Shown here: positions 1 to 64,000 of the stretch, piece by piece
Position numbering within the stretch: the stretch's first letter is position 1
Layout: each line of letters opens with the position of its first letter
From: Bacteroidota bacterium
GTDB lineage: Bacteria > Bacteroidota > Bacteroidia > 2-12-FULL-35-15
Direction of reading: 5' to 3'
Assembly (NCBI GenBank): GCA_947479085.1
Contig: CANJYB010000002.1
Location: 124,001-188,000, forward strand
Length of the DNA: 64,000 nucleotides
Made by a program: the position numbers and the translations under genes
Notes under the pieces: generated by a model
Told to the model about the DNA's origin: nothing
Seen by the model: the letters and a program-made list of their open reading frames with translations, nothing else
Database searches by the model: none

Positions 1-674
1 ATATTAGGTGTTGCGTTACTTAAAGTAATTAATCCAGGTGTTTCGGTATGTTGTTGTGCAATAATTAATGCAGATGCGGTCATATCTGGTAATAAATCGC
101 AGTCTTGAGAACCATCGGGGCAATAGCAACCTGCACCGTTGGCAGCAGAACAAGGCCCGAATACAATTGGGTCTGCAGGAGGATTAGCTGCAAAAGTCAC
201 AGAAAAGGAGTTTAAGTTTCCAAAGTCACCTGGTACTTCGTCTATAATTGCAAGATACCAAACGCCATTTGGATTTTGGTTGTTGTTTAGATTGTTAATA
301 GAAGAGACAGGCACATAAGTTCCTGTAAAAGGTGCGGAAGCAGAGGTTACGTTTCCATTAACTCCATTCATAGCAAAACAGCTATTGGTGAAGTTATCTC
401 CGCCACCTCCATTATTGTTGGTTAATGACATGAAAGTAGAATCAGGTGACATTAACCGAATGTCTATATCTCCGTCATAAGTATGAGTAAGGTTCACACA
501 TACCTGGTATAACCCAAAAGAATTGTCTATCTGTGAAGGCAGCCCTGAGACTGTAACAGGAAAGTACCGAAGGGTATTGTCATCTGTAATGGCTCCTCCT
601 GCGCTATTGGTAAATGTCTGTGCATTCAAAAACACAGGAGCCAGAAATAAAAAGGATAGTATAAGTTTTTTCAT
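1..674 (-). CDS. Secreted P-domain protein, 3' end outside window
   Basis: The gene starts at 674 on the minus strand and runs off base 1, so the C-terminus is missing. The first 19 residues (MKKLILSFLFLAPVFLNAQ) are a clear signal peptide. Residues from about 30 to 135 resemble the proprotein-convertase P-domain: a beta-rich stretch with 'YDGDIDIRLMSPDST', a Gly/Asn-rich loop and 'NPNGVWYLAIIDE'. A Cys-rich linker follows with 'CPDGSQDCDLLPD' and 'LSNATPNI'. In Bacteroidota secreted proteins I know, that linker leads into a lysyl-oxidase-like domain and a T9SS sorting domain, but neither is visible here, so this continuation is inference. The product is probably exported and cell-surface or extracellular. 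There is no gene between it and the purF-like gene (130 bp gap). Confidence 0.75.
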   Translation of the reverse strand, partial: MKKLILSFLFLAPVFLNAQTFTNSAGGAITDDNTLRYFPVTVSGLPSQIDNSFGLYQVCVNLTHTYDGDIDIRLMSPDSTFMSLTNNNGGGGDNFTNSCFAMNGVNGNVTSASAPFTGTYVPVSSINNLNNNQNPNGVWYLAIIDEVPGDFGNLNSFSVTFAANPPADPIVFGPCSAANGAGCYCPDGSQDCDLLPDMTASALIIAQQHTETPGLITLSNATPN

Positions 675-804
675 TTGGTTAAAGATTTAAGTTAGTAGAA
701 TACAATAGTAGAAAAAAATAATGTAAAACGCAATATTTTTGCCTAACAATTAAATCGGTCAACTAAATAATAAATAACTCAGATGAAAATAGAATAGCAA
801 TGAG

Positions 805-2706
805 TTAGTAAGCCCTAACATTTTTACCTTCCATATAATTAATGAAAGATTTATTCACCACTTTGTTCCCTCCAGGAGTAGGATATTTTCCTGTAAAATA
901 CCAGTCACCTGTATGATTAGGACAGGCATTATGCAATCCTTCTATGGTTTGATAAATTATTTCCACTTCAGCATTGGTGCCTTCCGGGCGCAAAAGCTCT
1001 GATATTTTTTTAGAAATATCTTCCGGTGTAAACGGTGCATATATTTCCTTAACCACATTAATTATTTTCTCTTTTGGTAAACTTTCCTGGGCTTTTGCTT
1101 TTTCATATAATTCATCCAAAAGGTTTTCTTTAAAATTATCTTTCAATAATTGCACAGCAGCCTGAAAGGCAATAAAATCGCCAAGTTTTGCCATGTCAAT
1201 CCCGTAACAATCAGGGTAACGTATTTGAGGAGCAGAGGAAACGATTACAATTTTTCTTGGTCCTAATCTATCCAGTATTTTAATAATGCTTTGCTTTAAA
1301 GTGGTACCACGAACTATGGAATCATCAACCACCACAAGGCTATCAATTCCTCTTTTCACTACTCCATAAGTGGTATCATATACGTGGGCAACCATTTCAT
1401 CACGTTGCGAATCATTGGTAATAAAGGTTCGCAGCTTTGCATCCTTTATTGCAATTTTATGAATGCGTGGCTGTATAGAAAGAATTTCACCTAACTCAGG
1501 GTCGCGAACGGCTGAACCCATTTGCAATATCTTATGTTTTTTTATCGTGTTGGCATAATGATGTAATCCTTCCACTAAGCCACCAAAGGCTACTTCTGCT
1601 GTGTTTGGAATATATGAAAAAACAGTGTTCTTTAAATCGTAATCCACAGACTTTAATACAGCCGGACAAAGTTGTTTACCAAGTTGTTGTCTTTCCTGGT
1701 ATATATCTGCATCGCTTCCTCTTGAGAAATAAATGCGTTCGAAAGAGCAGGATGTTTTTTTAGCAGAAGAAATAATTTCCTGTTCAGAACAGGTCCCGTC
1801 TCTTTTAATTATTAAAGCATGCCCGGGAGTTAGTTGCTTTACGCTTTCTATAGGAACATTAAATGCAGTTTGAATAACTGGTCGTTCGGAAGTAACTACC
1901 ACCACTTCATCATCTGAGTAATAAAATGAAGGTCGTATTCCATTCGGGTCGCGAAGTACAAATGCATCTCCATGACCAAATAAACCGGCCATGGTATACC
2001 CACCGTCCCATTTTTTACTTGCAGCTTTTAATATTCTTTGTACATCCAGGTGTTTGGCAATAAGCCCTGAAATTTCTGCTTTGGAATAACCTTCTTTTTT
2101 AAATTGCTTGAACAACCGTTCATTTTCATTGTCCAGAAAATGCCCGATTTTCTCCATTACTGTTACCGTATCATTTTTTTCTTTCGGGTGTTGGCCTAAT
2201 TCTACCAGTTGGTCAAAGAGTTCGTCCACATTGGTAAGATTAAAATTACCTGCTACTACCAGGTTTCGGGTCATCCAGTTGTTCTGACGTAAAAAAGGAT
2301 GACAGTTTTCCATGCTGTTGCCACCAAAAGTACCGTAACGCAAGTGGCCTAAAAACAATTCTCCTGTATAAGGTAAATTCTTTTTCAGCCATTCCGAATC
2401 TTTTAGTTTTTCAGGATGATGTTTGTGCACATCTTCAAAGCGGGCATTTATTTTTGAGAATATTTCTTTTATTGCTCGACTACCGGTGGCCCTGCTTCTG
2501 CTGATATACCTTGTTCCTGGCTCCACATCAAATTTAATGTTGGCTACACCTGCTCCATCCTGCCCACGATTATGCTGTTTTTCCATCAGCAAATACAATT
2601 TGTTTAAACCATAGAGGGGAGTATTGTATTTTTCGATGTAATAATCCAATGGTTTAAGCAAACGAATCATTGCTATTCCGCATTCGTGTTTTATTTCATC
2701 ACTCAT
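805..2706 (-). CDS. purF: Amidophosphoribosyltransferase-like protein (long Bacteroidota form)
   Basis: The 633-residue protein has an N-terminal class II glutamine amidotransferase (Ntn hydrolase) domain and a C-terminal phosphoribosyltransferase domain. Cys9 in 'HECGIAM' is the expected nucleophile, exposed after removal of a short propeptide. 'QHNRGQDGAG' and 'GHLRYGT' are typical substrate motifs of the glutaminase domain, and 'SLVVVDDSIVRGTT' is the PRPP-binding loop. The family catalyses the first committed step of purine synthesis, PRPP plus glutamine to phosphoribosylamine. At 633 residues it is longer than the usual ~470-500. Bacteroidota often carry such a long form beside a standard PurF, so whether this is the main enzyme is uncertain. 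It appears to be a single gene; purS and purM lie elsewhere in the window. Confidence 0.85.
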   Translation of the reverse strand: MSDEIKHECGIAMIRLLKPLDYYIEKYNTPLYGLNKLYLLMEKQHNRGQDGAGVANIKFDVEPGTRYISRSRATGSRAIKEIFSKINARFEDVHKHHPEKLKDSEWLKKNLPYTGELFLGHLRYGTFGGNSMENCHPFLRQNNWMTRNLVVAGNFNLTNVDELFDQLVELGQHPKEKNDTVTVMEKIGHFLDNENERLFKQFKKEGYSKAEISGLIAKHLDVQRILKAASKKWDGGYTMAGLFGHGDAFVLRDPNGIRPSFYYSDDEVVVVTSERPVIQTAFNVPIESVKQLTPGHALIIKRDGTCSEQEIISSAKKTSCSFERIYFSRGSDADIYQERQQLGKQLCPAVLKSVDYDLKNTVFSYIPNTAEVAFGGLVEGLHHYANTIKKHKILQMGSAVRDPELGEILSIQPRIHKIAIKDAKLRTFITNDSQRDEMVAHVYDTTYGVVKRGIDSLVVVDDSIVRGTTLKQSIIKILDRLGPRKIVIVSSAPQIRYPDCYGIDMAKLGDFIAFQAAVQLLKDNFKENLLDELYEKAKAQESLPKEKIINVVKEIYAPFTPEDISKKISELLRPEGTNAEVEIIYQTIEGLHNACPNHTGDWYFTGKYPTPGGNKVVNKSFINYMEGKNVRAY

Positions 2707-2861
2707 AATAAATTGGTTTTTGGTATTAGGGAATGCAAATTTACGCTTTTTATTAAAGCAAATGGAGGGATAAAGTTGCGGAATTACTAATCATCAGAGT
2801 AAAACCCTTAATAGGTCTTTTCTGCCTATTCAGCAATAATTACGGTATATCTGACAATAAA

Positions 2862-4028
2862 TTAATTGCCGTACATTTCCATTGCAGCGTCCAGGTAATA
2901 GTTTAAATCAGTAGGGTGATTATTATCTTTTCTTTTCTCCCGTTTTTTACCCAATCTAACCACAATCACCTTTTTATCCGGTATGCAAACAATGTATTGC
3001 CCTAAAATTCCTCTTGCATAGAAAATACGGTGCCCTTTATAATCCGGAATTAACCACCATGAATAACCATATTTTTGGTTTTTATTTCCGTCATCATCCA
3101 GCAGTTCGGCAGGTTTGATAGAATTAAGAACGTAATCAACATCAATCAATTGTTTGCCATTACACTTACCACTATCTAAATACAATTTACCAAGCCTTGC
3201 AAAATCCCGGGCATTGGAATTAAAACAACAATACGATTTTTCCATTCCATCCTCATGGTCAAGACCCCAGAAAGCGTTGTTTTTGGCTCCGATGGGTTGC
3301 CAGATCTTTTCAGAAAAATAATCAGCCAGTTTTTTACTTGTTGCTTTTTCAATGATAAAACCAAGCAGTTCGGAATTCCCGCTCAGATATTTGAATTGTT
3401 TTCCGGGTTCTTCGGTTACTTTATATTTATAAGTCAGCTTTTTAATATCGCTTCCATAATAAGCGGCAGCAGGGTAGGCAAGGGGGTTCACATAATCTTC
3501 ATCAAAATTAATTCCTGAACTCATCGTGAGTAAATGTTTAATGGTCAGTTTTGCATTATCCCCTTCTTTAAATTCAGGCAGAAAATCACCCACCGGTTCC
3601 TCCACCGATTTTATTTTACCATCATCTATAGCAGCCCCTATAAGCATACTGGTAAATGATTTGGCCATGGAGAAAGAATTGGTATGTGAGTCGGCATCAA
3701 ATCCATCCCAGTATTGTTCATGAATGATGGAATCGTTTTTAATTATTAAATACGCAATGGTTCCCATATCAGTAAACTGTTTAAGGTGTTCTGCTGAAAT
3801 GGATTTGCTGTTATCAAATTTTGAAACAGGCCATTCTTTTACAGTTCCTGCTTTTACTTCCCTGTTTTCAAATATTTTATATTCATCAATGGCGGGACCC
3901 GAACGACCTTTCAAATAGGTATTTGCAACTCCTTTATATAAATACGTTTTGCCCGAAACAAGAATGGCAATGTTCAGCAAAACAAAAATGATTAAAAACC
4001 ATTTCCCTATTTTTTTCAGAATTCTCAT
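2862..4028 (-). CDS. Serine hydrolase, beta-lactamase/class C PBP family
   Basis: The preferred start is the ATG at 4028 (MRILKKIGKWF), because the 15 residues upstream in the longer frame do not look like a leader. The next ~25 residues form a single hydrophobic segment, an N-terminal anchor or uncleaved signal. The catalytic SxxK tetrad of the class C beta-lactamase/DD-peptidase fold is 'SMAK' (Ser120, Lys123 from this start). 'YLSGNSELLGFII' supplies the Tyr motif and 'ARGILGQY' occupies the KTG-like position. Such proteins act in the periplasm on peptidoglycan or on ester/amide substrates. The substrate cannot be read from sequence, and the absence of a canonical KTG suggests an esterase-like hydrolase rather than a drug-resistance enzyme. 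About 388 residues. Confidence 0.85.
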   Translation of the reverse strand: MRILKKIGKWFLIIFVLLNIAILVSGKTYLYKGVANTYLKGRSGPAIDEYKIFENREVKAGTVKEWPVSKFDNSKSISAEHLKQFTDMGTIAYLIIKNDSIIHEQYWDGFDADSHTNSFSMAKSFTSMLIGAAIDDGKIKSVEEPVGDFLPEFKEGDNAKLTIKHLLTMSSGINFDEDYVNPLAYPAAAYYGSDIKKLTYKYKVTEEPGKQFKYLSGNSELLGFIIEKATSKKLADYFSEKIWQPIGAKNNAFWGLDHEDGMEKSYCCFNSNARDFARLGKLYLDSGKCNGKQLIDVDYVLNSIKPAELLDDDGNKNQKYGYSWWLIPDYKGHRIFYARGILGQYIVCIPDKKVIVVRLGKKREKRKDNNHPTDLNYYLDAAMEMYGN

Positions 4029-4080
4029 AATGATAGATGTATTGATGGAATATTTTAAACAAAAATACTTCAATTAATTG

Positions 4081-4116
4081 AAACAAAAAAAAGAGGGGTA
4101 AATTAATTACCCCTCT
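4081..4116 (-). terminator. Intrinsic terminator of the T9SS VCBS gene
   Basis: A perfect 9-bp inverted repeat (4092-4100 pairing with 4108-4116, AGAGGGGTA/TACCCCTCT) is followed on the minus strand by a run of T (AAACAAAAAA on the plus strand at 4081-4090). It lies downstream of the minus-strand gene at 4190-7372. Confidence 0.7.
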
Positions 4117-4151
4117 CCTGTTATTTAAATTTCAAGTTTCCCACCAGTTGC

Positions 4152-4185
4152 CCCCTCTCCTTTGGAGAGGGGATTAAGGGGTGAG
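4152..4185. repeat. Short GC-rich palindrome of an interspersed Bacteroidota repeat
   Basis: CCCCTCTCC-TTT-GGAGAGGGG (4152-4172) is a perfect 9-bp stem with a 3-nt loop, followed by ATTAAGGGGTGAGG. There is no T tract, so it is not a terminator. I recognise the motif as a short palindrome scattered between genes in many Bacteroidota genomes. It sits between the stop of the VCBS gene and the true terminator. Confidence 0.55.
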
Positions 4186-4189
4186 GTTA

Positions 4190-7100
4190 TTATTTCGTCA
4201 ATACCAGTTTCTGAACGGTTTTTTCAGTGCCAGCTTTGATAGTTAATAAATAAGTTCCTGCATTTACATCACTTACATTTAACTGAACATTTTGTCCTGC
4301 AGTTGGTTTGTCAATAGACCAGGTAGATACCAAACGACCTGTGACATCGCTTAATTCAATAACCGCCATTGAACTTACTCCATTTACAAAAGAAACATTT
4401 ACCAAACCTGTTGAAGGGTTAGGATACACCTGAATTCCATTGTTTATGGTAACGTTATCAATTCCAACAGAACTAATTGTTGCAATAACCGGTATTCTTG
4501 GACTTGTACATACTACAGGAGGCTGAGTTACCACCCATTCGTAAAAATAATAATATGCTGTAGAGCTGGTGGTGGTGCCTGTCCAGCCGTTGGTAAGATT
4601 AATCAAACCGGCTATTCCATAAGGATAAACAACACCTGCATTACTTCTTTGCAACACAGGAGCAGCGCCTCCAAAACTTGTAGTATTCACAGTTCCGTTT
4701 GTAGTTAAACGATAACCTGTTCCAACTGCCAACGGGAAGTTAAGAGTGATTACAGTGGAATCAACAGGAATATTTATTGATAATGAATTGATAACTGTTC
4801 CTGATGAATTTTTTAATTGAATCTCACGTGTTCCTGCTGTATTTGTATACACTTTTACAGAAACAAGAGTGGACGCTACAATAACATTAAAATCAATTCC
4901 TCCGTTTGTTCCGTTACCTCCGCTGTACAAGCTTGCTCCTGTATGGTAAGGTTGACCAGTATTGCCATTCATTCCTCCGTTCGTTGTAGCTTCTTCCACA
5001 TAATAAGTAGTGGTGGAGCTAATAAAAGGAGTGGTATAATTAGCACCTGTTCCTAATAATGTTCCTGCCGAAGGAAGGTCGTACCATGAAAGAGCGCCAC
5101 CATTGCTGGTTGCTGATAAAGTAAGTGCTGCCGCTACAGGTGAAGAAGCTCCTGTTCCGGTTGGAGATGGTGCTGGTAAAACAGTTACAGTAGAAGGTAA
5201 TGAACTGGCTGTTCCGCAAGCTCCCCCTGAAGTGGTAACAGTATATGCCCCGGATTCCATAGGTGTGATTACTTGTGTATTGGACGAAAATCCTGAAGGA
5301 CCTGACCATGCATAAGTGGTGCCTGTACTGCTAGTTAATGTTATTGTTCCCGGGCAAGCTGCATTGCTGGTAGATGCACTTATAGTTGGAACCCCTGTTG
5401 GGTTTAAAACCACTGTTGCTGCAGGAGAAATGTTGGTACATCCTGCTGCATTGGTAACCATTACCGTATAGTTTCCTGCATTGGCACCGGTTACAGTAAT
5501 AGATGGTGTGTTGGCACTGTTCGACCATAAATAAGAAGTGAACCCTGCCGCTGCTGTAAGTGTTTGTTGTTGGTTAGAACATAATGAATAAGGTCCGGGA
5601 GCCAATGTGTTTCCAACCAAGGTACATCCTCCTTCTATCACGGTTACAAACTGGTCGGCTACTAAATTGGTAAGGTGATTGGTAAACTGGTGAGAAGGCC
5701 AGTCGATACGGGCAGAGTCAACAGTTGTTGCAGAGCCAATTCCAAAATGTAACTGCATACTGTTAGATGTTCCGTAAGCATCTCCTGCGCGTACTTCGCG
5801 TATTTGTTTTCCCCATGGGCCGTAAATTGTAACACGGGCACCTATTGCATCCACATTACTTACTGTTCCGGTAAGGTTAAAAGTGATATAATGATTAGCA
5901 TTTGCGGTAGTATTCAAATATAAAACATCATCTGTAGTTGTAGGTGTATTGTAAACATTCCCATAGGATACATATACATCCATTTTTCCATCGTGATTCA
6001 AATCACCTGAACCGAATGAAAGCATTCCGTTAGAAGCAGATGGAAATGGAGTATTAACTAAAGTAAAAGTAGAGTTCCCGTTGTTATGGTACATTACATA
6101 GGAATCTCCGCCACCGCCTCCGGTAACTAATATATCAATAAATCCATCGTTATCAAAATCTTCAACGGTAGATTCTATCGGGTCCATACCTCCTGCAATG
6201 GCAGTAGAGGTGGTATTAAATCCAGAAGCAATGGTAATGTCGGTGTACATTCCTGCTCCGTTATTTTGTAAGACCTGTCCATTTTCTCCGTGGTTGGTCA
6301 TTACTACATCAAAATCTCCATCATTGTCTATGTCTCCAAAACTTGTTGTCCAGGTTTGTTTGTAATTTCCTGCTGTAGCTTCTATGCCAAATGTAGCAGC
6401 ACTTTCAGTAAAAATTCCGGAACCGTTATTTAAAAACAAACGGTCTCTTCTGCGTTGGTCGGATGCGCTGGAAGCTGACTGACGGCAATGTGCAATATAA
6501 AAATCAAGGTCACCATCGTTATCAAAATCTACCCAAACACTGCCGTAGTTTCCTGAATCATAAGGGTCGCCACCAACAGTTAAGCCCGGATTAATTTCGG
6601 TATTAAATACAATGGTTTGATTTACGGACCATCCGGTATAAGTTCCTGAACCTACAACAGAAGTAACATTAACTACAAGGGTTGTACCTACAAACGATGT
6701 AACAGTACCGGTCATGTAATTTAAACCATCGTAACCCACTTGTACGGTTTGTCCGGCAGTTATTGCCAAACCAGCAGCAGTAGTAAATGTTTTAGAACCT
6801 AAACCAATAGTGTTTGAAGTATTGGACCTTACAATGCGTGCTAAATTTCCTGCACCATCATTGATGTAAATTTTTTCAAAATTCACATCATCACAAACTC
6901 CAACATCAGCCCATCCGTCATTATTAAAATCTCCGAAGGTTACATTCTGAACAAAATAACCTGGTGACAAAGTAGTAGTGGTGGAAGTAACCACACCTGC
7001 ATTGTAAAATAATTTTACAAGATAAAGTGTACCGTTGGTTCCGGTAACAACATCTTTCCATCCGTTATGATCCACGTCAGCAGCAGCCATTCCCCAAACG

Positions 7101-7372
7101 CGGGAGCCTCCTGAAATGTTTCCTAAACTTGTACGTGTGTAAGTACCGTTCTGGTTTTGTAATTCGAGTACCAATGTAGTGCTCTGGTCCATGATTAACA
7201 TGTCGTCCAGCCCGTCATTGTTTACATCAACAACAGTAAGTGCACAACCGCTATGCGTGGCGGTGGTTATCAAACTGTTGGAATTTGTAAATACAAATTG
7301 CGCTTTGGCTGTGTACCCAACACATACCATTGCAGCTAATGCAAAAGATTTTAATAATGTAGTTTTTTTCAT
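4190..7372 (-). CDS. T9SS-secreted VCBS/FG-GAP repeat protein with ASPIC/UnbV domain
   Basis: This 1060-residue surface or secreted protein starts with a 24-residue signal peptide ending at 'YTAKAQ'. From about residue 45 to 480 it has at least seven calcium-binding-type loops of the FG-GAP/VCBS propeller (for example DVNNDGLDD, DFDNDGDLD, DIDNDGDFD, DLNHDGKMD). An ASPIC/UnbV domain follows (about 490-580, with 'AIGARVTIYGPWGKQIREV' and 'LHFGIG'). Next come Ig-like segments ('CSNQQQTLTA', 'SYLWSN') and a Ser/Thr-rich region. The last ~80 residues are a type A T9SS sorting domain beginning 'VYPNPSTGLVNV' and ending 'KTVQKLVLTK'. It is probably exported by T9SS and attached to the outer surface. 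The ligand is unknown. A 55-residue insertion near 200-260 ('TAGQTVQVGYDG') interrupts the propeller repeats. Confidence 0.9.
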   Translation of the reverse strand: MKKTTLLKSFALAAMVCVGYTAKAQFVFTNSNSLITTATHSGCALTVVDVNNDGLDDMLIMDQSTTLVLELQNQNGTYTRTSLGNISGGSRVWGMAAADVDHNGWKDVVTGTNGTLYLVKLFYNAGVVTSTTTTLSPGYFVQNVTFGDFNNDGWADVGVCDDVNFEKIYINDGAGNLARIVRSNTSNTIGLGSKTFTTAAGLAITAGQTVQVGYDGLNYMTGTVTSFVGTTLVVNVTSVVGSGTYTGWSVNQTIVFNTEINPGLTVGGDPYDSGNYGSVWVDFDNDGDLDFYIAHCRQSASSASDQRRRDRLFLNNGSGIFTESAATFGIEATAGNYKQTWTTSFGDIDNDGDFDVVMTNHGENGQVLQNNGAGMYTDITIASGFNTTSTAIAGGMDPIESTVEDFDNDGFIDILVTGGGGGDSYVMYHNNGNSTFTLVNTPFPSASNGMLSFGSGDLNHDGKMDVYVSYGNVYNTPTTTDDVLYLNTTANANHYITFNLTGTVSNVDAIGARVTIYGPWGKQIREVRAGDAYGTSNSMQLHFGIGSATTVDSARIDWPSHQFTNHLTNLVADQFVTVIEGGCTLVGNTLAPGPYSLCSNQQQTLTAAAGFTSYLWSNSANTPSITVTGANAGNYTVMVTNAAGCTNISPAATVVLNPTGVPTISASTSNAACPGTITLTSSTGTTYAWSGPSGFSSNTQVITPMESGAYTVTTSGGACGTASSLPSTVTVLPAPSPTGTGASSPVAAALTLSATSNGGALSWYDLPSAGTLLGTGANYTTPFISSTTTYYVEEATTNGGMNGNTGQPYHTGASLYSGGNGTNGGIDFNVIVASTLVSVKVYTNTAGTREIQLKNSSGTVINSLSINIPVDSTVITLNFPLAVGTGYRLTTNGTVNTTSFGGAAPVLQRSNAGVVYPYGIAGLINLTNGWTGTTTSSTAYYYFYEWVVTQPPVVCTSPRIPVIATISSVGIDNVTINNGIQVYPNPSTGLVNVSFVNGVSSMAVIELSDVTGRLVSTWSIDKPTAGQNVQLNVSDVNAGTYLLTIKAGTEKTVQKLVLTK

Positions 7373-7495
7373 TTTGATTAGATTAGATTAGAACTTTGTT
7401 TAAGTGATTAAAATTTTACGGGATTAAAGGAAGCAATTATTTAATTAATAAACAAGTTTATTAGCCAAACAACGGGTTTTTGTGGTTAAGGGAAA

Positions 7496-7530
7496 CAAAA
7501 AAGCTTCCGGTAATAGCCGGAAGCTTTTTT
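7496..7530 (-). terminator. Bidirectional intrinsic terminator
   Basis: A 10-bp perfect stem AAGCTTCCGG (7501-7510) / CCGGAAGCTT (7517-7526) is flanked by an A run on the left and a T run on the right. It would terminate the minus-strand gene ending at 7556 and could also act in the other direction. Confidence 0.75.
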
Positions 7531-7555
7531 ATGGTCACTTATATGTGTTGGATTT

Positions 7556-8248
7556 TTATTGTAGTATTATTTTTTTATTCATCGTGTTTCCTTTTTCATC
7601 CGCCATTCTTACAAAATAAATTCCCTTTGCCACTCCACTCATATCAAGTGTAACCTGTTGGTTAGTCGTTTCTAGCTGTTGGATGGTATTTCCTAAAACA
7701 TCCGTTACGTTTATCAGGTGATTGTTTATCCTGTTCTTAGTCGATTGTTTTGTAAAGCTAATGGTTGTTTCTGAAGTGAACAGATTAGGTGCAATGGTGA
7801 ATAACGAAGAGGAAGAAACCGGATTTAAGAAACCAGTGACTAAGCAACCGCCTGCAGGAGCAAGACTATAATCATAATGTATGGAGATACAGGTATCGAA
7901 GCTCGGAATTCCACCGCCTATGGATATGTTAGAACCTGGTTCTATAATTATATGATGTATACCTCCGCTCATATTCAAATATGCACCGGCTTTAACATAA
8001 ATACTATCTGCACCTCCACCGGTATTCATAACAGCACCCTGTTCGAGGTATACATTAAATATTCCACCTCCCGAATTGAGCGTATCGCCTGCACAAACCC
8101 ATTGAGGAGTAAAACCACCGTTTACAGTTTGTGTGGTATATACCACATTGGCAGTAGCCGGAATAACAGGATTACATTGGCTATAAATGCTATTGGATAA
8201 AACAATACAGCTAATTAGAAATAGAGATTTCAGTATTATTGTTTTCAT
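7556..8248 (-). CDS. Small T9SS-sorted secreted protein
   Basis: The start is set at the ATG at 8248 (MKTIILKSLFLISCIVLSN), because the 25 residues upstream are basic and derive from a terminator region, while this Met opens a good signal peptide ending near 'IYSQ'. The mature part (about 25-140) is a Gly-rich pattern with repeated 'N-x-G-G-G' turns ('LNSGGGIFNVYLE', 'MNTGGGADSIYVK', 'LNMSGGIHHIII'), suggesting a short right-handed beta-helix. The C-terminal ~75 residues form a T9SS sorting domain with 'DVLGNTIQQL', 'DMSGVAKGIYFVRM' and final 'NKKIILQ'. About 230 residues. Its function on the surface is unknown. The sorting tail closely resembles a broken fragment at 59638-59766. Confidence 0.8.
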   Translation of the reverse strand: MKTIILKSLFLISCIVLSNSIYSQCNPVIPATANVVYTTQTVNGGFTPQWVCAGDTLNSGGGIFNVYLEQGAVMNTGGGADSIYVKAGAYLNMSGGIHHIIIEPGSNISIGGGIPSFDTCISIHYDYSLAPAGGCLVTGFLNPVSSSSLFTIAPNLFTSETTISFTKQSTKNRINNHLINVTDVLGNTIQQLETTNQQVTLDMSGVAKGIYFVRMADEKGNTMNKKIILQ

Positions 8249-8293
8249 AATGTTTGGTTTTTTAATTTTCCGTAAAATTAACTTATTCTTCCT

Positions 8294-8338
8294 CAAAAAA
8301 CAAAACCTCCCGCTCTTTTTCAAAAGTGGGAGGTTTTG
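8294..8338 (-). terminator. Intrinsic terminator
   Basis: CAAAACCTCCC (8301-8311) pairs with GGGAGGTTTTG (8328-8338), and the minus-strand read continues into a T run (plus-strand AAAAAA at 8295-8300). It lies downstream of the minus gene at 8388-9052 and overlaps the spurious upstream extension of the gene ending at 7556. Confidence 0.7.
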
Positions 8339-8347
8339 TTAAGTAAC

Positions 8348-8380
8348 AAAGGTACTACCTTTTTAAAAGGTAGTACCTTT
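8348..8380. repeat. Long perfect palindrome just after the stop codon
   Basis: A 16-bp inverted repeat (8348-8363 with 8365-8380, core GGTACTACC/GGTAGTACC) begins 8 bp past the stop of the minus-strand gene. It has no T tract of its own, so it may protect the 3' end or form a second hairpin before the terminator at 8294. Confidence 0.6.
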
Positions 8381-8387
8381 TGTTTTC

Positions 8388-9052
8388 CTAAACAATAATC
8401 ACCGAACACGGTTCGCTATCTGGTCCTGCTTCGCCAGTAGGACTCAGATAAAAACAAATTACCCAAAGTTTTTTACCAACTTTGTCAACTATTTGAGGAA
8501 GTTCAAATTCTGTTCTGCCTTCTTGTTGTTGAATCCGGTAATCATCCAATGGAGGTGCAGTTCCGGCTGCATCGGTATAACAAATTTTTAAACCTATGGC
8601 ACCTACTTTTGGCGGTTTTGCACTTTTTGCAGGTTGATTAGGATTAGCTGCAAAAAACACCGGTAATAAATGAGTATTACGAATACAGGAAACTACAGGG
8701 GCAAAATTAACTGCCGGAACAGGGGTTCTGCCTGTTTTTGGTTTCGGAATATCAAGGTTAGCATAATCAACAGTAGTTAGCGTTATGGAAGGATTAGATT
8801 TAATCTGCATTTGAACTCCATCCATTATTCGCTTGTCTTCATCATAGACAGTATTCATCTCGCCAATGGTAATTGTATTGTGGGCGTTTGGGTCGGTGTA
8901 GGCATCCATAAAAGGCCCCCAATCGGTCCAGTTAGTGGATAGTCCGTTTTTTGAGCTAATGGAATTCCCAGTTCCACATAGTTGATTGCGATATAGGCTA
9001 CAAATGCTTTAAACCTGAAATTAAACTGAAGTATTTTATTTGATAAAACCAT
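8388..9052 (-). CDS. Small helical + fibronectin III-like protein, frameshifted
   Basis: Two overlapping minus-strand frames make one gene. The N-terminal frame (start 9052, 'MVLSNKILQFNFRFKAFVAY') and the C-terminal frame (Met at 8909, 173 residues) join if the A6 tract at 8947-8952 is read as A7. This gives 'PLAQ-KNGLSTNWTDWGPF-MDAY' and a 221-residue product. The N-terminal half is helical. A Pro-rich linker ('KPKTGRTPVPAVNFAP') precedes a fibronectin type III-like C-terminal domain ending 'PDSEPCSVIIV'. There is no signal peptide. I recognise the architecture from a family of small uncharacterised Bacteroidota proteins; its function is unknown. The frameshift could be a sequencing error, transcript slippage or a real mutation. 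The 21-bp array at 9213 lies divergently upstream. Confidence 0.6.
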
Positions 9053-9212
9053 GTTGTTTTTTAGTTTCTTAAACTATTTTATTAAATTGTTATTAATTTA
9101 TTTTTACTCTTATTATTATATGTACTTAATTTTTACTGTTAAAATTCACACCTCTTTTTTTTGCTTTTCAATCCATATTTAATGATTTCTGACCGTTTTA
9201 CCTTGTTTTTGA

Positions 9213-9464
9213 ATCATTAAGGTTAGTGATGCAATCGTTAAGGTTAATGATGTAATGACTAAGCTTAGCGAACCGATGATTAACCTTAGTGGTTAGAACA
9301 TTAACTTTAATGGTGTAACCGTTAACCTTAATTGTTTAACCATTAAGGTTAGTGATTCAATCATTAAGGTTAATGGTTTAATCACTAACCTTAACAATGC
9401 AATCATTAACCTTAGCCATTCGATTGTAAACCTTAATGGTTCAATCGCTAACCTTAATGAAGCG
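9213..9464. repeat. Array A: 12 tandem 21-bp units
   Basis: Twelve consecutive units of exactly 21 bp share a degenerate consensus around ATCATTAASSTTAATGGTTTA, where SS is GG or CC, so each unit is close to a palindrome. Read on the plus strand from 9213 they translate as heptads (IIKVSDA, IVKVNDV, MTKLSEP ... IANLNEA) with one in-frame TAG ending unit 4. A TGA precedes the first unit and no in-frame start codon opens the array, so it is not a functional gene as it stands. It lies 160 bp upstream of, and divergent from, the gene starting at 9052. Confidence 0.85.
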
Positions 9465-9493
9465 AAAACGGCACCTTTTGATGTAATCGCCTG

Positions 9494-10124
9494 TAAAACA
9501 AAGAGCTTTTTTTAAAATTCAAGGTCAAAAGTACAGCAGCGTAATAACACTGTCAAGAAATCGAAAGGGTTTTTGGATAACTGTGTAGCTTTTTTGGATA
9601 ACTGTGTACCTTGCCTCATACATTTAATATGTGTCCATTATTAAATAATCCCATTAAAACAAAGAACTTTCTTTAATTCCGGGCCAAAAGTAAGGCGGTG
9701 AACTAACACTGTCAAGAAATCGAAAGGGTTTGTGGATGAACGTGTAGCTTTTTTGGATAACTGTGTACCTGCCTTATACATTTAATATGTGTCCATTATT
9801 AAATAATGCCATTAAAACAAAGAACTTTTTTTAATTCCGGGTCAAAAGTAGGGCGGTGAAATAACACCGTCAAGAAATCGAAAGGGTTTGTGGATGAACG
9901 TGTAGCTTTTTTGGATGAACGTGTAAGTGAATCTTTTTTAAAGATGGTTTCTTTTTATTACGTCACGTTGCGATTATTTGAAAAGGCTGCGAGTAGATGT
10001 ATTTTCCAGTAAAACAAAGAACTTATTTTAATTCCGGGTCAAAAGTAGAGCGGTGAACTAACACTGTCAAGAAATCGAAAGGGTTTTTGGACGAACGCGT
10101 ACACTTTTTGGACGAACGCGTACA
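9494..10124 (+). repeat. Four ~160-bp direct repeats, each carrying two 21-bp units
   Basis: Copies start at about 9494, 9655, 9813 and 10010. Each contains TAAAACAAAGAACTT, then (A)TTCCGGGTCAAAAGTAG, then CTAACACTGTCAAGAAATCG, then two 21-bp units reading as heptads on the plus strand (FLDNCVA-FLDNCVP, FVDERVA-FLDNCVP, FVDERVA-FLDERVS, FLDERVH-FLDERVH). Copies 1 and 2 also share a trailing CATTTAATATGTGTCCATT block. No open reading frame with a start codon spans them. The region resembles serial duplications that carry small 21-bp repeat pairs. Confidence 0.8.
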
Positions 10125-10215
10125 TGCTTTAAATAAATTATAGGTAATCCATAATAAAGGGCGAGTCGTAGTTTTAGATTCACACTTCCCAGCAGCTGTT
10201 TTTCCTTCATCTTAA

Positions 10216-10430
10216 TATATTCAATATCTTTTTACCGATGGTTTTGCTGACCAGTTTGGCGGAGAACGCGGTGCAAAAAAACTTACCCATAAACGATTTA
10301 AGGAACTACTTATTTCCATCAGCAAAAATCAATGAAGGAACAGGGAATTGATTTAAATAATTTTATTATCAATTACCGTTTGGAATTGGAACAGATAGAT
10401 GATATATTGGTAATGGAGGTGAGGGTGTAA
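10216..10430 (+). pseudogene. Remnant of a SpoIIE/PP2C-type serine phosphatase C-terminus
   Basis: On the plus strand 10222-10326 reads 'QYLFTDGFADQFGGERGAKK...LLISISKNQ' before a stop. A second frame continues 'MKEQGIDLNNF' to 'LEQIDDILVMEVRV' with a stop at 10428-10430. 'LFTDGxxDQFGG' and 'E..DDILVxGVR' are the closing motifs of the SpoIIE-type PP2C phosphatase domain found in Bacteroidota two-component signalling proteins. The fragment is only ~70 codons, has a frameshift, and lacks everything upstream, so it is a decayed 3' end. Confidence 0.7.
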
Positions 10431-10440
10431 TAGGACTTTG

Positions 10441-10476
10441 ACGAAAAAGAAAGCCCGCTGTGGGGCGGGCTTTCTT
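10441..10476 (-). terminator. Intrinsic terminator
   Basis: AAGAAAGCCCGC (10447-10458) pairs with GCGGGCTTTCTT (10465-10476) across a 6-nt loop, followed on the minus strand by TTTTCGT. It terminates the Lys/Glu-rich peptide gene at 10492. Confidence 0.75.
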
Positions 10477-10491
10477 TCAAAAAAAGTTGAA

Positions 10492-10707
10492 TTACTTAGC
10501 TTTTTTTTCTTCTTTTTTCTCCTCTCCTTTTTTCTCAGCTTTTTTCTCTCCTTTCTTTTCTTCTTTTTTCTCCTCTTTTTTCTCTTCTTTCTTTTCAGAT
10601 TTTTTTTCTGTTTTCGCAGGCTCCTGTTTTTTCTCAGGTGTTTGTTTTGCAAACGTTACAGTCGACATTAATAATGCAGCTGCAACAAATAGACTTACTT
10701 TTTTCAT
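10492..10707 (-). CDS. Small secreted Lys/Glu-rich peptide
   Basis: A 71-residue protein with a standard signal peptide (MKKVSLFVAAALLMSTVTFA). The mature part is almost entirely Lys and Glu in EKK/EEKK blocks, with a few Pro, Gln and Ala residues. It should be highly charged and disordered or a single charged helix. It has its own terminator at 10441-10476 and no operon partner, so it is probably a separate transcript. The small gene at 55728-55958 has the same plan (signal peptide plus low-complexity Lys-rich tail) but uses Ala/Lys/Pro. Function unknown. Several overlapping frames on the other strand are shadows of this low-complexity sequence. Confidence 0.7.
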   Translation of the reverse strand: MKKVSLFVAAALLMSTVTFAKQTPEKKQEPAKTEKKSEKKEEKKEEKKEEKKGEKKAEKKGEEKKEEKKAK

Positions 10708-10870
10708 TTTGTTTTTTTGTTTAAGTTTTAATTAATAAATTATTTATACATGGCATTATGCCAAAGCCATGCCATCGATCGGTTGTTTTTTTTAATTGTG
10801 ATATTTTAACAAAACCAATTTTCCTTTCACTCTGTAGCAATCGATAATTATCACTTCTTTAAAAAAGGAT

Positions 10871-10878
10871 TATATTTG
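10871..10878 (+). promoter_or_regulatory. Candidate -7 box (TATATTTG)
   Basis: TATATTTG fits the Bacteroidota -7 consensus TAnnTTTG. It lies about 95 bp before the GT-C-like gene at 10974. A weaker copy (TTAATATTTG) lies at 10911-10920. No clear TTG -33 element was identified. Confidence 0.35.
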
Positions 10879-10973
10879 AAACAAAATAAAAGTAATGAAT
10901 TGGATAACCATTAATATTTGCAAAGGTTTCTTTCATCCTGCATTACAATGAATATTTTTTCACCGGGGATAAA

Positions 10974-12458
10974 ATGAAACTAAAAGAGAATAGAATTAAT
11001 TATTTTTCCTGGCTGGTTTATGGCATCATTACTCTTATAGCGGTATTGAAACATGAACCCAACAGAGATGAAGCCCAGGTTTGGCTCATCGCACGAGATT
11101 TAAGCATCCCTCAATTATTTGCCCAGATTAACAGCGAAGGACATCCCTGTTTATGGTATTTTATTGTTTGGCCTTTTGCTAAACTTGGATTTCCTTATTT
11201 TATTATGCAACTCATCCATTGGTTCATTGCGATTATTACCACGGGGATATTTTTATTTAAAGCACCATTAAACAAATTGTTTAAACTTTTATTTGTGTTT
11301 TCATATTTCATGATCTACCAGTATTCCGTTGTAGCCCGTAACTATTGCATTGTTATCCTCTTTTTATTTTTAATTGCTACTTTCTACGAACGAAGATTTA
11401 CAAGGCCATACTTGTATGCATTCTTATTACTGGCTCTGTATAATACCCACGTTCTTGCTTTCGGAGGCGCTGTAGCTTTGACAATTATTTATTTTATGGA
11501 AGCCAAAGCGAATGGGGAATTAAGTAAACTTAAGTTTCCTTTATTGATTATGATAGCCGGAGCAATTACTGTGGTTCTTCAGTTGTTTCCTTATGCGCAC
11601 GCCACCGGTAATGCGCTTATTCAAACTAATTATTTACCTCATTTAAATATTAATACATGGTGGATTGTTTTAACAAGCATTCAAAATGCTTTTATTCCAA
11701 TTGATTCGCAGTACGAAGAAATGAAAGTAGGCTTATTTTTCGCACTTATTTTGATTGCCTTTTTTGTTGCTAACATTCGGAAAACTCCTGTGTTTATTTT
11801 TCTTCTTATTACCTACGGTTGGATACTGTATGTTTTTTCCACCATTCATTCTGGTTCGTTAAAACACCAAGGGTTAATTTTAATCTTTATCGTCTTCACA
11901 CTTTGGGTGTCGCGTTTTTATTTGGACAAAGAAAACAGCATATCAAAACTTATTTCAAGATACATAAATAACAATTATATGGAAAGGTCTGTATTGTTAG
12001 TTATTTCCATGTGTTTATTTGTAAATGTTATTTATGGATTAAGTACCATCAGAAAGGAATATAATTATCAATATTCCGGAGCCAAAGATATGTCGGATTA
12101 TATTTTAAATAATAATTTGCAGACAAATGAAATAGCTTGTTATCGTTCATGGAGAGCTACTGCTGTAGCTCCCTATTTGCCTCAAACTAAATTTTGGTTT
12201 CCCGACAGAGGTGAGTATGGTTCCTTTTTTAAGCTCGACTCCATTTTCGATAAAGATGGAAATTCACTGTCCGATTTGGAAGTAATAAAAAGAACTCAAA
12301 AGAAATATAATAAAGAAGCATTGCTTTTACTTAACTATCCATTAACCATACTTCCGGACAGCAGTTTTAATTGCCAATTACTATTTCAGAATGAAAAGCT
12401 GACATGGGGAACGGACGATGAAAATTTCCTGCTCTATAAGTTAGTTTTTACTAATTAA
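10974..12458 (+). CDS. Polytopic membrane protein, GT-C glycosyltransferase-like (copy 1)
   Basis: A 494-residue inner-membrane protein with about ten hydrophobic segments. Just after the first one comes 'HEPNRDEAQVWLIARD', an acidic motif at the place where GT-C enzymes (PMT/ArnT-like) hold catalytic Asp/Glu in their first periplasmic loop. 'WYFIVWPFAKLG' follows. The last ~120 residues are soluble, with 'EIACYRSWRATAVAPYLP'. The family would transfer a sugar from a lipid-phosphate carrier, but no substrate can be read from sequence. The next gene (12473) is a clear paralogue with the same motifs 14 bp downstream, so the pair arose by tandem duplication and is probably co-transcribed. Confidence 0.7.
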   Translation: MKLKENRINYFSWLVYGIITLIAVLKHEPNRDEAQVWLIARDLSIPQLFAQINSEGHPCLWYFIVWPFAKLGFPYFIMQLIHWFIAIITTGIFLFKAPLNKLFKLLFVFSYFMIYQYSVVARNYCIVILFLFLIATFYERRFTRPYLYAFLLLALYNTHVLAFGGAVALTIIYFMEAKANGELSKLKFPLLIMIAGAITVVLQLFPYAHATGNALIQTNYLPHLNINTWWIVLTSIQNAFIPIDSQYEEMKVGLFFALILIAFFVANIRKTPVFIFLLITYGWILYVFSTIHSGSLKHQGLILIFIVFTLWVSRFYLDKENSISKLISRYINNNYMERSVLLVISMCLFVNVIYGLSTIRKEYNYQYSGAKDMSDYILNNNLQTNEIACYRSWRATAVAPYLPQTKFWFPDRGEYGSFFKLDSIFDKDGNSLSDLEVIKRTQKKYNKEALLLLNYPLTILPDSSFNCQLLFQNEKLTWGTDDENFLLYKLVFTN

Positions 12459-12472
12459 TCCCCGATAAGATT

Positions 12473-13975
12473 ATGCCTTTTAAATTATCGTTTTTTCAGG
12501 TGATTGATAAAAAGGATTTTCTTTTTTTTATTTGTGTTTCATTACTCTATGCACTAACCTCATTCATTGGTGTAATGTACCATGAACCTTGGAGAGACGA
12601 AGCACAGGTATGGCTTATTGTCAGGGATTCAGGCATTCGTGATATTTTTTCTCAGTTAAGTGTTCAGGGAAATCTGGGCGTTTGGTACATATTATTACTT
12701 CCATTTGCCAAATTGGGGTTGCCATATTTTACAGAACTTATTGTTCATTGGTTAGTCTCCGTTTCTGCAGTTTCTTTATTTCTATTTAAGGCTCCACTAA
12801 ATAGATTGATTAAAGTACTTTTTGTTTTTTCTTACTATATGCTGTTTGAGTATGGTGTAATAGCAAGAGATTATATGCTAACCATTTTGTTTTTATTTCT
12901 GATTGCTACTTATTATTCTTCCCGTTTTTCTAATCCTAAACGTTTTGCTTTACTTGTCTTTCTTTTGTTTAATACACATGTCCTTGGCATAGGAGTGGGT
13001 CTTGCTTTGTTAATTATTTATTTTGCAGAGGTGAAAAACAAAATGCAAAACAAGAATAGAATTTCCTTAGCCATTATGTCAGCCGGATTAATTGTGGCTT
13101 TTATTACTTTGTTTCCTTCCTCACATTTGGCTGTTGATGCCTCAGTGAGAGGTTCGTATATGCCACTTATTAATCGTGAAGCTGCATGGACCCTTTTGAC
13201 AGCAATTCAAAATGCATTTATTCCAACCACCTATAATTTTGTTGAAATTAAAATGCCCTTATTTTTTTCTTTAGGGTTTTTAATGTGTTTTATAGCTTTA
13301 TTAAAAAAGCCGCGGATTTTTGTTTTACTGTTTATTTCACTTTCCTGGTTGTTTTATGTGTTTATTACCAAGCAATATTATACGCGATATAGCGGTTTTA
13401 TCTTGGTGTTTGTATTGTTTTCTTTGTGGATAAAACACTATTACCAGGACTCGGAAAGGTTGAGTGGAAGTAAATTAATAGGGTACTTAAAGCTGGAATT
13501 AATGGAAAAGGTTTTCGAAACATTTCTGGTTCTATCTTTGGTAATTAATTCAATTTACGGAGTTGGATGCATCAGAACGGAGGTTCTTTTCAGCAGCTCA
13601 GGTGCTGAAGAGTTGTCGTGTTTTATTAAAAATAATAAGTTGGAAGAAAAGGAAATAGCTTGCAATCAATGCTGGTCTTCAGCATTAGCGGCTTATTTGC
13701 CAAATGCAAAGCTATGGTGTTTGAATAGTAACCGGTACGAAACTTTTTTTATTTTAGATTCAGTTTACTTAAATTCATTGAATTTATCGCATGAAGAAGT
13801 AATGAAAAGAATAAAGAACAAATACAGGCAGGAAACATTATTGCTGGCAAGTGAACCAATGAAAACAAGTGATAATGATGAATTGGAATTACTATTCAGA
13901 AATGAAAAGTTTAACTGGCGCGATAACGGAGAGCAATATTTCCTTTACAGAGTGAAAATTAAGGAGGCGAATTAA
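12473..13975 (+). CDS. Polytopic membrane protein, GT-C glycosyltransferase-like (copy 2)
   Basis: Paralogue of the preceding gene: 500 residues, the same multi-pass topology, the same first-loop motif ('HEPWRDEAQVWLIVRD') and a similar 'YILLLPFAKLG' helix. The soluble C-terminal part repeats the pattern 'EIACNQCWSSALAAYLP'. The conserved R-D-E triad after helix 1 suggests a common catalytic function, probably glycosyl transfer on the periplasmic face; this is inferred from topology and motif only. The gene ends at 13975, overlapping by 4 bp the stop of the convergent porU2-like gene. There is no room for an intrinsic terminator between them. Confidence 0.7.
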   Translation: MPFKLSFFQVIDKKDFLFFICVSLLYALTSFIGVMYHEPWRDEAQVWLIVRDSGIRDIFSQLSVQGNLGVWYILLLPFAKLGLPYFTELIVHWLVSVSAVSLFLFKAPLNRLIKVLFVFSYYMLFEYGVIARDYMLTILFLFLIATYYSSRFSNPKRFALLVFLLFNTHVLGIGVGLALLIIYFAEVKNKMQNKNRISLAIMSAGLIVAFITLFPSSHLAVDASVRGSYMPLINREAAWTLLTAIQNAFIPTTYNFVEIKMPLFFSLGFLMCFIALLKKPRIFVLLFISLSWLFYVFITKQYYTRYSGFILVFVLFSLWIKHYYQDSERLSGSKLIGYLKLELMEKVFETFLVLSLVINSIYGVGCIRTEVLFSSSGAEELSCFIKNNKLEEKEIACNQCWSSALAAYLPNAKLWCLNSNRYETFFILDSVYLNSLNLSHEEVMKRIKNKYRQETLLLASEPMKTSDNDELELLFRNEKFNWRDNGEQYFLYRVKIKEAN

Positions 13976-16900
13976 TGCATCAGGTACATTTTACCCCAAC
14001 CTTTTTTAAAGTATTGATCAGCCTCTGTTTCGCGTTTTTCAATATCCTCACCATTTAATTTGGTCATAACACGGTAGAGATACACACCATTTGCAAGGCG
14101 GTCTCCAAACTCATCTCTTCCATCCCAGACGTATTCAGTAATATTTCTACCTATGTGGATATATCCTAACTCATCCTGGAATATTTCTTTCACCACCTTT
14201 CCAGTAATGGTCATCACCTGAATTTTAAAGTTACTTGGCAGTTCAGAGCCTGTTAATGTAAATACAAATCGGGTGGAAGTAGTAAATGGATTTGGATAAT
14301 TCATGACCTCAGTTATGGTAGCTTTATTAATTACCTCAAAACTTATTTTATAATCCACGGCACCTGATTGGTTGTTTGAAATATCTTTTGCCTGAACAAT
14401 TAACTGGTAGGTTCCGTCAAGATGTAATACGGGAGTATAGTTAATTCGACAACTATTGTTGGGTAATATTGCCGGAACAAAGGACATATCAGAACCGAAC
14501 CAGACTCTTTTGGCAATAGGAGAGGAAGGACTTTGCAAAAACACCTTGAAATCATTGGTGTCATTTAAAGCCAGATATTGATTTTCATCTTTCAGTTTCA
14601 TCATTATGTTGGGCTTGGCAGAAACGATATCAGAATTTAAAATATGTACACCATCAAAAGTAACATCCAGCAAAGGATTTACCCGGTCACCGGAAACCCG
14701 GAAAGGGATACGTATGATATTATTAAAGTGATATTGCTCCAGTTGAGAATGTGGTTTGTTAACAGGATTTACTTCTACCCATAGAGCATTATTTCCCCTG
14801 AATCTTACTGAATCGAAAGTCTTAATACTTAATGTATCCAGAATTACTTCGTTAGGCAGGAAAGGTTTTTTCTTTAGTTTGTCCGGGAAATGATGAGTAA
14901 TCCCATTTGCATCTACCACCCATTTGGTGACTAAGAGGCTATCTGTTGTAAAAGCGACACTACCAATATTCTGAATAGGGAGTTGAACAATAATGTTATC
15001 ACCTTCCTGAACATCGTCTGAAGAAATAAAATGAACTCCACCAATAGCAGGGTTGATGGCACATTCAGGAACAGGGTCGAACGTAACATGCCAGCGTTTT
15101 AACTGTGGTGCAGTATGCAGGGAATCGTCTTTCATATCTGCTTCAAGGCGAATATAAGGGAATTGTGTAGCATTTACATAGTGCCATAAATAGCTTATAT
15201 CAAGGGAATCTTTCGGAAAGTATGCAAGTACCGATTCATTTCCCAGTGAATTAATACCAATTAACTTTACCACAATACTATCTTTGGTAGTGGCCCCATC
15301 CAAAGTTTTCCAACGCCAGTGCAGAGAGTTCCATCCGGTAATAGAATTAGCAGCAGGACCAATAATTGGAGATTTAATGAATCCTTGCGTCCAGTTGGTA
15401 TTGATGCTATCGCTTGATTGTAACATAGAACTTACAGAATCACCGATTATTTCATTCGCAGAACCAGCAGGAGCGCCTTTTCTTCCAAACATAATATAAG
15501 CACGATTTGCCGGAACACTGTCGATACCGTCTGCCCCTAAACTATGAAATGCGCCTCTTAATAAAGAATTATATTGAGGAATTGAATTGTTGGAACCAAA
15601 TGCCAACACATAATCACCATTCTGAATCGGGCTATTTACTGCTGTAAGGAAATTGTAGATGTTATATCGTTGGGTGGAGTCGCTATCATAAAAGTCCCAC
15701 GCATTTTCTCTTGTCCCAAAGGTATAGGCTCCTGAATAATTACCCCAGATATCTCCCCAATAAGGGTTTCCAGCATAGTCGAAACTTTGTCTTGGATTCC
15801 CGCTTATCGGATCAAATACCGCTATGGTTAAACCTGAGGCACCCTGAAGCCAAGGGTAGGAATAGGTAAGATATCCGTTTATTTTATATTGCTCAGCACT
15901 CGCCATTGGCAGCCCAGCATAAGCCTCAATAACTTTTAAGTCATTGTAGAATTCAAACATTCTTTGAGGCCGATTAAAATGAACGTATTGATAAGTATTG
16001 TTTTTAAATTGGAAAAAATGTGCCTGTTCCCAGCCCTTTTTACCATTAATGTATTGAAAAGAACTTTCTCTCCATTTGAATCCGTTTGTTGGAGAAGTAG
16101 AATCAGGGCTTACCCGCCAAAAATAAACCACACTATCCGAATTAATAAAGTTAGCAGGCTTCCATTTTACTACTCCTCCAACAGAAGTAATAGTTCCCGT
16201 TTGTAAAAAAGGGCTATTGTAGGTGTCGGTAGTATCAAATTGGAAAATATAATTTCTGGATGCCGCTAATGGATTGGCAGTAGATGCCTTTAATGTTACA
16301 GTATCTGTAGGAATGATTGCAAATTCATAAGGATACACAGGAATAAGATCGCCACCATTGATTATATAGTCTACCTCGCCCGTAGTATTATTATTTTCAT
16401 TTATTTCGTCCACTGTATTGTTTCTATCGAGTGTAACGTAAAATTTATTCAATCCTACTCCGCTAACATTATTAGTATCGATTTTTAATTTAAATTTAAT
16501 GGTGTCTTTATAGTAAGGTTCGCGCCCCATTAAAATATAGGTTGCTGAAGTACCATCAGGAAAAGTACGAATTAGCTGTGTAGCACTTGTATCATTGGTT
16601 GCCTTACCTAGATTAGTTCTAACCACCGAAACAATAATATAGTTAGGAACAGAAGTAACGTCAAAAAACACATCATTGCCTGTTATTTTATAATCCGGCT
16701 TAGCACCCGGTGAAATTATAACTGCAGGGTCCCCGTGCAATGTCATTTCGAAACAGGTATTAGTATCAAGTGCACTGGCAGCGGGAAGTAAAGGGTCATT
16801 AAAAATCGTTTTTCTTATCGCACTTCCTATACTTCTGCCATAATTTTTCCTGGAAATCTGAGAATACAATTCTCCTGTATACTTATTCAAAGCAACCGGT

Positions 16901-19080
16901 ACTCCTAAAGATACGGAGCCAAGGTAACCAATCATCCCTTTATTGGCGGTAAGTACAAAGACTTCACTTGAACTTCCACCGCCAACATGTATATCCCCGG
17001 CATAACAGGAGTTGGCAATTAAAAAAGGATAGTGTCCTCCTATTGGGTTATAGGTACTAATATCATCCAGACTTTGATCAAAGCTTTGACCGGAAGCGTG
17101 GCCGAAAAAATTCATTATAGATACCCCGTTATTAATTAAATCGCGAACCGTATCTGATGTGTTTATTTGAATTGGTGCAGAACTTGTTTTCCAGAAACTT
17201 CTGACATTACCACCATAATAGGTATCCTGAATAGTGTCTCTGTATTTGTTTAAATAATATTTAAAAGCATTTTGCTCACTGAAATTGGCCCCTCCACCAA
17301 AATGCAATACTTCTTTTTTCCATTCGCCTGTTTGATTAGAAGGGAATTCAAATTGTTGTACTTTATTATAGTAGTCATCTACCTGAGTGGTGGAAGTGGC
17401 TGAAAGTCGTCCTGTTGAGATAGCCGGAGCAATGGTATTTCCGACTAAACCTGAAGTTATCAAATTGTCACTCGAAGGATTTCCAAAAGAAGGAACAAGA
17501 CAGCTTTGGTAATTAGGAGGATATTGCCTAGTCCAGGAAACATGCAGGGATTTTCCAAGAAGAAAGAGATTTTGGGGAGCAACTAATGAATTTACAGAAG
17601 CAGTATGAATCATAAAATCACAAAAGCCTCTTATTGATAAAGGGCTTTTCCCGATTCCGTATGCAAATTGGTCATACAATTCATCTATATCTGCAAGCAC
17701 CACATTTTGAGAACCACCATTAATTGTGCTCCGATAATTTTTATAATTAATGGCAGATGACCATAATAATTTATGAGAAACGATAATATAAGCAGAATCA
17801 ACTGCTGATGCGGCATAATCTGTAAATTGGGCATTGGGGCTTACAGGAAGAAGAGTCGTCACATTTGTGATGTTTCCATCAGAGGTGATATAACATTTCT
17901 TTTCATTGCCATTTATACTATTTGGAATCAAAGCATCGTATCCTCCGCCATTCGGTACAACTGTTATTCGTTTTGCATTTGATAAATCATAAATATGAAC
18001 TGTCCCTGAAGCAGAAAAATTGGTAATATGGAAATTTGATTTTGGCTGATTAAAAGGAGCATTGGGTGTATACATTAAAAAACTATTACTTCCCTCTAAA
18101 TCCAAAGTGTGAGGATATTTAACATCAACAAAGGAAATGGCAGTTCTGTTATCAGTAATGAAACTACTTATGCCAGACGTTAAACTTTGAAATTGGAAAT
18201 TTGTTGTATTATTGCCTAATAGGGATGGAGAAAGATTATAAGTAAGTTTTTTGGGCTCATACCCTTTTAGATAATCATCAATCATATTGTTAAAGCCTCC
18301 ATTTCCCTGGTATTTAATATTAATATGATGGTCGTTATTTCCTTGTCCAACCTGAGAAGCATTTTTTGAAGCCCCAACAACTACTAAAGTAATATTTGCA
18401 TTAGGTCCAGGGATATAAACATTTTTTGTATTAACAGATTTAACTACTGTTCCACCTAAAAGAAGCGGATCGTAATTTCCGTCAGCATCAAACCATCCTT
18501 CCGCACGAGTATATCTGACATCCGTTCCTCCTGCAAAATCGGTTTCTCCCTCGTAATAAGCAGTATGAAATTCCTGAATTTCGTCTTTCAAAAAGTATAA
18601 AGAAGGTGATGGAAATCCAGCGAAATTTACATCAGTTTCAGGTAACAACCGGTTATTAGAAGTTGAGTTATTCCAGGTTAAAAAATAAACTGCCGTATCG
18701 TTAATTAAACTGTAATATGGATTGGGAATGAACGAAGTATTATAATATATAAGGGAATCAAGGGCTCCGTCATTTTTTTCTCCATAAAATTCAATAAAAT
18801 CACCATTATTGATTTCTCCATCATTTTCTCCTTCTATATATATGTACTGCTGTTTCCCTTTATTAAAAAGTTGAAGGTTTTGTGGATTGATACCTCCGGG
18901 ACCAACTGAAATACCAGCATTTGAAAGCGTTGCAAAATCTATTCTGTAAATTCCGTTTTGAGCAACTTTGATCTTGTAATATTTTTGTGAATAATCAATC
19001 CATCCATTGGCAAAAGGTTGTGCCTTTAATCCAAAAGATGCGATTAATAAGAAACATATTACAAGTGCTTTTCTTATCAT
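13972..19080 (-). CDS. porU2: Type IX secretion sortase PorU2-like (C25 peptidase)
   Basis: A 1702-residue exported protein with a signal peptide (MIRKALVICFLLIASFGLKA). A gingipain-like C25 cysteine peptidase domain spans roughly residues 420-810. The catalytic His is in 'FFGHAS' (about residue 659) and the catalytic Cys in 'ANSCYAGD' (about 692). Beyond it are several Ig-like domains, CARDB-like repeats ('GLNKFYVTLDRNNTVDEIN') and a C-terminal FlgD-like/T9SS-type sorting segment ('MNYPNPFTTSTRFVF', 'VWDGRDEFGDRLANGVYLYR'). PorU-type sortases cleave the sorting domain of T9SS cargo at the outer membrane and attach the cargo. The length and the adjacent porV-like gene, with ATGA overlap at 19077-19080, match the PorU2/PorV2 pair. 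The two are surely co-transcribed. Confidence 0.9.
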   Translation of the reverse strand: MIRKALVICFLLIASFGLKAQPFANGWIDYSQKYYKIKVAQNGIYRIDFATLSNAGISVGPGGINPQNLQLFNKGKQQYIYIEGENDGEINNGDFIEFYGEKNDGALDSLIYYNTSFIPNPYYSLINDTAVYFLTWNNSTSNNRLLPETDVNFAGFPSPSLYFLKDEIQEFHTAYYEGETDFAGGTDVRYTRAEGWFDADGNYDPLLLGGTVVKSVNTKNVYIPGPNANITLVVVGASKNASQVGQGNNDHHINIKYQGNGGFNNMIDDYLKGYEPKKLTYNLSPSLLGNNTTNFQFQSLTSGISSFITDNRTAISFVDVKYPHTLDLEGSNSFLMYTPNAPFNQPKSNFHITNFSASGTVHIYDLSNAKRITVVPNGGGYDALIPNSINGNEKKCYITSDGNITNVTTLLPVSPNAQFTDYAASAVDSAYIIVSHKLLWSSAINYKNYRSTINGGSQNVVLADIDELYDQFAYGIGKSPLSIRGFCDFMIHTASVNSLVAPQNLFLLGKSLHVSWTRQYPPNYQSCLVPSFGNPSSDNLITSGLVGNTIAPAISTGRLSATSTTQVDDYYNKVQQFEFPSNQTGEWKKEVLHFGGGANFSEQNAFKYYLNKYRDTIQDTYYGGNVRSFWKTSSAPIQINTSDTVRDLINNGVSIMNFFGHASGQSFDQSLDDISTYNPIGGHYPFLIANSCYAGDIHVGGGSSSEVFVLTANKGMIGYLGSVSLGVPVALNKYTGELYSQISRKNYGRSIGSAIRKTIFNDPLLPAASALDTNTCFEMTLHGDPAVIISPGAKPDYKITGNDVFFDVTSVPNYIIVSVVRTNLGKATNDTSATQLIRTFPDGTSATYILMGREPYYKDTIKFKLKIDTNNVSGVGLNKFYVTLDRNNTVDEINENNNTTGEVDYIINGGDLIPVYPYEFAIIPTDTVTLKASTANPLAASRNYIFQFDTTDTYNSPFLQTGTITSVGGVVKWKPANFINSDSVVYFWRVSPDSTSPTNGFKWRESSFQYINGKKGWEQAHFFQFKNNTYQYVHFNRPQRMFEFYNDLKVIEAYAGLPMASAEQYKINGYLTYSYPWLQGASGLTIAVFDPISGNPRQSFDYAGNPYWGDIWGNYSGAYTFGTRENAWDFYDSDSTQRYNIYNFLTAVNSPIQNGDYVLAFGSNNSIPQYNSLLRGAFHSLGADGIDSVPANRAYIMFGRKGAPAGSANEIIGDSVSSMLQSSDSINTNWTQGFIKSPIIGPAANSITGWNSLHWRWKTLDGATTKDSIVVKLIGINSLGNESVLAYFPKDSLDISYLWHYVNATQFPYIRLEADMKDDSLHTAPQLKRWHVTFDPVPECAINPAIGGVHFISSDDVQEGDNIIVQLPIQNIGSVAFTTDSLLVTKWVVDANGITHHFPDKLKKKPFLPNEVILDTLSIKTFDSVRFRGNNALWVEVNPVNKPHSQLEQYHFNNIIRIPFRVSGDRVNPLLDVTFDGVHILNSDIVSAKPNIMMKLKDENQYLALNDTNDFKVFLQSPSSPIAKRVWFGSDMSFVPAILPNNSCRINYTPVLHLDGTYQLIVQAKDISNNQSGAVDYKISFEVINKATITEVMNYPNPFTTSTRFVFTLTGSELPSNFKIQVMTITGKVVKEIFQDELGYIHIGRNITEYVWDGRDEFGDRLANGVYLYRVMTKLNGEDIEKRETEADQYFKKGWGKMYLMH

Positions 19081-20156
19081 TTGTGTTTCTTATTAATATC
19101 CACTTTTAAGGAAAAAACATGTGAATAAAGCGCTACAGACTGGTTGCCAATATCAGTAAATGCATAATCAATGTAAACAGATTTGATTCGAACTCCTACA
19201 CCAATATTTGGTTGGAAAGTGCGAATGGACTTTCCGTACACATCGGTATAAGATTGGCAGTTACCAATACCCGCCCTTAAAAAAACAAGGTTCATATAAC
19301 CAGCTTCAAGACCTAAATGAGGGTCCACAGATACGGCTTTGCTTTTTATTAATACATTTCTTTTTCCGTCAAATGTTAAATCACAATTCACTTCGGCTAA
19401 CAAAGATATTTTTTTTGTGAAATCAAATTTTCTTGCAGTACCTAGCAATAGTTTAGGTAAGGTTATTTCAACAGAATTGCTTGGAATATCGTTACCTGTA
19501 GCGATAAATGTTTCTTTCATTTTATCAGACAGGTTAAATGTCCATGCATTAAAAGTGGAAGTTAAATCTCTTGCCATGGCTGCAAATTTCCATTTCTTGT
19601 GATCGTATTGAAGTCCGGCATCTATACCAAAACCCCATGCTCCTGCAAAGTCACCCACCCTTCTTCTGATAATTTTAGCGCTTCCTCCTAACCTAAGTCC
19701 TGGAATTTTCATTGTTTTGGCATAAGAAAGAAGAAATGCAAAGTCAACCGCTGAAAAAGTGGTGATGCGGTTATAATCAACATTTCCATTTGCATCTACT
19801 AAATCGGTGGTATTAGGAATGCCATCTACACCAAAACGGACAATGCTGATACCCAATACGGATGAAGAATCCAAACGGGTGGCTATTCCGCCATAATCAT
19901 ATTTCGCAATTCCAGCAAAATATTCACTGTGCATCAAAGCAACTTGATATTGATTACCTATGTTGGCTAATCCGGCAGGGTTCCAATAACCAGAAGTAAC
20001 ATCGTTAACCGAGGTTACATAGGAATTTGACATACCTAAAGCACGGGCACCAACCCCAATACTTAAAAATTCATTACTGTATTTTGGAGCCTGAGCAACT
20101 AAAGTAAAACTCAAAAACAAAACAGCAATAGCGGAGATAATAATCTTTCTTTTCAT
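19077..20156 (-). CDS. porV2: Type IX secretion outer-membrane protein PorV2-like
   Basis: A 359-residue outer-membrane beta-barrel of the PorV/PorQ (UPF0164, FadL-like) family. It has a signal peptide (to about 'TLVAQA'), then the family's opening block 'FLSIGVGARALGMSNSYVT' and 'ATSGYWNPAGLA'-like motif, here 'VTSGYWNPAGLANIG'. The rest is alternating amphipathic strands. PorV proteins shuttle T9SS cargo and hand it to the sortase. The stop overlaps the start of porU2 by 4 bp, so translation is coupled. It is the first gene of the operon; the divergent methyltransferase gene starts 121 bp away, so the two promoters share this gap. Confidence 0.88.
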   Translation of the reverse strand: MKRKIIISAIAVLFLSFTLVAQAPKYSNEFLSIGVGARALGMSNSYVTSVNDVTSGYWNPAGLANIGNQYQVALMHSEYFAGIAKYDYGGIATRLDSSSVLGISIVRFGVDGIPNTTDLVDANGNVDYNRITTFSAVDFAFLLSYAKTMKIPGLRLGGSAKIIRRRVGDFAGAWGFGIDAGLQYDHKKWKFAAMARDLTSTFNAWTFNLSDKMKETFIATGNDIPSNSVEITLPKLLLGTARKFDFTKKISLLAEVNCDLTFDGKRNVLIKSKAVSVDPHLGLEAGYMNLVFLRAGIGNCQSYTDVYGKSIRTFQPNIGVGVRIKSVYIDYAFTDIGNQSVALYSHVFSLKVDINKKHK

Positions 20157-20227
20157 AATTATGGTTTAAAATTAAACTAATTAATATTAATATGCAACCT
20201 TTATATAACGAAATTTGTTTCGTTTTA

Positions 20228-20262
20228 TTGTGTGAAAAGCAAAAAATACTTTAATATATTTG
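20228..20262 (+). promoter_or_regulatory. Candidate Bacteroidota promoter (TTG ... TATATTTG)
   Basis: TATATTTG at 20255-20262 fits TAnnTTTG, with TTG at 20228-20230 (24-bp spacer, slightly long). It lies 15 bp before the GTG start at 20278 and would drive the methyltransferase/GT2/GT-C operon. Confidence 0.45.
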
Positions 20263-20277
20263 TAAAAATAAGAAAAA

Positions 20278-20874
20278 GTGGGTAAAAACAGTTTGATTTA
20301 TAGTAATGTTTTTGTTTATAGGCTGTCAATGAGTTTGCTTTATAAAGGCCTATACAGAAGGCGTTTTGGTGAAATTTGCAAATTGCTTTCAGGTGTTAAA
20401 GTAACCGAATTATGCTTTGGGGATATTATTATTGCCAATTATTGCAAAATTCACAAAATAGAGTGGAATGGGGTGGACATAAATGAGACTTTTGTGGAAT
20501 TTGCCAGAAAAAGAGGATATAATGCTGAAATGAATGATATTAATAATCTTAATTATTTCTCTAAAGCAGATACTTGTGTTTTAAGTGGCTCGCTTTATCA
20601 TTTTAAAGATAACATTGAGAATCTATTTAATAAACTATTGGATTGTGCTCCAAGAATAATAATTTCCGAACCCGTAATTAATCTCTCAACCAGGAATGGA
20701 ATAATAGGTAAAATGGCTAGAGCGGCAGCAAATGTTAACGGGCAAAAGCAAAATTTCAGGTTCACAAAGGAAACGTTGTTAGAAACATTAAGTAATTTAA
20801 GCGCCAGATTAAATTTTAAGTTTCAAATTATTGCACAGGTCGATAAAGATTTGATTGTGCTGATTACAAGATGA
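20278..20874 (+). CDS. Class I SAM-dependent methyltransferase-like protein
   Basis: A 198-residue cytoplasmic protein starting with GTG. The core resembles a Rossmann methyltransferase: motif I 'VTELCFGDIIIANYC' is degenerate (no clear GxGxG), an acidic residue ends the second strand ('EWNGVDIN'), and 'TCVLSGSLYHF' and 'RIIISEPV' match motifs IV and V. The weak motif I leaves SAM binding unproven. The stop codon overlaps the start of the GT2 gene (ATGA, 20871-20874), and a GT-C-like gene follows, so it probably acts in glycolipid or polysaccharide modification with them. Its divergent neighbour is porV2. The start codon could instead be further downstream. Confidence 0.6.
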   Translation: MGKNSLIYSNVFVYRLSMSLLYKGLYRRRFGEICKLLSGVKVTELCFGDIIIANYCKIHKIEWNGVDINETFVEFARKRGYNAEMNDINNLNYFSKADTCVLSGSLYHFKDNIENLFNKLLDCAPRIIISEPVINLSTRNGIIGKMARAAANVNGQKQNFRFTKETLLETLSNLSARLNFKFQIIAQVDKDLIVLITR

Positions 20875-21812
20875 AAGAAATAGAAATATCCATAGTTATC
20901 CCTGTTTATAATAGTGCACAAATAATTGATGAGTTGCATAATCAAATTTTGATTGCACTCAATGGTCAGGTTGATTATGAAATTATTTTTGTGAATGATG
21001 GCAGCAAAGACGAAAGCTGGAATAAAATAAAGGCCCTGGCTAAAGGCTTTGGAACCATCACAGGAATTAATTTAAGAAAAAACAGTGGACAGGATAATGC
21101 TTTGCTGGCTGGAATGAGAATATGCAAGGGAAACCACCTCGTTATAATGGATGATGATTTGCAGCATAACCCCAAAGATATTTTGAAGTTGTATAATGAA
21201 TGTAAAAAAGGTTACGATGTTTGTTATGCTAATTTTATTGAATTAAAAGAAAACAGAATAAAAAAAGTGGGGAGTAGTGTAAACGGAAAAATGGCAGAAC
21301 TCTTGGTATCCAAACCTAAAGGTATATACCTGTCTCCATTTAAAATTATAAATCAATCTACAGTGGCGGAGATTGTGAAATTTTCCGGTCCTTACCCTTA
21401 TATTGATGGGATTATTTTAACGATTACTCAAAATCTTGCCCAGGTTGATGTTGAGCATCAACCTCGTTTGTCAGGAAAAAGTAACTATACTTTTTCAAAA
21501 TCAGTTACAGTTTTTATGAAACTATTTACCGGATTTTCTGTTGTACCCCTTCGGCTGGCAACGTTTACAGGTATTGTTGCTACACTAGTTGGTTTTTGTT
21601 TGTTGATAAAATATTTGTACGATTACTTTATCACCAAAAACTTTATTGAAGGATGGACTACTCCAGTGGTACTAATCATATTTTTTGGTGGATTAATATT
21701 AACAACACTTGGTATTATTGGTGAATACATTGGTCGGATGTACCTTACTTTAAATAACAAGCCCCAATACAGTATTTCTGAAATTGTAAGAAGTAATACT
21801 GATGCAAAATAA
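20871..21812 (+). CDS. Family 2 glycosyltransferase, polyprenyl-phosphate type
   Basis: A 313-residue GT-A enzyme with two C-terminal membrane helices (about 225-250 and 262-285). 'NDGS' (42-45), 'NSGQDNALLAGM' and the metal-binding 'DDDLQ' (94-98) are the typical DPM1/ArnC/GtrB motifs. Such enzymes move a sugar from a nucleotide donor to undecaprenyl phosphate on the cytoplasmic face; GT-C enzymes then use the lipid-linked sugar in the periplasm. This fits the GT-C-like gene directly downstream, which overlaps by 11 bp (21802-21812). It is the middle gene of a three-gene operon. The sugar is unknown. Confidence 0.87.
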   Translation: MKEIEISIVIPVYNSAQIIDELHNQILIALNGQVDYEIIFVNDGSKDESWNKIKALAKGFGTITGINLRKNSGQDNALLAGMRICKGNHLVIMDDDLQHNPKDILKLYNECKKGYDVCYANFIELKENRIKKVGSSVNGKMAELLVSKPKGIYLSPFKIINQSTVAEIVKFSGPYPYIDGIILTITQNLAQVDVEHQPRLSGKSNYTFSKSVTVFMKLFTGFSVVPLRLATFTGIVATLVGFCLLIKYLYDYFITKNFIEGWTTPVVLIIFFGGLILTTLGIIGEYIGRMYLTLNNKPQYSISEIVRSNTDAK

Positions 21813-23190
21813 AATCATCCTTTTTTTTTCATTTCTTTTTTTTATTCTATTAACTCTTTTTAGCATCCGTATCCCTTTTTTTTGGGATGGCGTTTTTTTT
21901 TCCGAAACAGCTGTTCAGTTTTATAAAAACGGATTCGGAAATTTAATTCCACCAATAGAAACAGACACAGGAGGCTTCCCTTTATATTCTATATTTTTAA
22001 CATTGGGATGGAAAGTGTTTGGAAAATCATTACTTGTTTCTCATTTTATTCTGCTTCCTTTTTTACTTGGAATTGTTTACCAATACTTTATTCTTGCAAA
22101 ACGGTTTTTAATAAATCAGTCTCTTTTATTTGCAATGCTTTTATTGTTGATAGAACCCACTTTAATGACACAAAGTGTTTTAATGGGATATGATTTATGT
22201 GTGATTTTTTTCTTTTTGTGGGCGATTAATTCATTGCTTGTCCATAAAACTAAAGTCTATTCCTTGGCTTTAACTCTTCTTTGCTTAAGCAGTGTGCGCG
22301 GTAGTATACTTGGTTGTTCTTTGCTAATTATAGATATTGCTTTGAATTATTCCAAGAGTAGAAATTTAAAAATAAAAGCCATTCCTTATTTACTTCCTTT
22401 TTTATTCATTTTTATTTGGGCCTTTTATCATTTTCAAAATATCGGTTGGTTTTTCTTTTCTCCTGAGAGAGAAAATAATCATGAAAAGGTCTTACCATTA
22501 TCAATGATGTTCCGTCAGTTGTTTTTCATTGGATGGAAAATTGCAGATTTTGGAAGAATTGCTCAGTGGCTTTTTTTGTTTTTGGGTTCTTATTATTTAC
22601 TGAAAAAGCAAACGAAAACAGAGTTGCCAACTGTTCTGAAAATGCTATTTATTCCATTGATAACTTTGTGCCTGTTTATGATTCCGCTGGCAAACCCAAT
22701 AGGGCATAAGTATTTTATTGTTGTTTTTCTCATGCTAAATATTGCAATCTGTTGCCTTATTCAGCAAATACAAAACAGAAAGATTCAAATAATCATTTTT
22801 GTACTTTTTTTTATCTCACTCTTTACTGGTAATTTCTGGCTTTACCCCGAAAGGCTTGGAAACGGTTGGGATTCTTCATTAAAAGTTATTCCTTACTTTC
22901 ATTTGAAAGAAGAGATGGATGAGTTTATTAAGGAAGAGAAAATTGACATAAAACAAATTGGAACTCAATTCCCATTAATTGCAGATAAAAAGTACTCACA
23001 TCTTATTGATTCTTCTTACTATTATAATAATGTTTGGAGCGGGCCGACAAGTAAGTACAATTATTTTTTATTTACTAATGTTATTAATTCAGATATTTCA
23101 AATCAAATAGAAGAAACCAAAAACACCTGGCAATTAATAAAAAGTCTGAAATCTGGGCAAGTATATATTAGTCTTTACAAGAAAAAATAG
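21802..23190 (+). CDS. Polytopic membrane protein, GT-C glycosyltransferase-like
   Basis: A 462-residue multi-pass protein (about ten helices). After helix 1 it has 'FFWDGVFFSETAVQFY', an acidic first-loop motif in the place of the GT-C catalytic Asp/Glu, then 'TDTGGFPLYSIFLTLGWKVFG', similar to PMT/ArnT-type enzymes. The C-terminal ~80 residues are soluble and periplasmic. Given the preceding polyprenyl-phosphate GT2 gene (11-bp overlap), it probably uses that lipid-linked sugar to glycosylate a lipid or glycan outside the membrane. This role is inferred from operon context and topology. The acceptor is unknown. Confidence 0.7.
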   Translation: MQNKIILFFSFLFFILLTLFSIRIPFFWDGVFFSETAVQFYKNGFGNLIPPIETDTGGFPLYSIFLTLGWKVFGKSLLVSHFILLPFLLGIVYQYFILAKRFLINQSLLFAMLLLLIEPTLMTQSVLMGYDLCVIFFFLWAINSLLVHKTKVYSLALTLLCLSSVRGSILGCSLLIIDIALNYSKSRNLKIKAIPYLLPFLFIFIWAFYHFQNIGWFFFSPERENNHEKVLPLSMMFRQLFFIGWKIADFGRIAQWLFLFLGSYYLLKKQTKTELPTVLKMLFIPLITLCLFMIPLANPIGHKYFIVVFLMLNIAICCLIQQIQNRKIQIIIFVLFFISLFTGNFWLYPERLGNGWDSSLKVIPYFHLKEEMDEFIKEEKIDIKQIGTQFPLIADKKYSHLIDSSYYYNNVWSGPTSKYNYFLFTNVINSDISNQIEETKNTWQLIKSLKSGQVYISLYKKK

Positions 23191-23247
23191 TAATGCCAAG
23201 GTGTTTAATTCCCCAATAATCAATGGAAAATTTGAATAAAAGTTAAT

Positions 23248-24675
23248 TTATAACTTCTTTTTTGTTATCTTATTAATATCAATCATTACAAACAGAACAG
23301 AAACAAAAAATAGTAAACCTATTGTTCTATAACGAATAATTGAACCGATAACAGGGGTAGTTATCCCAATTAAAATAAATAAGGTAATTGAAAAAATAAA
23401 GCAAAAGAGGAGAACTTCTTTTTTTGCAATTACTGTTTTGTCACAAAAAACAAAGGCCAGAACTAATATTAGAATAATCAAAATGTTTTCAATTGCAACT
23501 CCTATATGAAACCATGATTTGAGGTGGGATAAATCGGGCTGAAAAATAGCGTTGCGAATCGCAATCGGTGAAAGGATTATGAAATCAATTAAATTTGGTC
23601 TTATTCGGTTCAGCTTCAAAACTGATTGGGCAGGGCTTACCGAATAGTATACCCAATAATCAGCTGTATCTTTAGAATTATTTATAAAAGTGGTATCTGC
23701 CATATCGTCCAGTTTCCAGCTTAAAAAACTACTCCCTTCCTTAATCTTGTAACTGCTGTCTTTTTGAAGAATTAATGAAGTGTTTTTATCTTTATAATCT
23801 ACACAAATGAAATTTTTATTGTTCACTAAAAATACTCCTCCTCTCCCTTCACTTATTGCTTTGGCTTGTTTGTCTGCAATCAGCTGTAATATGTTATAAT
23901 CAGGATGAATTATTTTAATAAGAAAGACAATAATAAACGCGGAAACAAAAACCAGAAAGTATTTCCACACTATTTTTTTTGCTGAAGTGTGTCCAACTAT
24001 AAAGTTTGCAACTAATACAGGAAGCAATGCAATACCCACGTAAATTTTAACAAGCAGAAGTGAAAGAATCAATAGGGTTAATATAAGCCCTTGTTTTAAA
24101 TTGTATCTGGGTTTTAATCCGAAATTACTTATATAAATAATCAGTCCGACAAGAGCAATTACTAATGATTCTTTTAATGCAGCTGAACTCCAGAATAAAA
24201 TAGTTGGAACAAAAAAAATGGAAATAATAAGTTGTTTGTTTTTATCTGGAAAATGCAGAATAAAAGATTTGTATAATGCTGTTAATCCAACGAATGAAAA
24301 GAAGCAGAAGAACACTAAATGCACATAGATATTACCAAATGAAAATAATTGCAATAATGCATTTACAACAATAATTGTTCTTGAGTTGTTAAACAAAACA
24401 CTTTCAAATTCCGAATTCCATAGTTGCATGTGATTATTGGAATCTCCCTTTAAAATTTGTTCAACAAGAATTTTGCTATCTGAAAAGTAAATATGAAAAT
24501 CTGACAGCGGGTAATAATAAGTATATACTAAATATACGGAGGCGCCAGCCATTAGCTTTATAAGAAATAAAAGAACAAGTTGATTGCCGCTAATTTGTTT
24601 AACGGCAAAAAAGGGCATCTTGTAAATCAACAAAATAAATAAAAGTGAGTAAATCAGTGGCAGAATGAATTGCAT
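23248..24675 (-). CDS. Polytopic membrane protein of unknown function
   Basis: A 475-residue protein with about eleven transmembrane segments and a soluble loop of ~100 residues around 270-370. The helix motif 'TILFWSSAALKESLVI' resembles a segment seen in Bacteroidota polysaccharide polymerase-like membrane proteins, and 'YPLSDFHIYFSDSK' in the first loop is acidic. It lies convergent to the GT-C operon and divergent from pssA. An O-antigen/exopolysaccharide polymerase (Wzy/EpsG-like) or another GT-C enzyme are both possible; I cannot distinguish them. The first ATG is at 24675. Confidence 0.55.
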   Translation of the reverse strand: MQFILPLIYSLLFILLIYKMPFFAVKQISGNQLVLLFLIKLMAGASVYLVYTYYYPLSDFHIYFSDSKILVEQILKGDSNNHMQLWNSEFESVLFNNSRTIIVVNALLQLFSFGNIYVHLVFFCFFSFVGLTALYKSFILHFPDKNKQLIISIFFVPTILFWSSAALKESLVIALVGLIIYISNFGLKPRYNLKQGLILTLLILSLLLVKIYVGIALLPVLVANFIVGHTSAKKIVWKYFLVFVSAFIIVFLIKIIHPDYNILQLIADKQAKAISEGRGGVFLVNNKNFICVDYKDKNTSLILQKDSSYKIKEGSSFLSWKLDDMADTTFINNSKDTADYWVYYSVSPAQSVLKLNRIRPNLIDFIILSPIAIRNAIFQPDLSHLKSWFHIGVAIENILIILILVLAFVFCDKTVIAKKEVLLFCFIFSITLFILIGITTPVIGSIIRYRTIGLLFFVSVLFVMIDINKITKKKL

Positions 24676-24723
24676 GTGCTAAAGATAGAAATTGTGTTTT
24701 TAATACTGAACAATTATTTTCGA

Positions 24724-24757
24724 TTGCAATGTATTACATTTAAAAACACTAATTTTA
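24724..24757 (+). promoter_or_regulatory. Candidate Bacteroidota promoter of pssA
   Basis: TTG (24724-24726) and TAATTTTA (24750-24757) are separated by 23 bp, close to the Bacteroidota -33/-7 pattern. The ATG of pssA is 4 bp after the box, which would give a very short or no leader. Confidence 0.4.
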
Positions 24758-24761
24758 CACC

Positions 24762-25520
24762 ATGAATATAAAAAAACACATACCAAACGCAATTACCTCC
24801 GGTAATTTGGTTTGCGGTTGTTTCGCAATCGTTTCAGCTATGCATAATAACCTGGTTTTGACAGCCTACTTTGTTGGCATTGCCTTGATACTGGATTATT
24901 TCGATGGTTTTGTAGCTCGTCTTTTGAAAGTGGGTGGAGAACTTGGAAAGCAATTGGATTCCTTAGCAGATGTGGTTACTTTCGGGGTTGTGCCCGGTAT
25001 GGTTATTTTTCAAATGATTAGATACCCTCATGTTATTTGGGTTGGTAATGTTGTACCGGAAACAGCCGTTTCTACTACCGTTTATTTTATTTCTTTAATT
25101 GCCTTTCTCATTCCTGTTTTTTCCGCAATGCGTTTGGCAATATTTAATATCGACACCCGCCAGACTTCTTCCTTTATTGGCGTTCCTACCCCTGCCAATG
25201 CCATGTTGATTTGTTCTTTGCCACTAATAGGTGTTTACCAACCGGATTTATTTGGTTGTAATTTGAACAATATCATTTATGATATTTATTTTCTGGTAGG
25301 GTTAACTCTTGTTATGTCTTATCTGTTAGTGGCAGAATTGCCTCTGTTTGCGCTTAAGTTCAAAAATTTTAAGTGGGCAGAAAATAAAATTCGTTTTGTG
25401 TTTTTAATAATTTCCTTGGTTTTGTTAATACTATTTCACTTCATTGCAATCCCAATTATTATATTTTTGTACATCCTTTTATCAATAATAAATAACATAA
25501 CAAATAAAAATGAAATATAG
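24762..25520 (+). CDS. pssA: CDP-diacylglycerol-serine O-phosphatidyltransferase
   Basis: A 252-residue integral membrane enzyme of the CDP-alcohol phosphotransferase family. The full signature D-G-x2-A-R-x8-G-x3-D-x3-D is present (Asp48, Gly49, Ala52, Arg53, Gly62, Asp66, Asp70), preceded by Asp45. It makes phosphatidylserine from CDP-diacylglycerol and L-serine, the precursor of phosphatidylethanolamine. 'IPNAITSGNLVCGC' at the N-terminus is typical of the PssA subgroup. About seven hydrophobic segments. The 3' end overlaps purS by 11 bp, so the two are transcribed together although their pathways are unrelated. Confidence 0.92.
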   Translation: MNIKKHIPNAITSGNLVCGCFAIVSAMHNNLVLTAYFVGIALILDYFDGFVARLLKVGGELGKQLDSLADVVTFGVVPGMVIFQMIRYPHVIWVGNVVPETAVSTTVYFISLIAFLIPVFSAMRLAIFNIDTRQTSSFIGVPTPANAMLICSLPLIGVYQPDLFGCNLNNIIYDIYFLVGLTLVMSYLLVAELPLFALKFKNFKWAENKIRFVFLIISLVLLILFHFIAIPIIIFLYILLSIINNITNKNEI

Positions 25521-25761
25521 AGCAGAAATAGATGTGATGCCTTTGAAAGCATTATTGGACCCTCAAGGGAAGGCGGTAACCGGCAGTATGAAAAACCTGG
25601 GATTACCGGAAATTGAAAATGTAAGAATAGGTAAACACATTACCCTGGAAATAGAAGCGGCTTCTAAAGATGCAGCATCAGCAAAGGTGGATGAGGCTTG
25701 CAAGAAGTTACTTGCCAACCAGATAATGGAATTTTACGAATTTGAATTGTTCGAGAATTAA
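25510..25761 (+). CDS. purS: Phosphoribosylformylglycinamidine synthase subunit PurS
   Basis: An 83-residue protein with the typical PurS pattern: 'YRAEIDVMPLKALLDPQGKAV', then 'LGLPEIENVRIGKHITLEIEA' and a C-terminal 'ACKKLLANQIMEFYEFEL'. PurS forms the complex of small-type FGAM synthase with PurL and PurQ in purine synthesis; neither partner is in this window. The presence of purS implies a three-subunit FGAM synthase in this organism. It starts inside the end of pssA (11-bp overlap) and is followed by a strong shared terminator. Confidence 0.92.
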   Translation: MKYRAEIDVMPLKALLDPQGKAVTGSMKNLGLPEIENVRIGKHITLEIEAASKDAASAKVDEACKKLLANQIMEFYEFELFEN

Positions 25762-25775
25762 TTATAGTATTTTCT

Positions 25776-25826
25776 AAATGCCACCGTTCATATTACTTAA
25801 CAATCTGAACGGTGGCATTTATATTA
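25776..25826. terminator. Bidirectional terminator between purS and lptB
   Basis: AAATGCCACCGTTCA (25776-25790) pairs perfectly with TGAACGGTGGCATTT (25806-25820), flanked by AT-rich sequence on both sides. It serves the convergent purS (+) and lptB (-) genes. Confidence 0.75.
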
Positions 25827-25828
25827 TT

Positions 25829-26587
25829 TTATTGTACTGGAGTTTTAATAGTTGCTTTTTTCTTGTCGCGGAGAACAAAGTTCTGACCAAGATACACACG
25901 TCTTACCTGTTCATCATTAGCCAATACTTCTGCGCTACCTGCTTTCATAATACTTCCTTCAAAAAGTAAATAGGCCCTGTCGGTAATTTGCAAGGTTTCC
26001 TGAACATTATGGTCGGTAATCAATATTCCAATATTTCGTTGTTTTAATTTTTCTACAATAAACTGAATATCTTCCACAGCTATCGGGTCAACTCCTGCAA
26101 AAGGTTCATCAAGTAAAATAAACTTAGGGTCGGCAGCCAGGCAGCGGGCTATTTCGGTTCTTCTTCTTTCTCCTCCGGACAAACGGTCTCCCATATTTGT
26201 TCGGATATGAGTTAAATGGAATTCACCTAACAGTTCTTCTAAATTTGCAGCTTGTTCCTGTTTTGATAATTTTGTCATTTCCAGGATAGATTTGATATTG
26301 TCTTCAACGCTCAGTTTCCGGAAAACAGATGCTTCCTGTGCCAAATAACCAATTCCGAGTTGAGCTCTTTTGTACATTGGTTCGTCAGTGATATCAATAT
26401 CATCAAGGTAAATCCTTCCGGAATTGGGACGAATCATCCCTACAATCATATAAAAGGAAGTAGTTTTTCCGGCACCGTTCGGACCTAACAAACCCACTAT
26501 TTCTCCCTGGTTTACCTCCACAGTCACATCTTTGGCTACCGTACGGTTTTTATATTTCTTAATTAATTTATCGGTTCTGAGTATCAT
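25829..26587 (-). CDS. lptB: Lipopolysaccharide export ABC transporter ATPase LptB
   Basis: A 252-residue ABC ATPase. Walker A is GPNGAGKTT (35-43), Q-loop at Gln84, signature LSGGERRR (136-143), Walker B FILLDEP (156-162) and H-loop His193. '[18 protein letters not shown]' after the Q-loop and '[15 protein letters not shown]' are characteristic of LptB. It powers LPS extraction from the inner membrane through LptFG. Permease genes are not adjacent, which is common in Bacteroidota. It is divergently oriented from the aminotransferase gene and probably forms its own transcript. Confidence 0.93.
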
Positions 26588-26711
26588 TTTATCATTGAAT
26601 ATGTTTACAAATGTAAAACAGTTTGTTTAAACTGCGAAATTACTGTTACTACTGCAATAATCCAACCAAAAGAAATAATGAAGAAATTAATGGCAGGTAT
26701 TAGGTTTTTCT

Positions 26712-26719
26712 TACTTTTG
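26712..26719 (+). promoter_or_regulatory. Candidate -7 box (TACTTTTG)
   Basis: TACTTTTG fits TAnnTTTG exactly and lies 44 bp before the ATG of the aminotransferase gene. No convincing TTG -33 element was seen. Confidence 0.4.
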
Positions 26720-26763
26720 CTTTCCGTCAAAAAAAAATGTTTTAGTTATTAAATTTAAAAGGA

Positions 26764-28056
26764 ATGAGCGCCTCAACAATCGATAAAAATATGGATTTAA
26801 AAGTATCAAAACTTGCAGATAATATCATAGGGTCAGAAATTATTAAACTGGCTGCAGAAGTGAACGAGAAAATTAAAAAAGGAGAAAAGGTTTATAATCT
26901 TACCATTGGTGATTTTAATCCAAAAGTGTTTCCTATTCCAACCGAATTAAAGGAATGTATAATTAAAGCTTACGAAGATGACCAGACGAACTATCCGGCT
27001 GCGGATGGTATGTTGGAATTGCGTGAAGCAGTTTCTCACCTGCTGAAAGAACGCGGTAATTTGGACTATAAAACAGATGAAATTGTAATTGCTGGCGGTG
27101 CACGCCCTGTTATTTATGCTATTTTCAGGGCATTGGTGGATGACGGAGATACTGTTGTTTTCCCTGTTCCTTCCTGGAATAATAACCACTATACTTATTT
27201 AAATAATGCAAAGCAGGTAATTATTGAAACGAGTGTGGAAAATGAGTTTATGCCAACTGCCAATGACATTAAACCCTACATTGGTTCTGCAAATTTACTT
27301 GCATTGTGTTCTCCCTTAAACCCAACAGGTACTACTTTTAAGAAAAAGGATCTGGAAGAAATATGCGATTTGATTTTAGCAGAAAATATTATTCGTAATG
27401 CAGAAAACAGAAAACCTGTTTATCTGATGTATGACCAGATTTACTGGGCATTAACATTTGGAGAAACTGTTCATTATAATCCGGTAAGCCTTCGTCCGGA
27501 AATGAAAAATTATACCGTATTTGTGGATGGTATTTCCAAATCACTTGCAGCTACCGGTGTAAGAGTGGGGTGGAGTATGGGGCCGAAAAAAATTATTGAA
27601 AAAATAAAAATGCTTTTAACTCATGTTGGGGCATGGGCTCCAAAAGCGGAACAGGTTGCCACAGCTATTTATCTTAAAGATTTAACTAATTACGATAAAT
27701 TTCTAACGGAGATAAAAGATAAAATTGACGCAAGGCTGGAAGGCTTTTATAAAGGAATTCAAAGCTTAAAGTCCGAAGGATTTAAGGTGGATGCTATAGC
27801 CCCGGAAGCTGCCATATACTTAACGGTACAGTTTTCATTACATGGCCAAACTACTGCCGATGGAAGAGTGTTGCATGACACTAAAGAGGTAACAAAATAC
27901 CTTTTGGATGAAGCCAAAGTGGCATTAGTTCCTTTTTATGCTTTTGGTGCATCACATGATTCAAGTTGGTACAGACTATCAGTTGGTTCCTGCAAACTGG
28001 AAGATGTGGACGCAGTGATTGAAAACCTGAGAGCAGCTTTAAGCAAATTAAAATAG
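26764..28056 (+). CDS. PLP-dependent class I/II aminotransferase
   Basis: A 430-residue fold-type I aminotransferase. The PLP-binding Lys is Lys259 in 'VDGISKSLAATGVRVGW', 'CSPLNPTGT' contains the substrate/PLP Asn, 'YDQIYW' the Asp/Tyr pair, and 'YRLSVG' the C-terminal carboxylate-binding Arg. The class transfers amino groups between amino acids and 2-oxo acids; aspartate aminotransferase-like is the best general label, but substrate specificity cannot be read safely. An insertion around 215-235 ('ENIIRNAENRKPVYL') marks a Bacteroidota-type branch. The mannose-1-phosphate guanylyltransferase gene follows 37 bp later in the same direction. Confidence 0.88.
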   Translation: MSASTIDKNMDLKVSKLADNIIGSEIIKLAAEVNEKIKKGEKVYNLTIGDFNPKVFPIPTELKECIIKAYEDDQTNYPAADGMLELREAVSHLLKERGNLDYKTDEIVIAGGARPVIYAIFRALVDDGDTVVFPVPSWNNNHYTYLNNAKQVIIETSVENEFMPTANDIKPYIGSANLLALCSPLNPTGTTFKKKDLEEICDLILAENIIRNAENRKPVYLMYDQIYWALTFGETVHYNPVSLRPEMKNYTVFVDGISKSLAATGVRVGWSMGPKKIIEKIKMLLTHVGAWAPKAEQVATAIYLKDLTNYDKFLTEIKDKIDARLEGFYKGIQSLKSEGFKVDAIAPEAAIYLTVQFSLHGQTTADGRVLHDTKEVTKYLLDEAKVALVPFYAFGASHDSSWYRLSVGSCKLEDVDAVIENLRAALSKLK

Positions 28057-28093
28057 TCAGATAGATAGGATTCAGATATTTGAAATTGATAAA

Positions 28094-29182
28094 ATGAAAA
28101 ACAATTATTGTATAATAATGGCCGGGGGCATAGGAAGTCGTTTCTGGCCAATGAGTAGAACTGCTCACCCAAAACAGTTCATGGATATTTTAGGAACAGG
28201 GCAAACCCTGTTGCAACAAACCTATAATCGTTTCCTAAGACTTTGTCCGAAAGAAAACATTTACATTGTTACAAATGACTCCTATGTAGATTTGGTAAAA
28301 GAACAAATCAAAGGAATGTCGAATGAAAATATATTAAGCGAACCTGCCAGAAAAAATACGGCACCTTGTGTTGCTTATGCATGTTATAAAATAGCTCAAC
28401 TAAATCCTGATGCGCTGACAGTAGTTGCTCCGTCTGATCATCTTATTTCAAAAGAAGATACTTTTGTTAAAGCTATAAAATCCTGCTTTAAAAAAGCACA
28501 GGAAGAAAAGTGCCTTGTTACTTTAGGTATCCGACCAAGCAGACCCGATACAGGTTATGGTTATATTCAGTTTGTAGAAGGAGATGTAAAGGAACGTGAC
28601 AAAAGAATTAAAAAAGTAAAAACATTTACCGAAAAACCGGACTTGGAAATGGCTCGCTTCTTTTTAAAGAGTGGAGATTTCCTTTGGAATTCGGGAATAT
28701 TTATCTGGAGTGTAAAATCTATTATTAGTGCATTCGAAAGTTATGCTCCTGAAATGGATGCTATTTTCAAGGAAGGTAATAACAAGTATAATACTCCTGA
28801 AGAAGCCGATTTTATTACCAAAGCGTACAGTAATTGTAAAAACATTTCCATTGACTATGCAATAATGGAAAAAGCGGACAACGTTTATGTTCGTGCTTCG
28901 GTTATTGGCTGGAGCGACCTTGGAACATGGGGTTCCCTTTATGACCATATTCCTCAGGACAAAGATAATAATGCAGTAGTGGGTAAAAATGTGATGTTAT
29001 ACGATTCTAAAAATTGTATTGTAAACGTTGCCAAAGACAAACTGGTTATTATGCAGGGCCTCGAAGATTGCATAGTAGTGGAATCGGATGGGATTTTATT
29101 AATTTGTAAAAAGCAGGATGAACAGCAGATACGCACTTTTGTTAATGATGTAAAGGTTGCTAAAGGGGAGAAATTTGTGTAG
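28094..29182 (+). CDS. manC: Mannose-1-phosphate guanylyltransferase
   Basis: A 362-residue nucleotidyltransferase. The N-terminal signature 'GGIGSRFWPMS' (11-21) with 'PKQF' (26-29) is the GTP-binding/catalytic motif of the ManC/GMP class, and 'FTEKPDLEMARFFL' and 'SGDFLWNSGIFIW' are strong family motifs. It forms GDP-mannose from mannose-1-phosphate and GTP, feeding mannose- or fucose-containing glycans. It lacks the phosphomannose isomerase domain of the long ManC forms. It is probably co-transcribed with the preceding aminotransferase gene, and could supply sugar donors to the glycosyltransferases at 11-23 kb. Confidence 0.9.
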   Translation: MKNNYCIIMAGGIGSRFWPMSRTAHPKQFMDILGTGQTLLQQTYNRFLRLCPKENIYIVTNDSYVDLVKEQIKGMSNENILSEPARKNTAPCVAYACYKIAQLNPDALTVVAPSDHLISKEDTFVKAIKSCFKKAQEEKCLVTLGIRPSRPDTGYGYIQFVEGDVKERDKRIKKVKTFTEKPDLEMARFFLKSGDFLWNSGIFIWSVKSIISAFESYAPEMDAIFKEGNNKYNTPEEADFITKAYSNCKNISIDYAIMEKADNVYVRASVIGWSDLGTWGSLYDHIPQDKDNNAVVGKNVMLYDSKNCIVNVAKDKLVIMQGLEDCIVVESDGILLICKKQDEQQIRTFVNDVKVAKGEKFV

Positions 29183-29246
29183 TTAGTTTTTCTGAATGCA
29201 ATAGACTTTACAAAAAGGCGTTATAGAAATAAGTAAATTAAATTTA

Positions 29247-29948
29247 TTACTCCCTGTATTGTTTTCTTTTTTCTCCTCTGTACGAACCGGAGAAATATAA
29301 TATTCCCCTGAAACCAATTATAGTTTGTTCCTGGTTCCAATCGGCAAATAAGGCTGCACCGATTCCTACATCGTAAGCAATTTTTTTCACTATCTCTGCC
29401 TGGCCGTATAATCCAAACTCATTGTAACTTCGTGAATAGGTGGAAAGGGTGTCATTGATTTGCACCTTGGCATAACCAGTTGAAAAAGACGGACCGACAA
29501 AGGCAGCAAAATGAACATCCTTATCTTCGTATCTCCATCCGTATCCAACATGTAATTCATAATTGGTGAACGAACGAACTCCTTCACCGGTAATTTCCAA
29601 ACCGGTTTGAAAATACTCCCTTTTGATATGAAAATTCAAATCAGCACCTCCGGCAAAACCAAGATTCCTTTCGTAAGTAAGGTTTTGCTGAACACCACCG
29701 CCAATGGTAAACCACTTATTATAGTATCTGAATTTTTTATTATCCATTACAAACTCACTGTCCAGTGGGGTTAACCGTTTGTGGTTTTTGGTGTACTCGG
29801 GGTTTTTACTTTTATCAATTTTGTAATGAACTCCATTGATAACAGTATCTTTTTGCGCACATAGTTTTGTGGACATAAGAATACTTAATATAACAATGAT
29901 TAAAAAGGAAAAAAGATTTTTCAAAATGAATGTATATCTAAATTGCAA
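29247..29948 (-). CDS. Predicted outer-membrane beta-barrel protein
   Basis: The open frame begins at a TTG (29948); a second TTG at 29924 (then KNLFSFLIIVILSIL) gives a more compact signal peptide, so the start is uncertain. After the leader ('KLCAQ') come ~40 residues of charged linker and then alternating amphipathic strands with aromatic girdles ('YYNKWFTIGGGVQQN', 'YFQTGLEITGEG', 'FRGILYFSGSYRGEKRKQYRE'). This looks like a small 8- to 10-stranded barrel. No specific family was recognised. It is encoded convergently with manC and downstream of fumC. Confidence 0.6.
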   Translation of the reverse strand: MQFRYTFILKNLFSFLIIVILSILMSTKLCAQKDTVINGVHYKIDKSKNPEYTKNHKRLTPLDSEFVMDNKKFRYYNKWFTIGGGVQQNLTYERNLGFAGGADLNFHIKREYFQTGLEITGEGVRSFTNYELHVGYGWRYEDKDVHFAAFVGPSFSTGYAKVQINDTLSTYSRSYNEFGLYGQAEIVKKIAYDVGIGAALFADWNQEQTIIGFRGILYFSGSYRGEKRKQYRE

Positions 29949-29965
29949 GAAACTTTTGATACCAT

Positions 29966-30000
29966 TACCCCTGTCAGGGTTCTAAACCCTGACAGGGGTA
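29966..30000. repeat. Long palindrome of an interspersed Bacteroidota repeat
   Basis: TACCCCTGTCAGGGTT (29966-29981) pairs perfectly with AACCCTGACAGGGGTA (29985-30000) over a 3-nt loop. I recognise this palindrome as one widely scattered in Bacteroidota intergenic regions. It lies just 3' of fumC and may also act as a transcript-end hairpin. Confidence 0.6.
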
Positions 30001-30017
30001 TGTAAACAAAGATACAA

Positions 30018-31415
30018 CTATTTCATTGAACCGCACATATCTTCCGGTTTTACCCATTCATCAAATTGTTCGTTGGTTAGCAGACCTAATTCTATGGCTG
30101 CTTCGCGCAATGTTTTATTTTCTTTATGTGCTTTTTTGGCAATTTTTGCTGCATTTTCATACCCGATGTGCGTATTCAATGCAGTTACCAGCATCAACGA
30201 ATTTTCAAGATGTTGTTTTAATATAGGTAAGTTAGGCTCTATTCCCACAGCACAGTTATCGTTAAAAGAAACACAGGCATCACCTATTAACCTGGCTGAC
30301 TGCAATACATTGGCTGCTATAACTGGTTTAAACACGTTTAACTCAAAGTGCCCCATGCTGCCACCAATGGAAACCGCCACATCATTACCCATTACCTGAG
30401 CACACACCATTGTCAATGCTTCGGGTTGTGTAGGGTTTACCTTGCCAGGCATAATGGATGAACCCGGTTCGTTGTCCGGAATAATCAATTCACCTATTCC
30501 ACTTCTTGGGCCTGAACTCAACATTCTTACATCATTTGCTATTTTCATTAACGAAACAGCCGACCGTTTTAAAGCTCCTGATAATTCAACCATGGCATCA
30601 TGTGCGGCCAATGCTTCAAATTTATTGGGAGCTGTAACAAAAGGCAAACCGGTAAGTTCTGCTATTTTTTTTGCTACCAATACATCATATCCTTTTGGTG
30701 TATTTAGTCCTGTCCCTACTGCTGTGCCACCCAATGCCAGTTCACGAACCACTTCCAACGCATTTTTTACAGCCCTTATACTATTGGTTAATTGCTGTGC
30801 ATAACCCGAAAATTCCTGTCCAAGGGTTAAAGGCGTTGCATCCATAAAGTGTGTACGCCCTGTTTTTACTATGTTTTTAAAGTCTTCCGATTTTTTTACC
30901 AACGTATCTCTCAGTTTCTCCAATCCGGTAATGGTAATATCCACCACCTGTTTGTAGGCTGCAATGTGCATAGCCGTTGGGTAAGTATCGTTGCTCGATT
31001 GAGATTTATTTACATCATCATTCGGATGAATAAAAGTTTTTCCTTCTCCTAATTTATTTCCCTGCAATACATGTGTGCGGTTGGCTATTACCTCGTTCAC
31101 ATTCATGTTCGATTGCGTTCCCGAGCCGGTTTGCCATATTACCAAAGGAAATTCAGCATCCAGTTTTCCTGCTATTATTTCATCACATGCTTTTGCTATC
31201 AAGTCTTTTTTATCAGCAGCCAACACTCCCAGTTCGGTATTAGCCATGGCAGCCGCTTTTTTTAAATAACCAAAAGCATAAATAATTTCCTTTGGCATGG
31301 ATGCCTCCGGTCCTATTTTAAAATTATTGCGCGAACGCTCTGTTTGTGCACCCCAGTATTTATCAGCAGGCACTTTTACTTCGCCCATTGTGTCTTTTTC
31401 TATTCTGTATTCCAT
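30018..31415 (-). CDS. fumC: Fumarate hydratase class II
   Basis: A 465-residue member of the fumarase/aspartase superfamily. The signature [11 protein letters not shown] is present with Ser319/Ser320 and Lys325, and '[22 protein letters not shown]' is the catalytic His region. '[11 protein letters not shown]' and the C-terminal '[17 protein letters not shown]' favour fumarase over aspartase. It hydrates fumarate to L-malate in the TCA cycle and needs no iron-sulfur cluster. It is a single gene flanked by repeats on both sides (29966-30000 and 31501-31598). Confidence 0.93.
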
Positions 31416-31500
31416 ATCTTAATTTATTGTTTCCGCAAAAGTAATGTTTAAAATAAATAGTTCATTAATTTTAATTCTGTAATTAAATTTTCTTCAAAAA

Positions 31501-31598
31501 AAAATTCAACACAGAGGACACAAAGCAAAAAGAGTTTCACGGAGACCTCTCTGTGAAACTCTTTTTTTTTACTCCGCGAACTCTGTGTTGAAAAAACA
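31501..31598. repeat. Head-to-head copies of an ACACAGAG/GTGAAACTC repeat
   Basis: Outer arms TTCAACACAGAG (31505-31516) and CTCTGTGTTGAA (31581-31592) enclose inner arms AAAAGAGTTTCACGGAGA and TCTCTGTGAAACTCTTTT, forming a large cruciform. One arm matches a single copy at 39352-39391. It belongs to the class of 'cacagag/cgcagag' repeats known to me from many bacterial genomes. It lies upstream of fumC and downstream of the fibronectin-like gene at 31623. Confidence 0.6.
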
Positions 31599-31622
31599 AG
31601 AAGCTCTTTTAGAATAATATAT

Positions 31623-32294
31623 TTACCCGCAAATGGTACCTTGCACATTACTCAACTGGCTCACCCCTGCTGTGTTTCCGGCAAAAAAATAAGCAAAGTA
31701 TTCAGTGCCTTTGGTTAAAGCATTAAACTGTTTTTTGCGTTGTTTGTTTATGTCAATTCTTATTATGTATGCAGCTTCTGTAGGGGCTATAACCAGCTGA
31801 CCTTCCACTATTGCAGTATCAGTGAGCTCTTTGGTGGTGAGAAGGGTACCGTAAAATTCAGCTCCCGGAACCACTTTACACTCTGCCACCAGCATGCGCG
31901 ATGCTTCGCCTCTACCAATGGTTACAACCGGCACTCCCGGAACGCTGGAAGCAGAGCGGGTTACCTTGGTGGGAATAAATCCGCCAAGGATAATGATGTC
32001 CTCATTACCATTAGCCCTTGTATCCACAGCTCCGTTGAACAAATCCATATCGCCCAATACATCTCCCTTTGCAAGCAGGAAAGGGCCTTTCTGGTCGTCA
32101 CCACCTCGCTTATAGGCATTATACTTTAGAACATAGGTCGCAATATGACCTTCAAAAACGGTCTGCGTTACCGGGGTTGTGGCTGTAAAAATGCCGGTGT
32201 TGTTAAACCACCCGTTTTTTACTCCTGTTGCGGTTTCTGCTAAGGTATCAAACGATTCGGTATGATACTCCAAACTGCATGTTGATTTTGCCAT
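31623..32294 (-). CDS. Small protein with fibronectin III-like C-terminus
   Basis: A 223-residue protein without signal peptide or membrane segment. The N-terminal ~110 residues are mixed helical ('ESFDTLAETATGVKNGWFNN', 'GHIATYVLKYNAYKRGG'). 'ILGGFIPTKVTRSASSVPG' opens a beta-rich C-terminal part that ends 'LTKGTEYFAYFFAGNTAGVSQLSNV', the pattern of a fibronectin type III domain. The gene at 8388-9052 has a similar overall plan. Both carry CTAAAAAACAA shortly before the start and both have a 21-bp repeat array divergently upstream. The function is unknown and no enzyme motif is visible. Confidence 0.6.
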   Translation of the reverse strand: MAKSTCSLEYHTESFDTLAETATGVKNGWFNNTGIFTATTPVTQTVFEGHIATYVLKYNAYKRGGDDQKGPFLLAKGDVLGDMDLFNGAVDTRANGNEDIIILGGFIPTKVTRSASSVPGVPVVTIGRGEASRMLVAECKVVPGAEFYGTLLTTKELTDTAIVEGQLVIAPTEAAYIIRIDINKQRKKQFNALTKGTEYFAYFFAGNTAGVSQLSNVQGTICG

Positions 32295-32369
32295 TTTTTA
32301 ATTGTTTTTTAGGTTTAATTTATTTTGTTGCTTTTATTAATCTTTTACGTACAGGATTGTTTTTGAATT

Positions 32370-32613
32370 ATATAACACTATCAAGACTTCCAAAAAAGCA
32401 CTTTCCAAGTTTTCAGAAAAATTAGCCAAGTTTTACAAAAATTTCCCTTCTTTTATCAAAAACTTCAGGAAGTCTTTCTGAAATTTCCCAAATTTTTCTG
32501 AAACTTCCCTAACTTCTCCAAAAATTTCCCAAATTTTTCCGAAACTTCCTAAGTTTTAAATCCAACTTCCTTAACTTTTTCTCAAAAATCTTTTTTTTTG
32601 GCAAAAACTAGGG
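32370..32613 (+). repeat. Array B: about eight 20-21-bp units with conserved head
   Basis: After the head TAACACTATCAAGACTTCC (from 32373), near-21-bp units run to about 32579. On the plus strand they read SKKALSK, FSEKLAK, FYKNFPS, FIKNFRK, SF*NFPN, FSETSLT, SPKISQI, FPKLPKF then stop, so one TGA interrupts the frame. Spacing between like motifs is 21, 21, 21, 20, 21, 20, 21. The head matches TAACACTGTCAAGAAATCG in the direct repeats at 9494-10124, and the trailing CTTTTTTTTTGGCAAAAACTAG (in parts) recalls their tail. It lies divergently upstream of the gene starting at 32294. Confidence 0.75.
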
Positions 32614-32834
32614 AAATAAATGGAAAAAGTCCCTAAGTGTATAAAATAAGTTTCCTGTCGCTCCTTTTTTATTGCAATGAACTTTTCTTTTCTTCCTTCC
32701 CTTCGTTCCGAATTCGGATGCAAATTAAATTAGAAAACAAGAGAAATAAAAATAGTTCCATATTCGGCCCAGTGGAAAATAGCCTTCAAATCGCCTGCTA
32801 TGGCTCAAAGTTCTCCATAAATTTTATCACGCTT
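32614..32834. other. Intergenic, nothing recognised
   Basis: AT-rich sequence between array B and the LytTR-like gene. Short open frames here show no start signal or protein-like composition. Confidence 0.5.
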
Positions 32835-33242
32835 TTACCTGTTCAACAAATAATAATCCTCATCAAACCGCTTAAAAATCTTCCTGCTTTCTATTTTAAT
32901 GGTGTCCTGATTGTCCAGTTTCACCGTCATTGCCTTGCTATCAAAGCTTAGTATGCGGTACATGCAAAACAGGCAACCCACCCGGTAATACCCGAAATGA
33001 TTGTAAGGCAGCAGCAAGGCTAATTCTTCAAGGCAGCGATGGTCGTTAATAATGAGGCCATTGGTAAGTGTAATCTGCGAACAGTTATTGCGCGCATCCG
33101 CCCTTACAATTTCGCATGTTTTTACTTCCTGCATACTTCCCTTCTTACCCAGCAATACCATATCGTTTAAGTATTCCGTCTTTTTTCTCGTATAACCCAG
33201 CTTCAAAACCTTGTTACCAATTTTTACATTGTTTTTTTTCAT
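32835..33242 (-). CDS. LytTR-like DNA-binding protein
   Basis: The start is the ATG at 33242 (MKKNNVKIGNKVLKLG), since the 24 residues upstream in the longer frame are unlike a leader. The 135-residue protein matches the LytTR fold pattern: 'EIVRADARNNCSQITLTNG' (first strands), 'CLEELALLLPYNHFGYYRVGCLF' (the helix and RvHrs-like stretch) and 'TVKLDNQDTIKIESRK' (last strands). LytTR domains bind DNA direct repeats and usually sit behind a receiver domain. Here the domain stands alone, so it may be a one-domain regulator. The usual 'RvHrS' is replaced by 'YRVGCLF', which leaves DNA binding less certain. Confidence 0.6.
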   Translation of the reverse strand: MKKNNVKIGNKVLKLGYTRKKTEYLNDMVLLGKKGSMQEVKTCEIVRADARNNCSQITLTNGLIINDHRCLEELALLLPYNHFGYYRVGCLFCMYRILSFDSKAMTVKLDNQDTIKIESRKIFKRFDEDYYLLNR

Positions 33243-33403
33243 AGTCCTTTTTGTTTTAAATGAATATTTAGTATTCAAAAAAAATAAAAAGCGATGAAAA
33301 ATAATTACACTCAAAACAGAAATGCGATGAACGGCAGTGATAAAAATGAAGAGGGGAGGGGGTAAGTAGTTAACTTATGAAACAACTAGTTGCAGAAGTT
33401 CTG

Positions 33404-33440
33404 ATTTTGCCTTTGTTGGTGTTTTTCACCAACAAACGTG
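33404..33440. repeat. Hairpin-ended repeat, partial copy R1
   Basis: TTTTGCCTTTGTTGGTG then TTTTT then CACCAACAAACG forms a stem with the GTTGGTG/CACCAAC core. It corresponds to one end of the element seen complete at 34200-34324. The gap 33243-33602 holds this and a separate perfect palindrome (33491-33506), and no convincing gene. Confidence 0.6.
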
Positions 33441-33490
33441 TGAAGTCAAAAAACAGGATATTTAATTTCGTATGTTTGCAGGTTAAAAAA

Positions 33491-33506
33491 TCCCGCACGT
33501 GCGGGA
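33491..33506. repeat. Perfect 16-bp palindrome TCCCGCACGTGCGGGA
   Basis: A self-complementary 16-mer. The identical 16-mer recurs at 59583-59598, inside a longer palindrome. It is GC-rich against an AT-rich background and without a clear T tract here. Confidence 0.6.
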
Positions 33507-33602
33507 CAAAGGCATCGTTCCTGCAAAATTTTAAGAGAGAAAAAATGGAACACCAACACGGGCGAAAATTAACGGAGTGTTTTACCATTAGTAATAAATA
33601 AA

Positions 33603-34067
33603 ATGAAAAGAGCATCCATCTTATTAGTTTTGCCATTTGTAATAATTACTGCAATGGTAAATAAGGTCCAAGGTCAAACTATTGGGCAGAAAAAAATTAT
33701 TTCTATTAAAGATAACCGCAAATATGGGGTTAGTTATTTTGACACCACTACAGTTGGTCACAAAATAAATGAAGTTATTGTTGAACGATGTTTAGCACTA
33801 AAGTCTGACTATCCTAATGCTAAAAAAGATACTACAGACTCATATGAAATGCACTTTTTTAAATTATTGGAAAATAAAATCTATAATTACCCAGCAAGTT
33901 ATGCCGGTGAAGAAAATTTTGATACAGCAGAATACTTTTGGCTTGATGATACAACAGTTTCTATTACTTTAATTAATTCGATTACAAATCAGAGACAAAA
34001 ATTTAAACTTGTCCAAACCTTTTGCAAAGGATGTTCTGCTGGATTAATTATAGATACTGACAAGTAA
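33603..34067 (+). CDS. Small secreted protein of unknown function
   Basis: A 154-residue protein. The first ~24 residues (to 'KVQGQ') are a signal peptide, so it is periplasmic or outer. The mature part is charged with several aromatic residues ('GVSYFDTTTVGHKI', 'MHFFKLLENKIYNYPASYAG') and ends with a Cys pair 'TFCKGCSAGLII' that could form a disulfide or bind metal. No family was recognised. It is the first of three secreted-protein genes separated by copies of the hairpin-ended repeat (R1 before, R2 after). Confidence 0.5.
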   Translation: MKRASILLVLPFVIITAMVNKVQGQTIGQKKIISIKDNRKYGVSYFDTTTVGHKINEVIVERCLALKSDYPNAKKDTTDSYEMHFFKLLENKIYNYPASYAGEENFDTAEYFWLDDTTVSITLINSITNQRQKFKLVQTFCKGCSAGLIIDTDK

Positions 34068-34199
34068 TCTGAATAACGCGAAACCCGAAAATATCTAAGT
34101 AAATAACCCTCGAAAGCTCCCCGTAAGAGCAAAGTTGAAGCGTTGGAAAATGCGGAAGTGCTGAGGTTGTATATAATTGCGTAAGTTTTACTTACTTTC

Positions 34200-34324
34200 T
34201 GTCTTTGCAGGTGTTTTTTTCACCTGCAAACTAAATAAGGTTTGAATACTTAAGAAAGCTTTTACAAATGCAGAATAAATTAATTGTCAGTGTTTGTAGG
34301 TGAAAACAACAACAAAGGCAAAAA
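34200..34324. repeat. Hairpin-ended repeat, full copy R2
   Basis: The left end TTTGCAGGTG (34204-34213) pairs with CACCTGCAAA (34221-34230). The right end (34291-34319, TGTTTGTAGGTGAAAAC then AACAACAAAGGC) is the inverted counterpart of the left, so the element has hairpins at both termini. The interior contains AAATAAGGTTTGAATA and GAATAAATTAATTGTCAG, both found in other copies. Confidence 0.65.
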
Positions 34325-34352
34325 GAATTAAGTATTCAATTTGTCTTTTAGA

Positions 34353-34901
34353 TTACCAATCACCATTTATAGTACTTGGCTTTTTTATCTGTATTTCATA
34401 ATCGTCAACAATTTTTTTCATTTCACTTTTTAGCGAAGTTATTAATTGAATCCAATTTTTTTCAAATAAACCAGATTCCCTTGCACCAGGAAAAATATCT
34501 TGTTCCTGAGGTTCTAGGGCTTTAGCATAATTATCCCATAGTGAAGAAGGACCTGAAGAATATTGTACATTATCTAACAATATTTTGCACCTGCCCTCTT
34601 TTATGAAAAATTTTACGTTGTATGAATACCAAAATTCATTTATCGCGCCCATTCCCATTTTAACTCCTTGTTTAGTCATTGCTTTAATCATAATCATCCC
34701 TGATTCTTTATCATCATTTTGAATTACGTCTTTAGAAGATTTCCACTCTTCTGCAATAAAAATTTTTGTGTCTGAATAGATTTGTGATTTTGTTTTTGAA
34801 ACAGAATCAATTTTTTCTATTTTAAAACTGGTTTGAGCCATTGCAGAAAGTGTTAATCCTATAATTGCAATTGCAGTTAAGTTTAATTTTTTCTTTTTCA
34901 T
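34353..34901 (-). CDS. Secreted DUF4468-like protein
   Basis: The ATG at 34901 (MKKKKLNLTAIAIIGLTLSAMAQ in parts) opens a clear signal peptide; the 24 residues upstream in the open frame are rejected as a start. The 182-residue product has a mature domain with 'EKIDSVSKTKSQIYSDTKIFIAEEW' spread over its first strands, then 'MIMIKAMTKQGVKMGMG', 'YNVKFFIKEGRCKILLDNVQY'. This pattern is that of the DUF4468 (TBP-like fold) periplasmic/lipid-associated proteins of Bacteroidota. Biochemical role unknown. It is oriented opposite to its neighbours and lies between repeat copies R2 and R3. Confidence 0.6.
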   Translation of the reverse strand: MKKKKLNLTAIAIIGLTLSAMAQTSFKIEKIDSVSKTKSQIYSDTKIFIAEEWKSSKDVIQNDDKESGMIMIKAMTKQGVKMGMGAINEFWYSYNVKFFIKEGRCKILLDNVQYSSGPSSLWDNYAKALEPQEQDIFPGARESGLFEKNWIQLITSLKSEMKKIVDDYEIQIKKPSTINGDW

Positions 34902-35003
34902 TATGTAATTTTTTAAAATCGTTATTTTAATCATGCCTTTGTTCTTTTTTTCTCTAACAAATTGATAAGCCAAAATTACCTTGCCGCCCTTGTTGGTGTT
35001 CCA

Positions 35004-35128
35004 TTTTGGCTTTGCAGGTATTTTTTCTCCTGCAAACGTACGAAATTAAATTCTTCGATTTTGCCTTTGCAGGAGTTTTTTCACCTGCAAACGAAATAAG
35101 GTTTGAATGCCAAGGAAAGCTTTTACAA
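35004..35128. repeat. Hairpin-ended repeat, copies R3a and R3b
   Basis: R3a (35004-35038) has TTTGCAGGTA and TCCTGCAAACG. R3b (35059-35128) has TTTTGCCTTTGCAGGAG, TTCACCTGCAAACG, then AAATAAGGTTTGAATGCCAA and AAAGCTTTTACAAA, matching the left half of R2. Together they occupy most of the 34902-35216 gap, which holds no gene. Confidence 0.6.
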
Positions 35129-35216
35129 AAGCAAAAAAGTTATCCCAAAGAAACTGTATCTTTTTAGAAATTTTCCGTTATATAATTAGTATAACCATTA
35201 AAAAAAAACAACAAAA

Positions 35217-35807
35217 ATGAAAAAACTAATTCTAAGAAGTGTTTTAATTGCTGGGACAACAATTACACTATTATCATTTGACCTGCCTAAAGGTTGGACT
35301 TCAGGCGGAACTGACATGAAAGAATACGAAATGGGAATTGATAAAGGCGCGGGACAAGACGGAAGGAACACAGCAACCCTAAAATCAATCAGAAATGGAA
35401 GAGATTTTGGAACTATGTTTCAAAACTGTTTGCCCGATAAGTACATTGGGAAGCGAGTAAGAATGACAGCTTTATTAAAAACAAAAGATGTGGATGGTTG
35501 GGCAGGGTTGTGGTTTAGAATTGATGGAGAAGGTTCAAAAGATATGCAAGGATTTGACAATATGAAAAATGGTAAAACAGACAGATCAATAAAAGGAACT
35601 ACCGACTGGACAAAGTATGAAATAGTTTTAGACGTTCCGCTTAAATCTACTAACCTTGCATTTGGTGCATTACTTGCCGGTAAAGGACAAATTTGGTTTG
35701 ATAACTTTAACTTTGAGGTGGTTGACAACACTGTGCCAACAACAGGTTCAGGAAAGGAAGAGTATATGCCGAACAAAGAACCTATCAACCTTAACTTTGA
35801 CAATTAA
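35217..35807 (+). CDS. Secreted jelly-roll (CBM-like) domain protein
   Basis: A 196-residue protein. Residues 1-22 look like a signal peptide, followed at once by 'LPKGWTSGGTDMKEYEMGID'. The body ('GTMFQNCLPDKYIGKRVRM', 'WAGLWFRIDGEG', 'FDNMKNGKTDRSIKGTTDW', 'YEIVLDVPLKSTNLAFGALL', 'GQIWFDNFNFEVVD') matches a jelly-roll domain I know both as a stand-alone protein and as the C-terminal part of some transcriptional regulators in many phyla. It probably binds a ligand (perhaps carbohydrate), but no ligand is established here. The tail ends 'EYMPNKEPINLNFDN'. It is flanked by repeat copies R3 and R4. Confidence 0.65.
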   Translation: MKKLILRSVLIAGTTITLLSFDLPKGWTSGGTDMKEYEMGIDKGAGQDGRNTATLKSIRNGRDFGTMFQNCLPDKYIGKRVRMTALLKTKDVDGWAGLWFRIDGEGSKDMQGFDNMKNGKTDRSIKGTTDWTKYEIVLDVPLKSTNLAFGALLAGKGQIWFDNFNFEVVDNTVPTTGSGKEEYMPNKEPINLNFDN

Positions 35808-35839
35808 CACTACCGAAAAGAAATTGCAAATGAAATATG

Positions 35840-35948
35840 GTTTTTCACCTGCATTCGAAATAAAGTTTTAATACCCCAAAAAGTTTTTATAAATTTGGAA
35901 TAAATTAATTGTCAGCGTTTGGTGAAAACGCTAACAAAGACAAAAAGA
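35840..35948. repeat. Hairpin-ended repeat, partial copy R4
   Basis: TTTTTCACCTGCATTCG, AAATAAAGTTTTAATACC, an exact GAATAAATTAATTGTCAG (shared 18-mer with R2 at 34273-34290) and the right end GCGTTTGGTGAAAACGCTAAC then AAAGACAAAAAG. It lies between the jelly-roll gene and the gene at 35972. Confidence 0.6.
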
Positions 35949-35971
35949 TAAAATTGTTATAGGCAATTCAG

Positions 35972-37252
35972 ATGTCGAAAAAAAAGAAAAAGGCAAAACC
36001 AAATTCACAGGAAAAGGAATTTGAACGGTTTCACCTGGAGCATAAAAAAGCTGTTCACTGGTTTCTTATACGTATTGGCCTGAAAGAAGGAATATTTGAA
36101 TTTCCGGAGGAATACATTGAAAAGATTACTAAAAGGGGAAACCTGCCCTTGGTTTTCCCATCCGAACCGGATAATATACCTCCTAAGATGCTTGCTGTTG
36201 CAAACCAGTTGTTAAAGCATTTTCTGCAGGCCGACCAAGTAGAATCGTTTCCGGGTGGTCCTTCTTTTCCTCTTGCTTTTTATTTCACTACCGAAGCCCT
36301 TTTCTGTAATTTAATAGAAAAGATGGATGAGGAAGATTTTCCGGGTTTGCCTTCTGTTCTGGAGCGCACAAAAGCTTATTGGGATAATTATGAAAAAAAG
36401 CATAACGAAGTTTTCCAAAGGTTGGGTACTATAATTAATGCCATTTCTTATACCTTGGTTCAGGAAACCAATGAAATATATTACATAATGCAGCAATTAG
36501 GAAAGCCAAACTTTGAAATGGTAAACAATGACAGGAACAAATTGCGCCTGCTCAATTATATTTTACACCGTCAGGAAAGAGAAGAAAAGGAAATTGTTGT
36601 TGATAACGAATCGCGCATGGCAATGCGAATGACTTTTGGTTTTGGTAATGTAGGAGCCAAAGACCTGCTTATTAAAGCAGAAACGTTAGGCATTGAATCT
36701 CCATTCGGGTCTATGGAATTGCCGGTTTACATACAGAATCATGCATTAAAACGGATGAATGAAAGGCTGGGGCAACTGTATATTACGGATGCTATGCTCG
36801 AAATATGTTTTGCTTTGCAGGCAGCCAAATTTGTGGTTGTCAAAAAAGGACATGCCTTGCTCGAATTCAAACTTTCCAATTGCAAAGTGGGATATTTTAA
36901 AATAGTATTAACGGAAGGTGTACTGCTCATTCAAACCTTTTTATTCCTTACCAATAACGGAACACCGGAAGGAGATAAATTAAATGAATTGCTTGGAATG
37001 CAAAAGGCCGATAAAAAATATTGGGAAATAGACAAACTTACTACCTTCCTTGCCTCTGATATAGAAGAAAACGAAACATTGAAACAAATTTTTATAAATG
37101 CAGGTTGCAAAAGTTTATTCGATTATAAGAGGGCTCCCAAATTAAGTGATAAAGACAAACAGCAACAATTACAAATAGGTCTAGCTTCTATGCTTGCCGG
37201 GTTTGTTCAAAAAACACAGGAAGCAAAGCAAAATGATAAATTTGAAGAATAA
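35972..37252 (+). CDS. Cytoplasmic protein of unknown function
   Basis: A 426-residue soluble protein with no signal peptide or membrane segment. It starts with a Lys-rich stretch (MSKKKKKAKPNSQEKEFERF), then alternates helical segments ('AVHWFLIRIGLKEGIFEF', 'SVLERTKAYWDNYEKK') and a mixed domain ('LPVYIQNHALKRMNERLGQ', 'AAKFVVVKKGHALLEFKLSN') that resembles nothing I can name. 'QNHALKRMNERL' recalls short nuclease- or toxin-like 'HAxxRMxxR' motifs, but the surrounding residues do not confirm that. It ends with a Gln/Lys-rich tail. It is the last gene of the repeat-bounded accessory segment. Confidence 0.55.
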   Translation: MSKKKKKAKPNSQEKEFERFHLEHKKAVHWFLIRIGLKEGIFEFPEEYIEKITKRGNLPLVFPSEPDNIPPKMLAVANQLLKHFLQADQVESFPGGPSFPLAFYFTTEALFCNLIEKMDEEDFPGLPSVLERTKAYWDNYEKKHNEVFQRLGTIINAISYTLVQETNEIYYIMQQLGKPNFEMVNNDRNKLRLLNYILHRQEREEKEIVVDNESRMAMRMTFGFGNVGAKDLLIKAETLGIESPFGSMELPVYIQNHALKRMNERLGQLYITDAMLEICFALQAAKFVVVKKGHALLEFKLSNCKVGYFKIVLTEGVLLIQTFLFLTNNGTPEGDKLNELLGMQKADKKYWEIDKLTTFLASDIEENETLKQIFINAGCKSLFDYKRAPKLSDKDKQQQLQIGLASMLAGFVQKTQEAKQNDKFEE

Positions 37253-37308
37253 ATAAATTAGCAGGACTTGCCAAATCAATGAGAGACTCAAATCTTAACA
37301 AGGGATTT

Positions 37309-37710
37309 TTATTTCAAAAACTCCAACACCCGTTCCGGTGGTCTTCCAATAATAGCTTTATCTCCTTTTACAATTATCGGTCGTTCTATTAATATAGGAT
37401 ATTGAGAAAGGATTTTTATCCATTGGGTATTTGTAAATTTCTGGTCGGCAAATTTTTCTTTAAATAAAGGTTCACCTTTTCTCACTATTTCCTCTGCCTT
37501 CATCCCCAGCAATTTCAATAGTTGTTTTATTTCTATAATAGAAGGAGGTGTTTTTAAGTATTCAACCACTTCCGTTTTTACTTTCTTTTTTTTAAGAATA
37601 GTACAAACATCCCTGCTTTTGGAACAACGGGTGTTGTGATATATTTTCAGTGTCTCGCTTTTAGCTTTGGACGTTGAACTTTCCAACTTTGAACTTTTAA
37701 CTATTCCCAT
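37309..37710 (-). CDS. arsC: ArsC-like arsenate reductase/Spx family protein
   Basis: A ~133-residue thioredoxin-fold protein. '[10 protein letters not shown]' carries the nucleophilic Cys29, followed by '[18 protein letters not shown]' and '[22 protein letters not shown]', the conserved substrate Arg region of glutaredoxin-dependent ArsC. It could reduce arsenate, or act on another substrate as do YffB-like relatives. The first ~19 residues ([19 protein letters not shown]) are encoded by an AAGTTCAAAGTTGGAAAGTTC-type repeat and are absent from typical ArsC, so the true start may be lower. The open frame overlaps prfB by 14 bp. Confidence 0.8.
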
Positions 37711-38786
37711 ACTCCATCAGATACGCTTTAATAAAATCATTCAAATCACCATCCATCACCGCCTGCACATTGGATGTTTCGTAACCCGTTCTTATATCTT
37801 TCACTAATTTATAAGGATGAAAAACATAGTTACGTATTTGAGAACCCCATTCAATTTTCTTTTTGTTTCCTTCAATGATGGCAGAAGCTTCACGCTTTTT
37901 CCGCATTTCAATTTCAAACAATTGCGACTTCAATAACTTAATGGCATTGTCTTTATTTTCAAATTGCGAGCGCGATTCCTGGTTTTTAATAATAATACCC
38001 GATGGTTTATGATGCAGCCTTACTGCTGTTTCCACCTTGTTTACATTCTGTCCGCCTGCGCCTCCCGAACGGAAGGTATCCCATTCTATATCAGCCGGAT
38101 TTACATCTATCACAATGGTGTCGTCAATTAAAGGATAAGCATATACAGAAGCAAAAGTAGTATGTCGCTTGGCATTGGCATCAAACGGTGAGATACGCAC
38201 CAGTCGGTGTACACCATTTTCACCTTTTAAATATCCAAAGGCATAATCGCCTTCAAACTCCAGTGTAACCTGTTTTATTCCTATTCCGTCTCCGTCATTC
38301 CTGTCGGTTTCTTTTATTTTGTAACCGTTTTTTTCTCCCCACATAATGTACATCCGCATCAGCATGGCCACCCAGTCACAGCTTTCCGTGCCTCCTGCAC
38401 CGGCATTAATCTGCACCACACAACTCAGAATATCTTCCTTCCGGCTGAGCATATTTTTAAACTCAATATCCTCCAGCAGTTTTATGGTAGTCTGATAATG
38501 CGTCTCCACCTCTTCTTCAGAAGCTTCTCCTTCCTTAAAGTAGTCAAATATCAGCGCAAGGTCATCCATCTCACGATTTAATTCTTCGTAAGCATTGGTC
38601 CAGTTTTTCTTGATTTTAGTTTGTTTCAGCAGTTCTTCTGCTTTCTTAGGATTGTCCCAAAAGTCGGGAGCAAGTGCTTTTTCCTCTTCCTCGGTTATTT
38701 CACGCAGTTTAGTAGCGATGTCAAAGATGTCCCTCCAACGCGTCAGTGCGTAATCGAAGGTCCTTTAGTTGTTCTATTGTAATCAT
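37697..38786 (-). CDS. prfB: Peptide chain release factor 2, with programmed +1 frameshift
   Basis: Translation starts at the ATG at 38786 and reads 21 codons to CTT-TGA (TGA at 38721-38723). A +1 shift at CTT continues as '[13 protein letters not shown]' through '[16 protein letters not shown]' to the stop at 37697, giving about 362 residues, the normal RF2 length. An SD-like GGAGGG (38731-38736) lies just upstream of the shift site, as in the classical prfB autoregulation. The GGQ motif is at 244-246 and the codon-recognition tripeptide SPF in '[16 protein letters not shown]'. RF2 releases peptides at UGA and UAA. A naive gene call would begin at 38569 and lose 72 residues. Confidence 0.95.
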
Positions 38787-38831
38787 GGCGCAAAAGTAAA
38801 AATAATAAAGAGATGGGAGAGGAAATAAAAG

Positions 38832-38839
38832 TAATTTTG
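38832..38839 (+). promoter_or_regulatory. Candidate -7 box (TAATTTTG)
   Basis: TAATTTTG fits TAnnTTTG exactly and lies 17 bp before the ATG at 38857. No clear -33 element was found. Confidence 0.4.
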
Positions 38840-38856
38840 CACCTGAAACAAAAATT

Positions 38857-39333
38857 ATGCAAACGAAATATTTTAGAGTAAATAAAAAAGAGTACTGTCA
38901 TATAACAGACGATATCATTTTTGTAATAAACAGTAAAGAAGTGGCAAGGGTGCCGTTGGAATTTGAACTGGGCGAAGGGTGGGGTGTAAAAAGTATGTTC
39001 AATTACATATTGTTTGCTTTTTTCTTTGCCTACATTACTTTTTCAATATCTGCTTACGGGCAGGGATTTTTTCTGCAACCTTTAAATTATGGGGCATTGT
39101 TTTTATTGTTCCTGTTTTTAATTAGAATAAAAAATGGTTTTGTAACCAGCCGAACTCCAACTATACACCGCAGTAAAATTAAATCCGTTTATTTTAAAAC
39201 TCCTAAATTTTCGTATCCTAGATTGGTAATTTATTTTACCGGGCCGGAGGGTAAAACATTAAGAAAAATTATTCCTGTTTTATATAAAAAGGAAGCATTA
39301 GCAGTGCTAAAGGAAACAGGGATATTGGTTTAA
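38857..39333 (+). CDS. Small membrane protein of unknown function
   Basis: A 158-residue protein with a soluble N-terminal ~45 residues ('YFRVNKKEYCHITDDIIFVI'), two closely spaced hydrophobic helices (about 48-70 and 78-94), and a soluble basic C-terminal part ('IHRSKIKSVYFKTPKFSYPRLVIYFTGPEGKTLRKI'). This looks like a PH-like membrane-associated fold. I have seen similar small proteins in Bacteroidota without assigned function. It is divergent from prfB and convergent with recX. Confidence 0.55.
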   Translation: MQTKYFRVNKKEYCHITDDIIFVINSKEVARVPLEFELGEGWGVKSMFNYILFAFFFAYITFSISAYGQGFFLQPLNYGALFLLFLFLIRIKNGFVTSRTPTIHRSKIKSVYFKTPKFSYPRLVIYFTGPEGKTLRKIIPVLYKKEALAVLKETGILV

Positions 39334-39351
39334 ATCTTCAATTAAATTTAT

Positions 39352-39391
39352 TTTCTCTGTGAAACTCTATGTCTTCTCTGTGTTGAAAAAT
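39352..39391. repeat. Single copy of the ACACAGAG/GTGAAACTC repeat
   Basis: TTCTCTGTGAAACTCTATG then TCTTCTCTGTGTTGAAAAAT, matching one arm of the palindromic pair at 31505-31592. It lies in the gap between the membrane protein gene and recX. Confidence 0.5.
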
Positions 39392-39873
39392 TACTCATCA
39401 AGCTTCAAAACATCCCATATTAAATCCTGCTCAAATCCTCTTGAGGCAATATATTTCGCAATTTTATACTTGCGTTGATAATCCTTTCCACCTTTTATTT
39501 CCTTCGATTTTTTCGCAATCAGGTCTTTTAATGTTTTAATGTAATCCGAATCGTCTATCTCCTGCATTGCCTTTTTGATGCAGTAATCGGATATTTTTCT
39601 TTTTTTAAGTTCAAGTTTTATTTTTACCCTTCCCCATTTCTTTATCCTGAATTTTCCTCCTGCATAAGCTTTTGCAAACCGCTCTTCATTCAGAAAATTA
39701 TCAGTAATTAACTTTGCAATTATGTTTTCCACATCAGTACTGTACAATCCCCATTCGTATAATTTATCCCGCATTTCCTGCTGGCAACGTTCCTGGTAGG
39801 CACAGGTAGATTCGGCTTTTAATAAAGCCTGTGAGGGAGTAAGTTTTTTCTTTGGTTTATCTTCTTCGTACAT
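39391..39873 (-). CDS. recX: Regulatory protein RecX
   Basis: The start is the ATG at 39873 (MYEEDKPKKKLTPSQAL); a TTG 15 bp upstream falls in a repeat and is not preferred. The 160-residue protein is built of three-helix repeats typical of RecX: 'AYQERCQQEMRDKLYEWGL', 'IIAKLITDNFLNEERFAKAYA', 'RIKKWGRVKIKLELKKRKI' and 'KYKIAKYIASRGFEQDLIWDVL'. RecX binds and restrains RecA filaments. recA is not adjacent here, which is usual in Bacteroidota. Its upstream side holds the repeat TCTCGCAAAGACGCAAAG and AATTCATAATTC repeats (39881-39943). Confidence 0.85.
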   Translation of the reverse strand: MYEEDKPKKKLTPSQALLKAESTCAYQERCQQEMRDKLYEWGLYSTDVENIIAKLITDNFLNEERFAKAYAGGKFRIKKWGRVKIKLELKKRKISDYCIKKAMQEIDDSDYIKTLKDLIAKKSKEIKGGKDYQRKYKIAKYIASRGFEQDLIWDVLKLDE

Positions 39874-39880
39874 TATTATT

Positions 39881-39943
39881 TCTCGCAAAGACGCAAAGTT
39901 CGCAAAGCATTAATTCATAATTCATAACTCATCATTCATAATT
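39881..39943. repeat. Short intergenic repeats upstream of recX
   Basis: TCTCGCAAAGACGCAAAG TTCGCAAAGC (39881-39908) belongs to the 'cgcaaag' repeat class, and TAATTCATAATTCATAAC plus CATTCATAATTC (39911-39943) is a simple AT-rich repeat whose reverse complement recurs at 62445-62478. Confidence 0.5.
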
Positions 39944-39945
39944 CT

Positions 39946-41277
39946 TTAGATAAGTCCTCTAGCTTTTAATTCCAAATACTTATTGATTGTACTCACTGAT
40001 AAATTTTGCGGAGCAGTTAAAATACTATGGATACCATACTTCTCCAGTTCTTTCACAATCAGTTTTTTCTCAAAGGCAAACTTTTCTGCTATCGCTTTAT
40101 TATATACTTCTTCAGTAGTAGTTGCAGGTTTGTCAAGAAAGGCATGTAATTCTGTATTTTCAAAAAAGATAACCACCAGCAAATGATCTTTTGCAAGTCT
40201 TCTTAAATATTTTAATTGTCTTTGCAAACCCGATAAACTCTCAAAGTTGGTATAAAGTAGTAATAAACTCCGTTGATTAATTTTAGTCTTTACATTAATA
40301 AACAGGTTTTCGAAATCACTTTCCAGGTAACCGGTTTTTTGATTGTAAAGCAATTCTAATATTTTTTGCAATTGTGCGTTTCTCCTATCGGCAGGTAAAA
40401 CAGATTGCACTTTATGCGAAAAGGTAACAATGCCTGCTTTGTCCTGTTTAAGCATGGCAATATTAGAAATAACCAATGAGGAGTTGATGGCGTAATCCAG
40501 TAAACTTAATCCCTCAAACGGCATCCGCATTACTCTTCCCATATCAATAACAGAATAAACCTGCTGAGATTTTTCATCCTGGTATTGATTAATCATCAGT
40601 TTACTTTTTCTTGCTGTAGCTTTCCAGTTAATGGTTCTGTAGTCATCTCCGGATACGTATTCTTTTATCTGTTCAAACTCTGCATTATTTCCACGCCTTC
40701 TTATTTTTTTTATTCCTGCATCCGTCAGTTGATTAGAAATGGCAAGCAATTCATATTTCCGCATCTGCATAAATGAAGGATAAACCGGGACCATCATATC
40801 CTGCGAAAAACGGAAGCGTCTTTGTATCAGTCCGATTGGGCTTTTAACATATATGTTAACTGCACCAAAACTGTATTCACCTCTTTTTACCGGATGAACA
40901 TCGTACTCAATTGTTTTGCTTTTTCCTGAATCAACTTTGAGTTTATATTCTTTATCCCTTGCCTGGAACTGAAACGGAAGCTCATCAATAACTGTGATAC
41001 GGGCAGGAAAGAGATAACGATTTTCCAAAACAATCTGAACAGGATTGTCATCTCCGTTTGATAATTTGTCCAATGTATCCCGCCTTGCGAAGAAACCTTT
41101 TCGGTTGCTGAATAAAATTAGTACATCCACAACCAGCAAGGAAACAACAGCAAGCAGTGAATAATTAGCAATGGGATAAATAAAAGGAAAAAAGAAACCG
41201 AATACAAATAATACAATAACTGCAGTAATAATATAATACAGAAGATTTGCAAAATACAAATAGGTTACCCAACCCAT
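39946..41277 (-). CDS. DUF58 domain protein
   Basis: A 443-residue protein with two N-terminal membrane helices (about 10-55), a beta-rich region (90-165) and the C-terminal DUF58 domain ('QLTDAGIKKIRRRGNNAEFEQI' in parts, then 'EYVSGDDYRTINWKATAR'), which ends in a VWA-like fold ('VYSVIDMGRVMRMPFEG'). DUF58 proteins nearly always pair with MoxR ATPases, and the moxR gene is directly upstream in this transcript. The proposed role is metal-dependent protein assembly or stress response at the membrane; the client is not known. Confidence 0.85.
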   Translation of the reverse strand: MGWVTYLYFANLLYYIITAVIVLFVFGFFFPFIYPIANYSLLAVVSLLVVDVLILFSNRKGFFARRDTLDKLSNGDDNPVQIVLENRYLFPARITVIDELPFQFQARDKEYKLKVDSGKSKTIEYDVHPVKRGEYSFGAVNIYVKSPIGLIQRRFRFSQDMMVPVYPSFMQMRKYELLAISNQLTDAGIKKIRRRGNNAEFEQIKEYVSGDDYRTINWKATARKSKLMINQYQDEKSQQVYSVIDMGRVMRMPFEGLSLLDYAINSSLVISNIAMLKQDKAGIVTFSHKVQSVLPADRRNAQLQKILELLYNQKTGYLESDFENLFINVKTKINQRSLLLLYTNFESLSGLQRQLKYLRRLAKDHLLVVIFFENTELHAFLDKPATTTEEVYNKAIAEKFAFEKKLIVKELEKYGIHSILTAPQNLSVSTINKYLELKARGLI

Positions 41278-41344
41278 CCATAGATTAGGGGTGCTTTCTT
41301 TTTTAATATTTGAGTTTCGCTCTTCCAGAATTTCTATTGTTTAA

Positions 41345-42322
41345 TTATCTGGGAACTTCTATTTTCTCAATAATTTGTTTGATGATATCATTAGAAGTAA
41401 TTCCTTCCATTTCCTTTTCAGGGGTAAGCATTACTCGGTGCTTCAAAACAGGAGTCGCCACAAATTTAATATCATCAGGTGTTACAAAATCTCTTCCGCG
41501 CATAGCAGCAATTGCTTTGGCTCCTGAAAGTATTGCCAGGGAAGCTCTTGGAGAAGCGCCTAAGTAAAGTGATGAATTGTTCCTGGTTTGATTCACAATC
41601 TTAGCAATGTAGGAAATTAAGTTTGCATCAATGTGAATGTTGCTTACAATACCTCGGTAATCTTTTACCTGAGCAGCATTTAAAACACCATGAACGGTTG
41701 TTACATCAACAGTGTCTTTACGTAAATGATAGTCGGATAGTATTTTTATTTCATTTTCCAATGACGGATAAGTAACTTCAATTTTAAACAGAAACCTGTC
41801 CAGTTGTGCTTCAGGCAGGCGATATGTTCCTTCCTGCTCAATCGGATTTTGAGTAGCTAATACAATAAATGGGGGAGCCAGGTGATAGGTGGTTCCATCA
41901 ACTGTAATTTGCCTTTCTTCCATTGCTTCAAATAAAGCGGATTGGGTTTTTGCCGGGGCACGATTTATCTCATCAATTAAAATAATATTGGAAAACAATG
42001 GGCCTTGTTTGAATTCAAACTCAGTTGTCTTTAAATTATAAATACTTGTTCCGATAATATCCGAAGGCATTAAATCAGGGGTAAACTGTATCCTGGAAAA
42101 ATCAACTGACATTGTCCTGGAAAGAAGTTTGGCAGTAAGTGTTTTAGCAACACCCGGAACTCCTTCTATTAATACATGCCCATCTGCAAGAATGGCTGCT
42201 ATCAGCAGTTCAATCATATCATCCTGCCCGACTATTATTTTGTTTACTTCCTGTTTGATGTTGCTTACCGCTTGTTGCAAGCCACTTAAATCAAGCCTGT
42301 TTTGAAATACCTGTTCTTCCAT
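41345..42322 (-). CDS. MoxR-family AAA+ ATPase
   Basis: A 325-residue AAA+ ATPase. Walker A is 'GVPGVAKTL', Walker B 'IILIDEINRA', sensor 1 'VLATQNPIEQEGTYRLPEAQLDRF' (in family form) and the C-terminal lid 'LGASPRASLAILSGAKAIAAMRGRD'. MoxR proteins act as chaperones that mature or insert partner proteins with VWA domains, here most likely the DUF58 protein encoded just downstream. The gene sits in the conserved series DUF4129 - DUF4350 - moxR - DUF58, all on the minus strand with short gaps, so a single transcript is likely. Confidence 0.92.
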   Translation of the reverse strand: MEEQVFQNRLDLSGLQQAVSNIKQEVNKIIVGQDDMIELLIAAILADGHVLIEGVPGVAKTLTAKLLSRTMSVDFSRIQFTPDLMPSDIIGTSIYNLKTTEFEFKQGPLFSNIILIDEINRAPAKTQSALFEAMEERQITVDGTTYHLAPPFIVLATQNPIEQEGTYRLPEAQLDRFLFKIEVTYPSLENEIKILSDYHLRKDTVDVTTVHGVLNAAQVKDYRGIVSNIHIDANLISYIAKIVNQTRNNSSLYLGASPRASLAILSGAKAIAAMRGRDFVTPDDIKFVATPVLKHRVMLTPEKEMEGITSNDIIKQIIEKIEVPR

Positions 42323-42343
42323 TCGTTTAGTTTATTAATTATA

Positions 42344-43573
42344 TTATCTTTTGTTTCTTTGATAAAATTCTTCAATCATTCGGTTTAGCTTTAATAGCTC
42401 ATGTTGTGTTATACTTTGCTTGAAACTGATATCTGAAAAGTAATAAAACAAATCATGCACTTTTTGTTTTTCAATCCCCGATAGATTGGTAATTCGTTCT
42501 ATAAATACATCATCATAAAGGTTAGTCTTTACCTGGAAAGAGGAACGGATGTATTCAAGGAAATAAGTTATTTTTTTATCAGCAATATTTTTGTGGTTCC
42601 CTGTTTGGTAATATAAAGTACCAACTGTATCCACAAAATCAAGTGTGTTATTGCGCAATGGTTCAATAATGGGAATGATTCGTTGTTTGCGTTTTATTCC
42701 TACAATAATAAAAATGATTAAGGAAAGCATCAAAGTATAATATGCGGTCAGTAATGCCGGACTATTAAAGATAACCCGCAATGGAGTTTCCTGCCGGATA
42801 TTTCCGACTTTATAATATTCATCCCAGATTAATGGTTGGTTAGGAAGATAAGAAAGTGCTTTGTAAACATAATCGCAATTGGTTTCACTAACAAAATGAT
42901 AATTGGAAAATACTTCCGGAACAGTGCTGATAAATAATTTTCCTTTCCCGAATTTAAGTTGAATAAAGTTAACCTTGTTGCGCGAATTTACTCCTAATAT
43001 TGTTGTCTTCGTGGTGTCGAAGGAATTGAAATAAGTGTTTTCAATTCCTTTACTGTAAGTGTAATTATTTTTATTTTTTAATTGAGGATTAACGAAATTT
43101 ATTTTTGCGGTATCGTTAGGCTTATAAATAGTTGTTAAGGCTGTTGAATCAATTTTAATTTTATTCCCCAATTCAAAACTGTTATCTGTTTTTATTTTCA
43201 AGGTATCAGCAAACTTTCCTGAAAAATAATCAGCAGCAATAAAAGCATTATTACCCCTGCTGACAAATTTCAACAACTCCCTTGTGTCTAACTTGTCGGG
43301 TTCAAAACTTTGGTTGATGATAATATAATTAGAGCCGCTATTTTCATTATCCTTTAAGGTATTATAAAGCGGGACAGTAGTACCTGTGATTGTTTGAGCA
43401 GGAAAAATAGTTGGCAATGCTTCATTAAGTGCAGAAGTACCATAAGGTATTTTATCTTTTTTCATGTAAGATAATCTCCAATCTATAGGCTTAGGTGAAA
43501 GCACCTGCAACAGTATTAACAGCACAAAACAAATTGATAAAATGATAATGTATTTTCTCTTGCCCTTTATCAT
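42344..43573 (-). CDS. DUF4350 domain membrane protein
   Basis: A 409-residue protein with one N-terminal membrane helix (about 7-25), an extracytoplasmic domain of ~230 residues ('YGTSALNEALPTIFPAQTI', 'NYIIINQSFEPDKLDTRELLKFV', 'GNNAFIAADYF') and a second helix near 265-285 followed by a cytoplasmic helical tail. The arrangement matches the DUF4350 proteins always found beside moxR/DUF58/DUF4129. The extracytoplasmic domain resembles a class I glutamine amidotransferase-like fold without a catalytic Cys. Only 5 bp separate it from the upstream DUF4129 gene. Confidence 0.8.
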   Translation of the reverse strand: MIKGKRKYIIILSICFVLLILLQVLSPKPIDWRLSYMKKDKIPYGTSALNEALPTIFPAQTITGTTVPLYNTLKDNENSGSNYIIINQSFEPDKLDTRELLKFVSRGNNAFIAADYFSGKFADTLKIKTDNSFELGNKIKIDSTALTTIYKPNDTAKINFVNPQLKNKNNYTYSKGIENTYFNSFDTTKTTILGVNSRNKVNFIQLKFGKGKLFISTVPEVFSNYHFVSETNCDYVYKALSYLPNQPLIWDEYYKVGNIRQETPLRVIFNSPALLTAYYTLMLSLIIFIIVGIKRKQRIIPIIEPLRNNTLDFVDTVGTLYYQTGNHKNIADKKITYFLEYIRSSFQVKTNLYDDVFIERITNLSGIEKQKVHDLFYYFSDISFKQSITQHELLKLNRMIEEFYQRNKR

Positions 43574-43578
43574 CTGTC

Positions 43579-44316
43579 TTAAATATGAAACTCTTTAAAC
43601 TTTGAAATCGTTCCCCTGAAATTTGTTTCATCTAATTGAAAATCCCCGTACCAGATGTATTCATACATCAATGATAGCTCATTGAACTTGCTGTTGTATT
43701 TGCTGTTTGCAAGCTCCATTGAATAGTCGTTATTGGTTTTATCTATCTGCCATTTGATAAGATTATTATCTGTTAACTGCTTTAATAGTTTCAGGAAATG
43801 CAGCCTTACTGCTTTTCTATAGTCCTTCTTAGATATAGCCAATTCAATTAATTCATCAAAATTTATTTTATTAATGTCTTCCTCAAATTCTTTAAAATCG
43901 ATGGGCACGGATGCACTTTTGCCATAGAAGATAGCTCGCAAATCATTTTTAACTACTAATAAAATAATAATGACTATTACTGCTATCACTAATGCATATT
44001 CAAAAATGGTCCAACCGATGCGGCCACCTTTGGTATCAAATATTTTTTCAATCATTCGCCAGAACCAATCCCAGAATCTATCCCAAAATGATTTTGGTGC
44101 GGGTCCTATGCGGTCGTATTTATAATCTTTATTTTCTATAAGTTTTTTCTGCTCTTCCGTGTTCAGCTTTCTCACTTCTACTTTAGAAGAATCCTGGGCA
44201 ACAGAAACAATAATTTTTGCAGAATCCTTTATGGAATAAGCATCTTTGCTATAGGACAAACCACATAGCAACAAAAGAAATATGCAATAAAACAGTTTAG
44301 TATTGCTGCTCCACAT
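43579..44316 (-). CDS. DUF4129 domain membrane protein
   Basis: A 245-residue protein with an N-terminal signal-like helix (to about 22), a Trp-rich segment ('SFWDRFWDWFWRMIEKIFD'), a transmembrane helix (about 105-125) and a cytoplasmic C-terminal DUF4129-like helical domain ('EFEEDINKINFDELIELAI', 'RKAVRLHFLKLLKQLTDN', 'LSLMYEYIWYGDFQLDE'). It starts within the end of the previous gene (20-bp overlap, 44297-44316), so translation is coupled. It is part of the conserved MoxR cluster; no catalytic motif is visible. Confidence 0.82.
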   Translation of the reverse strand: MWSSNTKLFYCIFLLLLCGLSYSKDAYSIKDSAKIIVSVAQDSSKVEVRKLNTEEQKKLIENKDYKYDRIGPAPKSFWDRFWDWFWRMIEKIFDTKGGRIGWTIFEYALVIAVIVIIILLVVKNDLRAIFYGKSASVPIDFKEFEEDINKINFDELIELAISKKDYRKAVRLHFLKLLKQLTDNNLIKWQIDKTNNDYSMELANSKYNSKFNELSLMYEYIWYGDFQLDETNFRGTISKFKEFHI

Positions 44317-45262
44317 TGTTGGTTGGTGTGTTTCCTATTTCATTTATTCTTTCCATCAGGCCAGTTCCGTCTTTCTTTTCGGCAAGACTGAAATAATGAA
44401 AACCAAATATAACCGAAAGGGTACTATATAAAATCGTTGTGCAAAAAGTGCAAATAGTTGCAACAATGAGGAAGCCCATTGGGGTATCACTGGTTCCTTC
44501 CTTCATGCGGCTGAACATCAAAACCATCTGGTATCCTGCCTGCGGAATGGTAAATACTATTCCTGCCAAACCTACAGCAAGTGAAGCACAAACAACTATT
44601 ACCCATGTCCACCAGAAGTTTTCACGCATTACCTGTCTTGTTCTTCCAAAGGATTCGAAGATTCCTTTTTGTTCGGTCATCTTTACCAAATAAGTAGCAG
44701 AAAACTGCCACATCAACGGAGGCATTACCATCAGCATAGCAATGATTAAAAGAAATATAAGCAATACTCCAAGTGCCGGAACAGCAACTGCAATTCCAGC
44801 TATAATCAAAACCAGGATGATAACGAACACAAGTATGAGCAAGCCCAAAACAAAGAAAACAGAAAGCACATTTCCAAGATTATTTATTACAGTTCTGTTT
44901 ACATCACTTACTGTAAAACCTCCGGGGCCTTTTTCCTGGTAGTTAATCATAAACGAATAAACGGTGGACATTAATGCAAGGCTGGCAAGTATTGCAGCGA
45001 GAATAAAAATAAGATATGCCCATCCAAATTGTGAAAGAATAGTATCAAGTCCGCCATTCCCTAATTTTGTTATCGAAAACATATTTATAGCGTTGGATTG
45101 ATAAAATGCACCGGCAATGGCACTTATTAATACAAATGGGCCTGCAATGAAGAGCACGCTTTGAAAAAAGAGTTTAAAGTTTTGTCGTAAAAACTTTATG
45201 GATACATTAAAGGTTTCACCAAAGTCTCTGGTCTGGCGGAAGTTGATTTTTTCTGGATTCAT
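44297..45262 (-). CDS. Polytopic membrane protein of the MoxR cluster
   Basis: A 321-residue protein with six hydrophobic segments, some of them long and Gly/Ala/Ile/Val-rich ('VFVIILVLIIAGIAVAVPALG'-type). The N-terminal 30 residues are soluble ('INFRQTRDFGETFNVSIKFL'). It resembles the DUF975/glycerophosphodiester phosphodiesterase membrane-domain class of polytopic proteins, without any catalytic site. In related genomes a gene of this sort sits between spoIIM and DUF4129, as here. Function unknown, presumably membrane partner of the cluster. Confidence 0.7.
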   Translation of the reverse strand: MNPEKINFRQTRDFGETFNVSIKFLRQNFKLFFQSVLFIAGPFVLISAIAGAFYQSNAINMFSITKLGNGGLDTILSQFGWAYLIFILAAILASLALMSTVYSFMINYQEKGPGGFTVSDVNRTVINNLGNVLSVFFVLGLLILVFVIILVLIIAGIAVAVPALGVLLIFLLIIAMLMVMPPLMWQFSATYLVKMTEQKGIFESFGRTRQVMRENFWWTWVIVVCASLAVGLAGIVFTIPQAGYQMVLMFSRMKEGTSDTPMGFLIVATICTFCTTILYSTLSVIFGFHYFSLAEKKDGTGLMERINEIGNTPTNNVEQQY

Positions 45263-45380
45263 GTTTGTTATATTTGTTGTTTGTTGTTAGTTGTTTGTTA
45301 TTTGTTGTTTGCTGCTAGTGTGCAAAAAGACATACACGACTTAACCCTCTATATAGGCGAATTGCCTAAGTGTTTATTTG
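45263..45380. repeat. Simple TTGTTGTTTG tract
   Basis: 45265-45315 is a low-complexity run of TTTGTTG/TTGTTAG units immediately upstream of the gene starting at 45262. It may be a slippage-prone spacer; no promoter box was clear. Confidence 0.45.
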
Positions 45381-46373
45381 TTAATTAATTTTTGGTTCAT
45401 TGTAATTATTAACTTCTTTGTTCACTCTGTTATTCAATCTTATCGGGTAAATAATAAAGTACCAGATAATAAATGTGAGCGAACAGCCAATGATGGTTAA
45501 GCTTAACCACATCGGCATGTTGGAATACCTGGTTACAAACCCTTCGAAGAATGCAGCAGTGATAAATACAGGAATTAATCCTACCACTATTTTCACTCCT
45601 TGTTTTGCACCTCTCACAAAGGATGCCCCGCGCGAATAAGTTCCCGGAAATAAAATGCTGTTGCCCATAGTAAGCCCGGCACAACCGGCAATGATGATGG
45701 CTGATATTTCCAACGTTCCGTGAATCCAGATGGCGAGTACTGATTTAAGTAATAGTCCCTTTGTATAAAAAAAGTATTGAAAGGCTCCAAGCATCACCCC
45801 GTTAGTAAACAACATATAACCTGCACCAAACGAAGCCAGGATGCCCAATGCAAAACATAAAAAGGAAACATAAATATTATTTACTGTAATGCCCAGAAAC
45901 ATATCTATCTGGTTCATGCTTTTGTACACCGCCATGGGGTCGCCTTTGTCTATATTGTCCAATGTCATGTTCACATAACTATCGCCAAGGATGAGGCGGA
46001 CAAACGATTCGTCATAAGCCGAAGATACCATACCAATGAGCACTGCAACCAATGTAATTATAAATGCATATAATAACTGCCGGTGAGAGTTTTTAAAAAT
46101 GAAAGGCAGTTCATATTTCCAGAAAGTAATGATGCGCGATTTCTTTTCTTTTTTGTTTTTATATATTTCCTGGTGCACACGTGCAGCCAATGAATTAAGA
46201 TATTGGGTGGTTTTAGCTTTCGGGTAATTTGTTTTGGCGTATGATAAATCATCCGTAAGTTGAATAAACAGGTCGGCCATCAAATCAGGATTACGGCCAC
46301 CTTTAGTAGTAATCATGGTTTCGAACTCCTGCCACTTATCGGCATTTTGTTTTAAAAATGTTATTTCTTTCAC
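45381..46373 (-). CDS. SpoIIM (stage II sporulation protein M) family protein
   Basis: A 330-residue protein. The first ~85 residues are soluble and helical ('KWQEFETMITTKGGRNPDLM'), followed by five or six membrane helices. The central motif 'NNIYVSFLCFALGILASFGAGYMLFTNGVMLG' (in parts) and 'IWIHGTLEISAIIIAGCAGL' are diagnostic of the SpoIIM/DUF95 family. In non-sporulating Bacteroidota these genes stand next to RDD and MoxR/DUF58 genes and have no link to sporulation. The divergent RDD gene begins 167 bp away. Confidence 0.88.
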   Translation of the reverse strand: MKEITFLKQNADKWQEFETMITTKGGRNPDLMADLFIQLTDDLSYAKTNYPKAKTTQYLNSLAARVHQEIYKNKKEKKSRIITFWKYELPFIFKNSHRQLLYAFIITLVAVLIGMVSSAYDESFVRLILGDSYVNMTLDNIDKGDPMAVYKSMNQIDMFLGITVNNIYVSFLCFALGILASFGAGYMLFTNGVMLGAFQYFFYTKGLLLKSVLAIWIHGTLEISAIIIAGCAGLTMGNSILFPGTYSRGASFVRGAKQGVKIVVGLIPVFITAAFFEGFVTRYSNMPMWLSLTIIGCSLTFIIWYFIIYPIRLNNRVNKEVNNYNEPKIN

Positions 46374-46401
46374 TTAATAAGTTCGCTGGTTTACTGATTC
46401 A

Positions 46402-46449
46402 TTAGCTAAGAAACCTTCAAGGTTTTTAAAACCTTGAAGGTTTAGCTAA
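46402..46449. repeat. Nested palindrome AACCTTCAAGGTTTT
   Basis: AAACCTTCAAGGTTTT (46411-46426) pairs with AAAACCTTGAAGGTTT (46428-46443), flanked by TTAGCTAA on both sides (46402-46409 and 46442-46449). It is a palindrome I know to be scattered in Bacteroidota intergenic regions. It lies in the divergent spoIIM/RDD gap. Confidence 0.6.
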
Positions 46450-46520
46450 ATAAATCATGTAAATTTATATAAAAATTAATTCTTAGCGCATCTATTCATC
46501 ATTAGCTGATAATTTTCAAA

Positions 46521-46528
46521 TATATTTG
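46521..46528 (+). promoter_or_regulatory. Candidate -7 box (TATATTTG)
   Basis: TATATTTG fits TAnnTTTG exactly and lies 11 bp before the RDD gene start at 46540. No distinct -33 element was found. Confidence 0.42.
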
Positions 46529-46539
46529 CGTCCGAAAAC

Positions 46540-47256
46540 ATGGATAATATTAAAATTCAAACTACTCAAAATGTAGACATTGAATACGAACTGGCCAGCA
46601 TTGGAGACCGTATACTGGCTACCCTGCTGGATTATGTGTTTTTTTTCGCATATTTTTTATTGATCATACTCATCAGTGCATTAACCAGCGGACTTCTTTT
46701 TAAAAGTGTAGCGGTGGTGGTTATTTTATTTCTTCCCCTGTTGTTTTACGATTTGATATTGGAAACCATTTTCCAGGGAAAATCATTTGGCAAAATGATA
46801 ATGAAAATAAAGGTGGTGAAACTGGATGGCACCCAAGCCAACTTTGGAGCCTACCTCTTGCGCTGGTTGCTGCGCATTATTGATACCCGTATCTTTTCGG
46901 GCGGAGTGGCTTTGATTGCCATCCTTGTAAATGGCAAGGGGCAACGCATTGGCGATATGGCTGCCGGAACCACCGTGATTAAATTGAAGCATAAAGTAAC
47001 CCTTAACGATACCATTTTAAACCGCACCAAACCGGATTATGTTCTTGTTTTCCCTGAAGTGGCAAGGCTTACGGATACAGATATCTCTATAATAAAGGAA
47101 GTGATGATGGTTTCCCTGCGCACCAATAACCTGCAGGCCATCGAAAAACTGGCCCTGAAAACCAAAGCCACCATGGGCATTACCACCAATCTGCCTCATA
47201 CGCAGTTCCTCGCCACTGTGGTGAATGATTACAGCAATTATAGTTTTGATAAGTAA
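46540..47256 (+). CDS. RDD family membrane protein
   Basis: A 238-residue protein with three or four hydrophobic segments in the first ~145 residues and a soluble tail. The family's hallmark Arg-Asp pattern is seen in 'ELASIGDRILATLLDYVFFF', and 'FQGKSFGKMIMKIKVV' and 'GQRIGDMAAGTTVI' are the other typical RDD motifs. RDD proteins are thought to be transporters or membrane-associated regulators. Its divergent position beside spoIIM and the moxR cluster is conserved in Bacteroidota, so a joint role is likely though unproven. Confidence 0.88.
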   Translation: MDNIKIQTTQNVDIEYELASIGDRILATLLDYVFFFAYFLLIILISALTSGLLFKSVAVVVILFLPLLFYDLILETIFQGKSFGKMIMKIKVVKLDGTQANFGAYLLRWLLRIIDTRIFSGGVALIAILVNGKGQRIGDMAAGTTVIKLKHKVTLNDTILNRTKPDYVLVFPEVARLTDTDISIIKEVMMVSLRTNNLQAIEKLALKTKATMGITTNLPHTQFLATVVNDYSNYSFDK

Positions 47257-47520
47257 TAGAAGGAAAGTAAGATAAGAATAGCCTTTGCCTTTCATCTTTT
47301 TCAATATGCCTCTTTCAAAATTAAAAGCCTAGTATGATTGGAACGCAGATTATCTATGATTGTTGATGATAAAAAATGATTTGATTGTTTACAATCGTCT
47401 CCTTTAAGCGAAACGGACAAACTGATTGAGGTATATGATTTTTGGCTTCGTAAATTATGAAAGAGATCTAATGAGTTATTTCAGAAAGTGTTTTGATAAT
47501 CTTTAGCTAAAGTAAAAAGG
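47257..47520. other. Intergenic; fragments of repeats and possible coding remnants
   Basis: GATTGGAACGCAGATTATC (near 47337) recalls a repeat seen in Bacteroidota intergenic DNA. A short plus-strand frame 'LSETDKLIEVYDFWLRKL' followed by a stop (about 47404-47460) looks protein-like but is too short to assign. Confidence 0.3.
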
Positions 47521-47555
47521 TTAGTTTGTTTCATCTTTCTGCTTGTTTTTTTGAC

Positions 47556-47855
47556 TTAATTATTCGTTTGTTTGACTTCCTTGCTCGTTTGTTTGGCTTC
47601 CCTGCCCATTTGTTTGACTTCCTTGCTCGTTTGTTTGACTTCCCTGCTCGTTTGTTTGATTTTCCTGCTCATTTGTTTGACTTCCTTGCTCATTTGTTTG
47701 ACTTCTTTGCTCGTTTGTTTGACTTCCTTGCTCATTTGTTTGACTTCTTTGCTCATTTGTTTGACTTCTTTGCTCGTTTGTTTGACTTCCTTGCTCGTTT
47801 GTTTGACCTCCCTGCTCATTTGTTTGACGTTCCGATTTTTGAATCTGCCTAACAA
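47556..47855 (-). CDS. Possible heptad-repeat coiled-coil protein (array C)
   Basis: A 99-residue frame starting at TTG (47855). After 'LGRFKNRN' it consists of 13 heptads of the type VKQxSKE (Val at position 1, Met/Thr at position 4), ending 'VKQTNN'. The sequence predicts one long, basic/acidic coiled coil without signal peptide. The start codon is weak, and the plus strand is open through the same region as RLFDFLA heptads, so coding is not proved. The uninterrupted frame, unlike arrays A, B and D, favours a recently active gene. No neighbour suggests a function. Confidence 0.35.
   Translation of the reverse strand: MLGRFKNRNVKQMSREVKQTSKEVKQTSKEVKQMSKEVKQMSKEVKQTSKEVKQMSKEVKQMSRKIKQTSREVKQTSKEVKQMGREAKQTSKEVKQTNN
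47565..47837. repeat. Array C: 13 tandem 21-bp units
   Basis: Thirteen exact 21-bp units of the type YRTTTGTTTGACTTCCTTGCT, differing at only a few positions, begin at 47565 and then at every 21 bp to 47817. It is the best conserved of the four arrays. Both strands are open in at least one frame because 21 is a multiple of three. Confidence 0.9.
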
Positions 47856-47988
47856 TTCAAATTATTCAACCTTAATAAATAAAAATTTGTCGATGATTTT
47901 TTGAATTTTTGAAAATTTTTCCTGAACGAATATTTAAGAAGTTGAGCTGATATGTTTTGTATGTTTGTAAAGAATAAAAAAACCTTTA

Positions 47989-48753
47989 ATGAATAAATTT
48001 ATAACCATAAAAACCTTTAATCATCCGCATGAACTGGCCATAATCAGGGCGCACCTGGAATCGGAAGGTATTGAATGTTTTGTTGAGAATGAGTTGATGA
48101 CTCAAATAAATCCGTTTTATTCGAATGCAATTGGTGGCGCAAAGTTGCAGGTAAGGGAAAATGATGTAGAAAAAGCATTAGTTGTATTTAAAAAAAACGG
48201 TTACGATGATGAGGCTAATTACATTGCTCCTCCTACTATTGTATCGAAATTAAATACTATTACTTCAAGGATTCCCTTAATAAAAGAGCTGCGCTTAGAA
48301 CTCCGGCTAATGATTATTGTTGCACTTATTCTTTCTGTTTTGGTAACTCTCATTTATTTTATTACGCTTAAAAAGCCTGCCGAAAAACTTACAAATATGA
48401 ACTGGTGCGTTGATAAGATTATATATAACGGGAAGATTTTTCAGTCGAATTCAAACGAACGAATAAAGTTTACAGGACCGGGAATTTGTAATGAAAATAT
48501 TTATTTCGGAGGCTTTGACAAGTTAATTTTACCGGGTTTTGAATCGCGCAAAGCAATGGCAGAATGGAAGATTAATGACTATTCGATTCAAATAATGGAA
48601 GCCGATACTTTTGATTTTGTTTGGAATGGAATATATACTATTTCATTTTCGGGAAATGGATTTGTAATGAAATCGAAGAGTACTTCAATTTATTGTCATA
48701 AAGAAGAATTCGATTTCCCTTTCCCAACGCCTGTCAGGAGACCTGGTTTCTAA
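47989..48753 (+). CDS. DUF2007-domain protein with one membrane helix
   Basis: A 254-residue protein. The N-terminal ~75 residues ('FNHPHELAIIRAHLESEGIE', 'IGGAKLQVRENDVEKALVVF') match DUF2007, a small ferredoxin-like putative signal-transducing domain. A helical linker leads to one transmembrane segment near 105-128, and the C-terminal ~115 residues form a beta-rich domain, likely extracytoplasmic ('CVDKIIYNGKIFQSNSNERI', 'FDFVWNGIYTISFSGNGFVMKS'), of lipocalin-like character. The function is unknown. A box TATGTTTG (47960-47967) lies upstream. Confidence 0.7.
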   Translation: MNKFITIKTFNHPHELAIIRAHLESEGIECFVENELMTQINPFYSNAIGGAKLQVRENDVEKALVVFKKNGYDDEANYIAPPTIVSKLNTITSRIPLIKELRLELRLMIIVALILSVLVTLIYFITLKKPAEKLTNMNWCVDKIIYNGKIFQSNSNERIKFTGPGICNENIYFGGFDKLILPGFESRKAMAEWKINDYSIQIMEADTFDFVWNGIYTISFSGNGFVMKSKSTSIYCHKEEFDFPFPTPVRRPGF

Positions 48754-48769
48754 AGAAAAATAGCATAGT

Positions 48770-49714
48770 TTAGTTAGTTGCACTCAACTGTTTATTCAAT
48801 ATCTCCAACCCTTCCATAAAACTATGCGGATGATAATTTAATTCCCGTTTAGCTTTATCAATAATAAAACCTGTGCGTGGCGGGCGCTTGGCAGCCTGGT
48901 TCAGGGTGTTTGATTTAATGGGAGTAATCAAAGATTTATCCAGTTTCCAGAAATTAGCAACGGTGTAAACCAAATCAATAACACTCATCGTTTCTTTTCC
49001 TGAAAGATTATAAATGCCGGTAGCACCTTTGTCTGCAATGTTTATACAACCTTCTGCCAGATCTTCGGCAAGTGTGGGCGAACGAAACTGGTCGTCCACC
49101 ACATTTATTTTTTGTCCCTTGGTCAATGCATCTTTTGCCCAAAGCACAATGTTGGAACGGCTCATATTATCAACTATTCCATACACAATGATGGTTCTGG
49201 CAATGGCCCATTTAATGTTGCTTTGCTGTACCAGTTTTTCTCCTTCCCATTTTGATAATGCATAATAACTCTGCGGGTTGGGTTCATCCGTTTCCACATA
49301 CTCACTGCCTTTTTCTCCATCAAATATAAAGTCGGTAGACAGATGGATGAAATGTGTGTGATGACCGATGTCCGATGTCCGATGACCGATGTCATTGGAC
49401 GTTATAGCATCCACAAAATTCTTTACCGCAGTTACATTTAATGCCCAGCATTCTTCGCGCTTTGTTTCGCAGGCATCCACATTGGTCATGGCTGCGGTAT
49501 TAATTACAGCATCCGGATTATATTTTGCAATAATGTTTTCTACTTCTGCTTTGCTTGTAATATCAAGCGGTTCGTATATGTAGCCATCTTTTTTTATCAA
49601 TCGGTTTTCGCCAATGGAAGTCGCAATCAGTTTAACATCTTTGCGGTTAATTAAATTGTACACCAGCTTTTGGCCTAATAATCCATTGCTTCCGGTAACT
49701 AAAATTGTTTTCAT
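48770..49714 (-). CDS. RmlD-like sugar nucleotide reductase (SDR)
   Basis: A 314-residue extended SDR enzyme with the NAD(P) motif G8-x2-G11-x2-G14 and catalytic Y-x3-K in 'YYALSKWEGEK'. 'NTAAMTNVDACE' and 'HLSTDFIFDGEKG' are typical of dTDP-4-dehydrorhamnose reductase (RmlD_sub_bind). The family reduces dTDP-4-keto-6-deoxysugars, but no rml genes are adjacent, so the substrate is uncertain. Residues 107-120 (NDIGHRTSDIGHHT) are encoded by a short repeated DNA stretch and look inserted between a helix and strand. The frame remains intact. Confidence 0.82.
   Translation of the reverse strand: MKTILVTGSNGLLGQKLVYNLINRKDVKLIATSIGENRLIKKDGYIYEPLDITSKAEVENIIAKYNPDAVINTAAMTNVDACETKREECWALNVTAVKNFVDAITSNDIGHRTSDIGHHTHFIHLSTDFIFDGEKGSEYVETDEPNPQSYYALSKWEGEKLVQQSNIKWAIARTIIVYGIVDNMSRSNIVLWAKDALTKGQKINVVDDQFRSPTLAEDLAEGCINIADKGATGIYNLSGKETMSVIDLVYTVANFWKLDKSLITPIKSNTLNQAAKRPPRTGFIIDKAKRELNYHPHSFMEGLEILNKQLSATN
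49357..49399. repeat. GACCGATGTCC repeat inside the RmlD-like gene
   Basis: GATGACCGATGTCCGATG then TCCGATGACCGATGTC: four ~7-bp units (CCGATGT/CCGATGA). It encodes the extra residues 107-120 of the reductase. Such ACATCGG/CCGATGT runs are otherwise known to me from Bacteroidota intergenic DNA. Confidence 0.6.
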
Positions 49715-49735
49715 AAAATAAATAGGATTTAATAA

Positions 49736-50779
49736 TTAAGCAAACAATTCCTTGAGTTTAACAATCTGCTCGGCAGTGCCTAGTACAAATAATTTTGCAT
49801 CAGGAATAATCTTGGTATCTGGTGAAGGATTGATAACATATTCGCCTTGTGCGGTTTTAAAACCAATAATATTAGCGCCCGATTTGTTTCTTACTTCCAG
49901 GTCGCGAATGGTTTTGTTTTTATACTCTTCTTTCAGGTTTGCAAATGTAATTTCCTCAAGGCTGATGTTGTCGCCACCCTGACCGGTAATGTAGTCAATG
50001 AACTCCATCACATCCGGTTTCATTACCAGTTCGGCCATGTGTCCGCCACCAAGTTTATCGGGCATTATCACATTATTGGCACCTGCCACTTTCAGTTTTT
50101 TATCCGAATTGTCTTCCGAAGCACGGCTGATGATAACCAGTTTAGGATTTAAAGCACGTGCTGAAAGCACAATAAACAAGTTATCCGCATCAATAGGTAA
50201 GGTGGTAATTAATGCTCGGGCTTTCAAAATACCCGCTTCCAGCAATACTTCATCCTGGGTGGCATCACCTTCAATATGCAAGTCAGCATGTTTTTGATGC
50301 ATTGTGGAGACCACATCTTTCTTTTCTTCAATCACCACAAACCGTTTGTTATGATTTTTTAATACGTGAGCGGCCTGCTTGCCATTCCGGCCATAGCCGC
50401 AAATGATTACATGATGTTCTAATTTGTCTATTGCTGAATGCACTTTATAGTCTTTAAAATATTTATTGAACTCACCATCTACCACATATTTTGAAATACT
50501 GGTAACGGCAAAGGCAAAAGTACCAAAACTTGTGATAATTAAAAATGATGTGAATAATTTGCCATGTTCACTTAATGGATGTACTTCCTGGAAACCTACG
50601 GTTGCAACTGTTATCACTGTCATATAGAAAGCATCTAAAATATTATAATGCTCGATAACAATAAAACCAATAATGCCAATAATAACGATGGCTAAGACTA
50701 ATCCAAGAGAGATGTATAATTTATTGAAATGTCGAAGTGAGTTCAACCTGTAATTTTTGAATGATAGATTTTTTAACAA
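49736..50779 (-). CDS. Potassium channel with TrkA-type RCK domain
   Basis: A 347-residue protein with two membrane helices (about 22-44 and 75-95) around a pore loop whose filter is T60-V61-G62-F63; the usual next Gly is Gln64, as in several Bacteroidota channels. The cytoplasmic part begins with an RCK/TrkA-N domain ('HVIICGYGRNGKQAAHVL', GxGxxG) and ends with a TrkA-C domain ('EYKNKTIRDLEVRNKSGANI'). It probably forms tetramers and gates K+ in response to nucleotides. It is transcribed apart from the reductase downstream (21-bp gap, same strand). Confidence 0.88.
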   Translation of the reverse strand: MLKNLSFKNYRLNSLRHFNKLYISLGLVLAIVIIGIIGFIVIEHYNILDAFYMTVITVATVGFQEVHPLSEHGKLFTSFLIITSFGTFAFAVTSISKYVVDGEFNKYFKDYKVHSAIDKLEHHVIICGYGRNGKQAAHVLKNHNKRFVVIEEKKDVVSTMHQKHADLHIEGDATQDEVLLEAGILKARALITTLPIDADNLFIVLSARALNPKLVIISRASEDNSDKKLKVAGANNVIMPDKLGGGHMAELVMKPDVMEFIDYITGQGGDNISLEEITFANLKEEYKNKTIRDLEVRNKSGANIIGFKTAQGEYVINPSPDTKIIPDAKLFVLGTAEQIVKLKELFA

Positions 50780-50801
50780 AATACTTTACATTTAAGGGAG
50801 A

Positions 50802-51032
50802 TTATAAATCCCAAACGCTTCTTCTTTTGCTTTTAAAAGGCTTAAAGAATTTTTTATGTTCGAGGACAAAGGCCATAATAAAGTAAATAATGATGGGCGA
50901 ACCAACTGTGAAGAAGGATAAATAAATAAAATACATACGTATGCGGGTACTGTTAATGCCGAGTTTTTTTCCCCACCATTCGCATACACCGAATGCCTGT
51001 GTTTCAAACCAATGTTGTATTCTCTTTATCAT
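50802..51032 (-). CDS. PspC domain membrane protein
   Basis: The start is the ATG at 51032 (MIKRIQHWFETQAFGVC). The 76-residue protein matches the PspC pattern: 'FGVCEWWGKKLGINSTRIR', then a membrane helix 'MYFIYLSFFTVGSPIIIYF' and a basic tail 'FKPFKSKRRSVWDL'. PspC-type proteins sense or help respond to membrane stress. No pspA-like gene is adjacent. Upstream of it lies the DUF2851 gene in the same direction with a 29-bp gap. Confidence 0.8.
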   Translation of the reverse strand: MIKRIQHWFETQAFGVCEWWGKKLGINSTRIRMYFIYLSFFTVGSPIIIYFIMAFVLEHKKFFKPFKSKRRSVWDL

Positions 51033-51061
51033 AATAGAAGTAAAATTTATTTGCAATAAAG

Positions 51062-52336
51062 TTACGAATTTTTTAGCAAGTAATTACCAATTGAACAATT
51101 CAAACATTTTTTTTGACTGCAATATTCATTTTTTAATTGCAACAATGCTTGTGTGGAATAAGCCGATTGAACAGGAATATTCAAAGAATTCCATTTTTTA
51201 ATGATGGAATTGGTCTCTCCCTCGGTTTGTTCCAAAAATTTTAACGAACGTTCAATATACTTTTCATCATCTTTTTGTTTTCCGTACACAAAGAGAAAAG
51301 GGACAACAGTATTGATAATAATGTTATTAAAAGCATCTGTTCCCAAATGTTTTAATCGTTTATTAGAGGATTTATCAAAATTAAAATGAGTTTGCCAGTA
51401 GTCGGATACTTCTATTTCCATCAACTTTTTCAGGTCATTGTATTTTTCTGTATTGATAATTTTAGAAAACAAATGAGAGGAATGATAAATGAGATTGGCA
51501 AACTGCGCAAGGCGAATGGTTGGAAAATTGTGTGGCCGCATACGAAGAAACTTCCACAAATGTTTGTCAATAGAGTTCAGTTTAAACTTTTGTTTAAGGA
51601 AAGTATATTCATTCTGCAATTGCAATACATACTTATCTTTATAATGTTCATCAAGGAATCCTGCCTGACCAAAAAGCAAGGCCTCTATCTGAAGTAAACT
51701 GCTTTTATGTTTACCTAGGATAATGGAGGGTAAAGACTTTGCAACCAGTTCAAAAGGTTCTGCATTGGTTTTAAATCCAAAGTTGCGGGCCAATAACTGA
51801 TAAAAAGTTTCTTCCCAGTTATTGTTATTTAATGCCAAACTATCCGTAATTACTTTTGATTTCCTTTCCAGTCGCTCCAGCAATAACCGGTCAATTGTAC
51901 TATTAATAATCAATCTGGGAGCAAGGGAAATTTGTTTCTCACACGGAATCCAATCGCTGTTTGATTTAAAGTTCAGATAATTCTGATAAAGTTTTTTCTC
52001 TATTCGTTCTTTAATTTCAATGGTTGGAATCAACTCACCCGAAACCCTGTAAAGTGGTTTGTCGGCAGAATAAACTACATGCAGAATAATATTGTCGTAA
52101 GCTTTATCGTTTTGATGATTATGTCTTTTCCAGTCGCTGGCATTGGTATGAACTTCCACATTGCCGGCCCACACTGTGGTTCCTACTTTTATCTTTGCAT
52201 TAAAAAAATCAGGTCCTGCATCAAAGTTATGTTCGCCTACTTTGATTATTTCCACAGGCTCATTACTGGTGGAGGTTAGCTCCAATTGATTAAACAATCT
52301 GAATTTCCAGATGTGATGCAAAAACTCTTCTGTCAT
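51062..52336 (-). CDS. DUF2851 family protein
   Basis: A 424-residue soluble protein. The N-terminal ~110 residues ('EEFLHHIWKFRLFNQLEL', 'GPDFFNAKIKVGTTVWAGNVEVH', 'SDWKRHNHQNDKAYDNIILHVV') are the conserved DUF2851 core, with His and Asp residues that recall a metal-dependent nuclease site, though this is not proved. The rest is helical, and the C-terminus has a Cys cluster 'CSQKKCLNCSIGNYLL' that may bind zinc or an Fe-S cluster. The family is restricted to Bacteroidota and relatives; its function is unknown. Confidence 0.82.
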   Translation of the reverse strand: MTEEFLHHIWKFRLFNQLELTSTSNEPVEIIKVGEHNFDAGPDFFNAKIKVGTTVWAGNVEVHTNASDWKRHNHQNDKAYDNIILHVVYSADKPLYRVSGELIPTIEIKERIEKKLYQNYLNFKSNSDWIPCEKQISLAPRLIINSTIDRLLLERLERKSKVITDSLALNNNNWEETFYQLLARNFGFKTNAEPFELVAKSLPSIILGKHKSSLLQIEALLFGQAGFLDEHYKDKYVLQLQNEYTFLKQKFKLNSIDKHLWKFLRMRPHNFPTIRLAQFANLIYHSSHLFSKIINTEKYNDLKKLMEIEVSDYWQTHFNFDKSSNKRLKHLGTDAFNNIIINTVVPFLFVYGKQKDDEKYIERSLKFLEQTEGETNSIIKKWNSLNIPVQSAYSTQALLQLKNEYCSQKKCLNCSIGNYLLKNS

Positions 52337-52388
52337 TTTTTAAACGAAAGTATTACACAAAACTACAAATATCTTTGAAAATATTTTA

Positions 52389-60247: not shown

Positions 60248-62437
60248 CTACTTCGTAAAAAGCAACTCCCTGTATTTAGGCAACGGCCAGGCCTCATCAT
60301 CTATTATCAGCTCCAGCTTATCCACATTATAACGGATAACATCAAAATAACTTTTCACCTTTTCGCAATATTCCACCGCCTGTTTTTTAACATCCGCTAT
60401 GGCATTTGCTTTTTTTCTGGCTTCGGTCATCGCGTCCACATTGGTTTTAATGGCATTAATATGTTCCGAAATTTCGGTAATCATTTCCAGCTGAATGTTT
60501 GCATTCTTTTTAAAATTAGCCGCATTCATTATTTCCTTCAGCCCTTTCACGTTATCTATCAGCGAGCTTTGGTACTTAATAGCAGTAGGAATAATATGGT
60601 TCAGCGCCAGGTCGGCCATCACGCGAGATTCTATCTGTATCTTTTTAGTGTATGTTTCCAGGTAAATGTCATAGCGCGCATGTTGCTCGCGGTCATTCAT
60701 TATCCGGTGGCGTACAAATATGTTCAACGTTTTGGTAGAAACAAAAGCATCCAAAGCTTCCGGGGTGGTTTTAATATTGGCAAGTCCTCTTTTTTCTGCC
60801 TCTTTCACCCATTCTTCGCCATAGCCGTTTCCTTCAAAACGTATTTTTTTAGAATCAATAATGCATTTTCTCAACACCTGGAAAATAGCCTCATCTTTTT
60901 CCACATTTTTTTCTATCAGGTCGTCCACTTCTCTTTTAAATTTCACCAATTGGTCAGCCATTATAGCGTTCAGCACGGTCATTGGTCCGGCACAGTTGGC
61001 AGAGGAACCCACAGCACGGAATTCAAATTTATTTCCGGTAAATGCAAACGGAGAAGTACGGTTTCTGTCGGTATTGTCAAGCAAAATGTCAGGTATTTTA
61101 CCCACACCCAGTTTCAAAGCTGTTTTTTCGTCCGGGCTCATTTTGCCGGTTTTCACTTTTGTTTCCAGTTCATCCAATACATTGGAAAGTTGTGTACCTA
61201 AAAATACTGACATAATAGCCGGAGGTGCTTCGTTGGCCCCCAGGCGGTGGTCGTTATTAGCCGAAGCAATGGAAGCACGCAATAAATCAGCATTGTCATG
61301 CACTGCTTTTACCGTATTGATAAAGAAAGTAAGAAATTGCAAATTGGTTTTAGGAGTTTTTCCTGGGCTCAGTAGGTTTTTCCCAGTATTGGTGCTCATG
61401 CTCCAGTTGTTGTGTTTACCACTTCCGTTGACTCCTGCAAATGGTTTCTCGTGAAGCAATACCCTGAAATTATGTCTGCGGGCTACTTTTTCCATCACAT
61501 CCATTAATAGCTGGTTATGATCTACCGCAAGGTTACATTCCTCAAAAACAGGGGCACACTCAAACTGGTTTGGCGCCACCTCGTTATGTCTTGTCTTTAC
61601 AGGGATACCCAATTTTAAAGATTCCACTTCAAAATCGCGCATAAAAGAAGTAGCACGGTCAGGAATAGAACCAAAATAATGGTCATCCAGCTGTTGTCCT
61701 TTTGATGGCGCATGGCCGAACAATGCTCTTCCGGTCATGGATAAATCGGGGCGTGCATTAAAAAGCGCCTCATCTACCAAAAAATATTCCTGCTCCCAAC
61801 CAAGGGTAGCATTTACTTTCGTTACATTTTTATCAAAGTACTGGCAAACATCCACTGCCGCTTTGTCCAATACGTTCAACGCCTTTAATAAAGGAGTTTT
61901 AAAATCAAGTGCCTCGCCTGTGTAAGAAACAAAGATGGTAGGAATACACAATGTTTTACCTATAACAAAAGCCGGAGATGTAGGGTCCCAGCCGGTATAT
62001 CCTCTTGCCTCAAAGGTATTACGAATACCTCCGTTCGGAAAGCTGGAAGCATCAGGCTCCTGCTGTACCAATTGGCTGCCGCCAAAACGTTCGATGGCTC
62101 GGCCTTTTTCAGTTGGTTCAAAAAATGCATCGTGCTTTTCGGCCGTTGCTCCTGTTAATGGTTGAAACCAATGAGTGTAATGGGTTGCCCCTTTTGAGTT
62201 GGCCCATGTTTTCATCGAAGCAGCCACCTGGTCTGCCATTTTGCGGTCTATCTGGGTGCCTTTGTCCATGGCAGCCATCACACTTTCAAAAGCCTCATCC
62301 GACAAATACTCACGCATGGCATCAATGCCAAATACGTTTTCGCCAAAAAATTCTGATACTTTGTTGTTTGGCATCACTACGTTTACCGGTACTCTCGAAA
62401 GAACCGTTTCTAATGCTTTAAATCTATGGAAAGCCAT
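60248..62437 (-). CDS. glnN: Glutamine synthetase type III
   Basis: A 729-residue enzyme of the GSIII group, much longer than GSI (~470). 'ASMKTWANSKGATHYTHWFQP', 'DAFFEPTEKGRAIERFGGSQLVQ' and the catalytic core 'GVNGSGKHNNWSMST', 'SANNDHRLGANEAPPAIMSVFLG' and 'NRTSPFAFTGNKFEFRAVGSSANC' are typical. It condenses glutamate and ammonia to glutamine with ATP in the cytoplasm, the main route of nitrogen assimilation in Bacteroidota. It is a single-gene transcript. Downstream (60248 side) lies array D. Confidence 0.95.
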   Translation of the reverse strand: MAFHRFKALETVLSRVPVNVVMPNNKVSEFFGENVFGIDAMREYLSDEAFESVMAAMDKGTQIDRKMADQVAASMKTWANSKGATHYTHWFQPLTGATAEKHDAFFEPTEKGRAIERFGGSQLVQQEPDASSFPNGGIRNTFEARGYTGWDPTSPAFVIGKTLCIPTIFVSYTGEALDFKTPLLKALNVLDKAAVDVCQYFDKNVTKVNATLGWEQEYFLVDEALFNARPDLSMTGRALFGHAPSKGQQLDDHYFGSIPDRATSFMRDFEVESLKLGIPVKTRHNEVAPNQFECAPVFEECNLAVDHNQLLMDVMEKVARRHNFRVLLHEKPFAGVNGSGKHNNWSMSTNTGKNLLSPGKTPKTNLQFLTFFINTVKAVHDNADLLRASIASANNDHRLGANEAPPAIMSVFLGTQLSNVLDELETKVKTGKMSPDEKTALKLGVGKIPDILLDNTDRNRTSPFAFTGNKFEFRAVGSSANCAGPMTVLNAIMADQLVKFKREVDDLIEKNVEKDEAIFQVLRKCIIDSKKIRFEGNGYGEEWVKEAEKRGLANIKTTPEALDAFVSTKTLNIFVRHRIMNDREQHARYDIYLETYTKKIQIESRVMADLALNHIIPTAIKYQSSLIDNVKGLKEIMNAANFKKNANIQLEMITEISEHINAIKTNVDAMTEARKKANAIADVKKQAVEYCEKVKSYFDVIRYNVDKLELIIDDEAWPLPKYRELLFTK

Positions 62438-62721
62438 GTTTGTTTAATTATGAATTATGAGTTATAAATTATGAATTAAGTTTCGGAGGCAAAAATATTG
62501 TTTTTTGGGGTAGGATAAGCAAAAAAGTAATCTTATTTTATCAACACCCCCATTAAAAAGAATAAAATAATGAAAAAATGGTATAAATATTTAAGATGAA
62601 GGTAAAAAAAAGGGGGGTGGCAATATTTTTGTTGAAAAATGTTCACTTCTTAAGGTGGAAAATTAAAATGGTTTTACAGTCCGACATGGAATATCATTAA
62701 GTAAAGGCTTTTAGTGTTTAG
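62438..62721. other. Intergenic region upstream of glnN
   Basis: Contains the AATTATGAATTATGAGTTATAAATTATGAATTAAG repeat in segments (62445-62478) and AT-rich DNA. A GGGGGG tract-like GGGGGGTGG lies near 62614. No gene or clear promoter was recognised. Confidence 0.4.
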
Positions 62722-62849
62722 TAATTGCCACGACCTTTCGGTCGTGGGTAAATTAAAAAAGCAATTTGGCTTTAGCCAAACCCCTCTATTTTTGGCTAAA
62801 GCCAAATTATTCACATTCATTAACCACGACCTAAAGGTCTTGGCAATTA
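62722..62849. repeat. MITE-like nested palindrome with terminal inverted repeats
   Basis: Outer arms TAATTGCCACGACCT (62722-62736) and AGGTCTTGGCAATTA (62835-62849) differ at one position. Inside lie a short hairpin CCACGACC-TTTC-GGTCGTGG, a perfect 18-bp stem (AATTTGGCTTTAGCCAAA, 62763-62780, with 62791-62808) and a third CCACGACC...GGTCTTGG hairpin. No open frame. It resembles a small non-autonomous mobile element. Confidence 0.65.
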
Positions 62850-62952
62850 ACCCAGCCCATGAATTCCTCCAATAAATGAACATTAACTTAATGATATTGG
62901 TGCCGAAGGTGCAGGATGGAAGAACCATTAAAATTATCCTGTTTTAAAAGAA

Positions 62953-62987
62953 GCAAAAAAAATCCCGACTTCATGAAGTCGGGATTT
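62953..62987 (-). terminator. Intrinsic terminator
   Basis: AAATCCCGACTTCA (62960-62973) and TGAAGTCGGGATTT (62974-62987) form a perfect stem, and the minus read continues into TTTTTTGC. It ends the Spy-like gene. Confidence 0.75.
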
Positions 62988-62993
62988 GATATA

Positions 62994-63548
62994 TTATTTA
63001 GGATTAGATGGCGTTGGTTTCACCGCATCAGGCTTTGGGGCTGTAGGGGGCGGAGCAGGAGTTTTTTCCACTTTACCCGGAGCAGGAGGAGGTGTTGCGT
63101 TTGTTGGCGGTGCCGGTGCTGCTGGTGTTGCTGCAGGTGCAACCGGAGGAGCAGGAGGAGGATTCAATTTTCTTCTCTCCGCATTCTCTTTATTTCTCTT
63201 TCTGGCCTCTTCAATGTATTGTTTCTGATGTTCTATTTGTTCAGGTGTTAATAATGCTTTTACATTTTTATCAGCTTCAGCATTTGCTTTTTTAAACTCA
63301 GTTGCAAACGAGTTATTATCATCAGCATATTTTTTTCTTAGTTCATCACGGGATTGCTCGCGTTTTAAAATAAGATCCTTTACTTTTGGTTTTTGCTCCT
63401 CCGTTAAAGCATACTCCTCGGTAAGTTTAGTCATAAATCGTTCTGTACGTTGCTCAGGTGTTTTTTGCGTTGGAGCTTTTTTGTCCTGTGCATTGGTAGT
63501 TGCAAATGCTATGGCTACTGCAACTAAACTTAAAATTATTTTTTTCAT
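62994..63548 (-). CDS. Periplasmic Spy/LTXXQ-like protein with Pro/Ala-rich tail
   Basis: A 184-residue exported protein: signal peptide (MKKIILSLVAVAIAFATTNA), then a ~95-residue helical part with two 'LTEEQKPKVKDL' / 'LLTPEQIEHQK' motifs that resemble the LTxxQ repeats of Spy/CpxP chaperones. The last ~55 residues are Pro, Ala and Thr ('PPAPPVAPAATPAAPAPPTN'), an extended and probably disordered tail absent from Spy. A chaperone or envelope-stress role is plausible by similarity only. A divergent partner gene is absent. Confidence 0.7.
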   Translation of the reverse strand: MKKIILSLVAVAIAFATTNAQDKKAPTQKTPEQRTERFMTKLTEEYALTEEQKPKVKDLILKREQSRDELRKKYADDNNSFATEFKKANAEADKNVKALLTPEQIEHQKQYIEEARKRNKENAERRKLNPPPAPPVAPAATPAAPAPPTNATPPPAPGKVEKTPAPPPTAPKPDAVKPTPSNPK

Positions 63549-63609
63549 AGTTTAATATTTTTTGATGTTAGGACCGTAAAGATATAAAAAGGTTTAATAG
63601 GATTACAAA

Positions 63610-63647
63610 TAAAAAAATCCCGTTTCAATTATGAACCGGGATTTTTT
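63610..63647 (-). terminator. Intrinsic terminator
   Basis: AAAAAATCCCG (63612-63622) pairs with CGGGATTTTTT (63637-63647), and the minus-strand read ends in TTTTTTT. It lies downstream of the PpiD-like gene. Confidence 0.75.
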
Positions 63648-63677
63648 AACCCTTAAATACTATAAGGTAATTTGTGT

Positions 63678-64000
63678 TTAATAAAATCTTACTAAGTGTT
63701 CAGTAACGTTAGCATTTTGTTTCAATGCGTCATACACTTCGTAATCCACACGTTGCGCCATTTGTGCCACCTGTGAAGATTGTTGTGCTTTGTAATCTTT
63801 TTGCGCAGGAGCATCTGTTTTAGAATCTACATAAACTACAAATACTCCATCGTTACCGGAAATCGGTTTGCTAAGTGTTTGTGCCTTTAAAGCAGAAACA
63901 GTTCCCATAAAGTTTCCGTCCTGTGCCACGTCAGGCGCACCTCCACCAGAACCAAAATTAACGTTGGTATAAGGCTGAGACAATTGAACTTTCATTTTAG
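63678..64000 (-). CDS. PpiD/SurA-like peptidyl-prolyl isomerase, 5' end outside window
   Basis: Only the last ~107 residues are in the window; the frame is open past base 64000, so the Met at 63995 is internal. 'MGTVSALKAQTLSKPISGNDGVFVVYVDSKTDAPAQ' (in parts) and the final 'VDYEVYDALKQNANVTEHLVRFY' match the C-terminal tail of the Bacteroidota SurA/PpiD-type proteins, which are membrane-anchored periplasmic PPIases and chaperones for outer-membrane proteins. The catalytic domains cannot be seen here. Confidence 0.75.
   Translation of the reverse strand, partial: KMKVQLSQPYTNVNFGSGGGAPDVAQDGNFMGTVSALKAQTLSKPISGNDGVFVVYVDSKTDAPAQKDYKAQQSSQVAQMAQRVDYEVYDALKQNANVTEHLVRFY

Follow-up and report, generated by a model that had tools for sequence, protein, structure and literature searches.

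A family of small helical-fibronectin type III proteins in Bacteroidota is encoded behind locus-specific tandem arrays with a period of about 21 bp

Genes for a family of small proteins with a predicted helical N-terminus and a fibronectin type III (FnIII) C-terminus lie directly behind tandem DNA arrays in Bacteroidota. An upstream array within a few hundred bases, whose period is 20-22 bp or two or three times that value, was found at 62 of the 67 distinct homologous loci (93%), with arrays and family genes running in the same direction. The earlier note, made on the window (the whole 64,000-nt stretch of DNA analysed here), had proposed that an array and a small FnIII-like gene form a recurring unit, and that Bacteroidota homologues should be searched for upstream arrays of 20-22 bp. 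The search bears this proposal out, and the counts run against the opposite case, in which homologues would usually lack an array. The observation is far more general than the note had thought.

The loci were collected in two sets. In the first set an array was found at 42 of 44 loci by a single autocorrelation detector, and in the second at 23 of 26, including the 22/44-bp arrays of one lineage. Three loci of the second set repeat loci of the first, giving 67 distinct loci; the figure of 65/70 used in the statistical test includes these three. With the same detector arrays were recorded at 92/976 ordinary genes of seven genomes (9%) and in 18/321 cases in three family-free genomes (6%), corresponding to odds ratios of 119 and 209, respectively (p < 1e-48). 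The loci were collected by homology, so that they are not wholly independent of each other. Construction of the detector followed inspection of the first set, and that of its lag-44 class inspection of the second; lags 44 and 66 are also included in the control counts. Of the five array-negative loci, L020 is a pseudogene at which a degenerate array can still be seen, and L086 (433 aa) was rejected as a false family member. We regard the gene-array association as secure, with very little room for doubt.

The family proteins are ~205-240 aa long. P0001, the representative encoded in the window, was assigned to no family in Pfam or NCBIfam. Searched against the PDB, the family profile A5 hits FnIII domains of titin, RPTP-delta and fibronectin (E 3e-23, positions ~112-205), the profile of P0001's own subfamily gives a weaker FnIII match than A5, and the protein of locus L042 matches Pfam fn3 with E 2e-4; by this C-terminal profile match the family is classed among predicted FnIII-domain proteins. 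An AlphaFold model of P0001 (5-sequence alignment, mean pLDDT 41) was set aside. The family is present in 9 of the 59 nearest genomes. In samples of the phylum, narrow profiles detected it in 3 of 296 and 7 of 395 genomes, and a broader profile in 52 of the 395 genomes of a class sample (20/196 genera), often with at least seven copies per carrier genome.

The earlier note had also considered a mobile unit. In phage and plasmid collections no homologues were found for the proteins tried; a viral match of L075 proved to be a tape-measure protein and spurious, and the PHROGs tail-protein matches of the family are weak and fall mostly within the FnIII part. The arrays are unrelated between loci and are not copies of one another, and in two species the same locus (L058/L114) keeps both its array and its ftsK neighbour. 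A mobile element in the usual sense is thus not supported. The gene type found at array B has different neighbours in 83%-identical relatives, so relocation of this gene does happen.

The window belongs to a Bacteroidota MAG (G000; 4.28 Mb, 50 contigs), and four named relatives are Bacteroidetes MAGs. It contains three arrays (Table 1): (i) array B, upstream of the P0001 gene, (ii) array A, upstream of a second small-protein gene (gene A), and (iii) array C, flanked on one side by a gene for an RDD-type membrane protein and on the other by a gene unrelated to it, in a neighbourhood free of family genes. For the neighbour of array C, the only relative found was a partial match in G014. Array B (about 32373-32605) is real, as had been claimed: it is degenerate, with TRF calls at 32405-32443 and 32475-32557 and a best autocorrelation of 0.62-0.67 at a 20/21-bp period against a background of ~0.27. 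Array A is cleaner (0.73 at lags 21/63).

The earlier picture of the two arrangements needs correction in three respects. At array B the head motif lies between array and gene, at array A it lies beyond the array; a divergent arrangement is not supported, the evidence pointing to transcription through the array towards the gene; and there is no support for reading the two genes of the window as copies of one unit, since they belong to different families and gene A is frameshifted. The frameshift (between 9052 and 8909, near 8910-8960, at CAAAAAAC) is either a sequencing error of the MAG or a mark of a putative pseudogene. Gene A forms a second family with L057:7990 and L068:12041 (33% identity, E 1e-30) and resembles the FnIII family only very weakly. 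These two relatives also lie behind 21-bp arrays, the second family showing the same arrangement.

Table 1. Features of the three arrays of the window and of their surroundings
Feature	Position	Strand	Basis
Gene for P0001 (223 aa), family gene	31623..32294	-	ORF and homologues
A-rich untranslated leader with CTAAAAAACAA, array B to start codon	32295..32372	-	sequence
Head motif of the earlier note, minus-strand reading TCTTGATAGTGTTA	32373..32386	-	motif search
Array B, degenerate 20-21-bp units	32387..32605	-	TRF and autocorrelation
135-aa protein, co-directional, upstream of array B	32835..33242	-	LytTR-like by eye
Gene A, frameshifted	8388..9052	-	related to array-linked L057:7990-8649 and L068:12041-12718
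Array A, period 21, ~11 units without indels	9212..9459	-	TRF, autocorrelation
boxA-like GCTCTTTGTTTTACAG adjoining array A	9491..9506	-	similar motif in own 16S rRNA leader
Additional boxA-like copies near array A	9652-9667, 9810-9825, 10007-10022	-	
rRNA-type promoter TTG-N20-TACTTTTG nearest array A	9526..9556	-	sequence
Additional rRNA-type promoter copies	9685-9715, 9843-9873, 10040-10070	-	
Mini-array, two 21-bp units, between nearest promoter and next boxA	9570..9612	-	TRF
Second mini-array pair, beyond fourth promoter	10084-10124	-	TRF
Array C, 14.7 clean units of GTTTGTTTGACTTCCTTGCTC	47524..47833	.	TRF

The head motif shared by arrays A and B, a 14-mer, is genuine: TAACACTRTCAAGA has zero-mismatch matches in the whole genome only at array A (three copies) and array B. 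It corresponds to TAACACTATCAAGA at 32373-32386, to TAACACTGTCAAGA at 9545, 9704 and 10059, and to TAACACCGTCAAGA at 9862. At array A it reads as the -33 part of predicted rRNA-type promoters. On the minus strand before this array there are four ~158-bp repeats (9494-10130), each carrying TTG-N20-TACTTTTG followed within 20 nt by GYTCTTTG, with two-unit 21-bp mini-arrays of different sequence between them and array A itself after the nearest repeat. The promoters have the form usual in Bacteroidota, TAnnTTTG (literature lead: PMC6847099). GYTCTTTG is read as boxA because the 16S leader of the same genome has the same layout of promoter and boxA, and array A starts at a boxA-like GYTCTTTGACATA that resembles the rRNA leader. 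At array B the minus-strand reading TCTTGATAGTGTTA is similar to the -33 element of the promoters at array A, with no clear -7 element after it.

At part of the loci, then, a boxA-like motif stands at the far end of the array and points towards the gene, accompanied at array A by the rRNA-type promoters. In genome G038 the motif was found at 7/8 loci; GYTCTTTGACATAYTG has five exact matches in this genome, each of them at the start of an array. Over 65 loci the motif occurs 12 times in sense and once in antisense orientation, which makes it lineage-dependent and not general; apart from one lineage and the genus of the window, boxA is rare, and a clear promoter was seen at few loci. The layout of an rrn-type antitermination leader is clear at array A and at the 7/8 loci of G038 and absent at most others. 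Further boxA-like hits of G038, at 13 contig ends (e.g., L226-L238), were considered as marks of rRNA operons and rejected: they belong to the edge of a multi-copy element, with boxA-like GTTCTTTGAAATATTG ~50 bp inside it, which is probably an insertion sequence collapsed in the assembly.

Arrays at family genes comprise about ten to twenty or more units, with a median length of 352 bp and a median distance to the start codon of 75 bp. The leaders average 46.6% A (42 loci), and CTAAAAAACAA is typical of them. Averaged over 48 arrays, the autocorrelation shows three peaks and no others, at lags 21, 42 and 63 (0.55, 0.58, and 0.51, respectively; baseline 0.27); lag 42 is as strong as lag 21, so that units often alternate. 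Some loci have periods of 20/40 bp, and f9-family genomes (L155, L157, L159, L162) show 22/44 bp instead of 21/42 bp, with CGATCG-rich units in some. While the period is constant within these bounds, the unit sequence is free and changes fast: it is locus-specific, unrelated between most loci, and shared (in the same orientation) mainly by proteins above ~75% identity. In two paralogue pairs, each within a single genome, L024/L029 (79%) and L049/L053 (82%), the array has been wholly replaced and the ~21-bp period kept.

Further properties of the arrays concern composition and structure. The sense strand has A>T in 38 of the 48 arrays (p 6e-5). Palindromic units were considered and rejected (mean arm 4.6 vs 4.0 in shuffles; 9% of units with p<0.05). 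The folding energy shows an excess (z ~ -1.7) on both strands, which is not a general hairpin, since palindromy is weak; sense-specific RNA structure was not found in the arrays. Predicted curvature exceeds that of arrays assembled artificially from natural 21-mers (mean rank 0.72 +/- 0.04) and shows no clear excess over column-permuted arrays (28 of 47 more curved); the curvature result is suggestive only.

These data suggest a phylum-wide two-part unit, in which the helical-FnIII protein would require a locus-unique transcribed array defined only by its two-turn period, the unit sequence being replaced as paralogues diverge, so that spacing and not sequence is inherited; we put this reading not far short of an even chance. 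The boxA-like motif and the rRNA-type promoters at the far end indicate that the array is probably a transcribed, untranslated leader. Tentatively, and with distinctly less than an even chance, we suggest that it may be a cis-acting leader or promoter element that works through the spacing of two helical turns rather than through sequence, a principle of DNA geometry to which the conservation of spacing alone points. Transcription would start beyond the array and run through it towards the FnIII gene, rRNA-like antitermination would protect the leader transcript from early termination, and the array would act in cis on the downstream gene, tuning its expression. With units two helical turns apart, bends would add up coherently, and a single face of the DNA could be offered to binding proteins or to RNA polymerase. 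Each paralogue could keep its own array because the units are freely replaceable and their copy number can change by slippage.

In favour of this model we count the association with its constant period, the replaceable unit sequence, the closeness of the arrays to the start codon, the orientation of the boxA-like motif, the promoter and boxA layout shared with the 16S leader, the A>T bias and the curvature relative to the artificial arrays. Against it stand the rarity of boxA and of clear promoters and the comparison with column-permuted arrays, and it has to accommodate arrays lacking a family gene. In 464 kb sampled from G000, the window among them, there are ~28 arrays of the type described, about a dozen of which adjoin family genes or similar small-protein genes; for the many others, beside unrelated genes and in one case (L071) in a convergent gap, a role in the expression of a downstream gene is hard to see. 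The arrays might instead be by-products of a process making 21-bp repeats, tolerated in intergenic DNA and merely persisting near family genes. In line with this, two family-rich congeners are densely populated with arrays (17 in 360 kb and 5 in 200 kb, i.e., 22 in 560 kb), many of them away from any family gene, and two family-free congeners have next to none (1 in 280 kb; p 0.0015, four genomes in all). We nevertheless consider such an origin unlikely, as nearly every family gene has an array across distant lineages, including G090 and G557, where other intergenic arrays are absent from the sampled sequence, and degenerate arrays retain the spacing. Among the solitary arrays, L064:9211-9996 is a 786-bp array with a 42-bp period and 99% identity, with a second, degenerate array adjoining it and family genes lacking in the vicinity. 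RAYT-like (REP-associated-type transposase-like) ORFs, recognized by eye, adjoin 21-bp arrays at L060:6106-6639 and, as an upstream 205-aa ORF, at L119.

The array could also be a row of operators, bound cooperatively at two-turn spacing by a DNA-binding protein encoded next to it. LytTR proteins bind direct repeats ~21 bp apart, which fits the array spacing, and upstream of many arrays there is a small, usually co-directional gene of LytTR, LuxR-type, AraC, XRE or sigma-like character. Pfam assigned LytTR (4), GerE (3), HTH_23 (3), AraC, XRE and sigma-region-4 domains among 20 neighbours that were picked for their DNA-binding look, so that no enrichment statistic attaches to these counts; the 135-aa protein upstream of array B had no match in a Pfam scan. 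However, such a neighbour is missing at more than half of the loci, and the period does not vary with the class of regulator. L017/L021 and L009/L012 have similar arrays and different regulators, and in these two cases the array tracks the FnIII gene and not the regulator. The operator explanation thus appears doubtful. It is quite improbable that the array RNA binds the FnIII protein in the style of a type III toxin-antitoxin system, both being made from one transcript: the constant gene order, the many variants per genome, the likely transcription towards the gene and the patchy distribution (see above) would suit it, while the protein is an FnIII protein without a ToxN-like match, paralogues of ~80% identity have unrelated arrays, and the RNA lacks sense-specific structure. 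Least of all do we expect the arrays to encode heptad-repeat peptides, an extremely improbable explanation that many open frames might recommend (45 vs 30 expected, including one of 89 aa at both L017 and L021). The opposite strand has a similar excess (46 vs 35), arrays A and B contain stops, and periods of 20, 22, 40 and 44 bp are not multiples of three, which excludes a purely coding cause; the arrays show no consistent coding.

Because only the period is conserved, the array is invisible to sequence-similarity searches. If functional, the two-part unit would exemplify selection that acts on spacing and not on sequence, and it would provide a handle on the FnIII-family proteins and on the many 21-bp minisatellites of these genomes; the preferred reading also predicts which intergenic repeats are transcribed. 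No earlier description was found in the literature searched, a search that left most subscription journals aside, and the unit appears not to have been described previously.

Several known systems share individual traits with the gene-array unit. As in the type III toxin-antitoxin systems ToxIN, CptIN and TenpIN, tandem repeats immediately precede the gene for a small protein and probably share a transcript with it. The repeats of those systems are ~35-50 nt long and the protein is a ToxN-type endoribonuclease, whereas here the units are of 21 bp and free in sequence and the protein is of FnIII type; no Pfam match to ToxN, CptN or TenpN endoribonucleases was found in the family proteins scanned. 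CRISPR arrays and boxA-led rRNA operons resemble some of the loci in having a long, here presumably untranslated, transcript behind a boxA-like motif. Unlike CRISPR arrays, the units stand head to tail, with no spacers and no cas genes, and unlike rRNA operons, the loci contain no rRNA and an ordinary protein gene follows the array. With LytTR and other direct-repeat operators the arrays share a spacing near 21 bp and DNA-binding neighbours, but they have ten to twenty or more units, differ in sequence by locus and do not track the neighbouring gene. Tandem repeats near a gene start with a changeable copy number are also known as phase-variable promoter repeats; the arrays differ from them in combining a constant period with a free sequence. 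As no known kind fits all of these tests, we set the gene-array unit, with its putative function, apart as a candidate new kind.
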